DNA from: Candidatus Melainabacteria bacterium
GTDB taxonomy: Bacteria > Cyanobacteriota > Vampirovibrionia > 2-02-FULL-35-15
Reading direction: 5' to 3'
NCBI GenBank assembly: GCA_023250195.1
Contig: JAHFBF010000004.1
Coordinates: 131,675-195,674, forward strand
Length of the DNA: 64,000 nt
The position numbers and the translations under genes were made by a program. Positions 1 through 64,000 of this stretch are shown here, piece after piece. How positions within the stretch are numbered: the first letter of the stretch is position 1; every line of letters starts with the position of its first letter. The notes below the pieces were generated by a model that had not been told where the DNA came from, did no database searches, and worked only from the letters and a program-made list of their open reading frames with translations.

Positions 1-2
1 TG

Positions 3-599
3 GATTCTTTAAAGTATAGTTTTATTTTGGGTAATGGTTTAAATGAGGATTTGTATAAAGAGTTACCTAGTGACAATAATATAATCGTTTTTTCTGGGCT
101 GGGGCATTTAAATTCACGAGAAATTAAGTTCTTGCTGAGTAATTCTAATAAGGTCATTTCAAAAGAAGAGAATTCTAGAATCTATCTTAGTAACACTGTT
201 TTTGAAGAACATATTCCTAAAGTTCATATTTATTCGAAGAAATTATTATCGTATTTTAAGTGGGTTTGTGAAAAAATGGATGTTGTAATAGTCCCTGGGA
301 TTGAATCATTTATAGAAAAGGCATCTCAGAAAGAGGTAGATAGTTTTGTTGATAAGCTTTGTAAAGAGAGTTTTGAAACAAAACATTTGGAAGACGAAGG
401 AATTGAAGAAGGTGTTTTTTATAGATTATACAGATCAAACGATCCTAAGTTCAATTATGAATTTAATACCAAAGACAGATGCCAATTTGATAAATTTTTG
501 ATAAATTGCGGATTTGAAATTGATATAGAAAACTCCTTTATTAATCCACTAATTATAGGACTTGCGGTAGATTATCTTTGTTTGAAAAAGAAATCCTAA
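3..599 (+). CDS. 5'-truncated protein of unknown function
   Basis: The frame is open from the window edge with no stop before base 27, so the gene starts outside the window. The TTG at 27 is only the first in-window candidate start and is probably internal. About 198 residues are visible. Two short hydrophobic strands (NNIIVFSGLG and DVVIVPGIE) separated by charged helices suggest a soluble alpha/beta fold. The C-terminus is lysine-rich (LKKKS). I recognise no family and see no catalytic motif. The stop at 597-599 is followed by about 175 bases of AT-rich spacer. Confidence 0.6.
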   Translation, partial: DSLKYSFILGNGLNEDLYKELPSDNNIIVFSGLGHLNSREIKFLLSNSNKVISKEENSRIYLSNTVFEEHIPKVHIYSKKLLSYFKWVCEKMDVVIVPGIESFIEKASQKEVDSFVDKLCKESFETKHLEDEGIEEGVFYRLYRSNDPKFNYEFNTKDRCQFDKFLINCGFEIDIENSFINPLIIGLAVDYLCLKKKS

Positions 600-774
600 A
601 AAACTATAAGATTGAAAGGCTTTATAAGGCTATTAATGAGGTACATTTTTTAACTGAATGTTAATAATCAATATCGATTTCTAAATAAATAAATTTATTT
701 TATCAAATAATACATTTTGAACTCTTTGTATGATTAGGGAATATTTTTATTGTAAAAAAGGTGGAAGAGCTTAT

Positions 775-1326
775 ATGTTTATTTTAGATATTATTAGTGG
801 AATATTAGCTCAGAGTGTATTAGTTTCTCGGCCTCAAAGGTTTCTTATTGAAGCGCCTCTTGTTGAAGAAGATGTAGATCTAAAAGTAGAAGGAAGCAAT
901 CGAAAAGGAGAAGAAGAATTAATTAGTTTTATTACAAAAAAGATTACTGAGTTGAAGGGGGATTTGAAAAATTTTGAAGGTGATGAAATTAAACTTGCTT
1001 CAAAAAAAGAGATTATTAAAGTTCATGAAGATGCTTTAAAGATTCTAGAAAAATATAAAGGAAACAAAAATTTATTATTTAAGGCCTTTTGTGAAAAATA
1101 TTCAGCTTTAAGGAAAGTCTCCGCTGATCTTAGACAAATCTTTATTAAATTAAAAGGAGTTGGAAACGAGAAGAAAAGAAAAGAAGCTTTAAAGGTTTAT
1201 TATAAAGCACTGGATAATACAATTGCTTTTTCTGATCTGTTTACAGAACTTTCAAAAGTTTACCCAGAGCTTAAATCTAGACCAGGCTTTCCAGGACTGT
1301 ATAAAACGTATACAATTTCACCTTAG
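775..1326 (+). CDS. Hypothetical helical protein
   Basis: The frame opens at 730, but I prefer the internal ATG at 775 (MFILDIISGILAQS) because a GGTGGAAG purine stretch sits just upstream and the product then begins with a short hydrophobic segment. That gives about 183 residues. After the N-terminal hydrophobic stretch the protein is lysine/glutamate-rich and predominantly helical by eye (EELISFITKKITELK, RKEALKVYYKALDN), ending with a Pro/Gly-containing tail. No family is recognised. It could be a small membrane-anchored or secreted helical protein. The gene converges on the dehydrogenase gene at 1359, about 30 bases away. Confidence 0.55.
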   Translation: MFILDIISGILAQSVLVSRPQRFLIEAPLVEEDVDLKVEGSNRKGEEELISFITKKITELKGDLKNFEGDEIKLASKKEIIKVHEDALKILEKYKGNKNLLFKAFCEKYSALRKVSADLRQIFIKLKGVGNEKKRKEALKVYYKALDNTIAFSDLFTELSKVYPELKSRPGFPGLYKTYTISP

Positions 1327-1358
1327 ATCTGATATACATCTGACCATTAGAACAATGA

Positions 1359-2474
1359 TTAAAAACTAATTTCAATTCCTCTTTTAGATAACTCAGAGAT
1401 AAAAAGCTTTGCTGGTATGCATTTTTCTTGTGGTTGTACACCAAGAATTGTAATTTGTCCTCTTGCCTGCATCTGTGAAATTATAGCTGCAGGGAATGCT
1501 GTGGTTCTCATCATTGCTGTAAATGGTGGTTTTGCCTTGTCAATAATTATAAGCTCCTGTTGAGACTGAGCTCCATCTTTACTACCATCAAAAATTATTT
1601 TTACAAGCGTTACATCTTCTTTTTCAAGCGGTATTGTTTCTTCGAGATATTTAACTGTAGCTCTTCGTTTCTCACCAAAAAACATTCCGGAGTCATACAT
1701 TTCTCTAATTATTTTGCAGTGCCCCTGATAGCGAATAGTCTTATAATCTAAATTCTTTAATCTGTTTTTATAGGTTTCTATAAGTGTTGATGTTCCACCA
1801 GAGGTGGTGAATGCTTCTAATGTGTCAAATCCAGGAAATTCAATTTCTTCAATTTCCGTTAATGGTTCAATTGTTTCTATCTTTCCATTTCGTAAAACAC
1901 GTACAGGTTCTATATATTCATTAATTAAACCTTCTATAGAAAATAGTCTTCCATATTTAAGAACTCCAGTTGGATTCTGCGGTAAGCCGCCAACTCGAAT
2001 TTTTACGGTATCTGCCCAAATAAATTTTTCCAGACCCCATTTAACAAGTACTGCTACCATTCCCGGGGCAAGTCCGCAGTCAGGAATAATTGATATACCT
2101 GCAGCTTCAGCTTCCGGTAACATTTTCAATTGTTCATCTACAATTGAACTGTTTCCACCAAGATCGCATAAGTGAGTTTTTGTTTTAATAGCTATTTTTG
2201 TAAAACTTGGATTGAATTTGTAATGAATTGCGGCAACTGCGGCATCAACATTTTGAAAAATTTCTTCTATATCAGATTCGTTTTTTGCATCAAAAGTCTT
2301 TGTTTGTAGTAAAGACGAGGTTACCTTGTCTCCGCAGTTTAAAAATTCTTGTGCTTTTTTTAACTCTTCAGAGTTATTGTCGGTTAATAAAACTTTGGTT
2401 GTATCATTTTGCTGCAATAGATCATAAGCTATTGCTTTTCCCATTAAGCCGGCACCAAGAACACAGTATTTCAT
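1359..2474 (-). CDS. Saccharopine dehydrogenase-family NAD(P)-dependent oxidoreductase
   Basis: The 371-residue product starts with a Rossmann nucleotide-binding motif GAGLMG (residues 8-13) and continues as a saccharopine dehydrogenase/lysine 6-dehydrogenase-like enzyme: an acidic strand end (TDNN), the segment HYKFNPSFTKIA, then IIPDCGLAPGM, which is typical of this superfamily near the substrate pocket. Known members act on lysine-derived or polyamine-derived amino acids (lysine 6-dehydrogenase, saccharopine reductase, carboxynorspermidine synthase). The exact substrate cannot be read from sequence. It lies 8 bases downstream of ssb on the same strand, in a run of minus-strand genes from 5090. 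The start at 2474 gives the Rossmann motif its usual position at the extreme N-terminus. Confidence 0.8.
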   Translation of the reverse strand: MKYCVLGAGLMGKAIAYDLLQQNDTTKVLLTDNNSEELKKAQEFLNCGDKVTSSLLQTKTFDAKNESDIEEIFQNVDAAVAAIHYKFNPSFTKIAIKTKTHLCDLGGNSSIVDEQLKMLPEAEAAGISIIPDCGLAPGMVAVLVKWGLEKFIWADTVKIRVGGLPQNPTGVLKYGRLFSIEGLINEYIEPVRVLRNGKIETIEPLTEIEEIEFPGFDTLEAFTTSGGTSTLIETYKNRLKNLDYKTIRYQGHCKIIREMYDSGMFFGEKRRATVKYLEETIPLEKEDVTLVKIIFDGSKDGAQSQQELIIIDKAKPPFTAMMRTTAFPAAIISQMQARGQITILGVQPQEKCIPAKLFISELSKRGIEISF

Positions 2475-2482
2475 GATGATGT

Positions 2483-2887
2483 TTAAACAGTAGCTTGCTG
2501 TGCCACAACATCTGGATTATTGTCTTTTTTGCTTCCAAGAAGTCTTATGTTGTCGGCTATTACTATTGGTTTTATATTTAATTCGCCAGTTTCTTTGCTA
2601 TTCCATGAATCCCATCTAACTTTACCTTCAACTCCAATTAACGAACCTTTTTTTACATATTCACCAGCTATTTCAGCTGGCTTGCCCCAGATTTCAATAT
2701 CAAACCAGTCAGTCAGCCCATCTTTCATCGGGCGATTTACTGCAAGTGTAAAGTTAGTCACTACCTTTCCTGATTCGAAATATCTCATCTCAGGATCTTT
2801 GCCTGCACGACCAACTAAAATTATGTGATTTAGATCTACTGTAGCCCTGTTGTTGTTAAAACTTATTTGGTTTGTTTGATTTTCCAT
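2483..2887 (-). CDS. ssb: Single-stranded DNA-binding protein
   Basis: The 134-residue protein has one OB-fold: LNHIILVGRAGKDPEMRYFESGKV, TNFTLAVNR, WFDIEIWGKPAEIAGEYVKKGS and VEGKVRWDSW match the bacterial SSB pattern. SSB coats single-stranded DNA during replication, recombination and repair and recruits partners through its C-terminal tip. Here the C-terminus is NPDVVAQQATV, lacking the acidic DDIPF-like tip of most bacterial SSBs, so partner recruitment may differ or a second SSB may exist elsewhere. The gene sits between the ABC1 kinase and the dehydrogenase with spacings under 10 bases, consistent with one transcript. Confidence 0.93.
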   Translation of the reverse strand: MENQTNQISFNNNRATVDLNHIILVGRAGKDPEMRYFESGKVVTNFTLAVNRPMKDGLTDWFDIEIWGKPAEIAGEYVKKGSLIGVEGKVRWDSWNSKETGELNIKPIVIADNIRLLGSKKDNNPDVVAQQATV

Positions 2888-2893
2888 AAGAAA

Positions 2894-4699
2894 CTATTCT
2901 ATCATTTTCTTATTGATGATATACCACCAAACCATCCCAATTGAGCCAATTAGAGAAGAACTTAATAATACAAATCCAAAAATGTTAATTATGTAATTCT
3001 GATTTTGAATTAAATTGCTCCCAAATAAAGTAAAGCACAGTAAAAATATAACAATGTATGCAACCTTTAGCTTTGAATTAGTTTCTTTCATTTCTTTCTT
3101 TAGATAATCAAATTCTTTCAATTTTAAGTCTGGCTTTTCTTCAGAAATAGTTGGTTGAGGATTTTTTGTACTTGCTTTTTCGATGTTGGCAATATATTTT
3201 GGAAGTTCTTTTACTACTTCCATATAGACATTTAACTTTTTAATTAATTTATTTTGTTTTGGAAAAATTGCTTTTAAATAATTCCACTTTGACTCTGACT
3301 GAACTAGATTATTTTTAAGCCAATTTTGAAGATATGGCTTTGCTACGTTAATCAGACTAAATTCCGGGTCCAAAGTCCTGCAAACTCCTTCAAGGGTACC
3401 TGTCATTCTAAGAGTATAAGTAAACTTACTTGGCAGGATAAAAGGTTTTTCTTTAATTATATTGTTTATGTCTTCTTCTAATCCGTCCAGATTTAAGTTT
3501 GTTAATTTACCGCCATCATAATAGTCATAAACTGCCTGCTCAATTATTTTTTTAATTGGTTCAATATCTGTATCTGGCTTTATTAACTTTAAGTTTTTTA
3601 ATGAACTTAAAAGTGTATCCGTGTCATTTCTTACTACACTTAGCAAAACATTTGCCAATTCATTTCTGATATTTTCATTTATTCTTCCAACCATTCCAAA
3701 GTCATAAAAAACAATTGTTCCATCGTCTTTTACTACAATATTTCCAGGATGTGGGTCAGCATGATAAAAACCATCTTCAAAAAACTGTTTAAAATAAATA
3801 TTAACTAAAGTAATTGCAAGCTCTCTTGGATTCAGGTCTTTTTGTTTTAATGATTCAATATCAGTAATTTTTACACCTGACATAAACTCAATAACAATGA
3901 GCTTTCTAGTCGTATATTGCCAGAAAATCTTTGGTATATATACTCTCTCATCATATTTTAAATTCTTTCTCAGGTGGTCTGCATTTTTACCTTCCTGAAT
4001 AAAATCAATTTCTTCAAAAAGAGTTTTGCCAATTTCATCTATAATTTGTATCCATTCTCTGCCTTTACCAAACTCTGTATGTTGTTCAAAGTAAACTGCA
4101 AGGCATCTCAGAATTGCAAGATCTTTGTAAAAAATTGTGTTTAAGTCTGGTCTTTGGACTTTAACAATTACTGACAAACCGTTTAAGAGTTCTGCTTTAT
4201 GTACTTGCCCAATGCTTGCAGATGCTATCGGTTCGGGATCAATCGATTTAAAAATCTTATTAACAGATTTTCTAAGCTCAGTTTCAATGGTTTCCTTTAT
4301 GCCCTCAAAAGGTAATGGTGGCAGGGAATCCTGGAGTTCAGAAAGTGCTTCAATATACTTTTTAGGGATTAAGTCAGCTCTGCTTGATAAGAATTGTCCG
4401 ATTTTTATAAAGGTTGGACCCAGTTCGATAAAAGCATTTTTTACGTACAATGGAGCGTTGTAATTATGATTTTTAATTTGCCTTGTAAGTTTAAAGACAA
4501 CATTTAAAATTTGTCTAAATCTTTTATCTCTTAAGCAAAAATAAATTAATAATGAAGAATCATATAGAAAGGAAAAGGAATTCTTCTTGTGATCTTCTTT
4601 TCTTTCAGGAAGTTTAAATCTTTCCTGAATCAAATTTGTATCGTAGAAACGTCCCGTTGGGGAATCTAGGACATCAAATTTTTCAATCGTTTTAACCAA
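2894..4699 (-). CDS. ABC1/UbiB-family atypical kinase
   Basis: The 601-residue protein has the full ABC1 (AarF/UbiB/ADCK) signature. The KxGQ motif is in FIKIGQFLSSRADLIP, the alanine-rich nucleotide loop in ASASIGQVHKAEL, the catalytic lysine in VIVKVQRP, the HADPHPGN catalytic loop, and FYDFGMVG holds the metal-binding Asp. Two hydrophobic segments near the C-terminus (about residues 545-595) should anchor it in the membrane. Relatives are ATPases/kinases supporting isoprenoid quinone or other prenyl-lipid metabolism. The substrate in this organism is unknown. It is 4 bases downstream of the coiled-coil gene at 4704-5090, which may be a dedicated partner. Confidence 0.9.
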   Translation of the reverse strand: MVKTIEKFDVLDSPTGRFYDTNLIQERFKLPERKEDHKKNSFSFLYDSSLLIYFCLRDKRFRQILNVVFKLTRQIKNHNYNAPLYVKNAFIELGPTFIKIGQFLSSRADLIPKKYIEALSELQDSLPPLPFEGIKETIETELRKSVNKIFKSIDPEPIASASIGQVHKAELLNGLSVIVKVQRPDLNTIFYKDLAILRCLAVYFEQHTEFGKGREWIQIIDEIGKTLFEEIDFIQEGKNADHLRKNLKYDERVYIPKIFWQYTTRKLIVIEFMSGVKITDIESLKQKDLNPRELAITLVNIYFKQFFEDGFYHADPHPGNIVVKDDGTIVFYDFGMVGRINENIRNELANVLLSVVRNDTDTLLSSLKNLKLIKPDTDIEPIKKIIEQAVYDYYDGGKLTNLNLDGLEEDINNIIKEKPFILPSKFTYTLRMTGTLEGVCRTLDPEFSLINVAKPYLQNWLKNNLVQSESKWNYLKAIFPKQNKLIKKLNVYMEVVKELPKYIANIEKASTKNPQPTISEEKPDLKLKEFDYLKKEMKETNSKLKVAYIVIFLLCFTLFGSNLIQNQNYIINIFGFVLLSSSLIGSIGMVWWYIINKKMIE

Positions 4700-4703
4700 G
4701 GTT

Positions 4704-5090
4704 TTATCGCTTTGCTGGATTAACCTGTGACTTTAAATCAGCAATCTCGGCTCTCAGCCCCGCAATTTCAGCTCTAATGTCGTTTAGCTCCATTGAATCA
4801 AGTAATGAATTATTTGTTAGTTCTGTAAGTTTATCTTTAATAAATCCTCTTATTTGTAACTCATTCATTTGGGCTCTGTGGGTAACTTCACTGATTAAGT
4901 GAGAAAGTTCTTCTTTTGCTTTCTCTTTTAATTTAGACTGAATTGGTTCATCAAGAGTTTTATTTTGTACTTTATCTCGAAAGCTGTTTACCTGAATTAC
5001 CAAGTCGCAGGCTTTCGACTCAAGCTTTTCTTTAATGATATCTACCGCAGCTTTTGCTGTGAGAATAACTTTTGCTAGATCTTTTATCAT
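4704..5090 (-). CDS. Small helical coiled-coil protein next to ABC1 kinase
   Basis: The 128-residue protein is almost entirely helical by eye and ends in a clear heptad coiled coil (NDIRAEIAGLRAEIADLKSQV, leucine/isoleucine spaced by 3-4), with a conserved-looking N-terminal helix (DLAKVILTAKAAVDIIKEKLES). This layout is reminiscent of phasin-like or UbiK-like accessory proteins, which also end in a coiled coil, but I cannot assign a family. Its stop lies 4 bases before the ABC1 kinase start, suggesting translational coupling and a role linked to that kinase. The start at 5090 is 24 bases from the family C repeat upstream. Confidence 0.7.
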   Translation of the reverse strand: MIKDLAKVILTAKAAVDIIKEKLESKACDLVIQVNSFRDKVQNKTLDEPIQSKLKEKAKEELSHLISEVTHRAQMNELQIRGFIKDKLTELTNNSLLDSMELNDIRAEIAGLRAEIADLKSQVNPAKR

Positions 5091-5114
5091 AAGTAAATTA
5101 TCTCATAGATTATT

Positions 5115-5203
5115 CATGTCATTCCCTGGCCTTGACCAGGGAATCCAGAAAGTATATTCTAGCTTTGTCATACTGGATTCCCGCTTTCGCGGGAATGACA
5201 TAC
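5115..5203. repeat. Family C inverted repeats (ATTCCC...GGGAAT), copy 1
   Basis: Two small hairpins lie back to back. The first is ATTCCCTGGCCTTGACCAGG followed by GAAT; the second is ATTCCCGCTTTCGCGGGAAT. The block is bounded by TGTCA at the left and TGACA at the right, so it also reads as one larger inverted repeat. The same arrangement recurs at 51872-51953. Translated in frame it gives the peptide LDSRFRGND, a familiar spurious extension of genes next to such repeats. It lies between the divergent genes at 5090 and 5218. ATTCCC-N8-GGGAAT has the form of the dRS3 repeats known from Neisseria. Confidence 0.85.
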
Positions 5204-5217
5204 TATGGGATAGCGTA

Positions 5218-6177
5218 ATGACAAAGAAAAACAAAAATTTGATTTGGGTTTATCCGCCAAATAACTGGGTTTCAAATTTTAATAAGACATTTGTTTATGG
5301 ATCGTCTAATCCTAGGGCAAAATTATTTGTTTCTGTCGAGGTAGATCAGCGTGTCTGCCCTGATATAAAATGGGGCAAACACATAGGTTTGCCCATACAA
5401 ATATTCCCAAACGGTAACTTTGCACAAGTTATTAAACTCCCTAAGAAAAAAAATGTTGTCAGTTTGATACAAATCTTAAATGGAAAGAAAAGGATTTTAA
5501 CAAGAACTGTCATTTCCATGTCATTGCGAAAGAAGAGACGTTGCATGCAACGTCTCAACAGCAATAATCATCAGTCTTGTTTGCCACAGGTTGATAGATA
5601 CCTCCAGAATGACATAGTCATCGTAATCGACCCCGGTCATGGTGGCAAAGAATATGGAACCCATTCTTCAAAAGGTATTCCTGAAAAGGTTTTTAATCTT
5701 CAAATTGCAAAATTGCTTTATAGAAAATTGACAATTGAGAATGGACAATTGAGAATTAAAAAACATAAAATAAAAATTTATTTAACACGAACCAAAGATA
5801 AATTTGTCTCATTAAAAGATCGTGTTGATTTTGCTAAAAAGAAGAAAGCGGATATTTTAATTTCAATTCATCATAATGCACTTCCTGACAATGAAGATCC
5901 TCTAAGACACAGAGGTGTAGGTGTTTATTTTACGCATGGTTTTGTAAAGCCATTTGCAAAGAAGCTTTTGGATTCTATTACAAAAGAAACAAAATTAAAA
6001 AAATATGGAATATTTAAAAGAGATTTTGCTGTAACAAGACCTGATTTCTACCATGGGATTTTAGTAGAATGTGGATTTTTGATACATCCTATAGAAGGGG
6101 AATATATTACACAGAGAAAGATTCAGAAGAAGATTGTTAGTGGGGCTATAAAAGAAATATTAGATCTTCTTAAATGA
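5218..6177 (+). CDS. N-acetylmuramoyl-L-alanine amidase (Amidase_3) with repeat insertions
   Basis: The catalytic domain has the zinc amidase pattern: IVIDPGHGGKEYGT (first zinc His), VFNLQIAKLLYRKL, VYLTR-like IYLTRTKDKFVSLKDRV, ISIHHNA (second zinc His) and ILVECGFL (catalytic Glu). It cleaves the amide bond between the glycan and stem peptide of peptidoglycan. I start it at ATG 5218 (MTKKNKNLIWVYPP); the longer open frame from 5035 runs through the family C repeat and the divergent promoter region. No signal peptide is evident. The N-terminal 130 residues form a small beta-rich domain. Two insertions are visible: a family D/A composite (5519-5614) between the domains, and a peptide IENGQLRIK from 5729-5760 inside the amidase domain. 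Confidence 0.85.
   Translation: MTKKNKNLIWVYPPNNWVSNFNKTFVYGSSNPRAKLFVSVEVDQRVCPDIKWGKHIGLPIQIFPNGNFAQVIKLPKKKNVVSLIQILNGKKRILTRTVISMSLRKKRRCMQRLNSNNHQSCLPQVDRYLQNDIVIVIDPGHGGKEYGTHSSKGIPEKVFNLQIAKLLYRKLTIENGQLRIKKHKIKIYLTRTKDKFVSLKDRVDFAKKKKADILISIHHNALPDNEDPLRHRGVGVYFTHGFVKPFAKKLLDSITKETKLKKYGIFKRDFAVTRPDFYHGILVECGFLIHPIEGEYITQRKIQKKIVSGAIKEILDLLK
5519..5614. repeat. Family D element with nested family A palindrome inside the amidase gene
   Basis: The outer ends are TGTCATTGCG and CCAGAATGACA, inverted copies of the family D termini seen at 13823-13902 and 48634-48744. Inside, at 5535-5556, is the perfect 22-bp family A palindrome with core GACGTTGCATGCAACGTC. The whole 96-bp stretch is a multiple of three and contains no stop in the amidase frame. 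It supplies the linker between the N-terminal domain and the catalytic domain, so it is tolerated as coding sequence. Confidence 0.75.
5729..5760. repeat. Short direct repeat (ACAATTGAGAAT units) inside the amidase gene
   Basis: Two tandem copies of ACAATTGAGAAT separated by GG occur here and encode LTIENGQLRIK. The family usually passes directly from the LYRKL-like helix to the KIYLTRT strand, so this looks like an in-frame insertion of a small repeat. A related stretch (AATGGAGAATTAATAATTGA) forms the last codons of miaB at 26322-26344. Confidence 0.5.
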
Positions 6178-6181
6178 GTTA

Positions 6182-7132
6182 CTAGAGGGTGTTATGAAAA
6201 TCAAATGCGTCATCAGATAGAGGGATATTGTTGATCGTTTTATTGTTAAGTATGGGTTTAATAAAGAAACGGTCAAGTTCATTCTTATCAAGAATGTTGT
6301 TTTGATTTCTGTCAGCTCCATCATTGATTATTGTAATTGTTCTGCCTGAGAGAAGCCTTGTAGCTACTTCTAGTGCTCTAGCTATAGGGGTTTGTTCACC
6401 TACAGCACCCCGTCTATTTCTCGGACTGCTTAAAGGATCCATGAAATTCATTAAATCTCTGTTAGTAGAGATTCTTATCATTTCATTGCCATTTCTAGAA
6501 GGCTCTAATTCTTCAAGGAGTCTCATTCTGGCTTCAAAAAGCTCTCTCATATTTGCTGCAAAAGGATTCGCATAAAAGCCTTCTTCGGTTATTGTTACTG
6601 TTGTTGTAATTTCACCAGGTTCAATAGGTCTAGTTTCTTGAGGAGTAATAGGATTTCGATGCCATGCACGTCTTGCAGCTTGTTCTGCTCGTCTTTGTTC
6701 ATCAGCTTTTCTTATTTCATTAGCTATAAAAACATCATAAGCACTGCGTACTTCCAGTGGAGCACTTGCATAAAGGGTAGTAAAGTCAATTGGAGCGCCA
6801 TCTGGCTCAAGACTTCTTCTTTTTGCTTGAATTAAATCTTCTAAAGTTAATGGTCCATTGGGAGGATTCCATGAAGGTCTTGTTGCTTCTTCTCCCCGTT
6901 CTTCTTTATTGGCTGTAAAAACATCATAAGCACTACGTACTTCCGGTGGAGCACTTGCATAACAGGTAGTAAAGTCAATTGGAACGCCATCTCGAATACC
7001 ATCCAGCCCAAAGCTTCTTTTTTTTGCTTGAATTAAATCTTCTACAGTCAAAGATTCATCGATAGGATACCATGCGCGAAATCTTCTTGGATCTATGAAT
7101 GGTGTTGTAGCTTGTATTCCTAAGTCTGACAT
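6182..7132 (-). CDS. Repeat protein with EF-hand-like calcium loop
   Basis: The 316-residue protein contains two copies of a ~45-residue repeat at residues 26-75 and 93-138, each with LxxEDLIQAK(K/R)RS, PIDFTT, YASAP.EVRSAYDVF and AN. Near the C-terminus, residues 274-285 read DRNQNNILDKNE, a full 12-residue EF-hand/dockerin-type loop with ligands at positions 1, 3, 5, 7, 9 and 12. No signal peptide or membrane segment is seen. I do not recognise the repeat family. A calcium-responsive structural or adaptor role is possible but unproven. It converges with the amidase gene 4 bases away. Confidence 0.65.
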   Translation of the reverse strand: MSDLGIQATTPFIDPRRFRAWYPIDESLTVEDLIQAKKRSFGLDGIRDGVPIDFTTCYASAPPEVRSAYDVFTANKEERGEEATRPSWNPPNGPLTLEDLIQAKRRSLEPDGAPIDFTTLYASAPLEVRSAYDVFIANEIRKADEQRRAEQAARRAWHRNPITPQETRPIEPGEITTTVTITEEGFYANPFAANMRELFEARMRLLEELEPSRNGNEMIRISTNRDLMNFMDPLSSPRNRRGAVGEQTPIARALEVATRLLSGRTITIINDGADRNQNNILDKNELDRFFIKPILNNKTINNIPLSDDAFDFHNTL

Positions 7133-7218
7133 ACTTTAATTAAACCAAATGAAGTCCTTTAATTTCAAGAAGAAATGTTAATTAATCCTAAAATTTGAAT
7201 TAACCTTCTCTAATCTTC

Positions 7219-7344
7219 TTAACCTTTATGGTGTTTGTTCTTTTTATTTTCTCTGTATTGGTCATAGAGAAATATAGTAGTCATTGCTATTACACCAAAA
7301 ATAAGGATGCAGAAAGCTAATTCTCCTGAAGGCTGAATATGCAT
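7219..7344 (-). CDS. 41-residue single-span membrane protein
   Basis: A short frame begins MHIQPSGELAFCILIFGV, has one hydrophobic span (about residues 9-27), then a basic tail (DQYRENKKNKHHKG). It is preceded by a textbook ribosome site, AGGAGA six bases before the ATG, which is the main reason to believe it. The positive C-terminal tail suggests an N-out/C-in orientation. No family is recognised. It lies 86 bases upstream of the EF-hand-like gene on the same strand. Confidence 0.6.
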   Translation of the reverse strand: MHIQPSGELAFCILIFGVIAMTTIFLYDQYRENKKNKHHKG

Positions 7345-7800
7345 TTTATTTCTCCTGTAAGATAAAGTAACCAATTACCATAATGATAAATCCCACAAGA
7401 GAAATATTATCATAGCAGCATTAAAGTTACCTAAAAATAGGTCTTTTTTGAAAACGACTCATTGAAAAACCAAAGAACCAAGTGGAGCAAATAATGCAAA
7501 ACCGCTAGTTCTTAATGAGACAGAAATATATTTTTGTTTTTCTGTTGCCACACTAAAAACTGTAACAAGAAAAAAATTATTTAATAATCAGGAAATGTCT
7601 CTGATTTAATTAAATGTATGAACAGAAATGTAACCCAGGGTTTCAAAGAGATGACAGTTTATAGAAGAAATTATGAAAATTGTTTGTGATGAATAAATAA
7701 AAACAATAAACCAATTTAATCTTTTTTTTATAATTTTTTTTGTTAATAATGGTAATTTTAAATAGGATATAAAATCAGTAATTTAAAAAGGAGATTATTT
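7345..7800. other. Non-coding AT-rich interval
   Basis: This 456-base stretch has no convincing gene on either strand. The left end holds the ribosome site of the 41-residue gene. The right end carries AAAAAGGAGATTATTT, the ribosome site of the gene at 7801. TATAAT-like hexamers are present near 7728 and 7768 but no -35 element at a good distance. I recognise no structured RNA. Confidence 0.5.
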
Positions 7801-8235
7801 ATGGATCCAGTCCTTTTACAATTAGTACAAAGAACTAATTTAGGAACTTATCGGGAAGTACAAGCCATTCGTGAAGTAGTAAATGGATTAGCTGGTAGTT
7901 TACCTACCCTTGGACGTGAAATAAATACTACAATTTTCTCACAAGGTTCAAGGCTTGCTGTTGATAAAAGAGAATTGTTACTTCGCCAAACAGTTAGTTT
8001 TAATCAAGATCTTAGACAGCTTGCTTTTCTATTGGCAAGGATTCTGAATGCAGCAGGAATTGACCGTAATAGATTAGCTGAACAAATTCAAAATCAAAAT
8101 GATCCTCTTATAGTAGCCATTGCTAATTTTTTACAGCTAACTAAAGAAAAGGCACTTGAGGTTGTACAGTTTGTACAACGAATGCCATTAGAAGAGATTA
8201 AAGGTCCAGTAATAAGTAAGTCAGATGATGATTAA
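7801..8235 (+). CDS. Hypothetical all-helical protein
   Basis: The 144-residue protein follows a strong ribosome site (AAGGAG eight bases before ATG). It is soluble and helical, rich in Leu, Gln and Arg (LLQLVQRTNLGTYREVQAIREV, LRQLAFLLARILNAAGIDRNRLAEQ), with no signal peptide, cysteine or catalytic motif that I recognise. It ends KSDDD directly at the convergent stop of ruvA. It is one of several uncharacterised proteins scattered among the housekeeping genes. It could be a structural or adaptor protein, but there is no contextual clue. Confidence 0.6.
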   Translation: MDPVLLQLVQRTNLGTYREVQAIREVVNGLAGSLPTLGREINTTIFSQGSRLAVDKRELLLRQTVSFNQDLRQLAFLLARILNAAGIDRNRLAEQIQNQNDPLIVAIANFLQLTKEKALEVVQFVQRMPLEEIKGPVISKSDDD

Positions 8236-8898
8236 TCATCTTTGACTTAAAGATAACCACTTTAACGCTGAATGTACCAGCGACTCGCTGTCTTTGTGGT
8301 TTCCATTTGGTTGGATTTGTGAAATTGCTTGATTTATTTCCTGATTTGAATAGCCTAATGATTGTAAAACTGAACGAGCATCATTTAGAGATAAGAGATC
8401 AGAGGTGAGAGATGGGATGTTTTTTCTGATCTCTGATCTCTCATCTTTGTTTCCTGAATATGCTATCGGTAAATGTTTCCAGTTTTTAATTTTTTCTTTT
8501 AGCTCCAGAATAATTCTGCCTGCGGTTCTTTCACCAATTCCCTGCGATTTTTTCAGGTGAGTAATATCATCGTTTAAAATTGAATAAGCAATTTCACTTA
8601 CAGTTAGATTGTTTAGTAAAGCCAAAGCAGTTTTTGGACCTATTCCTGAAACACTGAATAATAAATTAAACAATTCCTTTTCGATAAGGGATGGAAAACC
8701 ATACAATGTCATTTGATCTTCTTTGTGAATTAAAGTTGTATAGACTGTTGTGGTTTCGCCCTTTTTACCTATAAGTTCAAGTGCAGATAAGCTTGTGTGT
8801 ATCTCATAGCCAATTCCACTGACATCAAGGATAACTTTCTCAGAACCTGTAGGTTCTGTTATTTTTTCTGTAATTATTCCCCTCAAGAATTGGTACAT
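8236..8898 (-). CDS. ruvA: Holliday junction branch migration protein RuvA
   Basis: RuvA binds four-way junctions and loads the RuvB motor. The product has the N-terminal OB domain (MYQFLRGIITEK, VSGIGYEIHTS), the acidic-pin region, and both helix-hairpin-helix motifs (VSGIGPKTALALL and SQGIGERTAGRIILELK). The C-terminal RuvB-contact domain follows (DARSVLQSLGYSNQEINQAI). At 220 residues it is longer than the usual ~200. The excess is a family E repeat insertion (8388-8449) encoding DERSEIRKNIPSLTSDLLSL in the flexible linker before the C-terminal domain, where extra length should be tolerated. Confidence 0.95.
   Translation of the reverse strand: MYQFLRGIITEKITEPTGSEKVILDVSGIGYEIHTSLSALELIGKKGETTTVYTTLIHKEDQMTLYGFPSLIEKELFNLLFSVSGIGPKTALALLNNLTVSEIAYSILNDDITHLKKSQGIGERTAGRIILELKEKIKNWKHLPIAYSGNKDERSEIRKNIPSLTSDLLSLNDARSVLQSLGYSNQEINQAISQIQPNGNHKDSESLVHSALKWLSLSQR
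8388..8449. repeat. Family E element (GAGATCAGA/CATCTC) in ruvA
   Basis: On the minus strand the element reads as GAT(G)AGAGATCAGAGATCAGA facing CATCTCTCACCTCTGATCTC, an imperfect long inverted repeat built from direct 7-9 bp units. It lies in frame in the RuvA linker and encodes ERSEIRKNIPSLTSDL. Homologous copies in the same translated frame are in bioD (44144-44211) and pgk (52836-52895). Confidence 0.85.
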
Positions 8899-9111
8899 TT
8901 TTTATAAGTTCAGATAAGCTGAACTTTCCTTCTTCTATTCTTTGTTGCAGGATCGGATTTGCCTGCCTCAAGCGGGATAAATCCTACAGTTTGTGAATCT
9001 ATAGTAACTTTATTGAACATTGGTTGGTATAATAAAAAATACATTGTTAGAAGTTTAACAGGTGGAGCAAAGTTTAGATAATTCATATTAAGAAGAGGTT
9101 TTATTAGATAG

Positions 9112-9435
9112 ATGTCAAATGTAGGTGATGTAACAGACGCAACTTTTGAAGCAGAGGTCCTTAAATCTGCAATTCCAGTTTTAGTGGATTTTTGGGCCCC
9201 CTGGTGTGGACCATGCAGAGCTGTAGCTCCAGTAGTTGATGAAATCGCTAATGCATATAAAGGAAGGTTAAAAGTATTAAAGCTTAATACTGATGAAAAC
9301 CCAAAAACAGCTCAGTCATATAGAATTAGTGGTATTCCAAGCCTAATGGTTTTTAAAAATGGACAACCGGTGGAACAAGTTGTGGGTGCAGTACCAAAAT
9401 CAACACTTTCCTCAGCTGTTGAAAAACATATTTAA
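9112..9435 (+). CDS. trxA: Thioredoxin
   Basis: The 107-residue protein has the thioredoxin fold with active site [13 protein letters not shown], the buried Asp (VLVDFWAPW) and the cis-proline loop [12 protein letters not shown]. It reduces disulfides in cytosolic proteins using thioredoxin reductase. There is no signal peptide. The ATG at 9112 is preceded by AAGAGG at a somewhat long distance. A TATAAT hexamer at 9028-9033 is a plausible -10 element. The flippase gene follows 15 bases downstream and may be co-transcribed. Confidence 0.95.
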
Positions 9436-9450
9436 CTTTATAATTTACAA

Positions 9451-10455
9451 ATGAACACAGCAACTGAAGATTTAACTGACCACAAAACCAAGAAAAAACA
9501 AAGACTTAAAAATATATTAAGAATTTTAATTAGCCTCATTGCACTTGTATGTTTAATAAAGTTTGGGAAAGTTGACTTACATACAGCATTTAAGTATTTA
9601 ATGAAAGCAAATCCGATTTATTTTGCTCTGGCTTATTTCAGCTATATGATAACTATTTTAATTGCTGCTGTTAGATTCTATTTTTCATCTCATGTGCTTG
9701 GTTTCAATAAAGGATATTTTCAATTATTACAGTTAAATTTTGTTGGTGCATTTTTTAATAATTTTTTACCTACTACTTTTGGCGGTGATGCTTTGAGAGG
9801 TTATTACTTAAGAAAGGGTTCTCATATTTCAATGGCTAAAGCAGCTGCTTGTATTATTTATGAGCGTTATACAGGGGTGATAGTGTTATTCTGGGCAGCT
9901 TCTTTGGCATTTATCCTGCAAAGCATGGGAATTATAAGTAAGACTGTCTGGCAGATTCACAAGGAGTTGATTTTATTTACTCATATTGGATCGCTTGTAA
10001 CAATTTTCTTAATTCCCTTTTTGCCGCAAATAAATAAACTATTTTTTGGGAATGCAAATTGGATTTATAAAAAAGTTATTGAGCCAATTGTTGTTTACTG
10101 GCATGATTTGAAGCTTATGGTAAGGGTGTTTATACTTTCACTCTTCCTTCAGATATTTGTGCTTTTATGTCATTTTTTCATTGCAATGGCATTAGGAATA
10201 AATATCCCCCTCAGTTATTATTTGGTTTTTTATCCTTTAACCACAATTGCAGGTTTTATGATTCCCAGTTTAAATGGACTTGGAATAAGAGAAGGTACCT
10301 ATATTTACTTTTTAAGCAAGGTGAACATAAACAGTGAGCAGGGTTTAGCGTTCAGCATATGCTGGTTAATAGTTCTACTGATTACAAGTTTTATTGGTGG
10401 TTTAGTTTATATGTTTGGAGACTTTAGAAAGCATAAACCGTTGGAAAACAATTAA
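9451..10455 (+). CDS. Lysylphosphatidylglycerol synthase TM region-like (UPF0104) membrane protein
   Basis: The 334-residue integral membrane protein has about 8 hydrophobic spans. The pattern (FNNFLPTTFGGDALRGYYL, followed by KAAACIIYERYTGVIVL and later PSLNGLGIREGTYIYFL) is that of the AglD/MprF flippase-domain family. Relatives transfer or flip lipids or lipid-linked sugars. No lysyl-transferase domain is attached, so the substrate is unknown. The N-terminus is basic (TKKKQRLK). Its TAA stop overlaps the TAA stop of convergent msbA (10452-10455), and a perfect 32-bp palindrome follows immediately and may terminate both transcripts. Confidence 0.85.
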   Translation: MNTATEDLTDHKTKKKQRLKNILRILISLIALVCLIKFGKVDLHTAFKYLMKANPIYFALAYFSYMITILIAAVRFYFSSHVLGFNKGYFQLLQLNFVGAFFNNFLPTTFGGDALRGYYLRKGSHISMAKAAACIIYERYTGVIVLFWAASLAFILQSMGIISKTVWQIHKELILFTHIGSLVTIFLIPFLPQINKLFFGNANWIYKKVIEPIVVYWHDLKLMVRVFILSLFLQIFVLLCHFFIAMALGINIPLSYYLVFYPLTTIAGFMIPSLNGLGIREGTYIYFLSKVNINSEQGLAFSICWLIVLLITSFIGGLVYMFGDFRKHKPLENN

Positions 10456-12203
10456 ACTGTAGTGGGAGGTCGCGACCTCCCACTACAGGAAATCTCGCCA
10501 TTTTCCAAAGCAATAACTTTATCGGAATTATTTATGGTTGACTGTTTATGGGCAATGATAATTACTGTTCTGTTTTTTACAAGTTCGTTAATTGCTTCTT
10601 GAATATATCCTTCTGATTCATGATCAAGATGGCTTGTTGGTTCATCCAGAATCAGTATTGGTGCATCTTTTAGGAATGCCCTTGCAAGAGCAATTCTTTG
10701 TCTCTGTCCCCCTGAAAGTTTTGTTCCGTTTTCACCGACAATTGTTTCAAAACCCTCGTAAAACTTTTCTACAAATTCCATTACATGAGCCTTTCTTGCT
10801 GCTTCAAGAATCTCTTGTTCAGTAGCAGTCGGTTTTCCAAACACAATATTTTCTTTTACTGAACAGTTAAAAAGAACCTGTTCCTGTGTTACCAGAGCTA
10901 TTTGAGATCTTAAAGAATGAAGATCTATTGTTTTAATATCAAAGCCATCAATTTCAATACTACCGGCTTGTGGATCGTAAAAGCGAGGAATAAGACTTAC
11001 CAGAGTTGTTTTACCAACTCCTGATGGTCCAATTAATGCAACTTTTTCCCCTGGATTAATTTCCAAATCTATATTTTTTAGAACTTCCTGACCATCGGAA
11101 TATTTAAAATTTATATTTTTAAATACAATCTGTCCCCGTAGAGTCCTTGCATGCAAGGACTCTACGGATGATTGTAATGAAGGTTCTTGATCTAACACTT
11201 CAAAAACTCTTTCACTTGCACCAAGAGCCTGTTGTAATGTAGACCATACGCGGCTTATTCTTTTAATTGGTTCGTATAAAAGAACTGTTGTTAAAAAGTA
11301 AGAAGAGAAATCTCCAAGTGTAATTTGATGAAGAATTACGCTTTTCATCCCGCACCAGAAAACAAAAGCTACTCCGCATGCACCGACAAGTGCCGTAATC
11401 GGAGAAATCATAGCTTCAATTGTTACTGTCTTTCTTAGGGTTGAAAAAAGTCTTGAGTTTATTTGTTGAAATTGTTTGTCTCTGACTGACTCAAGGTTAT
11501 AGGCCTGAGATAATTTTAGGTTCTGTAAACTTTCCTGAACATAAGCAGAAATATCACCGATATTTTCCTGTCCTTTTCTACTCAACTTTCTTAATCTTTT
11601 AGCCAAATTTGCAACTGGAATAACAAAGAGAGGTATAACTACTGCTGCAATAAGTGTTAAATACCAGTTTACTGAAAGCAGCCATGCAAAGAGAAAAATA
11701 GCTTTGCTTGAGTCATTAAAAATAGTTGTAATTGTTTCTGCTACCCAGGATTGAACAGCAACAAGATCATTTGTAGCCCTTGAAACATAAGTTCCGCTCA
11801 TTTCTTTTGTAACTTGAGATAGAGATAATTTTTGAAGATGCTCGTGTAATTTGTTTCTAATATCTCGTACAGTTGCAATGCCTACGTAACGTACGCAAAA
11901 TTGATATAAAAATCTTAATATGCCGTCAATAAAATAAGCTGTAACAATTAATATGGGAATTAAACCAAGTAATTCAGTGGTATGAATGCTCATGCTTGGT
12001 GAACCAACAAGAGTTTTAAGTTGTTTTGGCAGAAGGAAAATTCTTCCCTGCTGATTTGGCATATTTAATCCATCAACGGAGATCTTTACAAGCCATGAAG
12101 GCAGCAGGGAAATAAATCCCCCAAGAATCATAGAGAAAAATGCAACGGAGAATAAAAGCCAGTATTTTTTTCCATATGACAATAATCTGGATAATGTGTT
12201 CAT
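10452..12203 (-). CDS. msbA: MsbA-type ABC transporter (fused TMD-NBD)
   Basis: This half-transporter has a six-span N-terminal domain and a C-terminal ATPase with Walker A GPSGVGKTT, signature LSGGQRQR, Walker B ILILDEPT and H-loop AHKQST. MsbA-type exporters flip lipid A-core or other amphiphiles across the inner membrane, fitting the lpt genes nearby. The open frame reaches 12239 through a family A palindrome. I choose the ATG at 12203 (MNTLSRLL), but the palindrome itself offers AGAGG six bases before the ATG at 12239. Two further palindromes sit in the gene: one in the TMD-NBD linker (peptide ESLHARTLRG) and one forming the C-terminus (CSGRSRPPTTV). Confidence 0.9.
   Translation of the reverse strand: MNTLSRLLSYGKKYWLLFSVAFFSMILGGFISLLPSWLVKISVDGLNMPNQQGRIFLLPKQLKTLVGSPSMSIHTTELLGLIPILIVTAYFIDGILRFLYQFCVRYVGIATVRDIRNKLHEHLQKLSLSQVTKEMSGTYVSRATNDLVAVQSWVAETITTIFNDSSKAIFLFAWLLSVNWYLTLIAAVVIPLFVIPVANLAKRLRKLSRKGQENIGDISAYVQESLQNLKLSQAYNLESVRDKQFQQINSRLFSTLRKTVTIEAMISPITALVGACGVAFVFWCGMKSVILHQITLGDFSSYFLTTVLLYEPIKRISRVWSTLQQALGASERVFEVLDQEPSLQSSVESLHARTLRGQIVFKNINFKYSDGQEVLKNIDLEINPGEKVALIGPSGVGKTTLVSLIPRFYDPQAGSIEIDGFDIKTIDLHSLRSQIALVTQEQVLFNCSVKENIVFGKPTATEQEILEAARKAHVMEFVEKFYEGFETIVGENGTKLSGGQRQRIALARAFLKDAPILILDEPTSHLDHESEGYIQEAINELVKNRTVIIIAHKQSTINNSDKVIALENGEISCSGRSRPPTTV
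10457..10488. repeat. Family A palindrome at the msbA 3' end
   Basis: A perfect 32-bp palindrome with centre GGGAGGTCGCGACCTCCC and ends CTGTAG/CTACAG. It encodes the last residues of MsbA and lies just after the stop of the convergent flippase gene, where it could act as a bidirectional transcription terminator. Confidence 0.85.
11136..11167. repeat. Family A palindrome in the msbA linker
   Basis: A perfect 32-bp palindrome, ends CCGTAGAG/CTCTACGG and core CCTTGCATGCAAGG. It is read in frame as VESLHARTLRG between the transmembrane and ATPase domains of MsbA. Confidence 0.9.
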
Positions 12204-12224
12204 AAGATAATGATTATAAACCCT

Positions 12225-12252
12225 GTAGAGGCTTGCCATGGCAAACCTCTAC
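12225..12252. repeat. Family A palindrome at the msbA start
   Basis: A 28-bp palindrome with one mismatch, core GTTTGCCATGGCAAAC, shared with the copy in mnmA at 16461. Read on the minus strand it contains AGAGG, a six-base spacer and ATG, so it could itself work as a translation start for msbA. Confidence 0.85.
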
Positions 12253-12329
12253 GAAATTAATTTTAATTATTCCAAACAATTTTTTATAAATACCTATATT
12301 TGTAAGCAAAAACGGTTAAGATTGTCATT

Positions 12330-12953
12330 ATGCAGGAAACAAATTTACCTCCATTGCCAAAGTCTGCAAAGGCCCAAAGAACCAGACAGAAAATTTTAGA
12401 AGCTGCAAGAGCAATTTTTGCTGAACGTGGATTTGCAAAAGCTACTGCTGAAGAGATCTCTACAAAAGCAGGAGTTGGCTATGGTACGTTTTATCTTTAT
12501 TTTGCAGATAAGAGACAGGCACTGCATACTATTTTGGCTGATGTGGATGACCAACTTTATCAGCTTGGACAGCCGGAAGGTATTGAAAAGCCTCGTCTTG
12601 GGCTTGGGGCTCTGGCACCAATCAAAATTACAATCGGTGGATTTTTTGATAGCTTTAAAGCATATGCAGATGTTTTGAAAATATGTCATGAACTTTCAGC
12701 AACAGATCCGGATTTTAAAAATCAGCATGACAAAGTCAGAGCACGTCTGGTGGATAGAATTAAAGAACATATTATAAAAGGACTTGAACTTGGGAATACA
12801 AGAAATGTAGATCCTGAAATTACATCAGTAGCAATTGCCGGGATGATTGAAACTATAGCAAATGAATGGTTCTTTAATCAGAAATCCTGGGATAGAGAAA
12901 AAGTAATTAATACTGTAGCTAAGCTTTATTATGGTGCTGTAGTAAAGGGTTGA
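12330..12953 (+). CDS. TetR-family transcriptional regulator
   Basis: The 207-residue protein has the TetR DNA-binding domain: QRTRQKILEAARAIFAERGFAKATAEEISTKAGVGYGTFYLYFADKRQAL (residues 18-66) contains the helix-turn-helix and the typical YxYFxxKxxL end. The C-terminal helical domain should bind a ligand. It is divergent from msbA with 126 bases between the msbA ATG and its own, so regulation of msbA is possible. It converges with fabI 3 bases away. The ATG is poorly supported by a ribosome site, as often here. Confidence 0.9.
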   Translation: MQETNLPPLPKSAKAQRTRQKILEAARAIFAERGFAKATAEEISTKAGVGYGTFYLYFADKRQALHTILADVDDQLYQLGQPEGIEKPRLGLGALAPIKITIGGFFDSFKAYADVLKICHELSATDPDFKNQHDKVRARLVDRIKEHIIKGLELGNTRNVDPEITSVAIAGMIETIANEWFFNQKSWDREKVINTVAKLYYGAVVKG

Positions 12954-12956
12954 AAT

Positions 12957-13751
12957 CTACATAGCCAGCGTATTATAACCGCAGTCTACATAAATCAACT
13001 CACCGGTAATTGCTCTAGATAAATCACTAAATAAAAATACACATGTGTCAGCTACTTCTTCTGCTGAAACATTTTTCTTTAGCGGGGCTACATTTCTGAA
13101 ATGTTCCAGCATCTTTGAAAAATCATCTATTCCACTTGCAGAAAGGGTTTTAATAGGTCCTGGTGAAACTACATTTACTCTTATATTTTTTGAACCTAAA
13201 TCATATGCCAGATATCTAGAAGTACTTTCAAGAGCAGCTTTTGCTACACCCATTACATTATAATTTTTTACTACTCTTTCACTTCCTAAATAACTCAGGG
13301 CAACAACACTTCCACCTTTTTCTTCCATTAATGGTTTAAACATTTTAGATAATGCTATTAAGGAATAACTGCTTACATCCTGTGCCAGATGGTAACCGTC
13401 CCGCGAAGTGTTTACAAACTCTCCGCCCAGCTCTTCACGCTTTGCAAATGCTACTGCATGTAAAAAGAAATCAATCTGACCATATTGTTTTTTAATGGTT
13501 TCATGGGCTTGTGCTAATTCTTCATCTTTTGTTACATCCAAATTTACTGAAAACGGATCTAGATTTTCTTCTTTAAAAAGCTTTTCTAAGTTTCTTAAAA
13601 CCCTTTCCCCCTGATAAGTAAAACCGATTTCTGCGCCTTCTCTAATGCAGGCTTTTGCAACTGCCCAGGCAATACTCCATTTGTTGGCTACGCCAACGAT
13701 AATACCTTTTTTACCCTTTAGCAAATTATTAGAAAAATCATTTGATGACAT
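12957..13751 (-). CDS. fabI: Enoyl-[acyl-carrier-protein] reductase (NADH)
   Basis: FabI catalyses the last reduction in each round of type II fatty acid elongation. The product has the FabI nucleotide motif GIIVGVANKWSIAWAVAKA, the catalytic pair in SYLGSERVVKNYNVMGVAKAAL (Tyr-x6-Tyr-x3...Lys) and PGPIKTLSASGI. I start at ATG 13751 (MSSNDFSNN), which has AAGGA about ten bases upstream and gives 264 residues, the normal length. Longer frames from 13802 and 13829 exist, but the last begins inside a family D repeat. Triclosan-type inhibitors target this family. Confidence 0.92.
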   Translation of the reverse strand: MSSNDFSNNLLKGKKGIIVGVANKWSIAWAVAKACIREGAEIGFTYQGERVLRNLEKLFKEENLDPFSVNLDVTKDEELAQAHETIKKQYGQIDFFLHAVAFAKREELGGEFVNTSRDGYHLAQDVSSYSLIALSKMFKPLMEEKGGSVVALSYLGSERVVKNYNVMGVAKAALESTSRYLAYDLGSKNIRVNVVSPGPIKTLSASGIDDFSKMLEHFRNVAPLKKNVSAEEVADTCVFLFSDLSRAITGELIYVDCGYNTLAM

Positions 13752-13822
13752 ATTTGGATGTTCCTTTTGTCCTGGTTTTTGAATTGTTTGTATCTTAGAC
13801 ATGGCAATATGATAGCAAATCC

Positions 13823-13902
13823 ATGTCATTCTGAGGCAAAGCCGAAGAATCTTACAGAATTGCTGTCGGTCACAGAGATTCTTTACTTCGTTCAGAATGA
13901 CA
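13823..13902. repeat. Family D inverted repeat, copy 2
   Basis: An ~80-bp element with outer ends TGTCATTCTGAGG and TTCAGAATGACA, and internal AAGAATC...AGATTCTT arms. It lies upstream of fabI and creates the spurious extended fabI start. Close relatives lie at 48634-48744 and inside the amidase gene at 5519-5614. Confidence 0.85.
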
Positions 13903-13967
13903 TAATGCCTTAAATTATTTCATACATTTTTCATGTTAAATTAATACAGTTAATAATTAAAATACAC

Positions 13968-14702
13968 ATGACGCTTAAAGCAAAAAACCTTACTAAATCA
14001 TTTGGCGGAAAGACAGTTGTAAATAATATTTCTATTGAAGTGCAGCCTGGTGAAATAGTTGGTCTTTTAGGTCCAAATGGAGCCGGTAAAACAACTTCAT
14101 TTGATATGGTTGTAGGCTTGATAAAACCTGAAAGTGGTGAGATTAGCTTATTCGGAAAAAACATTACAAATTTTCCAGTACATGAGAGATCAAAAGCAGG
14201 GATTGGTTATCTTACTCAGGAGCCATCTGTTTTCAGACGTTTAACAGTGGCGGACAATTTGCGTTTGATATGGGATGTTCTTGAAAAAAAAGAAATAAGG
14301 AATAAAAAAGAGGAAGAAGAAAAATTACATGAGCTTCTGAAAGAATTTGATCTTTTGGACCTGAAAGATCACATTGCAATTAGTTTAAGCGGTGGTGAAA
14401 GACGCAGAGTTGAAATTGCAAGAGTGCTGGCATGCGATCCGAAATTTATTTTACTTGATGAGCCTTTTACCGGAATAGATCCAATTGCAATTCAGGAAAT
14501 TCAAAAAATAATTTCAAAGTTAACGAAGCTAAGAAATATCGGAGTCCTGCTCACAGATCATAATCCAAGAGCTACGCTGGCGATAACTGACAGGGCTTAT
14601 ATTATTCAGGACGGGAAAATACTTCTGGCAGGTTTAGCAAACGATATTGCAAAAGATCCAATCGCATTACAATACTATCTGGGAGAAGACTTCACTTTAT
14701 GA
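13968..14702 (+). CDS. lptB: LPS export ABC transporter ATP-binding protein
   Basis: The 244-residue ATPase has Walker A GPNGAGKTTSFDMVVGL, signature LSGGERRRVEIARVLA, Walker B FILLDEPFTGIDPIA and the LptB-specific LLTDHNPRATLAITDRAYII. LptB powers extraction of LPS from the inner membrane with LptF/LptG and LptC. The next gene, an LptF/LptG-type permease, overlaps by ATGA, which strongly supports this assignment over a generic branched-chain amino acid transporter ATPase. Confidence 0.93.
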   Translation: MTLKAKNLTKSFGGKTVVNNISIEVQPGEIVGLLGPNGAGKTTSFDMVVGLIKPESGEISLFGKNITNFPVHERSKAGIGYLTQEPSVFRRLTVADNLRLIWDVLEKKEIRNKKEEEEKLHELLKEFDLLDLKDHIAISLSGGERRRVEIARVLACDPKFILLDEPFTGIDPIAIQEIQKIISKLTKLRNIGVLLTDHNPRATLAITDRAYIIQDGKILLAGLANDIAKDPIALQYYLGEDFTL

Positions 14703-15847
14703 TTGGCTTTATCAAAGCAAATTCTTTTTTTAGATTAAATATTCTGGATAAGTACATTATCAATGAATTCTGGCTTCCATTTATTTCCGGTTCAGCAATA
14801 ATAACCGGCATTTGGCTTAGTGCAGATCAACTGAGGCATGTGTTTAAGTTAATAACTACTTCTGATACTCCATTTGCAAGTGCTATGACTATTTTAGGAT
14901 TGCATATGCCTGAAATTATAGTTATCACCATTCCTATCGGAGTACTTTGGTCTTCATTTCTTGTTTTCAGCAGATTGAACAATGACTCTGAGATAATTGC
15001 AATGAGAACCAGTGGTATCAGCTTAATAAAAATTCTAAGACCTGTGTTTATATTTGGTTTATTTACTTCATTAGTTTCATTTGGTCTTTGTGAGTTAATT
15101 GTTCCTATTTCTTCGCCGCTTGCACGAAAATTAGAGATATATTCTGTATACAAGACCCCATTTCCAAACAGTCAAAAAAACTTTACTTATCTTGAAAAGA
15201 GTTCATCCAAACAACTAAGAAGGATTTTTTATGCTGCTTATTACAATGCCGATAAAGAGCTTTTAAAAAATATTGTGATTTTGGATTTTACAAGAGTAGG
15301 CTTAACTCAGATTCACACAGCAAATCAAGCAAGGTGGTTGCCCAAAAAAGGTGGATGGGGATTATACAAAGGAACAAATCATTTCATTTCAAATGATAAT
15401 TCTTTAAGCAGGGTTTCAAGCTTTGATGAATTTTTTATTCCAAGTGGTTCTACTCCGGCAAAACTAATCAGAGAAATCAGCAAACCTGGTGAAATGAATT
15501 TTGTAAGATTACAGAGATTTATTGCTCTGCAAAAAGATTCAACTATTCATACTGATGACTACAATGAAGCACGTGTAACTTTTCACAGCAAGTTTGCAAA
15601 ACCAATCGCATGTCTTTTAATTGCTTTAATTGGTGCGCCTTTAGGAATACTTCCAAGAAGATCACACTCCGGCTGGAACTATGTAATCCTTTCATTTATA
15701 ATTTTTCAATTTTACATGAGTCAATCTGTATGCAACTCTTTAGCTGAAGCGAATAAGCTTACACCGCTTTTTGCTGCCTGGTTTCCCAATATTGTCTTGC
15801 TTATAATCGCATTGTTTATCATCAGACAGAAGGCAAAATTGGCGTAA
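14699..15847 (+). CDS. LptF/LptG (YjgP/YjgQ) family permease
   Basis: The 382-residue membrane protein has the LptF/G layout: three N-terminal spans (INEFWLPFISGSAIITGIWL; MTILGLHMPEIIVITIPIGVLW; ILRPVFIFGLFTSLVSFGLCEL), a large periplasmic beta-jellyroll domain (about residues 115-270), then three C-terminal spans beginning FAKPIACLLIALIGAPLGILPR. It forms the membrane part of the LPS extractor with LptB, whose gene overlaps by four bases. Only one permease gene is here; many bacteria with a single such gene use it as both halves, or the second is elsewhere. Confidence 0.88.
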   Translation: MIGFIKANSFFRLNILDKYIINEFWLPFISGSAIITGIWLSADQLRHVFKLITTSDTPFASAMTILGLHMPEIIVITIPIGVLWSSFLVFSRLNNDSEIIAMRTSGISLIKILRPVFIFGLFTSLVSFGLCELIVPISSPLARKLEIYSVYKTPFPNSQKNFTYLEKSSSKQLRRIFYAAYYNADKELLKNIVILDFTRVGLTQIHTANQARWLPKKGGWGLYKGTNHFISNDNSLSRVSSFDEFFIPSGSTPAKLIREISKPGEMNFVRLQRFIALQKDSTIHTDDYNEARVTFHSKFAKPIACLLIALIGAPLGILPRRSHSGWNYVILSFIIFQFYMSQSVCNSLAEANKLTPLFAAWFPNIVLLIIALFIIRQKAKLA

Positions 15848-15881
15848 TTTTTGCCCTACGGTACAATATAAACATAAACCA

Positions 15882-17000
15882 ATGTCTACATTAGCTCTTG
15901 AAAAATCAAAGATACTTGAAAATTACTGGCCACCAATTACCAGCAAAATTGCTGTTTGCATGAGCGGTGGAGTAGACAGTAGTGTTAGTGCCTATATTAT
16001 TTCAAAAAAAGGATATGAAACAGTTGGTTTAACGGGCTGGTTAATTAAAGGTGCGGGACGCTGTTGTGATAATGGAATGGTTGATGCTCTTAAAGTCTGT
16101 GAGCAAATTGGTGTTAATCATGTTTCAAAAGATTTAAGAGTATTTTTTAAACAGGAAATTGTAGATCCGTTTATTAATTCATACCAGATGGGCTCTACCC
16201 CTATTCCATGTATTACCTGCAATAACACTATAAAATGGGGTTCACTTATGCAGTATGGATTTAATGAGTTAGGTTGTACTCATATTGCTACAGGACATTA
16301 TGCGAAACTTGTAAAAGAAAATAATATTTATAAGATTGTTCGTCCTAAGGATTTGAAAAAGGATCAAACATTTATGCTCTGGGGATTAACTCAGGAAGCA
16401 CTTTCCAGGACTGTATTTCCTCTTGGGGATTTGACAAAGGGAGAAGTAAGAGAAATTGCTGCAGGGGTTTGCCATGGCAAACCCCTGCATGTTGCAGATA
16501 AAGAAGAAAGTCAGGATATTTGTTTTGTTTCTGACAAAGAGGGTACTCAGGGATTTCTTGGGAAATATCTGGAATCAAAAGAAGGTTATATTATTGAAAA
16601 TAAAACCGGCAAAGTTTTAGGTATTCATCAGGGTACGCATAATTACACAATTGGGCAGAGAAAAGGGATGGGCATTGCCTATGCTGAACCATTATATGTA
16701 GTTGATCTGAATATAGAAAATAATATTGTTTATGCTGGTACAAAAGAAGAGCTTGAAGGATTTGAATTAATTGCAAAAGATGTTAATTGGGTTGTGCCGT
16801 TTGAGACGCGATTAATTGCCTCTGTACGGGCAAAAATTCGCTATAACTCCAAAACCTCACCAGCAAAGATTTCTATCCTGGATAATAACCAGGTAAAAGT
16901 TACTTTCAGTGAACCTCAATCAGCAATTACACCTGGGCAGGCATGTGTATTTTATGATGAGACTGATACAGTCTTGCTTGGCGGTGGATGGATTAGATAA
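15882..17000 (+). CDS. mnmA: tRNA-specific 2-thiouridylase MnmA
   Basis: MnmA thiolates U34 of Lys, Glu and Gln tRNAs. Visible are the PP-loop AVCMSGGVDSSVSAYI, the catalytic cysteines in TPIPCITCNNTIKWG and SQDICFVSD, and GTHNYTIGQRKGMGI. The segment AGRCCDNGMVDALKVCEQIGV resembles cyanobacterial MnmA. The usual route from VREIA to PVADKEESQDICF is lengthened here by AGVCHGKPLH, encoded by a perfect 28-bp family A palindrome (16461-16488). A second stretch, ETRLIASV (16803-16828), matches the palindrome in rcpA and may be an older copy. Both keep the frame. Confidence 0.94.
   Translation: MSTLALEKSKILENYWPPITSKIAVCMSGGVDSSVSAYIISKKGYETVGLTGWLIKGAGRCCDNGMVDALKVCEQIGVNHVSKDLRVFFKQEIVDPFINSYQMGSTPIPCITCNNTIKWGSLMQYGFNELGCTHIATGHYAKLVKENNIYKIVRPKDLKKDQTFMLWGLTQEALSRTVFPLGDLTKGEVREIAAGVCHGKPLHVADKEESQDICFVSDKEGTQGFLGKYLESKEGYIIENKTGKVLGIHQGTHNYTIGQRKGMGIAYAEPLYVVDLNIENNIVYAGTKEELEGFELIAKDVNWVVPFETRLIASVRAKIRYNSKTSPAKISILDNNQVKVTFSEPQSAITPGQACVFYDETDTVLLGGGWIR
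16461..16488. repeat. Family A palindrome in mnmA
   Basis: A perfect 28-bp palindrome with core GGTTTGCCATGGCAAACC. It is translated as AGVCHGKPL immediately before the catalytic-cysteine segment of MnmA. It shares its core with the copy upstream of msbA (12225-12252). Confidence 0.92.
16803..16828. repeat. Degenerate family A element in mnmA
   Basis: GAGACGCGATTAATTGC followed by CTCTGTACG nearly matches the rcpA copy at 61521-61542 and gives almost the same peptide (ETRLIAS). The arms are imperfect, so it is either an old insertion or a chance match in a variable region of MnmA. Confidence 0.5.
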
Positions 17001-17022
17001 TAGGTTAGAGATAATATTTTAG

Positions 17023-17268
17023 TTAAATAGAGCTGTCATCACCAACAAACTGTACATTTACACCTTTTAGTAACAGATGTGCTCTAGCTATATTTGCTAC
17101 TTGTTTGGCAGGTATTCTTCTTGTGGTGCCTAAATCTATTGCAGCTTGACCATTTCTAGATACCACTGTCTGAAGTGCTGTGCGTAAAAAAGCTGCAGGA
17201 TCTTCTTCATTAGTCGGTACTTTAACTACCGGAACTACATTTACTGGTTGATTTGCTCTTACTATCAT
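17023..17268 (-). CDS. Small hypothetical protein (81 residues)
   Basis: The protein is MIVRANQPVNVVPVVKVP, then an acidic helix-forming part (EEDPAAFLRTALQTVVSR), then TTRRIPAKQVANIARAHLLLKG and VQFVGDDSSI. It is soluble, with no cysteine and no recognisable motif. It converges on mnmA and lies 80 bases downstream of the kinase-like/HPt gene on the same strand. A relation to that gene is possible from position only. Amino-acid use looks like a real protein rather than a shadow frame. Confidence 0.5.
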   Translation of the reverse strand: MIVRANQPVNVVPVVKVPTNEEDPAAFLRTALQTVVSRNGQAAIDLGTTRRIPAKQVANIARAHLLLKGVNVQFVGDDSSI

Positions 17269-17347
17269 ATATTTTAACCAAGTACTTAAAAAATCTTACT
17301 TCAATATAATGATCATACGACTATTAAATATATTCTGTCAAGCCTTA

Positions 17348-18709
17348 TTATTGTAACTTAGTAGACGTCTCTTCAACTAAAGGCTTTCCTAGAAATATTT
17401 TAAATGTTTTAGCTATTTCAATAAGTTTAACATTAAGCATTTCACAAGCTTCTCTGAGACTACCTTCTTGATCTTTTTCTTGATTATCTTGCCCCATTCT
17501 CTCAACTCTCAGTGCTAATCTATGAGCTTGTATAGCTGAGATTTCATTACTTGTCGCTGGATCAGTAAAAACAATAAGCATTCCTTTAAGAGTATGTGCT
17601 TCGCGCTGTATGCTTCTAAAATCATTTGTTTTTATAGCACTTCTTAGTCTAGTTATAGAAGCCTCAAATTCTGTTAAACCTAATTCCATTAACTCACACA
17701 AAAGTCCTTCATCTCCTCCAGCTTTCTCTAAAGAGTATTCCAGATCAATAGCTGAAGAAACCCTTTCTCTAACGTGTAAAGTAGGCAAAGTTTCTGTACT
17801 TCTATCGACATCTTGTAAAACGAAATCCAAACTACGATAATACTCGACAACATCTAATGTGTTCTGAGCAATTTCTCCTGGAGACATAGTCTCAGGAATT
17901 ATAACTCCACCCCTTGTTGCTCCAATTAAGAAAGCCAGATGATCTCTATTTGATCCACTTCTCATTACTTTAAGCCATGCATTGCCAGAATCTTGAAGAG
18001 TGCCAGTAAATCTGTGAATATCACTGCCTTGGGAAGCGCTTCTAAGTAAATGAAATAAAACTTTTGTATTATGATCAAGCTCACGAAACTGACTTAGTGA
18101 CTCTAAATCAATAGGAGCAACCTCTAAATATTTACGTCCTGTGCTTTGCTCAGTTTTCCATCTACATAAGAACGAAGAAGTAGAAAATTGTCGAACCCCT
18201 GTAAATAAAGGAATTTGAAATCCAAGAGCCCTTACTTCTGGAGGCAAACTTTTAGCAAGCTCTGTATCAAGATGAAGAGCACCATCTACAAAATCAGTTA
18301 CTAGGACAACACCATTATTTGACCCACTGGAATATTCATAACCAATAGCAGTGGGAATAAAAATATCATCTGCATGAGGATGTAAGCTGTCAAACTCTTT
18401 TGCTACAAGCTGTACCAAGTTAGCAATAATTCTTGCATCAAGCTCATATATTACAGATTGTTGAGTTCTAGGAGTTAATCCTTGATAAACCTTCACTGCA
18501 AAATTTCTTTTTTCTCTACAGTCCCTATCACTCAAATTAACAACCCAAACTCCTTTAGTACTATCAGTTTCAATTGGTATACCACTTTGAGAAGCTTCCT
18601 CGTGAGGAACAACTCCAAAGCGGCTTTTTACTTCCTCGATTTGCCCTTGCGGGAAATATCTTTTTACAGCAAGAAGTGGAAACTCAGATAATGGTCGAAT
18701 ACTAGTCAT
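17348..18709 (-). CDS. Kinase-like domain protein with C-terminal HPt domain
   Basis: The 453-residue protein ends in a histidine phosphotransfer (HPt) domain at about residues 335-440: REAHTLKGMLIVF carries the phospho-accepting His372, followed by the helical RLALRVERMG typical of HPt. The N-terminal 220 residues look like a degenerate kinase-type fold: NFAVKVYQG (Lys73 like beta-3), VVLVTDFVDG as hinge, and LEVAPIDLES (Asp201) in place of DFG. The kinase reading is tentative. HPt domains relay phosphate between receiver domains. No sensor kinase or receiver gene is adjacent, so it would be an orphan relay component. Confidence 0.6.
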   Translation of the reverse strand: MTSIRPLSEFPLLAVKRYFPQGQIEEVKSRFGVVPHEEASQSGIPIETDSTKGVWVVNLSDRDCREKRNFAVKVYQGLTPRTQQSVIYELDARIIANLVQLVAKEFDSLHPHADDIFIPTAIGYEYSSGSNNGVVLVTDFVDGALHLDTELAKSLPPEVRALGFQIPLFTGVRQFSTSSFLCRWKTEQSTGRKYLEVAPIDLESLSQFRELDHNTKVLFHLLRSASQGSDIHRFTGTLQDSGNAWLKVMRSGSNRDHLAFLIGATRGGVIIPETMSPGEIAQNTLDVVEYYRSLDFVLQDVDRSTETLPTLHVRERVSSAIDLEYSLEKAGGDEGLLCELMELGLTEFEASITRLRSAIKTNDFRSIQREAHTLKGMLIVFTDPATSNEISAIQAHRLALRVERMGQDNQEKDQEGSLREACEMLNVKLIEIAKTFKIFLGKPLVEETSTKLQ

Positions 18710-18858
18710 TTATATTCTTAAATCTCTTTTGCATTAGAATAACAAATTTAACTACTAGAAAATTATCTTTTATAAAGAATTAATCTTTACTCCAGGGCTT
18801 AATCAAAATGGTTATATTGTCCCACGAGATAATAAGAAAAAAATAACGGGTTTATTAT

Positions 18859-19431
18859 TTACCTCAACACTTTAATGCTTTTGTTTGTAATTTGAATTAT
18901 TTTTGATGGCTTCAAAGACATCTCACTCTTTTTAGCCTTTATAAACAATTTTACTTTTTTAATCAATTCTTTTTGCGGTATGCGATCACTTTTCCCGGAA
19001 ATATTTGCACTGGTACTTGCTAAAACCTGTTCCGGAGATTGTTTTAGCAGCTTTAATAGAAATTTGTTGTTTGGTACCCTGACACCAATTGTTTTAAAGT
19101 CTTTATTTAAGAATTTTGGTACTGCTTTTGAAACAGGAAGAATTATTGTTAAAGGACCAGGCCATTGTTTAATTAATTGTCGTAGAGGCGTTGCATGTGG
19201 TACAGACGTTGCATGCAACGTCTCTATGCAGACAAATTTCTTTAGCGCTTGCCAGCTATACCCAAGCAGAATTAAAGGCTTTTTTCGTGCTCTTTTTTTC
19301 AATTTGTAGATTTTTTTAACAGCTTCTTTTGAATCATATCTGCAAACCAGACCATACACTGTATCGGTAGGAACTATAATTGGCTCATTATTTAAAATTA
19401 AATTGAAAGCTTTTTTAGACAATATTTTCAT
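18859..19431 (-). CDS. tsaC: Threonylcarbamoyl-AMP synthase (TsaC/YrdC/Sua5 domain)
   Basis: The 190-residue YrdC-domain protein has PIIVPTDTVYGLVCRYDS, the KKRARKKPLIL segment that binds threonine/ATP, IGVRVPNNKFLL and ASTSANISGKSD. TsaC makes threonylcarbamoyl-AMP for the t6A modification of ANN-decoding tRNAs. Between KFVCI and LIKQWPGPLTIILP there is an insertion ETLHATSVPHATPLRQ encoded by a double family A element (19181-19228). It replaces a surface loop, and the conserved motifs on both sides are intact. The C-terminus is short, with no Sua5 domain. Confidence 0.88.
   Translation of the reverse strand: MKILSKKAFNLILNNEPIIVPTDTVYGLVCRYDSKEAVKKIYKLKKRARKKPLILLGYSWQALKKFVCIETLHATSVPHATPLRQLIKQWPGPLTIILPVSKAVPKFLNKDFKTIGVRVPNNKFLLKLLKQSPEQVLASTSANISGKSDRIPQKELIKKVKLFIKAKKSEMSLKPSKIIQITNKSIKVLR
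19181..19228. repeat. Double family A element in tsaC
   Basis: A partial copy (CGTAGAGGCGTTGCATG) is followed directly by a fuller copy with core GACGTTGCATGCAACGTC and end TCTCTATG. The total is 48 bp, in frame. The second copy has the same core as the amidase-gene palindrome at 5535. It looks like one element landing in, or duplicating beside, another. Confidence 0.85.
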
Positions 19432-19457
19432 TTATGGATAGATATTCTATCCATATT

Positions 19458-20162
19458 TTACTTCACTTCTAAGGAACCTTCTAATTGTTGTCTTGCTATT
19501 TCAATTTCGTTTGCAAGATTGGCTTCATAGAGTTTTAAATCAAAAAAAGCTTTTTCTGGAGTTAACGTGCTCAATGGAACATAATCTCCCGAGGTTGGAT
19601 CTCTATAAGAAATAACTCTTTCGGCTGTACCATAACCGTCTCTCCTACAATTTCTATCCGCAAGTTCTACAATTCTTAACTTACATGCTGCTAGTAGTAT
19701 ATGATCAAGCTGCGACACAGATGCAGTTCTTATACATTGTTCTACTGTAAGAGTTTCTGTAAAGCTACAACCATGGGTGTAATAAGGCGCTATATCTTTG
19801 AACAATCTTGTTGATAAGCCATTTTCATCTGCTTTTTCAAAAGTCTTCTTTTTCTCTAAAGCAATTCCCATTAAATCACGTATAGTAGCTAAATCTTTTG
19901 GTTCTCTCTTTTCTGCTTTATCTAATCTATAAGCTTCATCGTTAGATAGATATTTTGGAGCTGTGCCAGAAAGAGGCGGGGGGGGTGCAACAACTCCTGC
20001 TGCAAGTGCTCTACCGGCAATATCTTCTGCAGCTGCATTTGGTCCTTTATCTAAAGGTTCTGCTTCTACTAAAGGAATCTCTGGCAATGCTGTTGCTTCT
20101 TTTACCTGTTGTGCTGGCCCACCCCAAATTCCACAAGTTACAATTCTCCACCCTATGCTCAT
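19458..20162 (-). CDS. Hypothetical protein with Pro-rich tract over an 8-G run
   Basis: The 234-residue protein starts MSIGWRIVTCGIWGG and has a low-complexity Ala/Pro region (about residues 25-65, including APPPPLSG), then a helical body with TVEQCIRTASVSQLDHILLAACKLRIVEL. Six cysteines are spread through it. No known domain is recognised. The PPPP codons lie on an uninterrupted run of eight G (plus strand 19978-19985), unusual in this AT-rich DNA and a possible slippage site that would switch the reading frame. A GAAGGAGTATAT ribosome site precedes the ATG. Confidence 0.55.
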   Translation of the reverse strand: MSIGWRIVTCGIWGGPAQQVKEATALPEIPLVEAEPLDKGPNAAAEDIAGRALAAGVVAPPPPLSGTAPKYLSNDEAYRLDKAEKREPKDLATIRDLMGIALEKKKTFEKADENGLSTRLFKDIAPYYTHGCSFTETLTVEQCIRTASVSQLDHILLAACKLRIVELADRNCRRDGYGTAERVISYRDPTSGDYVPLSTLTPEKAFFDLKLYEANLANEIEIARQQLEGSLEVK

Positions 20163-20303
20163 ATAATATACTCCTTCTTAAATAATCACATTTAATTATT
20201 ATAATTTGATGGTAACAAAATACTGGTAAGAAATGCAAGACTCTATAAAATTCTAAATAATTATTTAATATTTTAATGACTTTTAGGGTACTATTTTAAT
20301 CAA

Positions 20304-20744
20304 ATGATTGCAATTATTCAAAGAGTTAAAAATGCAAGAGTAACTGTACAGAACCAAGTTATTGGTGAAATAGCTTATGGACTCCTTTTGTATATTGGCT
20401 TTGAAGAAGGCGATGATTTAGAAACAATCCAGGGGTCAATTAATAAAATAACTAACCTTAGAATATTTGCAGATAAAGAAGATAAAATGAATCTTTCTTT
20501 AATTGATATAAATGGAGAATTAATGGCTATTTCAAATTTTACTTTACCGGCAGATTTAAATGAATCAGGGAGAAGACCATCGTTTACAAAATCAGCAAAA
20601 CCAGATATTGCAGAAGCCTTGTATAATTTGTTTATAGAAGAGTGCAAGAAACAAAGTATAAAAATTGCCTGTGGTGAATTTGGTGCAATGATGGAAATTG
20701 AATCAATAGCAGATGGTCCAGTTAATTTCACACTAAAAAAATGA
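20304..20744 (+). CDS. dtd: D-aminoacyl-tRNA deacylase
   Basis: The 146-residue protein is a normal-length DTD: MIAIIQRVKNARVTVQNQVIGEI, LLLYIGFEEGDD, KITNLRIFAD, DESGRRPSFTKSAKP-like NESGRRPSFTKSAKPDIAEALY, GEFGAMM and DGPVNFTL. It removes D-amino acids (and glycine mischarged on tRNA-Ala) from tRNA. The usual SQFTL motif reads SNFTL and the usual GPVT reads GPVN, conservative changes in the substrate pocket that may tune activity. It starts an apparent plus-strand series dtd-dus-ACT-def. Confidence 0.92.
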   Translation: MIAIIQRVKNARVTVQNQVIGEIAYGLLLYIGFEEGDDLETIQGSINKITNLRIFADKEDKMNLSLIDINGELMAISNFTLPADLNESGRRPSFTKSAKPDIAEALYNLFIEECKKQSIKIACGEFGAMMEIESIADGPVNFTLKK

Positions 20745-20768
20745 AAAATATAACGATTTATATTTGTA

Positions 20769-20845
20769 GAATTTATCCGGTTTACCCGGTAAATTCGATC
20801 TGGCGAGAATGATTGACACAGGGAAGCTCAAGCTTGTCTTGAGCT
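20769..20845. repeat. Intergenic inverted repeats between dtd and dus
   Basis: Two hairpins: GAATTTATCCGG facing CCGGTAAATTC (20769-20796) and AGCTCAAG facing CTTGAGCT (20825-20845). Between them is GAGAATGATTGACA, resembling a damaged family D end. The region could be a decayed composite element. It leaves little room for a dus ribosome site. Confidence 0.55.
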
Positions 20846-20854
20846 ATAAAAAAA

Positions 20855-21838
20855 ATGAAAAAAATCAAGATCGGTAAATTAGAAATCAACTCCTATGTGT
20901 ATATTCCTCCAATGGCAGGTGTAACTGATCTTGCATTTAGAAAGATGATCAGACTTTTTGATAAGGAAACTTTAATTGCTACAGAAATGGTCAGCTCAAA
21001 AGCTCTTATGTATAATCCGGATCAAAAAATCATGAAATTAAGTGAAGATGAGCATCCTGTAGGTATACAACTTTTTGGACATGAAGTAGATGTTATGGCA
21101 AAAGCTGCTCTTTTAGCAGAAGCTCAGGGAGCGGATTTTATTGATATAAATATGGGTTGTCCTGCTCCAAAAATCACAAAAGGAAAAGATGGAGCAGCCT
21201 TAATGAAGGAACCGGATTTAGCAGTAGAAATAGCTAAAGCAGTAATTAACGCTGTTAAAATTCCGATTACGGTAAAGATGCGTCTTGGCTGGGATGAGTG
21301 CCAAAAAAATGCGCCTGATCTGGCAAAGCGTTTAGAAGAAGTTGGTGTTTGTGCTTTTACAGTTCATGGTAGAACCCGTGAGCAGGGTTATACAGGAAGT
21401 GCTGACTGGAATGCAATTAGTGAGGTAAAAAAAATTGTTTCAGTTCCTGTCTTTGGAAATGGAGATGTAAGAACTCCATTTGATGCTCAGAGGCTTTTAG
21501 AAACTACTGGTTGTGATGGAGTTGCAATTGCAAGGGCTACAATGGGGGAGCCTTGGTTATCAAAGCAGATAAATGAATATCTAAGAACAGGTTTTTTTTC
21601 TCCTGAACCTTCTGTAGATGAAAAAGTTCAACTTGCCAGAATTCATCTTGAAGAATTAATTAAAATAAAAGGTGAAGTTGTTGGTATACGTGAATCCAGA
21701 AGACACCTTATAAATTACACAAAGAGGCTTAAAAATGCTGCGCAAGTAAGAGCTAAAATTGGGCAAATAAACAGCAAAGGTGAAGCTGAAGAGTTGTTCC
21801 TAAGGTTAAAAGAAGAAAGCTTATGTCAAGTAAATTGA
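20855..21838 (+). CDS. dus: tRNA-dihydrouridine synthase (DusB-like)
   Basis: The 327-residue TIM-barrel flavoenzyme has PPMAGVTDLAFRKM, MGCPAPKITKGKDGAALM with the catalytic cysteine, VKMRLGW, VHGRTREQGYTGSADW and FGNGDV. It reduces specific uridines in the tRNA D-loop to dihydrouridine using FMN/NADPH. The C-terminal helical tRNA-binding domain is present (REHLINYTKRLK-like RRHLINYTKRLKNAAQVR). Length and motifs fit the DusB/bacterial Nifr3 branch. Confidence 0.93.
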   Translation: MKKIKIGKLEINSYVYIPPMAGVTDLAFRKMIRLFDKETLIATEMVSSKALMYNPDQKIMKLSEDEHPVGIQLFGHEVDVMAKAALLAEAQGADFIDINMGCPAPKITKGKDGAALMKEPDLAVEIAKAVINAVKIPITVKMRLGWDECQKNAPDLAKRLEEVGVCAFTVHGRTREQGYTGSADWNAISEVKKIVSVPVFGNGDVRTPFDAQRLLETTGCDGVAIARATMGEPWLSKQINEYLRTGFFSPEPSVDEKVQLARIHLEELIKIKGEVVGIRESRRHLINYTKRLKNAAQVRAKIGQINSKGEAEELFLRLKEESLCQVN

Positions 21839-21958
21839 TTTAGTTAAGAGCAAAAGCTTGAAAATTTAACTCAAAATCTTACAATATACAAAAAAACAAG
21901 GGTTAATATTGATTTTCCTTTGTTCTACAAGTAAACTTAATTTAATAACTTTTTCCAT

Positions 21959-22516
21959 ATGAATGAACCAAAGAATTATTTTGCAATTTTTGTCCTAGGA
22001 ACAGATAGTATTGGGATAGTTGCAGATATTGGTAAGGCCTTATTTGAGCTTGGTGCGAATATTAATGACTCATCTCATACAATTATAGGTAATCAGTTTG
22101 CAATGCTGCTTTTGATTTCAGCTGCACCAAATTATACGGTAGAAAAAATCCAGAGTGCTTTTCAGGATGTTACAAAAAAGAGAGGATTGACAGTTTATAC
22201 GCATCAACTCAGTCATGAAGATATTTACAGGAAAAATCCTGTTCCAGGACAATTATGCGTAATTCATTTATATGGTGCAGATAAACCAGGAATCGTTTAT
22301 CAGGTGACAAATTTGCTTGCAAAAAACAGCATTAATATAACTGATTTAAGTACCAGACGTTTTGGGAATGAATTAAAACCTATTTATATTATGTATCTTG
22401 AAGCAGAAGTACCCAATGATGTTGATACCAGAAAATTAGGAGATGATTTAAACAAGCTAGCTGCAAATCTCAAGGTAGAGATCAAGTATGAATTAGAGGA
22501 AGTAGCAAGCCTTTAA
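21959..22516 (+). CDS. Double ACT-domain protein (GcvR-like)
   Basis: The 185-residue protein is two ACT domains in tandem: residues 9-85 (FAIFVLGTDSIGIVADIGKALFELGANINDSS) and 100-178 (CVIHLYGADKPGIVYQVTNLLAKNSINITDL). ACT domains bind amino acids. The two-domain stand-alone form is found in GcvR-type regulators of glycine cleavage and in related unassigned proteins. There is no DNA-binding domain, so it would act through protein contacts. It lies upstream of def with a family A palindrome in between. Confidence 0.85.
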   Translation: MNEPKNYFAIFVLGTDSIGIVADIGKALFELGANINDSSHTIIGNQFAMLLLISAAPNYTVEKIQSAFQDVTKKRGLTVYTHQLSHEDIYRKNPVPGQLCVIHLYGADKPGIVYQVTNLLAKNSINITDLSTRRFGNELKPIYIMYLEAEVPNDVDTRKLGDDLNKLAANLKVEIKYELEEVASL

Positions 22517-22529
22517 AAATATAGATGAA

Positions 22530-22559
22530 CGTAGGGACATAGCATGCTACGTCTCTACG
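22530..22559. repeat. Family A palindrome upstream of def
   Basis: A 30-bp palindrome with two mismatches: CGTAGGGACATAGCA facing TGCTACGTCTCTACG. It lies 8 bases before the def ATG at 22568, and its central ATG produces a spurious longer def frame from 22544. Confidence 0.8.
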
Positions 22560-22567
22560 GAAGATTT

Positions 22568-23068
22568 ATGTCAATATTAAATGTTTTAGAATATCCAGAT
22601 CCAATCCTAAAGCAAGTTTCAGAGGAAGTAATAAATTTTGATTCTTCTTTGGAAATATTCTTGAAAGATTTTATTGAGACTTTAAACAGTCATAAATACT
22701 GTGTGGGTCTTGCTGCACCACAGGTTGGAAATCTTCAAAGAATAATTGCAATTAATATTTTACAAGCAAGAAAGCCACATCCTAATAATGGATTGTTGGT
22801 TTTAATTAATCCAAAAATTCTAGAAGCTTCAAATTTTAAAATCGTGAGAGAGGGATGTTTGAGTATCCCGGATTTTACTGCAAATGTAAAAAGAGCAATG
22901 AAAATCAAGGTTAAATTTCAAAACTTAAAAGGTGAAACTAAAGAATTAGAAACTACTGATTTTGAAGCACATGCTATACAGCATGAGACGGATCATTTAG
23001 ATGGCATTTTGTTTTTAGATAGAATCACTTTGCCAAGTAGTAATTTGTTTAGGAGAAAGCAGTTTTAA
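22568..23068 (+). CDS. def: Peptide deformylase
   Basis: The 166-residue metalloenzyme has all three motifs: VGLAAPQVG, REGCLSIPD and QHETDHLDG (HExxH). It removes the formyl group from nascent proteins. I start at MSILNVLEYPDP (22568), the usual N-terminus. The upstream ATG at 22544 lies inside a family A palindrome. The end is a little short of many Defs (LPSSNLFRRKQF). Its TAA overlaps the TAA of a convergent 40-residue gene. Confidence 0.94.
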   Translation: MSILNVLEYPDPILKQVSEEVINFDSSLEIFLKDFIETLNSHKYCVGLAAPQVGNLQRIIAINILQARKPHPNNGLLVLINPKILEASNFKIVREGCLSIPDFTANVKRAMKIKVKFQNLKGETKELETTDFEAHAIQHETDHLDGILFLDRITLPSSNLFRRKQF

Positions 23069-23187
23069 TGTGATTTAAACTTTTTATCGTCTTTATGTTT
23101 TATAAATTCTACTCCACAAACAAAAAACAAAAGCCCGAGAAGTACAATACCAAAAGATATAAAAGTTATTATTATTTTTAGATCCAT
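23065..23187 (-). CDS. 40-residue membrane protein
   Basis: A short frame MDLKIIITFISFGIVLLG continues as one hydrophobic span (residues 4-25) followed by a charged tail (EFIKHKDDKKFKSH). Its ATG overlaps the stop of the upstream membrane protein gene (ATGGATCTAA), a sign of translational coupling, and its stop overlaps the def stop. A weak AAAAGG ribosome site is present. No family recognised; it probably works with its partner gene. Confidence 0.5.
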   Translation of the reverse strand: MDLKIIITFISFGIVLLGLLFFVCGVEFIKHKDDKKFKSH

Positions 23188-23450
23188 TTTTTGCCTTTTC
23201 TATTCCTTTCATAAACTATAGCATAACCATTTAAAAGCATTATAAATCCTATTAAAAATAACAAAATGGAAAGAAATAGATAAATAAAAAATTGATGATT
23301 TAGACTATCAACATTTAGATCAGGGATATCTAAAATGAATTTTCCTATAGGACTCATTAAAGCAAAGCCAGCAATTTTATAAACTTCAACAAGATATTCT
23401 TCTTCATTAATCATGTTTTTAAATATAAAAAATCCAATTTTTAAAATCAA
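23178..23450 (-). CDS. Small two-span membrane protein
   Basis: The frame gives 90 residues from a TTG at 23450 or 78 from the ATG at 23414 (MINEEEYLVEVYKIAGF). The start is uncertain, since neither has a good ribosome site. One strong hydrophobic segment (HQFFIYLFLSILLFLIGFIMLLNGYAIVY) precedes a basic tail (ERNRKGKKWI). A weaker segment (IAGFALMSPIGKFIL) lies before it. No family recognised. It overlaps the 40-residue gene by ten bases. Confidence 0.5.
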   Translation of the reverse strand: MILKIGFFIFKNMINEEEYLVEVYKIAGFALMSPIGKFILDIPDLNVDSLNHQFFIYLFLSILLFLIGFIMLLNGYAIVYERNRKGKKWI

Positions 23451-23548
23451 GTCCTGAATATGTACATTTGTTATAAAGATGATACCTACGGTTACATAGA
23501 ACTATTAATTCTTTTTAATGTATGTGTAGCTGATTGAAATCTGGTTAC

Positions 23549-24856
23549 TTATTGTAGAACTTTGGTTTGAATACTACTAGCACATCTTAAAGCATTAAAT
23601 CTTTCTTTGTCAGCGATAGAATTTCCTGGAAGTTCTGCAGTAGCAGAGGCTTCAATTACAAAGGCTAAGCCAAGTTCTTCTAAAGAAGATGAATGGAGAG
23701 TCCCTCTTAAATCAATTCCACTTTCTTTTGCTTGAGCTATTATCGCTGCTATCCCACTGTCTCCAGCACCAGAGGAACACTCAAGTTTTATTTTTGGAGC
23801 AGGGATAAATACTGCATTTCTTAGCGTTACTGCAAGCAGTCCATTCTCACCAAATGTAATAAAGATAGCTTTTAGGCAAGGATTATATTGATGCATTAAC
23901 CTCTTAGCCATTGCAATGGTTTGTCCAAACTGAGCTTCTTTTACCTCTTTTTTTAATTCTTCAGCTTTAGCTCTTTCATCTCCATATAAAATCTTTGCAT
24001 GTTGTAAGAACTGGGTAAATTCAATAACATTTGGTTTTAGGATATCTACTCTTCCACTTTTAAATAATTTAGTAGCAACCTCTTCGATATGATCGTACTG
24101 TTTGGGATTGAAAATAACAGGCTTACCATTTGCGTGAGCAATTAATGACATTTGTGCAAAATAGTCAGCATTTGAGCCTGCGGGAGGAATTGCTGATAAA
24201 ACAAGAGTTTCATTTGAACTACGTTGTAATTCTGCTTTTAGTATTTCTGTTATTCTTCCGATAGCAGATTGAGGGAAAATTTCTCGATCTTGAACAAACC
24301 AGAACTCTTGTTTTCTGTCAGAGCTTTCTATTGTACATGGATGAATATAAGCATCTCTGCCAGTATCAGTTAATTCAATAGGATGTATTCCAGAGTCTCT
24401 TATCAAGAATTCATGAAAATCAGCAACATCTCCTCTTCCATGTAGAGAAATAAACCTTGAGTCATATCCTAACTTGATCAGAGCTTCAGCAGTATTTGCA
24501 GCAAGCCCACCTTTCTGAAGATCAATTGCTTCGATCTCTAGTTCTTCTCCTTTAGAATTGAGCAGTATTATTACATCAACTCCTGCTTTATAGTCGGGAA
24601 TAATAGCTAGTGAAGTCTGTGCTAGTTTAGAATTTGTTTGCTTGGTAGAAAGTGGTGGTAAGTTTGGCTGTACAACATTCTTCCAGAGGGGTTCAGCAAA
24701 CAAGCTTGTTTGCTCTGATTTTGATAATCCATGAAATACTGTTTCAAACGCTTCTAATGATAGATTGCTTGTTTGTTGAGGTGAGATTCCTCTAATAATA
24801 GTTGATAAATTACTTCCATATTGTCTGGATTGTGTAGGGATAAAAGTTGCTCTCAT
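23549..24856 (-). CDS. PfkB-family carbohydrate kinase with N-terminal extension
   Basis: The 435-residue protein contains a PfkB/ribokinase fold from about residue 85 on: DLQKGGLAANTAEALIKLGYDSRFISLHGRG (substrate-binding GG), KPNVIEF, IFITFGENGLLAV and the catalytic signature CSSGAGDSGIAAI, whose Asp is the general base. The first 85 residues (LSTIIRGISPQQTSNLSLEAFETVFHGLSK...) are an unrelated, probably helical extension not usual in this family. Substrates could be ribose, fructose or adenosine-type molecules; the sequence does not decide. The gene stands alone between def and miaB. Confidence 0.82.
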   Translation of the reverse strand: MRATFIPTQSRQYGSNLSTIIRGISPQQTSNLSLEAFETVFHGLSKSEQTSLFAEPLWKNVVQPNLPPLSTKQTNSKLAQTSLAIIPDYKAGVDVIILLNSKGEELEIEAIDLQKGGLAANTAEALIKLGYDSRFISLHGRGDVADFHEFLIRDSGIHPIELTDTGRDAYIHPCTIESSDRKQEFWFVQDREIFPQSAIGRITEILKAELQRSSNETLVLSAIPPAGSNADYFAQMSLIAHANGKPVIFNPKQYDHIEEVATKLFKSGRVDILKPNVIEFTQFLQHAKILYGDERAKAEELKKEVKEAQFGQTIAMAKRLMHQYNPCLKAIFITFGENGLLAVTLRNAVFIPAPKIKLECSSGAGDSGIAAIIAQAKESGIDLRGTLHSSSLEELGLAFVIEASATAELPGNSIADKERFNALRCASSIQTKVLQ

Positions 24857-24961
24857 AAACTTCCTTAAATAGAATATTTATATAAAAAGATTTTACTAAG
24901 AAGACTGGATAAATACCTAATTAAGAGACGCATTGACTTAAGTTATAATTGCTAATGAATC

Positions 24962-26344
24962 ATGAAACACGTCTACATAGAAACCTTTGGATGTCAGATG
25001 AATAAAGCAGATTCAGAGCATATGCTTGGGCTGCTTGATGAGATTAATTATAAGCTTACAGAAAATATTGAAAATGCAAATCTTGTACTTTTTAATACAT
25101 GCACTATTCGTGAAACAGCTAACCATCGATTTTACAGCCAGCTTGGAATTGCCGGGAACAGGAAGAAACAAAATCCTAATCTTCTTATAGGTGTGGGTGG
25201 TTGTGTAGCGCAGGATAAAAAAAAATGGCTGCAGACTAATTTCCCTTATGTGGACATAGTTTTTGGAACTAATAATATTCATAAGTTGCCTGAGCTTATA
25301 CAAAAAGCAGAAACGGGGACAAAAGTCTGTGAGATTGAAGAAGAGCTTCCCTTTGACCTTCCGGAGCTTCCTGTAATCCGCCAGACAAAAGTAACTGCAT
25401 GGGTAAATGTAATTCTTGGATGCAATTTCAATTGTACATATTGTATTGTGCCGTCTGTCAGAGGAAGAGAAAGAAGCAGAACACCTGAAGTTATTTTAAA
25501 AGAAATACAAAGACTTGCACAGGAAGGTTTTAAGGAGATAACTTTGCTTGGACAAAATGTTACTGCTTACGGCTATGATCTCGATCCAAATTACTCCAAA
25601 GAAAAAGCTACTTTTGGTTATATTCCACTTGATCCACAGTATTCTCTGGCAAAGCTTCTTAGATATGTTCATGATGTAGATGGAATTGAAAGAATAAGAT
25701 TTCTTACAGGGCATCCATTTCATGTTACTGATGAGCTTATTGAAACTGTTTCAGAATTGCCGAAAGCTTGTGAGTATTTTCATATTCCTATGCAATCTGG
25801 AGACGATATTGTTTTGAAGCGCATGGCAAGGGTTTATTCAGTAGAAAAATATAAAAAGATGGTTGAAAAAATTAGAATAAAAAAGCCGAATGCTGCAATT
25901 ACAAGTGATTTTATAGTGGGCTTTCCAGGTGAAACACAGGAGCAGTTTTTAAATACTGTGAAGACTGTTCAGGAAATTGAATTTGATGCATGTAATACCG
26001 CAGCATATTCTCCCAGACCTGATACACCCAGTGCGCTTTGGGAAAATCAGATTTCTGAAGAAGAGAAAAATGAACGTTTAAGATATTTAAATTCAGTTGT
26101 AAATGAAGTCCTGGAAAGAAAAAATAAAAAATTATTGAATTCTACAGTAGAAGTTCTGGTGGAAGGGGCAAGCCAAAGAGATACAAGCAAATTAATGGGA
26201 CGTACCAGAGGCAACATCATTGTGAATTTTGATCCTGTAGGGTCATTGCATGCAATGACCGATTTGATCGGTCAAATCGTTAACATAAAAATCACCAAAA
26301 CAAATTCCTGGTCAATGAATGGAGAATTAATAATTGATAATTAA
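24962..26344 (+). CDS. miaB: tRNA-2-methylthio-N6-dimethylallyladenosine synthase
   Basis: MiaB adds a methylthio group to i6A37 of tRNAs. The 460-residue radical-SAM protein has the N-terminal cluster cysteines (ETFGCQMNKADSE, FNTCTIRETA, GVGGCVAQ), the radical-SAM CxxxCxxC in LGCNFNCTYCIVPSVRG, and a TRAM domain at the end. In the TRAM domain, VGSLHAMTD is encoded by a family A palindrome (26241-26260) and is read in the same frame as the msbA and tsaC copies. The last residues MNGELIIDN come from a short repeat resembling the one in the amidase gene. The stop overlaps the next gene's start. Confidence 0.95.
   Translation: MKHVYIETFGCQMNKADSEHMLGLLDEINYKLTENIENANLVLFNTCTIRETANHRFYSQLGIAGNRKKQNPNLLIGVGGCVAQDKKKWLQTNFPYVDIVFGTNNIHKLPELIQKAETGTKVCEIEEELPFDLPELPVIRQTKVTAWVNVILGCNFNCTYCIVPSVRGRERSRTPEVILKEIQRLAQEGFKEITLLGQNVTAYGYDLDPNYSKEKATFGYIPLDPQYSLAKLLRYVHDVDGIERIRFLTGHPFHVTDELIETVSELPKACEYFHIPMQSGDDIVLKRMARVYSVEKYKKMVEKIRIKKPNAAITSDFIVGFPGETQEQFLNTVKTVQEIEFDACNTAAYSPRPDTPSALWENQISEEEKNERLRYLNSVVNEVLERKNKKLLNSTVEVLVEGASQRDTSKLMGRTRGNIIVNFDPVGSLHAMTDLIGQIVNIKITKTNSWSMNGELIIDN
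26241..26279. repeat. Family A palindrome plus second inverted repeat in miaB
   Basis: GGTCATTGCATGCAATGACC (26241-26260) is a perfect 20-bp palindrome preceded by GTAG. A neighbouring inverted repeat, CGATTTGATCGGTCAAATCG (26260-26279, one mismatch), follows with one shared base. Both are in frame in the TRAM domain of MiaB. Confidence 0.85.
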
Positions 26345-27581
26345 GGAGCAAAATCGTGAAGGAAATGTAGGGGTGCACCAGTGGTGCACCCTGATAGAGG
26401 AAAGTGAAGCATACCTCACCTCACATTTTAAATATCTTGATGAAATTGAACAAATAAATTTTAATAAGGTTTTAAAGGCATTTATTAAAAATCAGGTTGG
26501 AGAACAGCATTTTGGCTGGGTTACAGGTTATGGGCATGATGATCTTGGTCGGGCAAAAATAGATCAAATTTTCGCACAAATATTCAATACAGAAGCTGCT
26601 GTTGTAAGACCACATTTTGTTTCTGGTACACATGCGATTTCATGTTGTTTCTTTGGCTGCCTAAGACCTGGAGATGAGCTTATTTCAATTGCAGGAGAGC
26701 CTTATGATACATTGCATCCAATAATAAAATCATTGAATGAATTTGGAATAATTTATAAAGAAATCCCCTTAGTAGAGGCGGGTTTGAAACCTGCCTTTGC
26801 TAACATCGACGCTATTTCAGGATATCTTTCACAAAAAACCAAAATGGTTTTTATCCAGAGATCAAAAGGTTATCACTGGCGCAGATCTTTAACCATTGCA
26901 GAAATTGAAAAAATTATTTTACTTGTAAAAAATTTTAATAAAGACATTATTTGCTTTGTTGATAACTGTTTTGGTGAGTTTACTGAAGATAGAGAACCTA
27001 CAGATGTAGGAGCCGATATTACCTGTGGTTCACTAATTAAAAATCTTGGGGGTGGCATAGTTCCTGCAGGTGGTTATATTGCAGGAAAGAAAAAATATGT
27101 TCATATGGCAGCTGAGAGACTTACAGCACCTGGTATTGGAGAAAAAGGCGGCTGTATGTTTGATATGAGCAGATTGATTTTACAGGGATTATTTTTTGCA
27201 CCACATATTATAAATCAGGTATTAAAAGGGATTTCACTTACAAGTTACGTATTCCAAAAAAGCGGATATGAAGTCAACCCGAAGCCAGATGAAATAAAAA
27301 CAGATATTGTTGTGTCAATAAAACTAAACGATAAAGCCTTCCTTGAAAATATTTGTAAAGCAGTTCAGGCAAATAGCCCTGTAAATAATTACCTTACGCC
27401 TATTCCATGTAAATTACCGGGATATGAAGATGAAGTAATTATGGCCGGTGGGACATTTATTGAAGGATCTACTATAGAGCTTTCCTGTGATGCGCCAATA
27501 CGTGAACCTTACATTTTATACTGGCAGGGAGGATTAAATTATTTGCATACAAAATTTGTTTTATCTAAAATATTTTCATGA
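26334..27581 (+). CDS. Methionine gamma-lyase-like PLP enzyme (aluminium resistance/YnbB family)
   Basis: The 415-residue PLP-dependent protein belongs to the Cys/Met metabolism family branch annotated as methionine gamma-lyase or aluminium resistance protein: YGHDDLGRAKIDQIFAQIF, RPHFVSGTHAISCCFFG, FIQRSKGYHWR, FVDNCFGEF and the PLP lysine in GSLIKNLGGGIVPAGGYIAG. The true substrate of this branch is unclear. The start overlaps the miaB stop by 11 bases. Two family A elements are in frame: one at the N-terminus (peptide VGVHQWCTL) and one as VEAGLKPAF before the IDAISGYL helix. Confidence 0.85.
   Translation: MIIKEQNREGNVGVHQWCTLIEESEAYLTSHFKYLDEIEQINFNKVLKAFIKNQVGEQHFGWVTGYGHDDLGRAKIDQIFAQIFNTEAAVVRPHFVSGTHAISCCFFGCLRPGDELISIAGEPYDTLHPIIKSLNEFGIIYKEIPLVEAGLKPAFANIDAISGYLSQKTKMVFIQRSKGYHWRRSLTIAEIEKIILLVKNFNKDIICFVDNCFGEFTEDREPTDVGADITCGSLIKNLGGGIVPAGGYIAGKKKYVHMAAERLTAPGIGEKGGCMFDMSRLILQGLFFAPHIINQVLKGISLTSYVFQKSGYEVNPKPDEIKTDIVVSIKLNDKAFLENICKAVQANSPVNNYLTPIPCKLPGYEDEVIMAGGTFIEGSTIELSCDAPIREPYILYWQGGLNYLHTKFVLSKIFS
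26367..26391. repeat. Family A palindrome at the start of the PLP enzyme gene
   Basis: GTAG followed by GGGTGCACC, a 3-base loop and GGTGCACCC. It is read in frame as VGVHQWCT within the first 20 codons of the methionine gamma-lyase-like gene. Confidence 0.75.
26773..26796. repeat. Family A palindrome inside the PLP enzyme gene
   Basis: GTAGAGGCGGGTTTGAAACC then TGCCT: an inverted repeat with one mismatch around a single central base. It shares its core GGTTTGAAACCTGC with the copy after rsgA (42282-42302) and is translated VEAGLKPA. Confidence 0.75.
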
Positions 27582-27588
27582 ACTTGAT

Positions 27589-28605
27589 TTACTTTTTCTC
27601 CCGGGCATTTTCTAACATTTCTTCCTGTGTTGCTTCTGAATCTGTAAGCTGATCCCTCAGCCTGTTTATTTTAGTTTCTATGGTAGGGTCTATATTGCCG
27701 TAACTTGGAGTCAGTTCTATCACCTGATCTTTTAGACCAAAACTGTATACTTTGGGTTCTAAAGTTTTCTCCCAGTAGTTTTCGCATGCCAAATACAATA
27801 ATTGAGATCTGTCTTGAATTCCACTGGTTATAACAGTAGTTGGTGCAAGATCATGTTGATCAGTAATTGCTCCAATTGCTGAAACATCTGCTTCTTCAGC
27901 GGCTTTAATTACACCTATTCCACTCAGATCAGCAAGATGAGTTATTACATCTACCCCAGTGTTTATCTGTGAAATTCCTGCTTCTCTTCCTTTTGTAATA
28001 TCATTCCAGGTATTAATATACGAGACAACTAAATCTGCTTTGGGATTAACTGATCTAAGTCCTCTTCTCATTCCAAGTATTGTTTTTTCTACTGAAGGGA
28101 CTTTTTCGCCTACAACAATTCCAACCTTATTTGTAGAGGTGTTTAACCCGGCTACCAGCCCAATTAAATAACCATATTGTTCATCTTTAAATTTAAATGA
28201 ACATAAGTTTGGCTCCTGATTAACCTCTCCATCTATACAGCAAAAAAACGTTTCTGGATACTTTCCTGCTATTTTTTCTAAAATGAAGCCATATTCATAA
28301 CCATGCCCGATTATCAAATCCATTTTCTTGTCTGCAAGTTTTGAAAAAACTTTTTTTGAATCGGCTAAACTTACGCGTTCCACGACTACAATACCTATAT
28401 TGTGGTCACTTTGAAATCTTTTTAACCCAGTATAGGCAGCTTCATTCCACGATGAATCACTGACCGGTCCGGCAAGTACAAGAGCAATATTTATTTTTTT
28501 CTTATTTGAAAACTTGTAACTTTGTCGTTGGTTTCCACAGGAAAAACTGAAAGCAACAATTATTCCAAGGAGAAAAAAATTTATTACCTTTAGCTTGTGA
28601 AGCAT
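27589..28605 (-). CDS. BMP-family substrate-binding lipoprotein
   Basis: The 338-residue protein has a lipoprotein-type N-terminus: a basic start, a hydrophobic core INFFLLGIIVAFSF, then SFSC|GN as lipobox, with Cys about residue 23. The body matches the BMP/Med/PnrA family of periplasmic-binding-like proteins: NIALVLAGPVSDSSWNEAAYTGL, DLIIGHGYEYG, VGIVVGEKVPSVEKTILGMRRGL and SAIGAITDQHDLAP. Characterised relatives bind purine nucleosides for ABC uptake. No permease genes are adjacent, so it may work with a distant transporter or as a sensor. Confidence 0.87.
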   Translation of the reverse strand: MLHKLKVINFFLLGIIVAFSFSCGNQRQSYKFSNKKKINIALVLAGPVSDSSWNEAAYTGLKRFQSDHNIGIVVVERVSLADSKKVFSKLADKKMDLIIGHGYEYGFILEKIAGKYPETFFCCIDGEVNQEPNLCSFKFKDEQYGYLIGLVAGLNTSTNKVGIVVGEKVPSVEKTILGMRRGLRSVNPKADLVVSYINTWNDITKGREAGISQINTGVDVITHLADLSGIGVIKAAEEADVSAIGAITDQHDLAPTTVITSGIQDRSQLLYLACENYWEKTLEPKVYSFGLKDQVIELTPSYGNIDPTIETKINRLRDQLTDSEATQEEMLENAREKK

Positions 28606-28631
28606 AAATAATTTTCACTAAATTAAATTTA

Positions 28632-29414
28632 TTAACTAACCTTTGGTAACTTATAACCTATACCTCTGACGGTTTGAATTAAAGTTGGTTCGTCAGGATT
28701 GTCTTCTAACTTGCTTCTAAGCCTGCTGACATGGGTTCTGACTATATAAACATCGGATTGTGTTCTAACCGGGAATCCCCAGGCTTCTTCTAAAAGGTGT
28801 TCATGTGTCATAGGTTCCCCTGCATACTTAACCATTGTTTCAAGTAAGGCAAATTCTTTCTCTGTTAAATGAACCCTTTGCCCTTTTCTAAAAACCTGTC
28901 TTTTTGCAACATCAATTTTCACATCTTCAATCAAAATAGTTTGTCCGACATGTGAAGACTGATTTTGGGTTTGTTCTTCAATTGAATGTACCCGGCCAAT
29001 TCGCTTCAAAAGTCCTTTAATTCTGACTTCAAGCTCAAGCGGGCTAAAAGGCTTTTTCACAAAGTCATCTGCCCCAAATTCAAGTCCTTTAATTATGCTG
29101 GGTTCATCATTTGCAGCAGAAAGAATGATAATCGGGACATAAGATTTTTTTCTAATTTGTTCAGTTAATTCAAATCCAGACATTTCCGGAAGCATTAAAT
29201 CAATTATTACAAGATCAGGAAGAGTTTGATTGAAAACTTCTAATGCTTCAACCCCATTTGTTGCTGTCAAAACCTGATATCCATTTTGCTGTAATCTAAA
29301 AGCTACTATTCTGCGTATAGCTGCTTCATCGTCTACAACTAAAACTTTCCAGTGGATTTCATCTATTTGTTTTTGAGGAGGATTTAAAACAGGTGCTTCA
29401 GTGGCTGTTAACAT
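28632..29414 (-). CDS. OmpR/PhoB-class response regulator, RpaB-like
   Basis: The 260-residue protein has a receiver domain (acidic pair near residue 28, phospho-acceptor Asp72 in LVIIDLMLPEMSG, Lys121 in FVKKPFSPLELEVRI) and a winged-helix output domain (IDVAKRQVFRKGQRVHLTEKEFALLE ... QTVRGIGYKL). IRRIxxxRL, KPFSPLELExRI and the KRQV segment are especially like the cyanobacterial/chloroplast RpaB (Ycf27) group. RpaB controls light and redox stress genes in cyanobacteria; here the role must be different or ancestral. A ~20-residue N-terminal extension precedes the receiver. No kinase gene is adjacent. Confidence 0.88.
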   Translation of the reverse strand: MLTATEAPVLNPPQKQIDEIHWKVLVVDDEAAIRRIVAFRLQQNGYQVLTATNGVEALEVFNQTLPDLVIIDLMLPEMSGFELTEQIRKKSYVPIIILSAANDEPSIIKGLEFGADDFVKKPFSPLELEVRIKGLLKRIGRVHSIEEQTQNQSSHVGQTILIEDVKIDVAKRQVFRKGQRVHLTEKEFALLETMVKYAGEPMTHEHLLEEAWGFPVRTQSDVYIVRTHVSRLRSKLEDNPDEPTLIQTVRGIGYKLPKVS

Positions 29415-29497
29415 TTTATTTATTTCCTTTTTGGTTTTGTGAAAACAATTTTTTTTGTTCTCGCATTTCTATCAGTCTTAAATTTATTGTTCATTAC

Positions 29498-30955
29498 TTA
29501 ATATGCTTTTGCAAAAAAAACTTTTTGATTTGAATTCTTATTACAAGAGATACAATAACCCTCTTCTTTATTTTGGTCAACTGGTAATTTAAATGGTATG
29601 CACCGTATAGTTGCCTTGGTTTTTTGTTTTAGATTTTCTTCGCAGGAATTATTTCCACACCAAAATGCTGTTAAAAAACCTCCATTTTGAATCTTTTCTG
29701 TAAATTCCTTTTCATTACTTACATTAAATGTATTTTTGTTTTGAAAGTCCTTTGCTTGTCTGAACAAATTTTCCTGAATCTCAGTTGACAACTTTAACAA
29801 ATACTGTAGTAGACCGTTTTGTGGTATATTTTTTAGTTTTTCATTTGTATCTCTTCTTACAATTTCAACTACATTGTTTGCTATGTCTTTTGGCCCCAAA
29901 TTAATACGAATTGGCACACCTTTTAATTCCCAATGATTAAATTTCCAACCCGGACTGTACTGATCTCGATCATCAATTTTTACTCTGAAAGAGCCTTTTA
30001 ATATTTCTTTAAGTTCTTTACATTTCTTTAAAACAGTTTCTTTTTCAGCGGCTTCTTTGTAAATTGGTACTATGATGATTTGAATAGGTGCAATATTTGG
30101 CGGCAGTTTCAATCCTCTTTCATCATTGTGTGTCATGATGATTGCACCAATTAAACGAGTTGAAACTCCCCAGCTTGTCTGGTGAACATATTGAAGCTGT
30201 CCACTTTGATCCTGAAACTTTGTATCAAAGGCTTTTGCAAAATTTTGTCCCAAATAATGAGATGTGCCCATCTGTAGTGCTTTTCCATCTTTCATTAATC
30301 CTTCAATACAGTAAGTAGTAACTGCACCGGCAAATCTCTGACTGTCAGTCTTTATTCCATCAATTACAGGAATAGCTAAGAACTCTTCACTTAAAGTTTT
30401 GTAAACTTCAAGCATTTTTAAAGCTTCGACTTCAGCTTCTTCTTTTGTAATATGTGCGGTGTGTCCTTCCTGCCAGAGAAATTCTGTAGTTCTTAAGAAA
30501 AGTCTGGTTCTCATTTCCCATCGGACAACATTTGCCCACTGGTTTAAAAGAAGTGGTAAATCCCTATATGACTGAATCCATTTACTGAACATGTAATTAA
30601 TTATGGTTTCTGAAGTCGGGCGGATAACTAACCTTTCTTCAAGTTCTTTTCCGCCTCCATAAGTAACTACAGCACATTCAGGTGCAAAACCTTCTACATG
30701 CTCAGCTTCTTTTTTTAAGAAACTTTCTGGAATAAATAAAGGGAAGTAGGCGTTCTCGTGACCGGTTTCTTTTATCATTTTGTCCAGTGTTGACTGAACC
30801 ATTTCCCAAATGGCATAGCCGTATGGTCTTATAACCATACATCCTTTTACCGGTGAATAATCTGCAAGCTCTGCTTCAAGAGCAATCTTTGCTAGTAAAC
30901 TTTCTCCATGATCGAGATCTTTTTCCTGAGATTCAGGGCTTTCTGTTTTTGACAT
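29498..30955 (-). CDS. proS: Prolyl-tRNA synthetase, archaeal/eukaryotic-like type
   Basis: The class II synthetase has GCMVIRPYGYAIWEMVQ, RPTSETIINYMFSKWIQSYRDLPLLLNQW, the motif 2 region WEMRTRLFLRTTEFLWQEGHTAH, an anticodon domain (IIVPIYKEA, DDRDQYSPGWKFNHWELKGVPIRI) and a C-terminal zinc-binding-like domain with cysteines (WCGNNSCEENL, CISCNKNS). At 485 residues without the editing insertion of the E. coli type, it is the ProS3 form common in archaea, eukaryotes and scattered bacteria. I choose the ATG at 30955; a GTG two codons upstream is possible. Confidence 0.94.
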   Translation of the reverse strand: MSKTESPESQEKDLDHGESLLAKIALEAELADYSPVKGCMVIRPYGYAIWEMVQSTLDKMIKETGHENAYFPLFIPESFLKKEAEHVEGFAPECAVVTYGGGKELEERLVIRPTSETIINYMFSKWIQSYRDLPLLLNQWANVVRWEMRTRLFLRTTEFLWQEGHTAHITKEEAEVEALKMLEVYKTLSEEFLAIPVIDGIKTDSQRFAGAVTTYCIEGLMKDGKALQMGTSHYLGQNFAKAFDTKFQDQSGQLQYVHQTSWGVSTRLIGAIIMTHNDERGLKLPPNIAPIQIIIVPIYKEAAEKETVLKKCKELKEILKGSFRVKIDDRDQYSPGWKFNHWELKGVPIRINLGPKDIANNVVEIVRRDTNEKLKNIPQNGLLQYLLKLSTEIQENLFRQAKDFQNKNTFNVSNEKEFTEKIQNGGFLTAFWCGNNSCEENLKQKTKATIRCIPFKLPVDQNKEEGYCISCNKNSNQKVFFAKAY

Positions 30956-31000
30956 AGACACTATATTAGCAAAGTTTAATCAAAGGTTATAATTAGTAAT

Positions 31001-31498
31001 ATGTTTTTTAGAGAATTATTTAAAGAATTAGAAGAGAGAAAAATTAAATATCTAGCTATTGGTGGTATAGCAGTTAACTTGTATGGTTATGACCGAAATA
31101 CCGGTGATATAGATATTATGATTTCATTTGATGCTGAGAATGTAAAAAAGTTCTCAGAGATGGCAGCTTCAATGGGATTAAAACCAAAAGCTCCTGTTGA
31201 CCTGTCAGAACTTGCCGATCCAAAGAAAAGAGAACTTTGGAAAAATGAAAAAAACATGAAAGTATTTTCTCTGTACGATACAAATGATGATTTTATTATT
31301 CTTGATGTTATGATTCAGGATTATATTGATTTTGATGAGGCATATAAAAAAAAGAAAGTTATTAAGGAGCTTGGATTAGAGGTATCTTTGGTTTCTATTG
31401 ATGATCTAATAAAACTAAAAGAGATTGCGTCAAGGAGTAGGGATATAGGTGATATTGAAGCACTGAAAAAAATTAAGGAGATAAGTAATGGGCAGTAA
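31001..31498 (+). CDS. Nucleotidyltransferase-fold protein (DUF6036/AbiEii-like)
   Basis: The 165-residue protein shows the minimal nucleotidyltransferase signature: YLAIGGIAVNLYGYDRNTGDIDIMI contains GG followed by DxD, then a third Asp is likely in IILDVMIQDY. The KLKEIASRSRDIGDIEALKKI end is characteristic of the small NTase family often annotated as a possible antitoxin/toxin component. It overlaps the next gene by 11 bases, giving a two-gene module on its own between divergent neighbours, which fits a toxin-antitoxin or small defence pair. Confidence 0.78.
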   Translation: MFFRELFKELEERKIKYLAIGGIAVNLYGYDRNTGDIDIMISFDAENVKKFSEMAASMGLKPKAPVDLSELADPKKRELWKNEKNMKVFSLYDTNDDFIILDVMIQDYIDFDEAYKKKKVIKELGLEVSLVSIDDLIKLKEIASRSRDIGDIEALKKIKEISNGQ

Positions 31499-31670
31499 GG
31501 AAAATAAAAATGATGATGACTGGTTTAATTTAGATCAATTAATAGCTTATATGAAAGTACCAGCAACTAAAAAGTTAGACCATACAGAAGAAGTAGCAAG
31601 ATTTTTCTTCAAACTTACTCCAATAGAAAATAAAAGAGCATGGGAAAAACTTAAAGAAGAAGGGTTTTAA
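31488..31670 (+). CDS. Small acidic partner of the nucleotidyltransferase
   Basis: The 60-residue protein begins MGSKENKNDDDWFNLDQLI and ends RAWEKLKEEGF. It is soluble, charged and helical. It overlaps the end of the nucleotidyltransferase gene by 11 bases, in a different frame, which supports expression by coupling. No family is recognised. By position it is the likely cognate partner in a two-gene module. Its stop is one base from the convergent stop of the decarboxylase gene. Confidence 0.6.
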   Translation: MGSKENKNDDDWFNLDQLIAYMKVPATKKLDHTEEVARFFFKLTPIENKRAWEKLKEEGF

Positions 31671-31671
31671 G

Positions 31672-33330
31672 CTATACTTTTATTTTCCCAGCTGCCGAAG
31701 CTTCTACAAAACTTCCTAAGCTTTCTCCAAAAGTTCTTAATGCAGGTGAAATATCTTTTTCATCAAGGACTACATCAAGCAGGGTAAATGTATTTTTAGT
31801 ATCCTTTGCCGTTTGAAGTCCAGTTCTAAAATCACCGACTGTTTTTACAGTTATACCTTTACCACCCAGGAGTTCAGCCATTTTTGCATAATCCATTGTC
31901 GGAATATTGTGTGGCTGCATTGTTTTTGGAGGTTCACAGTATTTTAATGTGGCATAGATTTTATTATTAAACAAAATAATAATCGGGTTTAATTTATATT
32001 TAGCCATAGTAAGTAATTCCAGCCCCGTCATCTGAAACGCCCCGTCTCCAACCATTACTATTGGGCGGCGTGCAGGATCTGCTATCTGTGCACCGATAGC
32101 TCCGGGAATAGCAAAGCCCATGCTGAGATAATAAGCTGGTGAAAGAAAAGTAGAAGCGCCGCGCATTTGTAATTCCTGTCCACCAAACAAACAATCACCA
32201 ACATCACAGATTACTCTGCAGCTGCTATCAATAAAATCATTTGTAATACTGAGGAGAGCTTTAACAGTTATTTTGTCCTTATCTTCACCAGTAGGATAAT
32301 TTGGAATATGAATTCTTGGAAAGCTTGTATTATGAACTTTTATATCTTTTCTGCCAAGCAGCCCCTTCATAAAAAGATCCAGTCCAATTTGCGGATAAAA
32401 ATTGTTTTTAATTTTTAAACCGTCGATATTTGCAGCTATAGCATCATCAGGTGAAAACTTCGCTGTAAACATTCCAAGATTTATATCGCTTAGAATTACA
32501 CCAAGCATTAAACGAAAATCTGAATTATGAATAAACTCTGCTACTTTTGAATTACTTAACTGCCCGAAATAAACTCCCATTGCAAGCGGATGTTCTTCAG
32601 GAAAAATTGATTTTCCAAGAATAGTGGAAGCTACAGGAATGTTAGCTCTTTCAGCAAATGTGATTAATTCTTTTTGTAATCCGATTCTTGCCAGCTCAGC
32701 ATCTGCAATGATAACCGGGTTTTTTGCATCATTGAGCATCCTGACTATTTCATCCAGTGCTTTTTCAAGTGCAGCATGGTCTTCAGGCTTGTTTGTAGGC
32801 TGAAAAGGTTCTTCCTGAATTTCGACTTCTCCCATATCACGTGGAATCTCTATGTAAACAGGTCTTTTAAAAGTCATTGCCATTTCCAGTGCTCGATCAA
32901 TTTCTTTTCCAGCGGTAATTGGATTATCAATGATTATGCTAAGAGCGGTTATTTCACTCATTACTCTCTGATGGGTTTCATAAGTCCTGATTTTGTGATG
33001 GAGATGTGAATATTTCTTTCTTTCATTTACACCTGGTCCTCCACTGATAACTACCATTGGAGAACATTCAGCATATGCCTGTCCTACTGCATTAACAAGG
33101 TTTAAAGAACCAACCCCATAACTTACAAGTGCAGCACCCAAGCCACGGATTCTTGAATAGGCATCTGCTGCATAACCTACACAGGGCTCATGTGTCATAA
33201 GTACTGATTTAAGTGGACTTTTTTCAAGATAGTGAAAATGAACATGTACTGATTCACCGGCAATGCCAAACATATGATCAACACCGTATGATTTAAGTCT
33301 GCTGTATAAAAAATCTAATAATTTTGCCAT
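31672..33330 (-). CDS. ThDP-dependent 2-oxoacid decarboxylase (PDC/IPDC-like)
   Basis: The 552-residue protein has the three-domain ThDP fold: the cofactor-activating Glu in THEPCVGYAADAYSR, the His-His pair in YSHLHHKIRTYETHQRVM as in pyruvate and indolepyruvate decarboxylases, a central domain, and the ThDP/Mg motif GDGAFQMTGLELLTMAKYKLNPIIILFNN. The HH pair separates it from acetolactate synthase. It should decarboxylate a 2-oxoacid (pyruvate, indolepyruvate or a branched-chain 2-oxoacid) to the aldehyde; the substrate is not decided. It precedes the glycosyltransferase and LCP genes in transcription order only at its 5' side. Confidence 0.87.
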   Translation of the reverse strand: MAKLLDFLYSRLKSYGVDHMFGIAGESVHVHFHYLEKSPLKSVLMTHEPCVGYAADAYSRIRGLGAALVSYGVGSLNLVNAVGQAYAECSPMVVISGGPGVNERKKYSHLHHKIRTYETHQRVMSEITALSIIIDNPITAGKEIDRALEMAMTFKRPVYIEIPRDMGEVEIQEEPFQPTNKPEDHAALEKALDEIVRMLNDAKNPVIIADAELARIGLQKELITFAERANIPVASTILGKSIFPEEHPLAMGVYFGQLSNSKVAEFIHNSDFRLMLGVILSDINLGMFTAKFSPDDAIAANIDGLKIKNNFYPQIGLDLFMKGLLGRKDIKVHNTSFPRIHIPNYPTGEDKDKITVKALLSITNDFIDSSCRVICDVGDCLFGGQELQMRGASTFLSPAYYLSMGFAIPGAIGAQIADPARRPIVMVGDGAFQMTGLELLTMAKYKLNPIIILFNNKIYATLKYCEPPKTMQPHNIPTMDYAKMAELLGGKGITVKTVGDFRTGLQTAKDTKNTFTLLDVVLDEKDISPALRTFGESLGSFVEASAAGKIKV

Positions 33331-33339
33331 TGTTTTATC

Positions 33340-34698
33340 TTATAGAACCGATACTTTTGGTTCGTCATGCCTTTCTGTTTTATGCCATTTACCTCTTGTT
33401 CTGCTAAAGAGAACTTTTCTAAAAGTAAGTAAAACTATAATAGGCCATACTGTAAGGAAATAAAAATTAGTTTCGATTGCGCGTTTTAAGCTGGTTCTCC
33501 AGGAGAATTTTCTGTAAATCCTGATTCCAAAAGCAAGGCTTATGCAGGTTATAAGCCAGATTACAAGTGAAATTAACATTAAACTTGTTAAATGAGTTTC
33601 CTGATCTTTTAAGTATCTTACAATTTCTGAAATGATATCCAGGAAAATCCATATTGGTACTGCAAACTGACTTAAAAATACAAAAGCATCAAACTGCTGT
33701 GAAAAGCTGGTTTCTTTTGAAGGACCAAATATTTTTGTAAGGTTAGATAAATATCTTCTAAGGCTGCCTTCTGTCCATCTCATTCTTTGTAATAACAGTG
33801 ACTTGAATTTTACAGGGGCTTGTTCTAAAACTATTGCTTCACGGCAAAATCTTATATTCCAGCCGTTTACAATTAATCTGGTTGAAAGTTCGAGATCCTC
33901 AGTAAGTGTTTCTTCATCTAACAAACCAACAACTTTCAAAACATCCCTTTTAATAAGAAATCCATTCCCTCTTAGTTCAACATTCCCTTCGATAACATCT
34001 TTGCCGCATTGAAGATAATTATCAAGACAGTATTCATTCTCCTGAAGTTTGGTTAAATAATTTGCAGTGGGATTTGAAACTCTTTTTTGAGATTGAACAG
34101 CGGCAGTGGAATCATCTTCTATATAAGGAAGCATCTTTAAAAAATAATCAGCTTCTACCCTTGCATCAGCATCAAATACAGCAATAAGTTCCCCGTTTGA
34201 ATGTGCAAATGTGTAATTAAGTGCTGCTGCTTTTCCTCTTATGGACTCATTTATTCTGTGAATAACTTTAATTTTTTCAGGAAACTTGGATTGATATCTA
34301 TCCAGGATTTGTTTTGTTAAATCAATTGAATGATCGTTTATGAGATAAATTGAATAATTTGGATAATTTAGCCCTAAGAGATTTTCAATTGTGCTTGCAA
34401 TTACTTTTTCTTCATTGTGAATTGCTATAAAGATGTCAATATTCGGATAGTAACTAATTGTAGGGAGTTGATTTGTAGTGGTTTCAAATTTTGTTTTAAA
34501 AAATCCTTTTCTTCTCTGTGCAAGTGCAAGCCAGAAGGTATGTATTATCATTGAAATAACAAATATTAAAATCGCATAGAGAGCAAGTGGCTTTGGAAGA
34601 TAGTTTAAAGCTTTATCAGGCAATAATTCTTCAAAAATTTTTATTGAAGCCCAAACGCCGATTATTAAACTTGTTAAAAATATCCTGTCGTATAGCAT
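33340..34698 (-). CDS. Membrane glycosyltransferase family 2 (polysaccharide synthase-like)
   Basis: The 452-residue protein has two N-terminal spans, a GT2 catalytic domain (DIFIAIHNEEKVIASTIENLL, LINDHSIDLT, the DxD-type AVFDADARVEADYF, DEETLTEDLELSTRL and the LLQRMRWTEGSLRR form of QxxRW) and three or four C-terminal spans. This is the architecture of processive synthases such as hyaluronan, chitin or PNAG synthases. It probably polymerises or extends a cell-surface glycan. It directly abuts the LCP gene upstream (34699), so the glycan may be ligated by that protein. Confidence 0.87.
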   Translation of the reverse strand: MLYDRIFLTSLIIGVWASIKIFEELLPDKALNYLPKPLALYAILIFVISMIIHTFWLALAQRRKGFFKTKFETTTNQLPTISYYPNIDIFIAIHNEEKVIASTIENLLGLNYPNYSIYLINDHSIDLTKQILDRYQSKFPEKIKVIHRINESIRGKAAALNYTFAHSNGELIAVFDADARVEADYFLKMLPYIEDDSTAAVQSQKRVSNPTANYLTKLQENEYCLDNYLQCGKDVIEGNVELRGNGFLIKRDVLKVVGLLDEETLTEDLELSTRLIVNGWNIRFCREAIVLEQAPVKFKSLLLQRMRWTEGSLRRYLSNLTKIFGPSKETSFSQQFDAFVFLSQFAVPIWIFLDIISEIVRYLKDQETHLTSLMLISLVIWLITCISLAFGIRIYRKFSWRTSLKRAIETNFYFLTVWPIIVLLTFRKVLFSRTRGKWHKTERHDEPKVSVL

Positions 34699-35967
34699 TT
34701 ATTTCTTACTACTTATTCTATCAATTTGGTTTATTAGATCATCTCCAGCTAAAATAGTAATATCTGAATCAGGTGGTCCTAAATTTCCACTTAACAACTC
34801 TCCAACATTACCAATCTTATGTTTAATCTGTAAAGCAACTTCAGAATTTGCTTTTTGAGCATAAATCTTTGTTTTTGAAACATGATTTTCATAATCTTGA
34901 CAAAGCGCAACTATATACCCATATTCTCTTAATACAGTTGAAATTTTTGTGCCTAAATGATTATCTTTTCTGCTTCCGTTTAAAACAGAGATTCTTATAT
35001 CTTTTGGATTTAAATGATTAAATCCAGCAGGAGCATTTTTGTCATAAAACATTTTTCTCACGATTTTATTTATTTCATCTTGATTTGGTATCCAGTAACC
35101 TACTCTGTTATACCTGCCGAATTCTCCAGGCAAAATTGCAACATTCTGGTGTGAGGAAGGTACATTTCTTATAAAATTTGCAATTTTAATTATTTCTTTT
35201 GATTTTAAATCAGTAAGAATTGTTTTTTTGTAAATTGAAATAACTTCAGGGAGTTTTGTGAAAGTGATAGGGTCCAAAAGCTTTTTAACAATGGCTCTCA
35301 TGAAGATCTGCTGTCTTTGAATTCTTCCAATATCACCTAAATTATCGTATCTGAAACGGACAAAACCAACTGCCTGTTCTCCGTTTAGAAGCTGTTTCCC
35401 GGGAAATAAATTAATATTTAACATTGCAGTTGTATCCTGGTACTGCATTTTTTGCGGGACATCTACTACAATTCCGCCAATTTCATCAATGATTTTATTT
35501 AAACCCTGAACATTTACCATTACAAAGTTATCAAGGTGGATCTTTAAAAGCTTTTCAATGCATTTTTTTGTAAAAATTGGTCCACCGATGGAGTTTAAAA
35601 AATTTATTTTTTCTGATCCATGTCCCGGTATATTTATTTTTGTGTCTCTTGGAATATTTAAAATATTCAATGTATTCTTAAAAGGATTGCAGCTTAAAAT
35701 TATTATGGTGTCAGATCTTCCTTTTATAACTTTTGTGCCTTTTTCATTTTCTTCAAAGATTTCATCACAGCCAAGTACTAATATGTTTAACTTTTTATTT
35801 AAGCTGATAACCCTTAATTCGTTTGGTACAAGGGATGGATTGCAAATATTAAGCGAAATAATTGTTATAAAAAGACCAATGAGAAACACTATAGAACCAA
35901 ATAAAAGTGAGGGTTTTTTCTGCTGTCTTCTTTCTTCAATAAATTTTAAGGGTCTCTCTAGTGGCAT
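34699..35967 (-). CDS. LytR-CpsA-Psr (LCP) protein with LytR_C domain
   Basis: The 422-residue protein has one N-terminal span (LLFGSIVFLIGLFITIISL), an extracytoplasmic LCP domain (GRSDTIIILSCNP, LNILNIPRDTKINIPG with the conserved Arg-Asp, GIVVDVP, GFVRFRYDNLGDIGRIQRQQ) and a C-terminal LytR_C domain (IRISVLNGSRKDNHLGTKIS). LCP enzymes transfer glycans from polyprenyl phosphate carriers to peptidoglycan or proteins. It sits immediately before the GT2 gene, with stop and start adjacent, suggesting a joint surface-glycan function. Confidence 0.9.
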   Translation of the reverse strand: MPLERPLKFIEERRQQKKPSLLFGSIVFLIGLFITIISLNICNPSLVPNELRVISLNKKLNILVLGCDEIFEENEKGTKVIKGRSDTIIILSCNPFKNTLNILNIPRDTKINIPGHGSEKINFLNSIGGPIFTKKCIEKLLKIHLDNFVMVNVQGLNKIIDEIGGIVVDVPQKMQYQDTTAMLNINLFPGKQLLNGEQAVGFVRFRYDNLGDIGRIQRQQIFMRAIVKKLLDPITFTKLPEVISIYKKTILTDLKSKEIIKIANFIRNVPSSHQNVAILPGEFGRYNRVGYWIPNQDEINKIVRKMFYDKNAPAGFNHLNPKDIRISVLNGSRKDNHLGTKISTVLREYGYIVALCQDYENHVSKTKIYAQKANSEVALQIKHKIGNVGELLSGNLGPPDSDITILAGDDLINQIDRISSKK

Positions 35968-35983
35968 ATTTTCATTTGTTTCT

Positions 35984-36056
35984 ATTTACCGTCCTTCTTG
36001 CTCATTCTTTGCTTGCTCGCCTCGCTTCGCGGGCGAAACGGGGCGGGCTTTGCAAA
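35984..36056. repeat. Family F repeat, copy 1 (inverted orientation)
   Basis: Read on the minus strand: TTTGCAAAGCCCG, an interior with CGCGAAGCGAGG, then AGCAAGAAGGACGGTAAATA. The same order of blocks, with a shorter interior, occurs at 58433-58477. It lies upstream of the LCP gene and may supply its ribosome site (AGAAGGACGG). Confidence 0.65.
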
Positions 36057-36195
36057 ATGCACTTGGAGTATCTCTTGTAACATTATTCAGATTTTACCGA
36101 GGTCTATTATATAATTTGGGGATAAAATCTTACCTTATAAGTTGTTTGCTTAGAAGTGCTACATTAGCTAGACAATAACTTTTATATTAGGCTTT

Positions 36196-36224
36196 TTGTC
36201 AACTCATGTGATATTTTATAAATA
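36196..36224 (+). promoter_or_regulatory. Possible sigma70-type promoter of the patatin gene
   Basis: TTGTCA and TAAATA are 17 bases apart, about 40 bases upstream of the ATG at 36264. The match is reasonable, but AT-rich DNA gives such matches by chance. Confidence 0.35.
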
Positions 36225-36263
36225 CAGGAACCAAATAATTTACCATACATCGTTTATGAGGAT

Positions 36264-37013
36264 ATGAAATACAACTTGGCATTTTCCAGTTCAGGGATTC
36301 TTTTTGCAGCTCACATAGGAGTGCTTGCATATTTACAGGACAATGAAATAAAAATTAAAAACTATTCAGGGACTTCTGGTGGAGCTATGGTTGCCTCCTG
36401 GGGTGCGAACAATCTGCCCGCAAGAGAACTTTTAAAACTTGTTCTGCAGTTTGGATATCCAAAGTTTTTTGCGAAGCTTTCATTTATGCCAGGTGGATTA
36501 TTTGATAACAGTATTTTTGGAAAAACAATAAGTGCATATTGTAAACCTAAAAAAAATCTCTGGATTGTCACATTCAATCTTTTGAAAATGAAAAAAGAAA
36601 TATGGAATGGAGAAAACTTTAATCTTTCAAAAATCATTACGGCTACGACCTCCATTCCAGGTATATTTAAACCGGTTGTTTATTCTAAGGGGCTGCATGT
36701 AGATGGTATTTTTGCAAAATATTGTCCCGATGATTTATGGAACAGCGGGAGGACAATCTCGGTACAACTTAAATGCAGAAATAAAAACAAATCAAGGTTT
36801 CTCTTTGATAATCTTCTTCACAAAGTTGAAAAGGCAGGGTTGAATTTTTTAGAAAATATTCAAAACAAAACTATAAAAAGCAAAGACATTATTTATGTAG
36901 AACCAAACTTAAGCTCAATTTCACAAATGGATTTGTTCAGTGTTAAAACGGAAGATCACATTGATATGTTTAACAAAGGTTATGAAAGTGCAAAGCATAT
37001 AGTCAAATTGTAG
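36264..37013 (+). CDS. Patatin-like phospholipase
   Basis: The 249-residue protein has the patatin oxyanion/nucleophile region: LAFSSSGILFAAHIGVLAYL, GTSGGAMVA (GxSxG with nucleophile Ser) and the dyad Asp in LHVDGIFAKY. Patatins are lipid acyl hydrolases. There is no signal peptide, so it acts in the cytosol or is exported by another route. GAGGA lies upstream of the ATG. The TAG stop is part of the following family A palindrome. The fold is shorter than RssA-like proteins but complete. Confidence 0.88.
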   Translation: MKYNLAFSSSGILFAAHIGVLAYLQDNEIKIKNYSGTSGGAMVASWGANNLPARELLKLVLQFGYPKFFAKLSFMPGGLFDNSIFGKTISAYCKPKKNLWIVTFNLLKMKKEIWNGENFNLSKIITATTSIPGIFKPVVYSKGLHVDGIFAKYCPDDLWNSGRTISVQLKCRNKNKSRFLFDNLLHKVEKAGLNFLENIQNKTIKSKDIIYVEPNLSSISQMDLFSVKTEDHIDMFNKGYESAKHIVKL

Positions 37014-37040
37014 AGGCGCGATTAATCGCGCCTCTACAAT
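37007..37040. repeat. Family A palindrome at the patatin gene stop
   Basis: A perfect 34-bp palindrome, ends ATTGTAGAGGCG/CGCCTCTACAAT and core GCGATTAATCGC. The TAG inside its left end is the patatin stop codon. It could also end transcription. Confidence 0.92.
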
Positions 37041-37041
37041 T

Positions 37042-37063
37042 AAAAACCCCGCTTGTGGCGAGG
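37042..37063 (-). terminator. Probable rho-independent terminator on the minus strand
   Basis: On the minus strand CCTCGC, a short loop and GCGGGG are followed by TTTTTA. It lies 165 bases downstream of the exported-protein gene (stop at 37228), which it could terminate. Confidence 0.5.
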
Positions 37064-37183
37064 TCTTTGGGCTAGGTAACTTGTGAATGTTATTAGAATA
37101 CAGGAGTGATATTAAAAGAAGGTAATGTTCCTGCCCTTTTGGATTTTAAATTTAATTAAAGAATAATAGAGGTTCCGAGATAG

Positions 37184-37204
37184 AGATGCCCCGTCGGGGC
37201 GTCT
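37184..37204. repeat. Family A-like palindrome
   Basis: TAGAGATGCCCC, a 3-base loop and GGGGCGTCTGTAG form an inverted repeat (one mismatch) with TAGAG/CTGTA ends. It lies in the spacer after the exported-protein gene. Confidence 0.65.
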
Positions 37205-37227
37205 GTAGTTGTGAATAGGGTTATCAG

Positions 37228-38079
37228 CTATTTATTGTGGAAATTTTTTCCTTGAGCAGGTTGAGCTGGTGGTGCTGTTTCTTTAAGCTCTATAAAAAGT
37301 TTCATCAACTCTTTGTGAGTAAAAGTTTGTTCAAGCATTTTCTTGACAAATTTATCATTTGTTTTTAAATCAGGTCTTCCGGATTGATCTAGAGCATTAA
37401 GTAATATTTGTTTTTTTATTTCAGGAGTAATTGTCTGTGTTAGTACTTGAACCATCTTTGAATAGGTCGTGGCATTATTCTGAGCTAAAAAAGAAAGAAT
37501 TCGTTCTTTGTCTTGTTTGTCTTCTGGAATACCAAAAACTGCTTCATAAGCTCTAAAAGCTGCTCTCTTAAGGGCTTCCCCACTATCTTTTATATTTTCA
37601 ACATATTCTAACTTTATTCCAGTTCTTGCCGAACCGTATTTTTCTATAAGCTCATAAAAAAAAGGAACAAGTTCGTCGTAGGTTTGTAATCTTGAAACGG
37701 GATAAACATCCAATACATATTTTATATCTGTTTCTCCAACTGTTATAAGAGCTCTTACAATTACAAGTCTTTGTTCTCTTGCTAAGATAGTTTTAAGTCC
37801 ATCTTTTGTTATGTTATCCCCATAACTATCCCTTTCTCTCTGAGTAAGTTCTCTTCCTAGTATTTTAAAAGCCAGACCATGTTTGACTCTTAACAGTGCA
37901 GTTCCAGGTTTGGTCTCTTCTTGTGTTTGCTGATCCGGTTCAGCTGTATCTTCCTGATCGTTATTTATATCAGCAGGAGCAGCTTGTTGTGGCTGTGCAA
38001 TGCTCTGTAAATTTGTATAAAGCATTGAAGTTACAATAATAAGTTGAATTAGAAATAATTTCTTTAATAGTTGAATCAT
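37228..38079 (-). CDS. Exported helical protein of unknown function
   Basis: I start at ATG 38079 (MIQLLKKLFLIQ); a GTG at 38094 is the other option. A signal peptide is clear: basic start, hydrophobic core LFLIQLIIVTSMLY, and a likely cut after SIA in LQSIAQPQQ. An acidic, low-complexity stretch (DINNDQEDTAEPDQQTQEE) follows, then two helical segments, FKILGRELTQRERDSYGD and AYEAVFGIPEDKQDKERIL, which look faintly like the repeats of DUF4214. The C-terminus is Pro/Ala-rich. It is periplasmic or surface-bound. No function is known. Confidence 0.6.
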   Translation of the reverse strand: MIQLLKKLFLIQLIIVTSMLYTNLQSIAQPQQAAPADINNDQEDTAEPDQQTQEETKPGTALLRVKHGLAFKILGRELTQRERDSYGDNITKDGLKTILAREQRLVIVRALITVGETDIKYVLDVYPVSRLQTYDELVPFFYELIEKYGSARTGIKLEYVENIKDSGEALKRAAFRAYEAVFGIPEDKQDKERILSFLAQNNATTYSKMVQVLTQTITPEIKKQILLNALDQSGRPDLKTNDKFVKKMLEQTFTHKELMKLFIELKETAPPAQPAQGKNFHNK

Positions 38080-38094
38080 TTTGCTTAAGTTCAC

Positions 38095-38547
38095 TTTTTA
38101 TGGCCCAGGAATTGGTCTGAATTCTGTGGTTATAGCTAGGGTTTTAGAGCTTCCACTTACTATTTGTGAAATTAAACGGGATTCATCTAATAGCTACCCC
38201 TATTGGTTTATTAGATTCCTTTAATAAACCCCTGTAAGACCCTTAGGGGAAGCGCTTTTTGGCTATTAAATAATTCAAATGGTGTAGGCAAAAATTGCCA
38301 AAAAAAATAGGATCATGCTCTAACATGACCCCATTAAAAATAGTTATATATTGGTTAAAGTACAAATTTGTCAGTAGACAAACTTTTATGTCGAAAGGGA
38401 TCGATAGAGAAATAGCTCTCTTGCAAAATTTTAAGTGAGGATTTTCCAAATACGAAAATCTGAGCGCGTAATGTGAGGCATATAATAGCCGAGGAATCTG
38501 CCCTCACGCTTCGCTCAGGGTAAACTCCGCAGTTCCGAGGCGTTATA
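38095..38547. other. Non-coding interval with repeat remnants
   Basis: About 450 bases between the exported-protein gene and the sigma-factor gene. Near 38500-38545 the minus strand reads GCGGAGTTTACCCTGAGCGA, related to the family D interior at 48705-48730, so this is likely a decayed family D element. A short open frame (38243-38449, minus) looks spurious. Several GC-rich blocks near 38215-38265 could belong to a leader RNA, but I cannot fit them to a known RNA. Confidence 0.45.
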
Positions 38548-39489
38548 TTAGGCTGCGAAATAATCCTTTAAATTGTCGCAGGCACCTGGCTGGCGAAGTT
38601 TTTTTAGTGCACGATGTTCAAGTTGTCGAACTCTTTCTCTTGTTACACCTAAAATTTTTCCAACCTCTTCAAGTGTTCTTTCCTGTCCACAGTCTAAGCC
38701 AAATCTAAGCCTGATTACAGCAGCTTCTTTTAGCGTTAAACAGCCAAGGGCTTTATTAATATTAACTCCAAGCAAAATACCGTTGGCTGCAAATTCCGGT
38801 GAAGCATCTTCATCAGTTATAAAATCTTCCAGATTTCCTTCTTCTTCAGAATTTACCGGTGAATGAAGTGAAATAGGTAATTCCATAATCTGAATAATTT
38901 CTTTCACTCTGCTTGCATCCAGCTTTAGTTCAAAAGCAAGTTCTTCATCACTTGGTGCGTAAACCGATTTTTCACTTAGCTTTTTCTTAGCTTTTTTCAG
39001 CTTGCTAATTAGCTCAACCATGTGAACCGGGATTCTTATTGTTCTTGATTTGTCTGACAGGGATCTTGTTATTCCTTGTCTTACCCACCAGGTTGCATAG
39101 GTTGAAAACTTAAAACCTCTTTCAGGATCAAATTTATCTACAGCTTTCATTAAACCAAGGTTACCTTCCTGTATGAGATCAAGAAATGACATGCCGCGGT
39201 TTAAATATTTTTTTGCAATAGAAACTACCAGTCGTAAATTATGCCTAACTAATTCTTGTTTTGCTTCTATATTGCCGCTTTGACTTCGCCTTGCCAGATC
39301 CAGCTCTTTCTCAGAATTCAAAACAGACATTTTACCGATTTCTCTTAAGTACATTTTTACCAGATCATCTGTTACGGGTGAAGCTGCATAACTTTTATCT
39401 AGCTCTTTTTCTTCTTCAAAAGACTCTTCTTCTGTAAATGCATCTACTTCTATGGTTTCTTTAATAGTGTTCTTATTTATAGTTTTCAT
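38548..39489 (-). CDS. Primary-type RNA polymerase sigma factor (sigma70 family)
   Basis: The 313-residue protein has region 1.2 ([16 protein letters not shown]), region 2 ([63 protein letters not shown]), region 3 and region 4 ([28 protein letters not shown]). The complete region 2.3-2.4 marks it as a group 1 or 2 factor (RpoD/SigA-like). The N-terminus is short and acidic, without a long region 1.1. GGAG seven bases upstream selects the ATG at 39489; earlier ATG codons overlap or precede the ribosome site. The gene is followed by repeat remnants. Confidence 0.92.
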
Positions 39490-39645
39490 TATCATCTCCG
39501 TTTTTTTATTACACAAAACAACCAAAACCTGGGTTTTATAGGATCCAAGTCTGTCTAATATATAAAAAGAGGTTAAGAAGAAAAATTTGATAGCAATACA
39601 GAAAAAAATTAATGTTAAAAAGGAATTAAGCTTTTATTAACAAAA

Positions 39646-40437
39646 TCAGAGGGGTTTGCCAAAAAACCAAATTTTTCTCTTATTTTTTTGTTTTTCTAGA
39701 TTATCTTCAGTTTCCTGATCTATTATTCTGTCAGTAGTAGTTTTTTTAATAAGCTGATTTAAGAGAGCATCTTTATATTCAGCTTCTTTGGTCTTAAACT
39801 CAATTTGCTCTTTTTGTTCGTTTAAGAGAATCTCAAATTCTTCCAATTGTTTCCTGAAATTTTCTCTTTCAATTAGAAGTTCCTGTTCATTCTGGCGATA
39901 CTTAAAGTTTTGATCTGCATACTCCTGCTTAATACTTTCCTGATTTTCTTTCAATTCAGTGATTTTCGCTTCTAAAGTTTTTACCTTACTGTCATATTCC
40001 TGATTTTGCTTTGTGAGATTTTTGATTTTATCTTTGTAATCATTTTCATCTCTTTTTGCAATATCTTGAAAGTTGTTAAGTTCATTTTCTAAATTTCGTA
40101 ATGTTTCCCTTGTGTTTTGAAGCTCCTGGATTAAGCTTCTGTTTGTTTCTCTAAGCTTATTTATTTCTCCTTTTAACTCTTCATATTTTGATGAAGTGTT
40201 TTCCAGATTGACTTTTAGTCCTTCTGTTTCATTTGCTTTGTTTACATAGCCCTCCATCAGTGCTTTAAATTCAGGGCTTACATCATTGTCAAGTTTTGCA
40301 ATTAAAGAACCTAACTGATTTTGAATTTCTGCAACAATACTACCCAGATCTGAAATTGATGTTATTGGAATAACATTCTTTCTGCTTAAAGGTTTTATTT
40401 CAGATTTACTTAGAGGTGAACTTATAACTTCATCCAT
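39646..40437 (-). CDS. Long coiled-coil protein
   Basis: The 263-residue protein has a disordered head, a helix SDLGSIVAEIQNQLGSLIAKL, then an almost continuous coiled coil from about residue 65 to 235 (EELKGEINKLRETNRSLIQELQNTRETL and so on), ending with a basic tail (KQKNKRKIWFFGKPL). No membrane segment. Such proteins often act as cell-division or polarity scaffolds, but I see no DivIVA signature. It is divergent from bioY across an AT-rich inverted repeat and lies upstream of the sigma-factor gene. Confidence 0.65.
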   Translation of the reverse strand: MDEVISSPLSKSEIKPLSRKNVIPITSISDLGSIVAEIQNQLGSLIAKLDNDVSPEFKALMEGYVNKANETEGLKVNLENTSSKYEELKGEINKLRETNRSLIQELQNTRETLRNLENELNNFQDIAKRDENDYKDKIKNLTKQNQEYDSKVKTLEAKITELKENQESIKQEYADQNFKYRQNEQELLIERENFRKQLEEFEILLNEQKEQIEFKTKEAEYKDALLNQLIKKTTTDRIIDQETEDNLEKQKNKRKIWFFGKPL

Positions 40438-40497
40438 AGTATTTTATTCTTTTCTCACATGTTATCAGATTTCAAGTTAGTTAAGATAGTTCCTTTC

Positions 40498-40566
40498 AAA
40501 CTTAAAATTTAAAGCTCAAAAGTTAAAACTTTAGGTTTTAAACTTTAACTTTTAAGCTTTAAGTTT
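40498..40566. repeat. AT-rich long inverted repeat (AAGTTTAAA/AAAGTTAAA units)
   Basis: AAACTTAAA, AAAGCTCAAAAGTTAAAAC, a short loop and the complementary TTTTAAACTTTAACTTTTAAGCTTTAAGTTT form an imperfect ~70-bp hairpin from tandem-like units. It lies between divergent genes and could be another mobile-element family or an antiterminator-like structure. Confidence 0.6.
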
Positions 40567-40594
40567 AGATGAATTATGTAATAATTGAAAATAT

Positions 40595-41257
40595 ATGAAT
40601 TATAAGGTTGTATATCAGAACCGCTGGCTAATCATTCTGGTCTTCCTTTTCTTAATCTATTTAAGTAATTTTATGCTTGTAAAGTTACCTTTTGTTAGTA
40701 TAAATTTCCTTAGAAAGGATCTGGAACACAGTTTGCTTGATTTTTTGCTGAGTTTCTGTCCGCACTTTAGTTTTCAAATGCAGACTTATAACCTACAGAC
40801 TATTATTGTCTGGCTATGCGGTATTTTACTTGGACCAAGAGTGGGATTTTTAACTTTAATTACTTATCTCTTGATTGGATTTTTAGGATTTCCTGCATTT
40901 GCAGGTGGTGGTGGTTTTGATTATTACAGGGAACCTACATTCGGGTATTTAATTTCATTGCCTTTAAATGCATTGTTAAGTGGCTGGTTTTATAAAAACG
41001 ATAAAAAGACCCTTACAATTTTGATACCAATACTTATCACCCACCTTTTTGGAGTTGTTTATCTGCTATTTTTTAAAACAAGCTGGCTGGATATTACATG
41101 GTATTTATCTTTTAGCATGATTGGTTATGATCTGGTTTTAGCTTTGTTGTTAATGCCTTTTTTGCCTTTTTTTTCTTTTTTCCTGATGGAATTGTTTATT
41201 CAGGAGAAATCGGAACTGATTCAAAAAGAATCAAATGTTAGATGGCGGAAGTTATGA
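40595..41257 (+). CDS. bioY: Biotin transporter BioY
   Basis: The 220-residue membrane protein has about six spans and the BioY signature: LCGILLGPRVGFLTLITYLLIGFLGFPAFAGGGGF followed by REPTFGYLISLPLNALLSGW. BioY is the substrate-specific S component of an energy-coupling factor transporter for biotin. No EcfA/EcfT genes are adjacent, so it may use a shared module or act alone. It overlaps rsgA by four bases (ATGA). The N-terminal 70 residues before the conserved core are longer than in compact BioY proteins. Confidence 0.87.
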   Translation: MNYKVVYQNRWLIILVFLFLIYLSNFMLVKLPFVSINFLRKDLEHSLLDFLLSFCPHFSFQMQTYNLQTIIVWLCGILLGPRVGFLTLITYLLIGFLGFPAFAGGGGFDYYREPTFGYLISLPLNALLSGWFYKNDKKTLTILIPILITHLFGVVYLLFFKTSWLDITWYLSFSMIGYDLVLALLLMPFLPFFSFFLMELFIQEKSELIQKESNVRWRKL

Positions 41258-42282
41258 ATCTAGACGGAAAAATTACAAAAATCTTAGCCAATTTTTATTA
41301 TGTAACTGATATTGAAAATAAAGTCTGGGAGTGTTTTGCTAGAGCCAGAATGCTTAAAGAAGGGAAATATCTTTTTGTAGGAGATAATGTTGAAATTGAA
41401 ACTTCAAGCACAACGCAGGGAGTTATAGTTAATGCAAAAGAGAGAAAAAATAAAATAAGCAAACCGCCTGTTGCAAATGTTGATCAAATAATAATTGTTT
41501 TTTCAAGCATTGAGCCTGATTTTGACGAATATAATCTTGATCGTTACTTATCTTTTGTACGTTATGAGTTGTCTGATGAAAGATGCTTGGTCTGCATAAA
41601 TAAAATCGATCTGAAGAAAATTAAGATTGATAAAGTCTATGAAAAATCCGGCTTTGAAATTTTATATGTTTCAGCACTTACAAAAGAAGGACTGGATAAT
41701 TTTGTAGAGAAATTAAAAAATAAAACCTCAGTTCTTGCCGGACCATCAGGGGTTGGAAAATCAAGCATTATTAAAGCATTGGTTCCTCATGCTTCTGTGC
41801 AAATCGGGGATTTAAGTTCTATTAAACAGGGTAAGCACATTACAAGAAACGTTCAATTAATTGATATAAAATATGGACAGTCTAATAATGAAAGTTTTTT
41901 GGTTGATACTCCTGGCTTTACGCAGTTTAGTTTTGGAGGGTTAAACTTAAAGAAGGTTTTAGACACTTTTAAAGATTTAAAAGATATAAAATGTGCTTTT
42001 TATGATTGTCTCCACAATGGTGAGGAAGACTGTGTAATTGACGAGATGATTAAGAAAGGAAAAGTCTCCGAGTCAAGATATAACAGCTATCTTAAAATAC
42101 TGGCAGAAGCACAAAAAGAAATTATATATGAAACGAAACAAGAATCTAAAACTAAATCAATAAGTGGTAAAAAGAATTCAAAAGCTTCAAGTCTTCCTAA
42201 GATTGATCAGGAAAAAAGAGCAAAATCACGAAAAAAAGAAAAACAAGAGCTTTTAAAGATTCAAAGAGAGGAAGAAGAGTAG
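41254..42282 (+). CDS. rsgA: Ribosome small-subunit GTPase RsgA
   Basis: RsgA helps late 30S maturation. The product has an OB domain (GKITKILANFYYVTD), a circularly permuted GTPase (G4 CINKIDLKK, G1 AGPSGVGKSS, G3 VDTPGFT) and the zinc site CAFYDCLHNGEEDCVI. A lysine-rich C-terminal tail of about 55 residues (TKSISGKKNSK...) is longer than usual and may bind RNA. I start at ATG 41254, whose ATGA overlaps the bioY stop; an ATG four codons earlier is possible. The TAG stop is followed directly by a family A palindrome. Confidence 0.93.
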   Translation: MNLDGKITKILANFYYVTDIENKVWECFARARMLKEGKYLFVGDNVEIETSSTTQGVIVNAKERKNKISKPPVANVDQIIIVFSSIEPDFDEYNLDRYLSFVRYELSDERCLVCINKIDLKKIKIDKVYEKSGFEILYVSALTKEGLDNFVEKLKNKTSVLAGPSGVGKSSIIKALVPHASVQIGDLSSIKQGKHITRNVQLIDIKYGQSNNESFLVDTPGFTQFSFGGLNLKKVLDTFKDLKDIKCAFYDCLHNGEEDCVIDEMIKKGKVSESRYNSYLKILAEAQKEIIYETKQESKTKSISGKKNSKASSLPKIDQEKRAKSRKKEKQELLKIQREEEE

Positions 42283-42302
42283 GATGCAGGTTTGAAACCT
42301 GC
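42282..42302. repeat. Family A palindrome after rsgA
   Basis: GCAGGTTTGAAACCTGC (42286-42302), 17 bp with a single central base, preceded by the rsgA stop TAG. It shares its core with the copy in the methionine gamma-lyase-like gene (26773-26796). Confidence 0.75.
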
Positions 42303-42617
42303 CCGTACGAAATTGTCAAGGTGTGTAATTACAAGTAGCACCGAATTCAAATTTTGGCCTAAATAATAACTAAACGTAAAGTTTTCGGGAACTTTTTTTA
42401 TCACATTTTTTTTCGAGAAATGTCTGAAAAGACTCCTTAAATATGAGTTTAAAGGCCAAATTCATTTTTTATAAATTAGTAAAAAAACTTTTATCTGAAA
42501 AGATATGTCAAAGAGATACTTGCATTTTTTTTCTCGTGGTCATAGCATATCTAAGATAGATCTAAACTAGGTAGGACTAAATTCAATAAAAATAAAAAAG
42601 AGGAAGAAAATAGAACC
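42303..42617. other. Upstream region of ftsZ
   Basis: About 315 AT-rich bases before ftsZ without a gene. AAAGTT, a TTCGGG loop and AACTTTTTTT at 42378-42399 could be a weak terminator for rsgA. AGATCTA/TAGATCT palindromic bits lie near 42555. GAGGAAGAAAATAGAACC precedes the ftsZ ATG as ribosome site. The long spacing suggests a dedicated ftsZ promoter region. Confidence 0.5.
42378..42399 (+). terminator. Weak candidate terminator after rsgA
   Basis: A six-pair AT-rich stem (AAAGTT/AACTTT) with a TTCGGG loop and a run of seven T. The stem is short, so the call is tentative. Confidence 0.3.
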
Positions 42618-43787
42618 ATGAAAGAACAAAATTTTGATTCAAATTCAAATTTAAATAGTTCACTTGCAAGAATAAAAGTTTTTGGTGTTGGAGGTGCGGG
42701 CTGCAATGCTGTAAACAGAATGATTGAAGCAAATTTAATCAATGTTGAATTTTGGGCAATTAACACAGATGCTCAGGCACTTCAATTATGTTCTGCTCCA
42801 AATAAAATTCAAATTGGAACCAAGTTAACAAAAGGACTTGGAGCTGGTGGTAATCCTACTATTGGATTAAAAGCTGCTGAAGAAAGTCGGGATGAGCTTG
42901 CAGTTGCACTTGAAGGTTCAGATATGGTTTTTATAACCTGTGGTATGGGTGGTGGAACAGGGACAGGAGCTGCTTCTATTGTTGCTGAAGTAGCGAGAGA
43001 TTTAGGAGCACTTACCGTTGGAGTTTGCACAGAGCCATTTACATTTGAAGGCAGAAGAAGAATTAATCAGGCAGAGCAAGGCATGGAAGCCCTAAAACAA
43101 AAAGTTGATGCATTGATTGCAATTCCAAACAACAAGCTGCTTCAGGTAATTGAAAGAAGGACTACAGTACATGAGGCATTTAAACAGGCAGATGATGTTT
43201 TACTTCAGGGGGTACAGGGAATCTCTGACATAATAACTATTCCGGGATTAATTAATGTAGATTTCGCTGATGTGAAAAATATTATGAGTTCAGCAGGCTC
43301 AGCATTAATGGGAATTGGTAGAGCAACCGGTGAAGGAAGAGCTACAGAAGCTGCCAGAAAAGCAATTGAAAGCCCATTGCTCAAGACTACTATTAATGGT
43401 GCTTCCGGAATTATATTTAATGTAACCGGTGGTCCAGATCTCACACTTCATGAAGTTCATGAATCAGCAGGTCTTGTATATGAACTTGCACAGGATGATG
43501 CCAATATTATTATTGGTGCGGTAATTGATCCTAAGTTTCAGAGCGAAGTCCAGATAACGGTTATAGCTACTGGCTTTTCAATGTTGGAACAAACTTCTGA
43601 AAAACAAAAAGCTCAGTCAAAAGAATTTACAAAAGAATTCTTTGGTACGGTAGGAGCAAATGATAAAAAAGAAGAAAAACTGGTTGAAGCTAAATCAACA
43701 AGAACAATTGTTGATGACAAAGTAAAAAGAATGGCTTCAGATACGCATATCCTTGATATTCCTGAGTTTTTAAGAGGCAAGAGATAA
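42618..43787 (+). CDS. ftsZ: Cell division protein FtsZ
   Basis: FtsZ is the tubulin-like GTPase of the division ring. The 389-residue product has [25 protein letters not shown], the tubulin signature [15 protein letters not shown] and NNKL, and the T7 loop [12 protein letters not shown]. The C-terminus after residue 330 is a Lys/Glu-rich linker ending in [13 protein letters not shown], the conserved tip that binds membrane tethers. A GAGGAAG ribosome site precedes the ATG. The gene is not in a dcw cluster; bioD follows 3 bases downstream. Confidence 0.97.
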
Positions 43788-43790
43788 TTT

Positions 43791-44528
43791 TTGTTCTCAG
43801 CCTCAACACTTTTTATAACTGGCACAGACACAGGTGTTGGTAAAAGTCTTTTTTCAGCAATACTTGCTCTCTCTTTTTTTAATCAAGGTAAAAAAGTTTG
43901 TATTTCAAAACCTATTCAAACAGGGTCTCCAAAAGATACTGATCTTTTGGCTGAGTTAACAGGAAATAAAATCCCAAATTTTAATACTTATAGTTTTTCA
44001 CTTCCTGCAGCACCAGTAGTTTCAGCAAAACAGGAAAATAAAGAAATTAGCATTGAAAAAATTATTTCTGATATTAAATCACTTGAAGAAAAATATGATT
44101 GTGTAATTGTTGAAGGGATTGGCGGAATTGCAGTGCCAATTACAGAGATCAGAGATCAGAGATCAGAGATCAGAGAGAATTCCCATCTCCCATCTCCCAT
44201 CTCCCATCTCTATTTAGTGGCTGATTTAATTAAAGATTTAAACTATCCTGTAGTCATTGTGGCTAGCCCATTGTTAGGGACTCTTAACCACTCAGTCTTA
44301 ACCATTGAGTTTGCAAAACAAAAAAGATTAAATATTTTAGGCTTTGTAATCTCTGGTTATAATGAGGTTTCCAGCGATCCAGTTATAAAAACCTCACCCG
44401 ATGTAATTTCTGAAATAACTAAGATTAAATGTTTAATGAAAGTTCCAATGGTTAAGAAAATGAGTTTTGAGTCAATTAATTTGATTTCTAAGTCCATTGC
44501 TTTTGAAGAAATAAATGTGTTAACATAA
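43791..44528 (+). CDS. bioD: Dethiobiotin synthetase
   Basis: BioD closes the ureido ring of dethiobiotin from DAPA, CO2 and ATP. The 245-residue product has LFITGTDTGVGKSLFSAIL (P-loop), KPIQTG, the VEGIGGIAVPI segment and the later VVASPLLGTLNHSVLT. Between AVPIT and LVADLI lies an insertion EIRDQRSEIRENSHLPSPI, encoded by a family E element (44144-44211). Without it the protein would be the usual ~220 residues. The start is a TTG at 43791, three bases after ftsZ; no ATG gives a complete P-loop. With bioY in the window, biotin synthesis and uptake are both represented. Confidence 0.92.
   Translation: MFSASTLFITGTDTGVGKSLFSAILALSFFNQGKKVCISKPIQTGSPKDTDLLAELTGNKIPNFNTYSFSLPAAPVVSAKQENKEISIEKIISDIKSLEEKYDCVIVEGIGGIAVPITEIRDQRSEIRENSHLPSPISHLYLVADLIKDLNYPVVIVASPLLGTLNHSVLTIEFAKQKRLNILGFVISGYNEVSSDPVIKTSPDVISEITKIKCLMKVPMVKKMSFESINLISKSIAFEEINVLT
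44144..44211. repeat. Family E element in bioD
   Basis: Four direct copies of AGAGATC face four copies of CCATCTC across AGAGAATTCC, giving a long inverted repeat of ~68 bp. It encodes RDQRSEIRENSHLPSPISHL, the same frame as the elements in ruvA and pgk. Confidence 0.9.
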
Positions 44529-44554
44529 AACCAAGTCTAGAAATTATTGAACAA

Positions 44555-44586
44555 CTTACTAACAAAACTTGTTAGTAGGGTTTTTT
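44555..44586 (+). terminator. Rho-independent terminator after bioD
   Basis: CTTACTAACA, the loop AAACT and TGTTAGTAGG form a ten-pair stem followed by TTTTTT. It separates bioD from the small gene at 44598, whose ribosome site AGGAG follows at once; it might also act as an attenuator for that gene. Confidence 0.75.
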
Positions 44587-44597
44587 AGGAGAAATTT

Positions 44598-44894
44598 ATG
44601 AATGTTGCACAAACTTCTTTAGTTGGTTCATCTGCATATAAGCTTTATAAAGTATTACTTGAACAGGGTGTAGATACCTCTGAAATTGATGGTCAAACAG
44701 CTTTAGTTAAGGTTGTAGATAGTAATCGTGGAGTTAGGGATTATGTTAAAGGTGCAACTGGTTGGAGTGCACTTCTAATGAACCCTCTTTATAGAGATAC
44801 CGTAGAACTAATAAAACAAATAAATGAAACTACAGCTGATGAAACAGTAGAAAGTTCTTTACAAGCCCCAGCCTATGATAAAAATAATAATTAA
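44598..44894 (+). CDS. Small protein with ankyrin-like segment
   Basis: The 98-residue protein follows a strong AGGAG ribosome site. It contains AYKLYKVLLEQGVDTSEIDGQTALVKVV, which resembles one ankyrin repeat (helix, turn, G-x-TAL). The second half has GWSALLMNPLYRDTVELIKQ, perhaps a second, degenerate repeat. The end is disordered (AYDKNNN). No signal peptide. Ankyrin repeats mediate protein contacts; a partner cannot be named. It converges on the arginase-family gene with no gap. Confidence 0.55.
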   Translation: MNVAQTSLVGSSAYKLYKVLLEQGVDTSEIDGQTALVKVVDSNRGVRDYVKGATGWSALLMNPLYRDTVELIKQINETTADETVESSLQAPAYDKNNN

Positions 44895-45818
44895 TTAAGA
44901 TTGAACGAGTTGAGATGATTCCTCTTCCTCAAATGCTCCTAACTCTCGTGCAAAAGAATAACCAATAGCTTTATAAATTAATTTTGCTGCTGTAAGATCC
45001 GGGGCATTCAAGTTAGCTGTGGGAGCCAGCTCTACAAAATCCATTCCAACTATTTCTTTAAAAGCGCAAATATTTCTTATAATGTCACAAGCCTGCTCGA
45101 AACTAAATCCTCCTGGTTCTGGAATCGAGGTGGATGGCATTATTCCCGAATCAAGAGCATTGAAATTGAAACTTAGATAAACATTCTTTGAAAGATTGGT
45201 TAAAATATCAGCTATGTTCCAACGGTTTTTATCCCTACTAAAGTAGATTTCTATGTTTGGATCGTTTGTCTCAAGCCAGTTAGCTTCTTCATTTGAAAGG
45301 GATCTGATTCCAACCTGAGTAATTTTTAGCTCGGGCATTATTTCAGTTATTCTTTTAAACACACATTCGGTACTAAATTTATTTTCTAACATTGTAGATT
45401 TTAAATTACACCTTGCGCCAAAATGCAGGATTGAAACATCAGGAAAAAGATCATAAATAGCTTTCATTGAACCATATGTAATAGAATGCTCACCGCCAAT
45501 AATAATAGGCATAGAGCCATTTATAACAGCATCTCTTACTGTCTGCTCAATTTCAATAAATGGTTGTTTTGATTTATTGCTTACAAATTCACAAGCGACA
45601 AAATTTGAAGTGTTTATTCCAATCTTTGAAACATCTGTCCAGAGTTCTTCATCAAATGAATCTAAATGTTTGCTTGCATTTAAAATTGCCTGAGGTGCGT
45701 TTTTTGTTCCTTTTACATATGAAGTTGTATATTCATAAGGTACTGGAATAATTAAAACCTTTGGATCATCTGCTTGTTCGAAATCTCCAAAACAATTTGT
45801 TTCAACTATAATCCCCAT
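44895..45818 (-). CDS. Arginase/agmatinase-family protein lacking metal ligands
   Basis: The 307-residue protein has the ureohydrolase fold and several family landmarks: PVPYEYTTSYVKGTKNAPQAIL, IGGEHSITYG and SIPEPGGFSFEQA. But the metal-binding DAHxD motif reads HFGARCN, and the SxDxD motif reads SFNFN. Four acidic or His ligands of the dimanganese centre are thus replaced, and only the GGEHS His remains. I expect no urea hydrolysis; it may be a regulatory or structural relative, or use different chemistry. It is divergent from the cupin gene, with 42 bases between the starts. Confidence 0.82.
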   Translation of the reverse strand: MGIIVETNCFGDFEQADDPKVLIIPVPYEYTTSYVKGTKNAPQAILNASKHLDSFDEELWTDVSKIGINTSNFVACEFVSNKSKQPFIEIEQTVRDAVINGSMPIIIGGEHSITYGSMKAIYDLFPDVSILHFGARCNLKSTMLENKFSTECVFKRITEIMPELKITQVGIRSLSNEEANWLETNDPNIEIYFSRDKNRWNIADILTNLSKNVYLSFNFNALDSGIMPSTSIPEPGGFSFEQACDIIRNICAFKEIVGMDFVELAPTANLNAPDLTAAKLIYKAIGYSFARELGAFEEEESSQLVQS

Positions 45819-45860
45819 AGCTATAAATTATACCTTTATAATACTATTAAGGAAATAGAC

Positions 45861-46169
45861 ATGAAATTGAAAGAATTAAAGATAGTTCCTACCAGGGGAA
45901 AAACAAAAGAAGAACTGCAAAATGAACTAAAAGAAGAAGGTTTTAGTTTTTATGAATGGTCAGATTCTCCGGGAGTTTATTACTCTCCACATCATCATGA
46001 ATATGACGAGTGTATCTGTGTAATTAGTGGTCAGATGACGTTTATTGTTGATAAGAAAGAATATGAGCTTGCACCAGGTAAAAAACTTTATTTGCCAGCT
46101 TTTACATCACATGAATCAAAAAATAAGCAACAAGAAAAAGTTACCTATTTAATTGGTGAAATGAAATGA
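45861..46169 (+). CDS. Small cupin-domain protein
   Basis: The 102-residue protein is a single cupin barrel: the metal motif GVYYSPHHHEYDECICVISGQM (HHH...E) and the second motif with PAFTSHES (PxxxxH). Such cupins bind a metal ion and often a small molecule. I start at MKLKELKIVPTRG (45861), with AAGGA eight bases before it; the longer frame from 45774 crosses the divergent promoter region. It overlaps recG by four bases (ATGA). Confidence 0.85.
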   Translation: MKLKELKIVPTRGKTKEELQNELKEEGFSFYEWSDSPGVYYSPHHHEYDECICVISGQMTFIVDKKEYELAPGKKLYLPAFTSHESKNKQQEKVTYLIGEMK

Positions 46170-48619
46170 GTGCAGCAGTTCAGGAAAAACTAAAAATATT
46201 ACAAAGTGCAATTAATTATGAAATTGATCAACATTATGTAAATGCAAAGGGCAAAAAAACAACTTTTTCAAATTTTATAATCCAGAATACTAAACTGTTG
46301 GCATATGAGTTAGATGGTCGTAGAGGCGAGGGAACCTCGCCTCTACTAAAATCCCTAATTGGTTTATTTTATGCTTATCCTGTTCAAGACATTACTACAA
46401 GGATGTATACCATTCATAAAGCGCAGGAAATCTTAAAAGAAATATCAGATAAAAATAAAAAATCAATTGCAGAGATTTCTCAGCGTATTGTCTCTGCACC
46501 ACCAAAGGTGTTTGAAAAGAATTTAAGAAAAATTGATGTTAAATATGTTAAAGGGGTAGGCCCTAAAATGTCTCAAGTATTAAACAGGCTTGGAGTCGTT
46601 TCTGTAAATGATTTATTCCAGTACTACCCGCGAACTTATATTGATTACCAGAAACAGCTTCCAATAAAGGACTTGAGACTTAATGACAGCGTTACTATCT
46701 GTGGAACAATCAAATCTACAGGAGCATATAATCCTCCAAGAAGAAAGGATTTAACAGTTTTTACCATAACGATTCAGGATGGCACAGGAAAAATTAATAT
46801 TACAAAGTTTATTGCCGGTAAGTTTGGCAGAATAATTCAGGTTCAATATAAAAAACAATATCCTGTGGGGGCAAAGGTTATTTGTTCTGGTACGGTTTCA
46901 TTTGACAAATATTCAAAATCTTTTTCACTTGCAAATGCAGCTATAGAAGTTGTAAGTAAAGATAGTTCTGAAAATGAAAGTTTAAACACTTCACGGATTG
47001 TGCCTGTTTATGCTCTAACTGAAGGAGTCACGCAGGAATTTATCAGAAGAATTATTTCAAATGGATTTAAATCTTATGTAAGTTTAGTTCAGGAGACTTT
47101 GCCCAAAAAAATTATAAAAGAAGAAAAACTTCTTGATTTAAAAACAAGTTTATCTCAGGTTCACTTTCCCGAGAGTCAAGAATTGTGTGCATTTGCAAGA
47201 AATAGAATCGTTTTTGAAGAATTCTTTCTTATGCAATTACAGCTAGCGTACAGGCGAAGGTTAATTGATAAAAATAGAAGAGGTCTTTGTCTTGTGGAAA
47301 AAGAAGGAGGACTTTTAAAAAAGTTAGTTAAGTCGCTGCCTTTTGAATTAACTGGTGCCCAAAAAAGAGTTTTTAATGAGATTAAATCAGATCTTATGAC
47401 TACAAATCCCATGCATAGGCTTTTACAAGGTGATGTAGGGAGCGGAAAAACAATTGTTGCATTAATGGCTCTTTTATTTGCTCTTGAAAATGGTTATCAG
47501 GTTGCTCTTATGGCTCCTACTGAAATCCTTGTTAATCAGCATGTAAGGAAATCTCGGGAATATTTGAACCCGTTAGGAATTGAAGTCTCCATTTTGACAG
47601 GAAGTACCTCAAATAAATTAAAAAAAGAAATTTATCAGGGCTTATCAAATGGGCAGATAAAAATAGTTGTTGGCACTCATGCATTAATTCAGGATGATGT
47701 TCAGTTTGCAAATCTTGGACTTGTAGTTATAGATGAACAACACAGGTTTGGAGTAAAACAAAGAGATGCCCTTTTACAAAAAGGAAAAAATGTAGAGAGA
47801 TTATTTATGACTGCTACACCTATTCCAAGAACTCTTGCTTTAGCTCTTCATGGCGATCTGGAACTCTCTGAAATTGATGAACTGCCTAAGGGCCGTATTC
47901 CTATTAAAACGTCAATAGTACAACCTTGGCAAAGACAAAAAGCATTTGATTTAATTTGTGGAGAAGTTGCAAAGGGCAGACAGGGATATATTGTTTTTCC
48001 TTTAATCGATGAATCAGAAAAGTTATCTGCCAAGGCGGCAGCTATAGAATTTGAAGAATTATCTAAAACAGTCTTTAAAGAATTAAAAGTTGGACTTATG
48101 CATGGAGAGCTGCCTTTAGTTGAAAAAGAAAGAGTTATGCAGGCATTTATCAAGAATGAAATTAATGTTCTTGTTACTACGACAGTAATTGAAGTTGGTG
48201 TTGATGTACAAAATGCAACCGCAATGATGATCGAAAATGCTGAACGGTTTGGTTTATCTCAGCTCCATCAGTTAAGAGGACGTGTTGGGAGAGGTGGGGA
48301 TCAGGCATATTGTCTTTTAGCTCCGCAGAGTTATTCTGATGAAGCTATGACGAGACTTAGCATTATGACTAAGACCAATGATGGATTTATTATTTCTCAG
48401 GAAGATTTAAAAATCAGGGGGCCAGGAGAATTCTTAGGTACCAAACAAAGTGGTTTGCCTGATTTAAAGCTTGCAGATTTGATTCTTGATGCTGAAATTT
48501 TAGACTTAGCCAGAAAAAAGGCAATTCAAATTATTAAAGAAGACCAGGAATTAGATGATTATCCTGAATTAAGGCAGCTAATTTCCGAGAAATCTGAGGC
48601 TTATGTTAGTGCAGGATAA
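46166..48619 (+). CDS. recG: ATP-dependent DNA helicase RecG
   Basis: RecG remodels stalled replication forks. The 817-residue product has the wedge OB domain (KYVKGVGPKMSQVLNRLGVVSVNDLFQYYPRTYIDY, TICGTIKSTG), Walker A LLQGDVGSGKTIVALMALL, DEQH VVIDEQHRFGVKQRD, motif III MTATPIPRTLALALHGDLEL, motif VI QLRGRVGRGGDQAYCLL and the TRG-like tail. A ~120-residue N-terminal region precedes the wedge, as in cyanobacterial and plant RecG. In it a family A palindrome (46320-46346) encodes GRRGEGTSPLL. Confidence 0.95.
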   Translation: MSAAVQEKLKILQSAINYEIDQHYVNAKGKKTTFSNFIIQNTKLLAYELDGRRGEGTSPLLKSLIGLFYAYPVQDITTRMYTIHKAQEILKEISDKNKKSIAEISQRIVSAPPKVFEKNLRKIDVKYVKGVGPKMSQVLNRLGVVSVNDLFQYYPRTYIDYQKQLPIKDLRLNDSVTICGTIKSTGAYNPPRRKDLTVFTITIQDGTGKINITKFIAGKFGRIIQVQYKKQYPVGAKVICSGTVSFDKYSKSFSLANAAIEVVSKDSSENESLNTSRIVPVYALTEGVTQEFIRRIISNGFKSYVSLVQETLPKKIIKEEKLLDLKTSLSQVHFPESQELCAFARNRIVFEEFFLMQLQLAYRRRLIDKNRRGLCLVEKEGGLLKKLVKSLPFELTGAQKRVFNEIKSDLMTTNPMHRLLQGDVGSGKTIVALMALLFALENGYQVALMAPTEILVNQHVRKSREYLNPLGIEVSILTGSTSNKLKKEIYQGLSNGQIKIVVGTHALIQDDVQFANLGLVVIDEQHRFGVKQRDALLQKGKNVERLFMTATPIPRTLALALHGDLELSEIDELPKGRIPIKTSIVQPWQRQKAFDLICGEVAKGRQGYIVFPLIDESEKLSAKAAAIEFEELSKTVFKELKVGLMHGELPLVEKERVMQAFIKNEINVLVTTTVIEVGVDVQNATAMMIENAERFGLSQLHQLRGRVGRGGDQAYCLLAPQSYSDEAMTRLSIMTKTNDGFIISQEDLKIRGPGEFLGTKQSGLPDLKLADLILDAEILDLARKKAIQIIKEDQELDDYPELRQLISEKSEAYVSAG
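46320..46346. repeat. Family A palindrome in recG
   Basis: Twelve-base perfect arms GTAGAGGCGAGG/CCTCGCCTCTAC with a GAA loop. It is in frame in the N-terminal extension of RecG, read one register off most other coding copies (CGT AGA GGC rather than GTA GAG). Confidence 0.9.
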
Positions 48620-48633
48620 AACAATAATCCTTG

Positions 48634-48744
48634 TGTCATTCTGAGGAGCGTTAGCGACGAAGAATCTCACAAAAACGTTATCGGTCAGCAGAGATTTCTT
48701 CACGGAGTTTATCCTGAGCAAGGCGAATGGATTCAGAATGACAT
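48634..48744. repeat. Family D inverted repeat, copy 3
   Basis: About 110 bp with ends TGTCATTCTGAGG and ATTCAGAATGACA. The interior has AAGAATCTC...AGAGATTTCTT and CGGAGTTTATCCTGAGCAAG. It lies between recG and the histidine kinase gene. Confidence 0.85.
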
Positions 48745-48847
48745 GAAAATGTTAAATTAATTTTCTGGAATGGTATAAGATTTTATATACTCAATGACAC
48801 TTTTATATAAGAATCCGTCTACTCTAAAGAATTGAAAATTAAAAACC

Positions 48848-49810
48848 ATGCCTGAGACACAAGAAACCTTTGAATTTTTAAAAAATTATATTGATGAATT
48901 TCCAATTGGCTTATTGCTTTTTAATTCTAAAAAAGAATTAATTTCCTGGAATAAATATGTTCTTTCCCTTTTGGAAATCACCAATGAAGATTTAAAAAAA
49001 AGAAATTTTGCCCGACTTGAAAATCAGATAGATGAAATTTTAAATGTAGCTGAAATGAGTGAAAGAGATTTAATAGGATTACCCAATCCGGTTAAATTAA
49101 AAAAGATTATTACAGGGGACGGTAGTATTCTTCTTCTTGCTTCTGAAACTTTTCAGGAAACTGTAGGAGAAATGAGTCATGAGCTAAGACGGCCAATTAC
49201 AAATATAAAAACACTTACTGAAAGTTTATTACTTGGAGCAAAAAATGATCCTGAAATGGCTCAAAAGTTTTTAGAGCAGATTAATGGGGAAGTAGATAGA
49301 CTGACAAAACTTGTTAATGCTCTTTTGAATATAAGTAAAATTAAATCTGGAAAGCTTTCACAGGCAAAGAAAAAGATAAATTTAAAATCTAAAGCAGATG
49401 AATCGATTAAATTACTTCAACCTATTGCAGATAAAAATAAAACAAAAATTACAAATGAGATTCCTGACGAATATCAAATCTTTGCAGATCCGGAACAGAT
49501 CGAGCATGTCATCCAGAATTTGATTGAAAATGCAATTAAATATAGTCCAGAAGGATCAAGTATTTTTATAAGGCCTGGGCCCAGTACTGGTAGTTTTAAA
49601 ATTGATGATACAGGGATAGGGATAGCCCCTAATGAAATCTCAAAAATCTTTGAAAGATTTTATAGAGTTGACCGCACAAGAGCAAAAGGAAGCTCGGGGT
49701 TAGGTCTATCAATTGTTAAGAATGTTATTGACTTACATGGTGGAAAAATAGACGTTAAATCTGAGCCTGGAAAGGGTTCTAGCTTTATTATTTACTTGCC
49801 GATTGACTAA
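48848..49810 (+). CDS. Soluble sensor histidine kinase (PAS-like, HisKA, HATPase)
   Basis: The 320-residue kinase has no membrane span. Residues 10-100 look like a PAS sensor domain (FPIGLLLFNSKKELISWNKYVLSLL). The phospho-His is His111 in GEMSHELRRPITN, and the ATPase domain has the N box LIENAIKYSPEG, the G1 box DDTGIGIAP, the F box FERFYRVD and the G2 box GSSGLGLSIV. It senses a cytosolic signal. The response-regulator gene follows about 105 bases downstream and is its likely partner. Confidence 0.92.
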   Translation: MPETQETFEFLKNYIDEFPIGLLLFNSKKELISWNKYVLSLLEITNEDLKKRNFARLENQIDEILNVAEMSERDLIGLPNPVKLKKIITGDGSILLLASETFQETVGEMSHELRRPITNIKTLTESLLLGAKNDPEMAQKFLEQINGEVDRLTKLVNALLNISKIKSGKLSQAKKKINLKSKADESIKLLQPIADKNKTKITNEIPDEYQIFADPEQIEHVIQNLIENAIKYSPEGSSIFIRPGPSTGSFKIDDTGIGIAPNEISKIFERFYRVDRTRAKGSSGLGLSIVKNVIDLHGGKIDVKSEPGKGSSFIIYLPID

Positions 49811-49834
49811 GTGTTGGTTAAGAAATAGGATTAA

Positions 49835-49876
49835 GGTAGGTTTATCTTAATCTAGATTATGGTAAGTTAATCTTAT
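49835..49876 (+). promoter_or_regulatory. Direct repeats upstream of the response regulator
   Basis: GGTAGGTTTATCTTAA (49835) and GGTAAGTTAATCTTAT (49861) are two imperfect direct copies 26 bases apart. OmpR-class regulators bind direct repeats, so autoregulation is plausible. There is no proof, and the spacing is a little over two helix turns. Confidence 0.4.
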
Positions 49877-49916
49877 AAAGACTTTTCTTAAAGTTATTTT
49901 AAAAAAGGGGACAAAA

Positions 49917-50603
49917 ATGCCAAACAAAATTTTATTAGTTGATGATGAAGTAAACCTAATTGATCCAATTGCTTATAACTTAAAGCAAAAAGGATATGAC
50001 ACTATAACGACTTATGATGGAAAAACGGCTCTTGAAGCTTTTAGAAGAGAGCAACCTGATTTAATAATTTTGGACTGGACACTTCCTGACTTACAGGGTG
50101 TAGATATACTTAAGCAAGTTCGTGAGGAACAAGATTTTACTCCTGTAATTATGCTTACAGGAAGAACTGCAAAAGAAGATATTGTTGAGGGGCTTACTGC
50201 CGGTGCAGATGACTATGTAACTAAGCCTTTTACATGGGAAGAACTTCTTGCAAGAATTAGTTCTGTTTTAAGACGTGCACAACAGGTTTCGCAGTCACCG
50301 GGCAAGAGACTCAGATTTGGTGACATTATTATGGATACTGCATCACACCGTGTATGGCTTGCAGATAAAGAACTTTCACTTTCACCAAGAGAGTATGCGC
50401 TTTTAGAAATCTTTATGAATAATCCACGAAGAGTTTATTCAAGAGATGATCTTATTGAACGAGTCTGGGGTCTTGATTATGATGGAGATACAAAGACAGT
50501 GGATGTTCATATTTGCTGGCTGCGTCAAAAAATCGAAGAAGATGCTGCAAGACCAAAAATGTTACAAACAGTTAGAGGGTTTGGATATAGATTGGGTGGG
50601 TAA
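49917..50603 (+). CDS. OmpR/PhoB-class response regulator
   Basis: The 228-residue protein has a receiver domain with Asp53 in LIILDWTLPDLQG and Lys103 in YVTKPFTWEELL, and a winged-helix domain (FGDIIMDTASHRVW, LSPREYALLEIFMNNPRRVYSRDDLIERVWG, QTVRGFGYRLGG). AAGGGG lies ten bases before the ATG. It is downstream of the soluble histidine kinase. The pheA gene starts five bases after the stop, so the regulator may share a transcript with it. Confidence 0.93.
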   Translation: MPNKILLVDDEVNLIDPIAYNLKQKGYDTITTYDGKTALEAFRREQPDLIILDWTLPDLQGVDILKQVREEQDFTPVIMLTGRTAKEDIVEGLTAGADDYVTKPFTWEELLARISSVLRRAQQVSQSPGKRLRFGDIIMDTASHRVWLADKELSLSPREYALLEIFMNNPRRVYSRDDLIERVWGLDYDGDTKTVDVHICWLRQKIEEDAARPKMLQTVRGFGYRLGG

Positions 50604-50608
50604 TCCCA

Positions 50609-51451
50609 ATGATTGGATATCTTGGCCCTGAAGGCTCGTTTACACATCAGGCATTATCTGTTTATTTAGAAAAAGTAAAAAAGAAAGAAGAGATACTTTC
50701 GTTCCAGACGATTAGTCAGGTAATTGATTCGGTGAATTCTGGAAAAGTTCAGATGGGAATTGTACCTGTTGAAAATTCTATTGAAGGTTCTGTTGGTGAA
50801 ACACTGGATCAGTTGATTAGAGCTTCTCAAAAAGTAACTATAAACCATGAAGTAGTTATTCCAATAGAACATTGCCTTATTACAAGAATAAAAAATTTAA
50901 ATGATGTTAAAAAAGTAATTGCTCATACGCAAGCTTTAAGTCAATGCCAGAATTATTTAAAGAGATTTTTACCTGATGCAGAATTAGAACCGACTACCAG
51001 TAACTCTTTAGCTGTAAAAATAGTAAGCGAATCGAATAATGGGTTTGCAGCAATAGGTCCAAAGATGGCTGCAGAGATTTATAAAGTCCCAGTTTTTGAA
51101 GCTGGAATAAATGATGAAAAAGAAAACTTTACCAGATTTGTTTTGATAGGGACTGAAACTATGCCACCAAGTGGAAAAGATAAAACGACAATTGCCTTTG
51201 GAGTACCTTATGATAAACCTGGGACATTAGTAGGAGTTCTCAATTCTTTTGCTGCTGAAAAAGTAAATCTTTCCAGAATTGAATCTCGTCCATCCAGAAA
51301 AGCACTTGGGGAATATATTTTTTATGTGGATTTAGAAGCACATAGAGAAGATCAAGCATTAAAAAGGGCACTTAGTGAGGTTGCTCATGAGTTTAGCTTC
51401 TATCGTTGGTTAGGAAGTTATCCTCGCTGGAGTTCTAAGAACCAAGAATAA
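50609..51451 (+). CDS. pheA: Prephenate dehydratase
   Basis: The 280-residue protein has the dehydratase domain (GYLGPEGSFTHQA, MGIVPVENSIEGSV, FTRFVLIG) and a C-terminal ACT domain for phenylalanine feedback (KTTIAFGVPYDKPGTLVGVLNSFA, RIESRPSRKALGEYIFYVDLE with the ESRP motif). It converts prephenate to phenylpyruvate. There is no chorismate mutase domain. It overlaps the convergent small gene at 51435 by 17 bases. A 2-oxoacid decarboxylase in the window (31672) might act on related products, but that link is speculative. Confidence 0.94.
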   Translation: MIGYLGPEGSFTHQALSVYLEKVKKKEEILSFQTISQVIDSVNSGKVQMGIVPVENSIEGSVGETLDQLIRASQKVTINHEVVIPIEHCLITRIKNLNDVKKVIAHTQALSQCQNYLKRFLPDAELEPTTSNSLAVKIVSESNNGFAAIGPKMAAEIYKVPVFEAGINDEKENFTRFVLIGTETMPPSGKDKTTIAFGVPYDKPGTLVGVLNSFAAEKVNLSRIESRPSRKALGEYIFYVDLEAHREDQALKRALSEVAHEFSFYRWLGSYPRWSSKNQE

Positions 51452-51821
51452 CTTCACCCAGCTTAAATGCTGCATGCCGATTAAATCTTGCTTTGATTCT
51501 TCCTCTTTTTATAGTGGTATATGGAATATTTCCGTTGAATTCAATGGTTAATGGATCAAGTTTTTCCATGGTTTCATCATTTATGATGAGCTTGATTTCA
51601 TTGTTTTCTTTTACAATATCTTTTATTACAAAAATAGTGTCTTCAGGAATAATATTTATCCTTTGGGTCTGATTATTATTTTGCCACTTTAACTGATACG
51701 TCTTATCATCAATTTTTTCTAAATCAAGCTTTTTAAAAAACTCTATGATTTTGTCATGTGTAAGCTTTTGTTCTTGGAAGTATAAGTTGCCTTCAATATC
51801 TACTTTTATATTGTCATCCAT
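51435..51821 (-). CDS. Hypothetical protein, DUF1285-like
   Basis: The 128-residue protein starts MDDNIKVDIEGNLYFQEQKL and continues THDKIIEFFKKLDLEKIDDKTYQLKW, then IIPEDTIFVIKDI and IEFNGNIPYTTIKRGRIKARFNRHAAFKLGE. The pattern of G-x-L-x-F, a helix, a Tyr-x-Leu strand and ED-x-x-F-V-I resembles DUF1285, a two-domain beta protein of unknown role. The final segment matches the end of that family loosely. The assignment is weak. Its 3' end overlaps pheA. Confidence 0.6.
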   Translation of the reverse strand: MDDNIKVDIEGNLYFQEQKLTHDKIIEFFKKLDLEKIDDKTYQLKWQNNNQTQRINIIPEDTIFVIKDIVKENNEIKLIINDETMEKLDPLTIEFNGNIPYTTIKRGRIKARFNRHAAFKLGEVILGS

Positions 51822-51871
51822 AAGATTAAATATAATTATACTTGATCTTTAGAATCTTTGTATATTTTTCA

Positions 51872-51953
51872 TGTCATTCCCAACTTCATTGGGAATCCAG
51901 TTACATTGGCAATGACTCATTAAGACTGGATTCCCGCTTTTGCGGGAATGACA
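51872..51953. repeat. Family C inverted repeats, copy 2
   Basis: TGTCATTCCCAACTTCATTG followed by GGAAT, then ATTCCCGCTTTTGCGGGAAT and TGACA. Same layout as 5115-5203. It produces the false N-terminal extension of pgk that starts at 51948. Confidence 0.85.
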
Positions 51954-51995
51954 TTACTTTGTTGTCAAAGCTATTTTCATGTAAAATATGAACTT

Positions 51996-53276
51996 ATGGA
52001 TCAACTAACCGTTAAAGACATACCTCAAAAAGATTTGGAAAACAAAAGAGTTCTTGTAAGGGTTGATTTTAATGTACCTACTGAAAAAAAAGATAATAAG
52101 ATTGTAATTACCAATGACCTTAGAATAAGAGCTTCTCTTCCTACTATTCAGTATTTAACAGCTGCTAAAGCAAAAGTAGTTCTTGTTTCTCACTTAGGCA
52201 GGCCAAAAGGTTTTGACAGTGATCTTAAAATGGATCCAATAGGGGAAAGACTTTCACAATTACTTGGTAAAAAAGTTCTGAAATTAAATGATTCAATAGG
52301 ACCTGAAGTTCAGACCGCAGTTAATAATTTGAAAGCAGGGGGAGTCTGCCTTCTGGAAAACATAAGATTTTATAAAGAAGAAGAAAAGAATGATCCTGAC
52401 TTTGGAAGGAATCTGGCAAAATCGTTTGAAATCTATGTCAATGATGCTTTTGGTACAAGCCATCGTGCACATGCAAGTACGGCAGGAGTTTGTGCTTTTT
52501 TAAGTCCATGTCTTGCAGGCTTGTTACTGCAAAAAGAAGTTGACTCTTTGACAAAGGTTCTTGCTAATCCAGTTAGACCATTTACTACGATTCTTGGAGG
52601 CAGCAAAATTTCTTCAAAGATTAAAGTTATAAAACAATTAATTCTAAAAGTAGATACATTGTTAATTGGTGGGGCTATGGCATTTACATTTGTAAAAGCT
52701 AAAGGCGGTAAAATTGGAGATTCTCTTTATGAAGAAAATTGTATTCCTCTTATTAAGGAGCTTGATACCCTTAAAGAAGAATATGCTGTAGCATTGGTTT
52801 TACCTGAAGATATGGTTTGTGTAAAAACAGAGAACAGAGATCAGAGATCAGAGATCAGAAAAAATTCTCACCTCTCATCTCTCACCTCTGATCTCAAGAT
52901 TTTCCCCATAGATAAAATCCCTGATGGTTATGTAGGTCTGGATATTGGTCCGAAAACTATTGAAAAATTTGTAAAAATGATTAGTCAGTCAAAGACACTG
53001 TTCTGGAATGGTCCTATGGGAATGTTTGAAGATAGTCAGTTTGCTGTTGGGACAAAAGCAATTGCAGAAGCTCTTGTTGAAGCTACAAAGAAAAAATCTA
53101 CTACTGTTGTAGGTGGAGGAGATTCTGTTACTGCGTTGGAAGACTTAAAAATTTCTTTTGATTTATTTACTCACGTAAGTACAGGCGGTGGTGCATCGAT
53201 AGAATTTATTGAAGGGAAAGTTTTACCTGGGATTGCATGTTTAGATAAGAAACTTTCTGTAAAGTCAAATACATAA
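51996..53276 (+). CDS. pgk: Phosphoglycerate kinase
   Basis: PGK makes ATP and 3-phosphoglycerate in glycolysis. The product has VLVRVDFNVPTE, SHLGRPKG, LLENIRFYKEEEKND, the hinge region, GPMGMFED, VVGGGDSVTAL and TGGGASIEFIEGK. I start at MDQLTVKDIPQ (51996); the open frame from 51948 begins in the family C repeat. The 426 residues exceed the usual ~395 because a family E element (52836-52895) inserts NRDQRSEIRKNSHLSSLTSDL in the nucleotide-binding domain between EDMVCV and FPIDKIPDGYVGLDIG, at a known variable loop. Confidence 0.95.
   Translation: MDQLTVKDIPQKDLENKRVLVRVDFNVPTEKKDNKIVITNDLRIRASLPTIQYLTAAKAKVVLVSHLGRPKGFDSDLKMDPIGERLSQLLGKKVLKLNDSIGPEVQTAVNNLKAGGVCLLENIRFYKEEEKNDPDFGRNLAKSFEIYVNDAFGTSHRAHASTAGVCAFLSPCLAGLLLQKEVDSLTKVLANPVRPFTTILGGSKISSKIKVIKQLILKVDTLLIGGAMAFTFVKAKGGKIGDSLYEENCIPLIKELDTLKEEYAVALVLPEDMVCVKTENRDQRSEIRKNSHLSSLTSDLKIFPIDKIPDGYVGLDIGPKTIEKFVKMISQSKTLFWNGPMGMFEDSQFAVGTKAIAEALVEATKKKSTTVVGGGDSVTALEDLKISFDLFTHVSTGGGASIEFIEGKVLPGIACLDKKLSVKSNT
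52836..52895. repeat. Family E element in pgk
   Basis: GATCAGAGATCAGAGATCAG faces CTCACCTCTCATCTCTCACC then TCTGATCTC. Translated RDQRSEIRKNSHLSSLTSDL, nearly identical to the bioD and ruvA peptides. Confidence 0.9.
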
Positions 53277-53296
53277 TGTATTGAATTTTATATAAA

Positions 53297-54391
53297 CTAA
53301 CCTTTTATTTTCCACATTCCAAGAACTTCGTTAAAGCTTTGATCTTTTAGAAGAAGCCAATGGCTTGCTTTTGGATGAGTAACAAGAAATTCAATTTGTG
53401 CATTTTTGGTTTCGTTTGGAGGGAAATTTAAAAATATATCACTGTTTACATCTATAAAAGAAGTAGTGTATTCATTACCCTGTGAATCCTTTAAAAAGAA
53501 ATTATTCAGCTTGTAAAGTTTGTCTGATTTGTTTGTAAATTTAATTTTTATTTTTAAAGCAGATTCCCCCAGTAAATCTTTCTTTTCTTTTACTGATAGA
53601 ATTTCAACTTTTACATTCATTGGTATGGGAGCTTCGTTTGCCTCAGATATTTCTAAATTTTTACAAGTTACCTGATTAAGCTCATCTAAACTTGCATCGT
53701 CAAGCGGTACAATAACAAGTTCCTGACCAGGTTCAATTGAAGATTTTTTACCTTTTGCAGCAATGCCTCCAACGGTTCCTAGAAAACCACCAGCAGTACC
53801 TCCAATTGCCAGTGAGTAGCCATGTGAGGCAATAGCTAGTGGTACTCCTCCAAACTGGAGAGAAAGTAGTGTTCCTGCAAGTGATCCACCAAGTAAACCT
53901 AAAGTAGCTTTGCCAACATGTCTTAGAGGGTTATAAATTTTTGCTTCGGATCTTGAAGACAATGCAGATTTGAAAAGTATATTCTCTCCATTGGGGCAAA
54001 CAGCATTCTCAAATGTAATTTTGAAATAACCTCTTCTGTCAAAGCTTCGCGGAGCCTGAATTTCACTTATATAACCTGAAAGCTTTGTAGCTTTTGGAAT
54101 GAATATACTGTTTTTAGCAGAAACAATCGAATAATCAGATGTAATCTCAGCAGTAATTTTTAAATTTACAAAAGGAGCATATGAATTATCTTCCAGATTC
54201 TCTTCAATCTGATAAATCGAATCTTTATCAATTGTAAAAATTTTCAGTTTAATAGGTTTATAAATTTTGTTTGTAATATAACCATGAATTATAGATTTTT
54301 GAGGATTTGATGTTTCATTCTCATTTGCAGGACAACACAGAGAAAAATTACTAAGAGATAAAGATAAAATTAAACTGAGTAGAATCTTCAT
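53297..54391 (-). CDS. Exported protein with glycine-zipper segment
   Basis: The 364-residue protein has a signal peptide (MKILLSLILSLSLSNFSLC, possible lipoprotein Cys at 19 or 20), a beta-rich N-terminal domain, a glycine-rich hydrophobic segment (LGLLGGSLAGTLLSLQFGG and AIGGTAGGFLGTVGGIAAKG, about residues 160-215) and a C-terminal Ig-like domain resembling DUF4352 (KIKIKFTNKSDKLYKLNNFFLKDSQGNEY). The glycine-zipper part could insert in or associate with the envelope. No function is known. It is divergent from the Tad operon, about 250 bases away. Confidence 0.65.
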   Translation of the reverse strand: MKILLSLILSLSLSNFSLCCPANENETSNPQKSIIHGYITNKIYKPIKLKIFTIDKDSIYQIEENLEDNSYAPFVNLKITAEITSDYSIVSAKNSIFIPKATKLSGYISEIQAPRSFDRRGYFKITFENAVCPNGENILFKSALSSRSEAKIYNPLRHVGKATLGLLGGSLAGTLLSLQFGGVPLAIASHGYSLAIGGTAGGFLGTVGGIAAKGKKSSIEPGQELVIVPLDDASLDELNQVTCKNLEISEANEAPIPMNVKVEILSVKEKKDLLGESALKIKIKFTNKSDKLYKLNNFFLKDSQGNEYTTSFIDVNSDIFLNFPPNETKNAQIEFLVTHPKASHWLLLKDQSFNEVLGMWKIKG

Positions 54392-54566
54392 AAAGTTAGT
54401 GACGTAGGGAAGCCCCTAATATTTCCAATTTTTTAAAACGTTATATAGTGCCTTCACGTGAGAACATTAAGCAACGTTACATAAACTTCAATCTAACATA
54501 AAGAAAATTAAATAAGTAAAGAACGGTTACTGTACCTCTACTGTGAAACTAATCACATCTGGTCTG

Positions 54567-54595
54567 TTGATGTAGTTTGTCGAATATTTTATAAG
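54567..54595 (+). promoter_or_regulatory. Probable promoter of the Tad operon
   Basis: TTGATG and TATAAG are exactly 17 bases apart, about 45 bases before the cpaE ATG. Good for a sigma70-type promoter in this AT-rich DNA, and it sits upstream of a long gene series. Confidence 0.45.
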
Positions 54596-54639
54596 GGCAC
54601 ATTAGAAATAGGGATATAAAGGATAGCTATACCTAACAC

Positions 54640-55860
54640 ATGCTTAAAGTAACAGTAATAACCCAGGAAAATTCTAAAGAATATTGGAATACTACTTTTT
54701 CAGATATCTGGGAAGGCCCGGTTGAAATATCACTTCAAAGTGATTCCAAAATAATTGGAGAAACTCATCTTATAAAGGATGCAGATTTAGTAATACTTGA
54801 ATTTTCAGGTAATCATGAAAATCCTCACAACATATTAAATGCTATAGCACCAAGCCTTGTTGGGAAACATTTTTTAATTGTATCTGATACAAAAGATGCT
54901 GATACTGCAATTGAAGGTATTAAACTTGGTGCTATAGGTTTTCTTGTGAAACCATTTAAGAGATCAGAACTTATTTCAAGTCTGGATCGATTAAATACTG
55001 CTCCCCGGACAAATGCTGTTACAAGAAGAACAGCAAAAATAATTGCCTTAACGAGCTACAAAGGGGGAACTGGTGTTAGTACGGCTGCTGTAAACCTGAG
55101 TTATTCATTAGCAAATGTCTATGGAAAGAAAACACTGATAATAGATGCTGCAGGTTTTTCAAACCATGTAACAGTTTTACTTAATGTGATTCCAAAATGT
55201 ACTATTGCAGATATTTGCAGACAGGGGGCTAACTTTGATGAAGAATATCTTACTAATGCAGTAAACACAATTGGAAAAAATCTATCAGTAATTGGCGGCT
55301 TAATGAAAACAAGTGATCTTAGCGATATAAACACACAGAGTCTGGAAAAGTTACTTGATATTGCAGGGGAAGTCTATGATTACATTATCGTAGATACTTC
55401 TACACATCTTCTTGATGAAATAACAATGCTATTTATTCAAAAAGCATCAGAGGTCCTTTTGTTGACTACATTTGATCTTCTAGCGATCAGAGACAACAGG
55501 TTCTTTATAAATACTTTAAAGGATATTGGTGTAACGGAGTACAAAATAAAACCAGTAATAAACAGACAAAATTGGTATATCGGAAGTCTAGAACCTGAAC
55601 TTATTCAAAAACAAATTAGTCATCCTATTTTTCATTCATTTCCAAATGACTGGGAGTTATGTGTTGAAGCATCAAATTATGGTAGACCACTTTTAGAAGT
55701 TGCACCAAATTCTACCCTTGCCACATCTTTTAATATTCTTGCAAGTAAGTTTACACAATCTGATGTTCCTCAGACGCAAGATGCTGCATCTGTGAAAGAG
55801 AAAGAGTTAGCTTCTGAAGGCACAAAATCCAAGAAAAAAGGACTACTCAACTGGTTTTAA
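54640..55860 (+). CDS. cpaE: Tad pilus assembly ATPase CpaE/TadZ
   Basis: The 406-residue protein has an N-terminal receiver-like domain (residues 1-125, ending GAIGFLVKPFKRSELI, with no clear phospho-Asp in LVILEFSG) and a MinD/ParA-type ATPase with the deviant P-loop SYKGGTGVSTAAVNLSYSLA and IIVDTSTH. CpaE/TadZ places the Tad secretion system at the cell pole. It starts the plus-strand series cpaE-cpaF-tadB-tadC-rcpA. The C-terminus is Lys/Ser-rich (TKSKKKGLLNWF). Confidence 0.87.
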   Translation: MLKVTVITQENSKEYWNTTFSDIWEGPVEISLQSDSKIIGETHLIKDADLVILEFSGNHENPHNILNAIAPSLVGKHFLIVSDTKDADTAIEGIKLGAIGFLVKPFKRSELISSLDRLNTAPRTNAVTRRTAKIIALTSYKGGTGVSTAAVNLSYSLANVYGKKTLIIDAAGFSNHVTVLLNVIPKCTIADICRQGANFDEEYLTNAVNTIGKNLSVIGGLMKTSDLSDINTQSLEKLLDIAGEVYDYIIVDTSTHLLDEITMLFIQKASEVLLLTTFDLLAIRDNRFFINTLKDIGVTEYKIKPVINRQNWYIGSLEPELIQKQISHPIFHSFPNDWELCVEASNYGRPLLEVAPNSTLATSFNILASKFTQSDVPQTQDAASVKEKELASEGTKSKKKGLLNWF

Positions 55861-55879
55861 TATGGAGACAGCTTAATTT

Positions 55880-57274
55880 ATGAACCAACCAAATCAACAT
55901 TTCACAAAAAGTGTTTTTGCAAAAAAGGAAACAGAACAAGCTGAAACACAAGAACAGCCTAAATCAATTCAGCATAAACCAATGGGTCCTGTAAATTCAA
56001 AAATAACTAATTCATATAAAGAATTAAAAAAGACATTACATTCAAAACTTCTGTCTGAGCTTGATATGGGAAAAATTACTGAAGATATAAATAAGGAATC
56101 TACAAAACAACAAATAATAAATTTAATTGAGACGCTGCTTCAGGAAGAAGGCGTGCCATTAGGAACTAACGACAGAAAGCAGCTTATAGAAGAACTTATA
56201 GATGATATTTTAGGACTTGGTCCAATTGAACCGTTGTTAAGAGATCCTGCTGTAAACGATATTTTAGTAAATGGACCCAAAACAGTTTATGCTGAAAGAA
56301 AAGGGGTGCTTGAAAAAACAAATATTGTTTTTGATGATGAAAGCCATTTAATGAGAGTAATTACCCGCATTACAAGTAGTGTAGGGAGAAGAGTTGATGA
56401 ATCATCTCCAATGGTAGATGCCAGATTACAGGATGGTTCACGTGTAAATGCAATAGTTCTACCACTTTCAATAGATGGAGCAGCACTTTCAATTAGAAAA
56501 TTTTCAGAAAAGAAATTCATTCTTGATGATCTGGTTAAATTTGGTGCAATCACACAGCCAATATGTGACATGCTTAAACTTTGTGTACTTTGCAGAATGA
56601 ATATTATTGTTTCTGGTGGTACTGGTTCAGGAAAAACTACTTTTTTAAATGCTCTTTCAAGATACATTCCGGATAATGAACGTGTGGTTACCATTGAAGA
56701 TGCAGCGGAGTTGCAGCTTCAAAGAGAGCATGTAGTCAGACTTGAAACAAGGCCGCCAAACCTTGAAGGAAAAGGTGAAGTTACTCAAAGAGATCTGGTA
56801 AAAAATGCTCTACGGATGAGACCTGAAAGAATAATACTTGGAGAAATACGCTCTGGTGAAGCACTTGATCTTTTACAAGCAATGAATACGGGACATGATG
56901 GCAGCATGGGAACCTTACATGCGAATACCGCAAGAGATGCATTTAGCAGGCTTGAAACAATGTGTTTAATGTCTGGAATAGATCTTCCACAAAAAGCAAT
57001 TCGTGAACAAATTGCTTCAGCAGTTAGCTTAATATGCCAGTTAAATAGATTCTCAGATGGTTCAAGAAGGGTTACCCAGATAGCAGAGGTAACCGGCATG
57101 GAAAATGGTGTTATCACTACTCAGGATGTTGTTACTTTTGAACAAAAAGGGATGGACGAAAATGGCAAAGTAAAGGGTATATTTAAACCATCGGGGGTAA
57201 GACCAATTTTTTCAAAGAAAATCGAAGCAATGGGGTATAAATTACCTGCAGAAATGTTTAACATGAATTTCTAA
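55880..57274 (+). CDS. cpaF: Tad pilus secretion ATPase CpaF/TadA
   Basis: The 464-residue hexameric ATPase has the GspE-like N-terminal domain (LGPIEPLLRDPAVNDILVNGP), Walker A VSGGTGSGKTTFLNAL, the Asp box TIEDAAELQL, Walker B region RMRPERIILGEIRSGEAL, and HDGSMGTLHANTARDA. It powers pilin extrusion (and retraction). The first 60 residues are a Gln-rich, disordered extension. The gene lies 19 bases after cpaE. Confidence 0.94.
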   Translation: MNQPNQHFTKSVFAKKETEQAETQEQPKSIQHKPMGPVNSKITNSYKELKKTLHSKLLSELDMGKITEDINKESTKQQIINLIETLLQEEGVPLGTNDRKQLIEELIDDILGLGPIEPLLRDPAVNDILVNGPKTVYAERKGVLEKTNIVFDDESHLMRVITRITSSVGRRVDESSPMVDARLQDGSRVNAIVLPLSIDGAALSIRKFSEKKFILDDLVKFGAITQPICDMLKLCVLCRMNIIVSGGTGSGKTTFLNALSRYIPDNERVVTIEDAAELQLQREHVVRLETRPPNLEGKGEVTQRDLVKNALRMRPERIILGEIRSGEALDLLQAMNTGHDGSMGTLHANTARDAFSRLETMCLMSGIDLPQKAIREQIASAVSLICQLNRFSDGSRRVTQIAEVTGMENGVITTQDVVTFEQKGMDENGKVKGIFKPSGVRPIFSKKIEAMGYKLPAEMFNMNF

Positions 57275-57307
57275 AATTATTGACTAACCAACGTAAAATA
57301 AAAAACC

Positions 57308-58306
57308 ATGCTCGCACCACTTTTTTTCTCTGTAGTAGGCTTTTTGGCAGTACTAATGTTCTGCATAGCTTCTTATTTGGTCTGGCAAAATTCACAGGAT
57401 AAAAAATCTCAGGACCAGAGAGTAAAACAGGCAACTGAAGCTAAGCCACAATTTTTTGTTGAAGATGGCGCTAATAAAGATCAAGGAGAAGGATCTGAGT
57501 CAGGACTAAGAAGAGATTCAAGAATTAGCTCTATTCCCTGGTTAAATGATCTTTTCTCAAAATATCTCAAACAAAACGCAAAATCATTAATTGTTCTTAT
57601 TGAGCAGAGTGGGCTAAAAATAAAAGTTGGCGAATTTTTACTTTTGATGCTGCTTGTAGGGTTAGCTGGTTTTATTTTAGTAAATGTATTTTTTCACATT
57701 CCTTTTGTGGGATTTGGTTTGGCAATTCTCCCGTACTTCGTCCTTAATTTTCTGAAAGAAAAAAGGACGTCAGACTTTGTAAAACAGCTTCCTCAGGCAC
57801 TTGATTTAATAAGCAGTGATCTACGGGCAGGATTGGATGTACAGGCAGCATTGAAACATTTAGCAGAAGAGTTTCCTGCCCCAATTGGGGAAGAATTTGC
57901 AAAAGTTATTGTTGAGATTAACCTTGGGTTTCCAATAAGTGAAGCGTTAAACAACCTTGCAAAAAGGATAAATACAATGGATGTTCAGATTCTATGCACA
58001 GGAATAATAATAAACAGGGAGCTTGGTGGAAATCTTGGTGAGTTGACTTCTAGTATTGGAAATACTGTAAGAGAAAGATTCAGATTAAAAGGTATGATAA
58101 AAGCACTTACTGCAGAAAATCAGGGTTCTGCAATTTTACTTTTAATTTTACCAATTGCTATGTATATTGTATTAAATATGCTTGCACCTGCTGTTTATAA
58201 CTCCTTTGCGACTGATCCAACAGGGAAAATGATTTTAATTGGATGTGCTGTTTCTATGACATTTGGTTACCTTGTTATACAGAAAATTACAAAGTTAGAG
58301 GTATAG
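57308..58306 (+). CDS. tadB: Tad pilus platform protein TadB
   Basis: The 332-residue inner-membrane protein has an N-terminal span, a charged linker (residues 30-85), a two-span block (LLMLLVGLAGFILVNVFF), a T2SSF domain (FVKQLPQALDLISSDLRAGLDVQAAL, the classical QLPDALDLM-like motif) and two C-terminal spans (LLLILPIAMYIVLNML; MILIGCAVSMTFGYLVI). It pairs with TadC to form the pilus platform. It lies 33 bases after cpaF. Confidence 0.88.
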   Translation: MLAPLFFSVVGFLAVLMFCIASYLVWQNSQDKKSQDQRVKQATEAKPQFFVEDGANKDQGEGSESGLRRDSRISSIPWLNDLFSKYLKQNAKSLIVLIEQSGLKIKVGEFLLLMLLVGLAGFILVNVFFHIPFVGFGLAILPYFVLNFLKEKRTSDFVKQLPQALDLISSDLRAGLDVQAALKHLAEEFPAPIGEEFAKVIVEINLGFPISEALNNLAKRINTMDVQILCTGIIINRELGGNLGELTSSIGNTVRERFRLKGMIKALTAENQGSAILLLILPIAMYIVLNMLAPAVYNSFATDPTGKMILIGCAVSMTFGYLVIQKITKLEV

Positions 58307-58479
58307 TTTAATGAATTGCAACTATTTTTTATATACCAAAAAATTTACCCTTAAGTGGTTAACAAGGAAAGATTTTGACGATTCATTCGGCAAAATCTGT
58401 ATAGTGTTACAAATGGCAGTTCGTAAAAACTTTGCAAAGCCCGACAAGCGAAGCATAAGCAAGGAGGGCGGTGAATAAA
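58307..58479. other. Intra-operon spacer with hairpin and family F repeat
   Basis: The tadB-tadC spacer is unusually long for this operon. It holds an inverted repeat AGATTTTG/CAAAATCT (58370-58398) and the family F repeat, copy 2 (58433-58477): TTTGCAAAGCCCG, AAGCGAAGC, AGCAAGGAGGGCGGTGAATA. The repeat provides AAGGAGG, the apparent tadC ribosome site. Confidence 0.6.
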
Positions 58480-59454
58480 ATGGATTATTTAATGATAATT
58501 TTAATTAGTTTGTGTGTCTTTGGCTGCATCTTTTTAATCTTGCTTACTGTATATAGAATGAAGCAAATTTCTTCCCAGTCAAGTGAAATTAATAAAAGAC
58601 TAAAATTCTGGTTGTCTGAAAGAAGTACAGGAGCATATGGCACAAAATATGAAGAACAAGAGGATAAAGATGAAACATTTGCAAAAAGAGTTTTAATGCC
58701 GCTTGGGGAACAGGTGGGAAACTGGATGGCGGAAAAAGTACCGTATAACAAGCAGTCAGAAATAAGGAAATTATTGATAAGGGCAGGATTCAGGAGTAAG
58801 AAAGCAATTCAGTTCTTTTATGCAATAAAATTTGCCATAGCTATTTCATTTGCCGGGGGATTTTTATTTGTTTGTTCTGTGTTTGGCAGAGATGTACAAG
58901 CTGCTCTGGGACTGGCTTTTGTGTCTGGTGCGTTTGGTTTTATTGGAACAAATGTTATCCTTGATAAGATTGCTGCAGGACGGCAGCAAAATATTGATAG
59001 AATATTGCCCGATGCACTGGATTTACTTGTAATATGTACTGAAGCTGGCATGGGAATAGATCAGGCACTTTTGAGGGTAGCTTCAAACCTTGGTTCTAAG
59101 GGAAAAGACCTTACAGAAGAAATAATTTTGACAAACAGAGAATTAAATTTAGGACAGGAAAGAGCTTTGTGTTGGAGTAATTTTGGGAACAGGGCAAATT
59201 CAGAAGAACTTAAAAATCTTGCAAGGGTAATTGTACAGTCTGAAAAAGTTGGAGCAAGTATTGGAGGAGTGCTTAAAAATCAGTCTGAGTTTTTAAGGGT
59301 GAGAAGAAGACAGAAAGCAGAAGAGAAAGCTGCTCAGATGACAATTAAAATGATGATTCCACTTGCGCTTTTTATATTTCCAACTATCATGGCAGTTACT
59401 ATGGGACCACCTCTTGTCAAGCTAATGGCAACTTTTGGGAAGATGGGGATGTAG
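58480..59454 (+). CDS. tadC: Tad pilus platform protein TadC
   Basis: The protein has an N-terminal span (MDYLMIILISLCVFGCIFLIL), a middle pair of spans, a T2SSF domain (RILPDALDLLVICTEAGMGIDQALLRV) and C-terminal spans (MIPLALFIFPTIMAVTMGPPLVKL). It partners TadB. The start is ATG 58480 or GTG 58471: the AAGGAGG ribosome site, part of the family F repeat, is 12 bases from the former and only 3 from the latter, so I prefer the ATG. Its TAG stop is inside a family A palindrome. Confidence 0.87.
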   Translation: MDYLMIILISLCVFGCIFLILLTVYRMKQISSQSSEINKRLKFWLSERSTGAYGTKYEEQEDKDETFAKRVLMPLGEQVGNWMAEKVPYNKQSEIRKLLIRAGFRSKKAIQFFYAIKFAIAISFAGGFLFVCSVFGRDVQAALGLAFVSGAFGFIGTNVILDKIAAGRQQNIDRILPDALDLLVICTEAGMGIDQALLRVASNLGSKGKDLTEEIILTNRELNLGQERALCWSNFGNRANSEELKNLARVIVQSEKVGASIGGVLKNQSEFLRVRRRQKAEEKAAQMTIKMMIPLALFIFPTIMAVTMGPPLVKLMATFGKMGM

Positions 59455-59481
59455 AGACGTGATTAATCGCATCTCTACATC
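59448..59481. repeat. Family A palindrome at the tadC stop
   Basis: A 34-bp inverted repeat with two mismatches, ends GATGTAGAGAC/ATCTCTACATC and core GATTAATC. The left end contains the tadC stop TAG. Same core class as 37007-37040 and 61521-61542. Confidence 0.88.
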
Positions 59482-59555
59482 GGTTATCTTGTTTAAGATA
59501 AGAGAGTTCTTTAAAAGGAACAATTTAATCTTTTGCTTATTCTCTTATCATTATC

Positions 59556-62048
59556 GTGAATAAGAATAAGACGAGATTTTTTTGTGCAAAATTTCTAACC
59601 AAACCATATCTATTGGTTATTTTACTGATTTTGAATTTACTTTTGCCTGTAAACTCAAAAGTCTATTTTTTAGAAGCTGACTTTTATCAAGATAAAACAC
59701 AGAACAGAAAAATAATTCTTGGTAAGGGAGAGATAATTTTAAGTGATAAACCTGTCTCAAGAATTGCAATAAGTGATCCAACTATTGTTGATGTTCAGAT
59801 TTTAAATGAAAAAGAGATGTTTGCAAGGGCTAAACAGCTTGGTTCAGCTACTGTATTAATCTGGGAAAAGGGGAAAGCACGGCCAGGCAGATTTGAAGTT
59901 CAAGTTTGGCCTGATATAGATTTTTTAACAAAACAATTACAGGAATTGGATAAAAACATAGTTGTTGAATATATTCCACCAAATAGCAGCTTATCTTCCT
60001 CTGCTTCACAAAGTCAATCTGGTTCTACAGATCCAAATGCAGGTGGGCAATCAGCTCTAGGTGGAACAGCTTTAGGTGGACAAGCCTCTTCTTCGACTGG
60101 TTCACAGGTTACTTCAGGAAAAATTATTTTAAAGGGAGATGTAGCAAATGCGGAAGTAATTGCTAGGGCTCTTCAGATAGCTGGTGCTTATGTGGGTGAT
60201 CAGGGGATAAAAATTATTAGCCAGCCAGGTGGACAGATTGTAGATGGACTTTCTGGAAGATATGATATTTACAGCAACTCGGATTCTCAAAGTGGACAGT
60301 CTCAGGGTTCGGCTACAGCATTTGGTGCAAGAGATCCAATGAGGTTTACCTCAAACAGATATGCAAACTTAAGCCGTGGAGTTATAGCAACTACTCAAAG
60401 AGGTTCGGTAATCAGCTTTCTCACTGTTAAAGATTCTGCACAGATTTCAGTAGCAATTAGGTTTTATGAGATTTCAAGATCAGCAGCGAGAAATTTAGGA
60501 TTTAATGCAATAGCCGGTGGCAGTACCTTGCAGGCTGGTTCTTTTGTAGGTGGGAATGGAATTAGCCAGACTATTGGTGGTATAGCATCAATTGCAAACT
60601 TAATGGATTTTATGGCAGGTAGTGGGACTACTGCACCTGAATTTGCTCTTGGACATGGTTCAGTTGCTGGGGGAGCTTTTCTGGGTCAAGCAATTGGGCA
60701 GGGAGTTACAGGGGTAATTTTTAATCCTGATAACGGTGTTGGTGCAATTATCCAGGCACTGCAGGAAAGAGGAGAAATTAAAACTCTAGCTGAGCCAAAC
60801 CTTGTAATTGCAAATGGTGAACCGGCTTCATTTTTAGCTGGTGGCGAAGTACCTATAATCAGATCTGTTTTTACAGCAGGTGGTGCAAGCCAGGATGTAA
60901 CTTATGAACCTTTTGGAATTAAGTTTTCCATTCTACCTACCTTAACAAGCAAGGATAAAATTTTCTTGCAACTAATTCCTGAAATTAGAGATATTGATAC
61001 TGATCTTTCAAACTTAGTTGTTCCTCCAGGCTCAACATCTGTTAGACCACCGGCATTTAGAACAAGAAGAACACAAACACAGGTAGAACTTTATTCAGGA
61101 CAAGCATTTGCAATTAGTGGATTGCTTCGCGAAGACAATACTAGAAACCTCCGCAAAGTACCTGGTGTAGGAGATCTTCCTGTATTAGGGGGTTTATTTA
61201 GAAGTAAATCTTTCAGAAAAGGTCAAACAGAATTACTGATTGTAGTTTCACCGGTTATTGTCAATCCAACTGATCCAAATAAAATTGCACAATTTACAAA
61301 ACCTGAGATTCCATACGATGAGTTTAATCAGCTGCCTCTTCATAAACCACATTTTGATTTAATGGATGAAGAAGGTCCTGATATGAAAGAACCTTTGGAT
61401 GCTGGGAAATATAATAATCCAAAACCAGTAACAGATGCAGAGAAAAAATCTTCAAATGATGATAGAGTTCCCCAAACTAGGGATCTATCCTTAGGAAATA
61501 ATATCGTTAAAAAAGAAGCAGAGACGCGATTAATTGCGTCTCAACAAAGTGGAAAACCAGAACTTCAACCTGTTCAGATACAAGAAATATCAAAAAATGA
61601 AGAAGTTGCTAAGTCTAATGTAGCAAAGAAATCCAGATGGGCTGAATTTAAAGAAAGAGTTCTTAAAGAATTTAGCAGTAATAAAAAAGATGATTTTGAT
61701 GACTTAGGAGAGCAGGCGTTAGAGCAAGAAACAAGTGGAGGTTTTTCCGTAAGCGAAAACCCGGAACGTTATAGAAAATCAGCACATAAAAGCGAAGTGA
61801 TTTACGAAGGCGAAAGTCGAAGTAAATCACGGAGCGCTATAAAACAAGAAAAGAAAAAACTTTCTATAGAAAAAAAACAAATTAAGATGGCTAAAAAGTT
61901 AAGAGAAGAAAAATTAACCAGAGAGAACAAACAGGTAGAATTATACAAATATCAGCAGTCTTTAAAACAAACCTGGCAAAAAGAAATGCAGAGATATGAG
62001 CAGGCAAAAGAAGCTATGAGACTTGCTAGAGAAAGAAAGGTTAATTAA
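59556..62048 (+). CDS. rcpA: Tad pilus secretin RcpA/CpaC with long C-terminal extension
   Basis: This outer-membrane secretin has a signal peptide (LLVILLILNLLLPVNSKVYF), the RcpA N-terminal domain (GKGEIILSDKPVSRIAISDPTIVDVQIL), a BON-like part, then the secretin core (SAQISVAIRFYEISRSAARNLGF, LQERGEIKTLAEPNLVIANGEPASFLAGGEVPI, PGVGDLPVLGGLFRSKSF). The core ends near residue 580, but the protein continues to 830 with a charged, mostly coiled-coil tail (MAKKLREEKLTRENKQVEL...). Typical CpaC has ~450-500 residues. The start is a GTG. A family A palindrome lies in the tail. Confidence 0.9.
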   Translation: MNKNKTRFFCAKFLTKPYLLVILLILNLLLPVNSKVYFLEADFYQDKTQNRKIILGKGEIILSDKPVSRIAISDPTIVDVQILNEKEMFARAKQLGSATVLIWEKGKARPGRFEVQVWPDIDFLTKQLQELDKNIVVEYIPPNSSLSSSASQSQSGSTDPNAGGQSALGGTALGGQASSSTGSQVTSGKIILKGDVANAEVIARALQIAGAYVGDQGIKIISQPGGQIVDGLSGRYDIYSNSDSQSGQSQGSATAFGARDPMRFTSNRYANLSRGVIATTQRGSVISFLTVKDSAQISVAIRFYEISRSAARNLGFNAIAGGSTLQAGSFVGGNGISQTIGGIASIANLMDFMAGSGTTAPEFALGHGSVAGGAFLGQAIGQGVTGVIFNPDNGVGAIIQALQERGEIKTLAEPNLVIANGEPASFLAGGEVPIIRSVFTAGGASQDVTYEPFGIKFSILPTLTSKDKIFLQLIPEIRDIDTDLSNLVVPPGSTSVRPPAFRTRRTQTQVELYSGQAFAISGLLREDNTRNLRKVPGVGDLPVLGGLFRSKSFRKGQTELLIVVSPVIVNPTDPNKIAQFTKPEIPYDEFNQLPLHKPHFDLMDEEGPDMKEPLDAGKYNNPKPVTDAEKKSSNDDRVPQTRDLSLGNNIVKKEAETRLIASQQSGKPELQPVQIQEISKNEEVAKSNVAKKSRWAEFKERVLKEFSSNKKDDFDDLGEQALEQETSGGFSVSENPERYRKSAHKSEVIYEGESRSKSRSAIKQEKKKLSIEKKQIKMAKKLREEKLTRENKQVELYKYQQSLKQTWQKEMQRYEQAKEAMRLARERKVN
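61521..61542. repeat. Family A palindrome in rcpA
   Basis: GAGACGCGATTAATTGCGTC plus TC, one mismatch. It is translated ETRLIAS in the tail of RcpA; the same peptide occurs in MnmA (16803-16828). Confidence 0.85.
61797..61830. repeat. Inverted repeat in the rcpA tail
   Basis: GTGATTTAC and GTAAATCAC, perfect nine-base arms with a 16-base loop, flanked by AGCG and GGAGCGCT. It is coding (VIYEGESRSKS). Possibly another small element. Confidence 0.5.
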
Positions 62049-63696
62049 CTAGCTTTAATCCAAGTTCATCAGCTATTTGCATAAATCCCTCTTTTAGTTG
62101 CGCTGGATTATTTATAAATATTACAGGCTCTGCTTTACCAACTGTTTGAACTTGGTAGCTGAATTGATCGATAATATTCTGTGTAACAGCTAAAGTTAGT
62201 ACGATTGAATAAACCTTTATTCCAGCGTCTGTAAGTGATTTTACTTTAGCGCCTAGCTCAGCAAAACTATGTGTAGGTTCACCATCAGTAAATAAGATTA
62301 TAATTCTTTCTGAACCTGGTCTGTCACTTTGGTCTAGCGTCCACTTTGCATTATCTAAACCTGCATTTATATTTGTACCTCCATCAGGAAAGCTAAAAGT
62401 ATTAATTGGGGTGACTGCTGTACCATTTCCGCCTGTTGACATAATTGTAATTTTTTGAATAATAGTATCGAAACTGGATGGGCTAACTAAGCCTAAATAT
62501 GGATATGTTGTTCTGATTCTTTTTGAAAGTGCATTTCCAGCGTATTCTGAAGTATTTATTACGGCACTTGTATCTGTTTTGTAGGATGAACTTGAAAAAC
62601 TAACAAGTCCGACTTTCAAAGCAGCAGTACCGTAAATTCTTACTGTGTCAATAAAAGTCTTAACTCCATATGATGCGCTGGAAATTGGTTCTATATATGG
62701 AGCCAGCATGTTGAAATAAGTTGTAATCACATTTGGATCTAAATTTCTGTTATTTGCATAACTTTGAGCAAGACTCTTATCTTCATTAGCTATAGCTAAA
62801 CCAGCAAGCTCACTAATTCTTCGTCCACTTAATGCATTACGATATAGTCCACTTGCCATATCAGCATTAGTTATAAAACCTCTGTCTGGATCGGGTGTGT
62901 ATACTGTCATTCCCGTGGTGTAAGTAGCATTGCTTGGAATATCAAAACCTGCAGTGTTAACTATGATATCTGTAATTGATGCAATAGTAGTCACATAACC
63001 ATTTGCAGTAATTGTTGAATTTGTTCCATATAATTGATCCTGAGCTTGATAAAGAACCACATCAGTGTAAAGTGTTCCCATGCCACCCATTCCGACTACT
63101 TGCCTGTAAGCAGATCCTATATATGTGCTGAAAGTTGCAAATCTCATTGATCCTGAAAGGTCAATTACAAAAGCCACATCAAGTGGTGGTAACTCTGCTT
63201 CTTTTGTTATTGAAATCATCGCTGTGTCTGCAAGAAATGTAGCAAAAAAAGGTTTTGGAGTGAGAGCGGAAGTTACTGAAATCTTTCCTCTATCCAGGCT
63301 GGTCATAACTGTTAGTGTAATAGGTGCTTCTCTATAAAAAGTATTAATTCCATCAGCCTGTGTAAAAGTTTTTGTATAAGTTAGAGTTGATGGTTGACCA
63401 GGACCGGTTGAATTATAAAAATTCCCTACCATTGTATCCTCTGCAATGTTCATTTTAAATGCTCTTACTGTGGCATTTACTGCTTTACCAGCATCAGCTT
63501 TATTTCTGAAATATTCCTGTGCCCCGGCTACAGCAGCTGCTTCTGTGGCTTTTTCCATTGAGCTTCTTAAAATACCAAAGTAACCAAGATCTACAGAAAG
63601 CCCTGCAAGAGGAATTATTGCTGCAATAAAAGTAATCGCTAGAGGTAAAATTGTACCTGAAAAATTCCTTTGTAATTTTTTAATTTGCTTTTTCAT
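62041..63696 (-). CDS. TadG-like protein: pilus-assembly TadE/G domain plus von Willebrand A domain
   Basis: The 551-residue protein has an N-terminal TadE/G-type segment (LPLAITFIAAIIPLAGLSVDLGYFGILRSSMEKATEAAAVAGAQEY) and a vWA domain: MIDAS motif DVAFVIDLSGSM, the Thr in PDGGTNINAGL and the Asp in ILFTDGEPTHSF. Such proteins are part of, or anchor, Tad pili and bind metal-dependent partners. It converges on rcpA, overlapping it by eight bases, and is followed upstream by a second gene of similar type. Confidence 0.85.
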   Translation of the reverse strand: MKKQIKKLQRNFSGTILPLAITFIAAIIPLAGLSVDLGYFGILRSSMEKATEAAAVAGAQEYFRNKADAGKAVNATVRAFKMNIAEDTMVGNFYNSTGPGQPSTLTYTKTFTQADGINTFYREAPITLTVMTSLDRGKISVTSALTPKPFFATFLADTAMISITKEAELPPLDVAFVIDLSGSMRFATFSTYIGSAYRQVVGMGGMGTLYTDVVLYQAQDQLYGTNSTITANGYVTTIASITDIIVNTAGFDIPSNATYTTGMTVYTPDPDRGFITNADMASGLYRNALSGRRISELAGLAIANEDKSLAQSYANNRNLDPNVITTYFNMLAPYIEPISSASYGVKTFIDTVRIYGTAALKVGLVSFSSSSYKTDTSAVINTSEYAGNALSKRIRTTYPYLGLVSPSSFDTIIQKITIMSTGGNGTAVTPINTFSFPDGGTNINAGLDNAKWTLDQSDRPGSERIIILFTDGEPTHSFAELGAKVKSLTDAGIKVYSIVLTLAVTQNIIDQFSYQVQTVGKAEPVIFINNPAQLKEGFMQIADELGLKLVN

Positions 63697-63727
63697 GTTT
63701 TCTTCATTCTACTTTGAACCTTTAACT

Positions 63728-64000
63728 TTAATTTAGTGTTGGTCTTCTTGAGCGTTCAAGAAAGCATGTGGCAGAACCTGAAAGCATTAAACCATCCACT
63801 CCAAAGACAGGTACGCCGATTAGATTTCCCGGATCTACAAAAGGAATTTTTAAAGAAGGATCACTGGCAGGTGGAAATATTACATTTACAACTACTTTTG
63901 TGCTTGTAGCTCCGTTTGCTTGTCCGCCTGCTACTGTACTGTTATTTGCAGCATCAGTAACATTAAATGTAAACTGGTTTGAATCAACAACAGATCCTGG
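63728..64000 (-). CDS. 3' part of a secreted/pilus-associated protein (truncated)
   Basis: The frame is open to the window edge. The visible 90 residues, PGSVVDSNQFTFNVTD then GGQANGATSTKVVVNVIFPP and IPFVDPGNLIGVPVFGVDGL, end with MLSGSATCFLERSRRPTLN. This looks like the C-terminal part of a TadE/TadG-like pseudopilin. The N-terminus, which would decide, is outside the window. It lies 31 bases upstream of the vWA gene on the same strand. Confidence 0.6.
   Translation of the reverse strand, partial: PGSVVDSNQFTFNVTDAANNSTVAGGQANGATSTKVVVNVIFPPASDPSLKIPFVDPGNLIGVPVFGVDGLMLSGSATCFLERSRRPTLN

Follow-up and report, generated by a model that had tools for sequence, protein, structure and literature searches.

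Several families of in-frame repeats occupy three variable loops of an Amidase_3 gene in a Candidatus Melainabacteria genome

A gene for a putative cell-wall amidase (Amidase_3) in the genome of a Candidatus Melainabacteria bacterium, an uncultured relative of cyanobacteria, appears to be a living gene that has kept several in-frame mobile or repetitive elements in three tolerant surface segments, a reading to which we assign a probability of about 85%. The gene lies in a 64,000-nucleotide stretch of DNA (the window, i.e. the whole stretch that was analysed), which is part of a MAG of 2.21 Mb in 7 contigs; the named relatives of this source genome are also Candidatus Melainabacteria MAGs.

Repeat elements in and before the amidase gene

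The gene and the repeats associated with it are as follows (window coordinates).

5117-5200, no strand assigned: C element, a dimer of two facing hairpins of the TGTC-ATTCCC..GGGAAT-CCA type, in the 5' leader
5218-6177, + strand: Amidase_3 gene, 319 aa; Pfam PF01520, E 6e-38; start codon conserved among relatives
5341-5398, + strand: G element, a GTAG-type REP doublet in the N-domain loop, encoding VDQRVCPDIKWGKHIGLPI
5519-5614, + strand: D element in the inter-domain linker, read in the frame MSLRKK...QND
5535-5556, no strand assigned: A palindrome GAGACGTTGCATGCAACGTCTC (perfect), nested within D
5728-5757, + strand: heptamer array TTGACAATTGAGAATGGACAATTGAGAATT (TTGACAA TTGAGAA TGGACAA TTGAGAA TT) in the catalytic-domain loop

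The first-pass annotation had described the gene as a mosaic of repeats, with a C block just upstream of the start, a D element with a nested A palindrome in the linker and a third small repeat giving IENGQLRIK in the catalytic domain. All of these elements are present where it had placed them. The G element of the N-domain was overlooked, and the intragenic elements are thus four (G, D, A and the heptamers), not three.

The intragenic repeats belong to genome-wide families. The D end GTCATTGCGAG has 122 matches in the genome, the A palindrome 15 sites and the G family, whose hairpin is GGGCAAACACATAGGTTTGCCC, 17 matches, with 0 for the reversed-pattern controls in each case; (TTGASAA)3-like arrays have 42 matches (0 in controls). 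In 263 kb of sampled genome sequence, the C family is represented by six further copies in which both ends are present. A search of the window against Rfam gave no match.

Since the start codon (ATG 5218) is conserved, the C block upstream of it can be regarded as a leader element; the ortholog of genome G003 is also preceded by a C-type element. Note that the amidase frame is open upstream across all of the C element (5035-5217), beginning with an ATG that borders this element. An N-terminal extension encoded by the element is possible, and it is unconserved among relatives.

The heptamer array supplies most of the IENGQLRIK segment, in a loop that precedes strand 183-189. It is absent from the PDB relatives and from most orthologs, and the 8-10 aa at this site are missing from the PDB relatives and from the shortest orthologs. 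Two of the repeats would bring in a stop codon if they had their consensus sequence: read as in the amidase, consensus A would give TAG (GTAGAGACG) at a position of the left foot where the amidase copy reads AAG, and the heptamer consensus would give TGA (AAT TGA CAA) where the amidase copy reads GGA. The TGGACAA variant is found elsewhere in the genome too, so that the change from TGA to GGA need not have originated in the amidase. The amidase copy of A has lost both feet (T to A in each).

The uncharacterised gene adjoining the amidase (6182-7132, - strand) contains a direct duplication with a period of ~190-200 bp (6716-7074).

The amidase gene is intact

The PF01520 profile is matched over positions 1-172 of 174 with 131 bits (cut-off 27), and the best relative of the protein, both by sequence and by fold, is 4rn7. 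A structure model and Foldseek delineate an N-terminal beta-sandwich (~aa 9-100), a linker and a catalytic domain (~aa 133-318); in the model, the N-terminal ~100 aa form a beta-sandwich without a named family. Residues H141, E156, H218 and E284, which we take to be the zinc ligands and the catalytic glutamate of the Amidase_3 family, are invariant in the ortholog alignment and align with their counterparts in 4rn7 and 1jwq. Alignment with Amidase_3 proteins, which had been put forward as a check, gives a full-domain match and bears out the earlier statement that the catalytic residues are intact. The reading frame is open throughout, without a frameshift that would mark the gene as dead, and the repeats introduce no in-frame stop.

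The presence of several insertions in one gene could suggest that the repeats are the debris of a decaying pseudogene. We consider this very improbable, given the open frame, the invariant catalytic residues, the intact orthologs in ten other genomes and a pN/pS of 0.24-0.29 relative to four relatives, with numerous synonymous differences; the pseudogene reading was rejected. Judged by its sequence (open frame, invariant residues and pN/pS), the gene is not dead.

The structure model (built on 7 sequences; mean pLDDT 73) has pLDDT values below 50 at aa 43-55 and 103-129, which are the G and D/A inserts. The open frame, the avoided stops and the low pLDDT at the inserts fit what is expected of tolerated, translated inserts in a gene that is presumably expressed.

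The amidase and its orthologs begin with a MTKKNKNLIWVYPP-like sequence (5218-5260), without an obvious signal peptide; the second amidase of the source genome (L049:11454-12827) differs in this respect.

Different repeats fill the same three loops in relatives

We compared the amidase with its orthologs from ten members of the family (11 genes in all). They share a conserved core, and residues beyond it are found almost only in the N-domain loop, the linker and the catalytic-domain loop. In different species, these same three loops are occupied by different genomic repeats. The N-domain loop holds an A-type repeat in G001 and G003, GGTCAATTCATGAATTGACC in G005 and another palindrome in G002. 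The linker holds an A-type repeat in G001, two palindromes in G002 and D elements in G003, G005, G008 and G009. The catalytic-domain loop holds an A-type repeat in G001 and G002 and GAGACTTGCGGCCGCAAGTCTC in G005. Two candidate inserts of relatives, in the catalytic-domain and N-domain loops, are degenerate, and several orthologs have no recognisable palindrome.

A count of perfect hairpins with arms of at least 10 bp in the 11 orthologs, with codon-shuffled genes as the null, gave a result beyond chance: 8 of 8 lie inside the three loops (19% of the sequence), and codon shuffling predicts 0.45 such hairpins in total for all 11 genes. Hairpins with 7-bp arms are little above chance (25 observed versus 14 expected), and arms of 9-10 bp or longer were adopted for this reason.

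In the G009 amidase (L010, ~nt 689-718), a TGTAAGGGCACG..CGTGCC-type palindrome encoding RARHGTPLQ lies at a fourth place, within the catalytic domain; it is found in G009 only.

Could a single ancestral insertion per loop, inherited throughout the family and later diverged or overwritten, account for this distribution? In its favor, G005, G008 and G009 share the codon at which D begins (VIARR frame), most N-loop inserts start with Val-Glu, as expected if the GTAGAG foot of an old REP were translated, and an ancestral insertion has been argued before for the extended RPE-4 of Rickettsia (PMC3767692). We nevertheless find this account doubtful, if conceivable, because the same sites hold repeats of more than one family and frame, with palindromes still intact, and because the 11-genome tree, whose inner nodes are weak, shows no clean pattern of inheritance. 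Among the orthologs, A occurs in each of the three frames (VETLHATSL-like, RRCMQRL and RGVACN-like) and D in two (MSLR.. and VIARR..). One ancestral insertion cannot yield such differing frames, which argues that several insertions were independent; the D elements of the three genera sharing the VIARR frame may still have a common ancestry. Given the weak inner nodes, the insertion events are left without a formal count. We observed no target duplication and no close strain with an empty site.

The first-pass annotation had seen here a case of protein growth by repeat capture. The comparison with ten relatives upholds in-frame capture; growth is modest (319 aa versus ~286-323 aa in relatives), since the relatives carry inserts of their own. 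Turnover of inserts at tolerant sites would therefore be a better description of the case than growth.

D elements avoid genes: only 2 of 16 lie inside ORFs, versus a coding density of 89%, which makes it remarkable that D occupies the linker in five orthologs of a single gene. Together with the repeated presence of inserts in most orthologs, this avoidance could be taken to mean that the inserts are selected, for instance for a longer linker or for altered binding or regulation of the amidase. Such adaptive capture seems improbable to us: the insert sequences are unconserved across species, a recognisable palindrome is missing from several orthologs, and many unrelated enzymes of the same genome hold similar repeats. 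We favor instead tolerated, nearly neutral inserts in a living gene.

REP classes and candidate transposase genes

The A and G elements can be classed as GTAG double-foot REPs. Indeed, GTAGAGACGTTGCATGCAACGTCTCTAC, a palindrome bounded by GTAG and CTAC, has 13 sites in the genome (at most 2 mismatches), and the same kind of palindrome is found inside RAYT/TnpAREP genes, in their own frame.

L138:1225-1755: RAYT/TnpAREP gene of the source genome, with an intact A 28-mer in its own frame
L165:1198-1686: RAYT/TnpAREP gene of the source genome, with G in its own frame
L167:1471-2001 (also L164, L166, L168, L210 and L213-L216): RAYT/TnpAREP genes with an in-frame GTAG...CTAC palindrome

In these genes, the HUH and WQ/Tyr motifs flank the palindromes. 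The amidase and the RAYT gene of G009 (VGADQRVCPKLIRGKHIGLPL) read G in one and the same frame, and the frame and peptide of the amidase insert are shared with the RAYT genes L165 and L168. Double-foot REPs in frame within tnpAREP have been described for TnpAREP subclass 2.4, common in Cyanobacteria (PMC6006769). The RAYT genes described here, with their palindromes between the HUH and Tyr motifs, resemble this subclass, to which we assign them on the in-frame REP and the HxH/WQ/NNP motifs rather than on a tree; unlike in subclass 2.4 as described, the same palindromes also occur here in frame in a host enzyme. Outside the family, the A 28-mer is present in 27 genomes of the phylum, reaching 118 copies; the genomes of family f5, the dominant family of the same class in our sample, all lack it.

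Two candidates were set aside. A single privileged REP frame, derived from the source copy in a transposase gene, is ruled out because A occurs in all three frames, and the IS200-type TnpA genes of G001 and G008 (L161 and L162) were discarded as having no link to REPs.

The C element, and probably also D, resembles a second class of REPs. The CGTC-1 layout consists of a CGTC or TGTC tag, an 8 bp stem starting with AT, a 4-nt loop and a CCA tail, arranged as dimers (PMC3733652). The right half of C reads TGTC-ATTCCCGC-GAAA-GCGGGAAT-CCA and the left half has a longer stem; with its TGTC tag, AT-starting 8-bp stem, 4-nt loop, CCA tail and head-to-head arrangement, C fits a CGTC-1 REP dimer, as known from intragenic REPs. 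The D element ends in (C/T)GTCATTGC...GCAATGAC(A/G) in 12 complete copies; with these GTCATT ends, similar to those of C, it is probably a CGTC-type REP. No transposase was found for C or D.

Elsewhere in the window, an A-type palindrome lies in frame in the TsaC (L-threonylcarbamoyladenylate synthase) gene (19203-19224), and a diverged one lies in an ABC transporter gene, ahead of the nucleotide-binding domain (11141-11162).

GAGATCA heptamers in other genes of the genome

A second heptamer, GAGATCA with an inverted arm, has 74 matches in the source genome and almost none in relatives, including those of the same genus. ORFs contain 31 of the 37 clusters; 28 of these are in the sense orientation, and the other three are opposite arms of the same inverted repeats. 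The share inside ORFs equals the coding-density expectation, so that GAGATCA clusters do not avoid genes. The elements are in frame in ~30 genes, many for core enzymes, and nearly always in the stop-free orientation. The hosts include PGK, BioD, RuvA, FolP, RlmN, CysI, GlmM-like, RecJ, S1, CarB, UbiX and PriA, as well as CinA, PabB/TrpE and AtpG; three of the elements lie in the window and others at further loci.

8388-8456: GAGATCA element in RuvA
44142-44210: GAGATCA element in BioD
52827-52895: GAGATCA element in PGK
L042, L121-L136 and L082-L109: GAGATCA elements at other loci

In ortholog alignments of PGK and RuvA, the insert is found in the source genome only. Missing from close relatives, the GAGATCA elements are, as judged from these comparisons, a lineage-specific burst. 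Whatever the frame, a 7-nt unit is translated into the same cyclic peptide, and GAGATCA is stop-free this way round, its complement not; this accounts for the tolerance of the elements rather than for their spread.

Discussion

The data are best accommodated by a scheme in which short mobile or repetitive DNA would land in the N-domain loop, the inter-domain linker and the catalytic-domain loop. A and G would have spread, most likely, as single-stranded hairpins through the TnpAREP (RAYT, HUH/Y1) transposases of the same genome, C and D would be inverted-repeat dimers of the CGTC type without a known transposase, and the heptamer array would be a tandem repeat of the slippage type. In-frame, stop-free insertions would survive because their peptides lie in flexible loops away from the active site, and relatives would refill the same loops with other repeats, making these sites recurrent sinks. 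One may further speculate that the GTAG foot of a first REP is the target for the next TnpAREP insertion, in which case the loops would be lasting landing pads where families replace each other in frame across genera, as a continuing supply of new loop sequence for conserved enzymes; we hold this extension to be unlikely.

The phenomenon as such is known, since intragenic REPs, RPEs and insertions at the same site have been described (PMC3733652, PMC2229807, PMC3767692); the case is new. Rickettsia RPEs are palindromic repeats of ~100 bp or less that Ogata, Claverie and colleagues found inserted, with the frame kept, at exposed sites of conserved proteins whose genes are retained, and in some genes different RPE groups lie near the same place of orthologs (PMC2229807, PMC3767692). 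The amidase inserts are like RPEs in their mode of insertion, to which the comparison is confined. They differ in belonging to another phylum, in the stacking of several unrelated families in one gene and in that the same genome holds candidate transposase genes for two of the repeat families. GTAG and CGTC REPs, short tagged hairpins, occur inside ORFs, Cyanobacteria included, and the recB genes of two Xanthomonas species carry different REPs at about one site (PMC3733652); unlike the intragenic REPs so described, those of the amidase recur at three sites in eight genera of one family. As for the heptamers, the TAACTGA repeats of Beggiatoaceae and cyanobacteria are mostly intergenic and contain a stop in forward reading (PMC4679880). 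The amidase arrays resemble them, and the cyanobacterial STRR repeats, in being built of 7-nt units, and differ from the TAACTGA arrays in lying in coding sequence. A literature search for palindromes in Melainabacteria returned unrelated papers only.

What is unusual here, and gives the case its value, is that several families are stacked in one gene and recur at three loops, with transposase genes at hand. The amidase amounts to a natural experiment: a single enzyme with a conserved core, in which three sites hold at least four repeat families over eleven genomes, and for which candidate transposases are available. With it, one can address directly whether proteins do no more than tolerate mobile palindromes or gain usable loops from them, and the GAGATCA burst in core enzymes of the same genome makes this question testable genome-wide.
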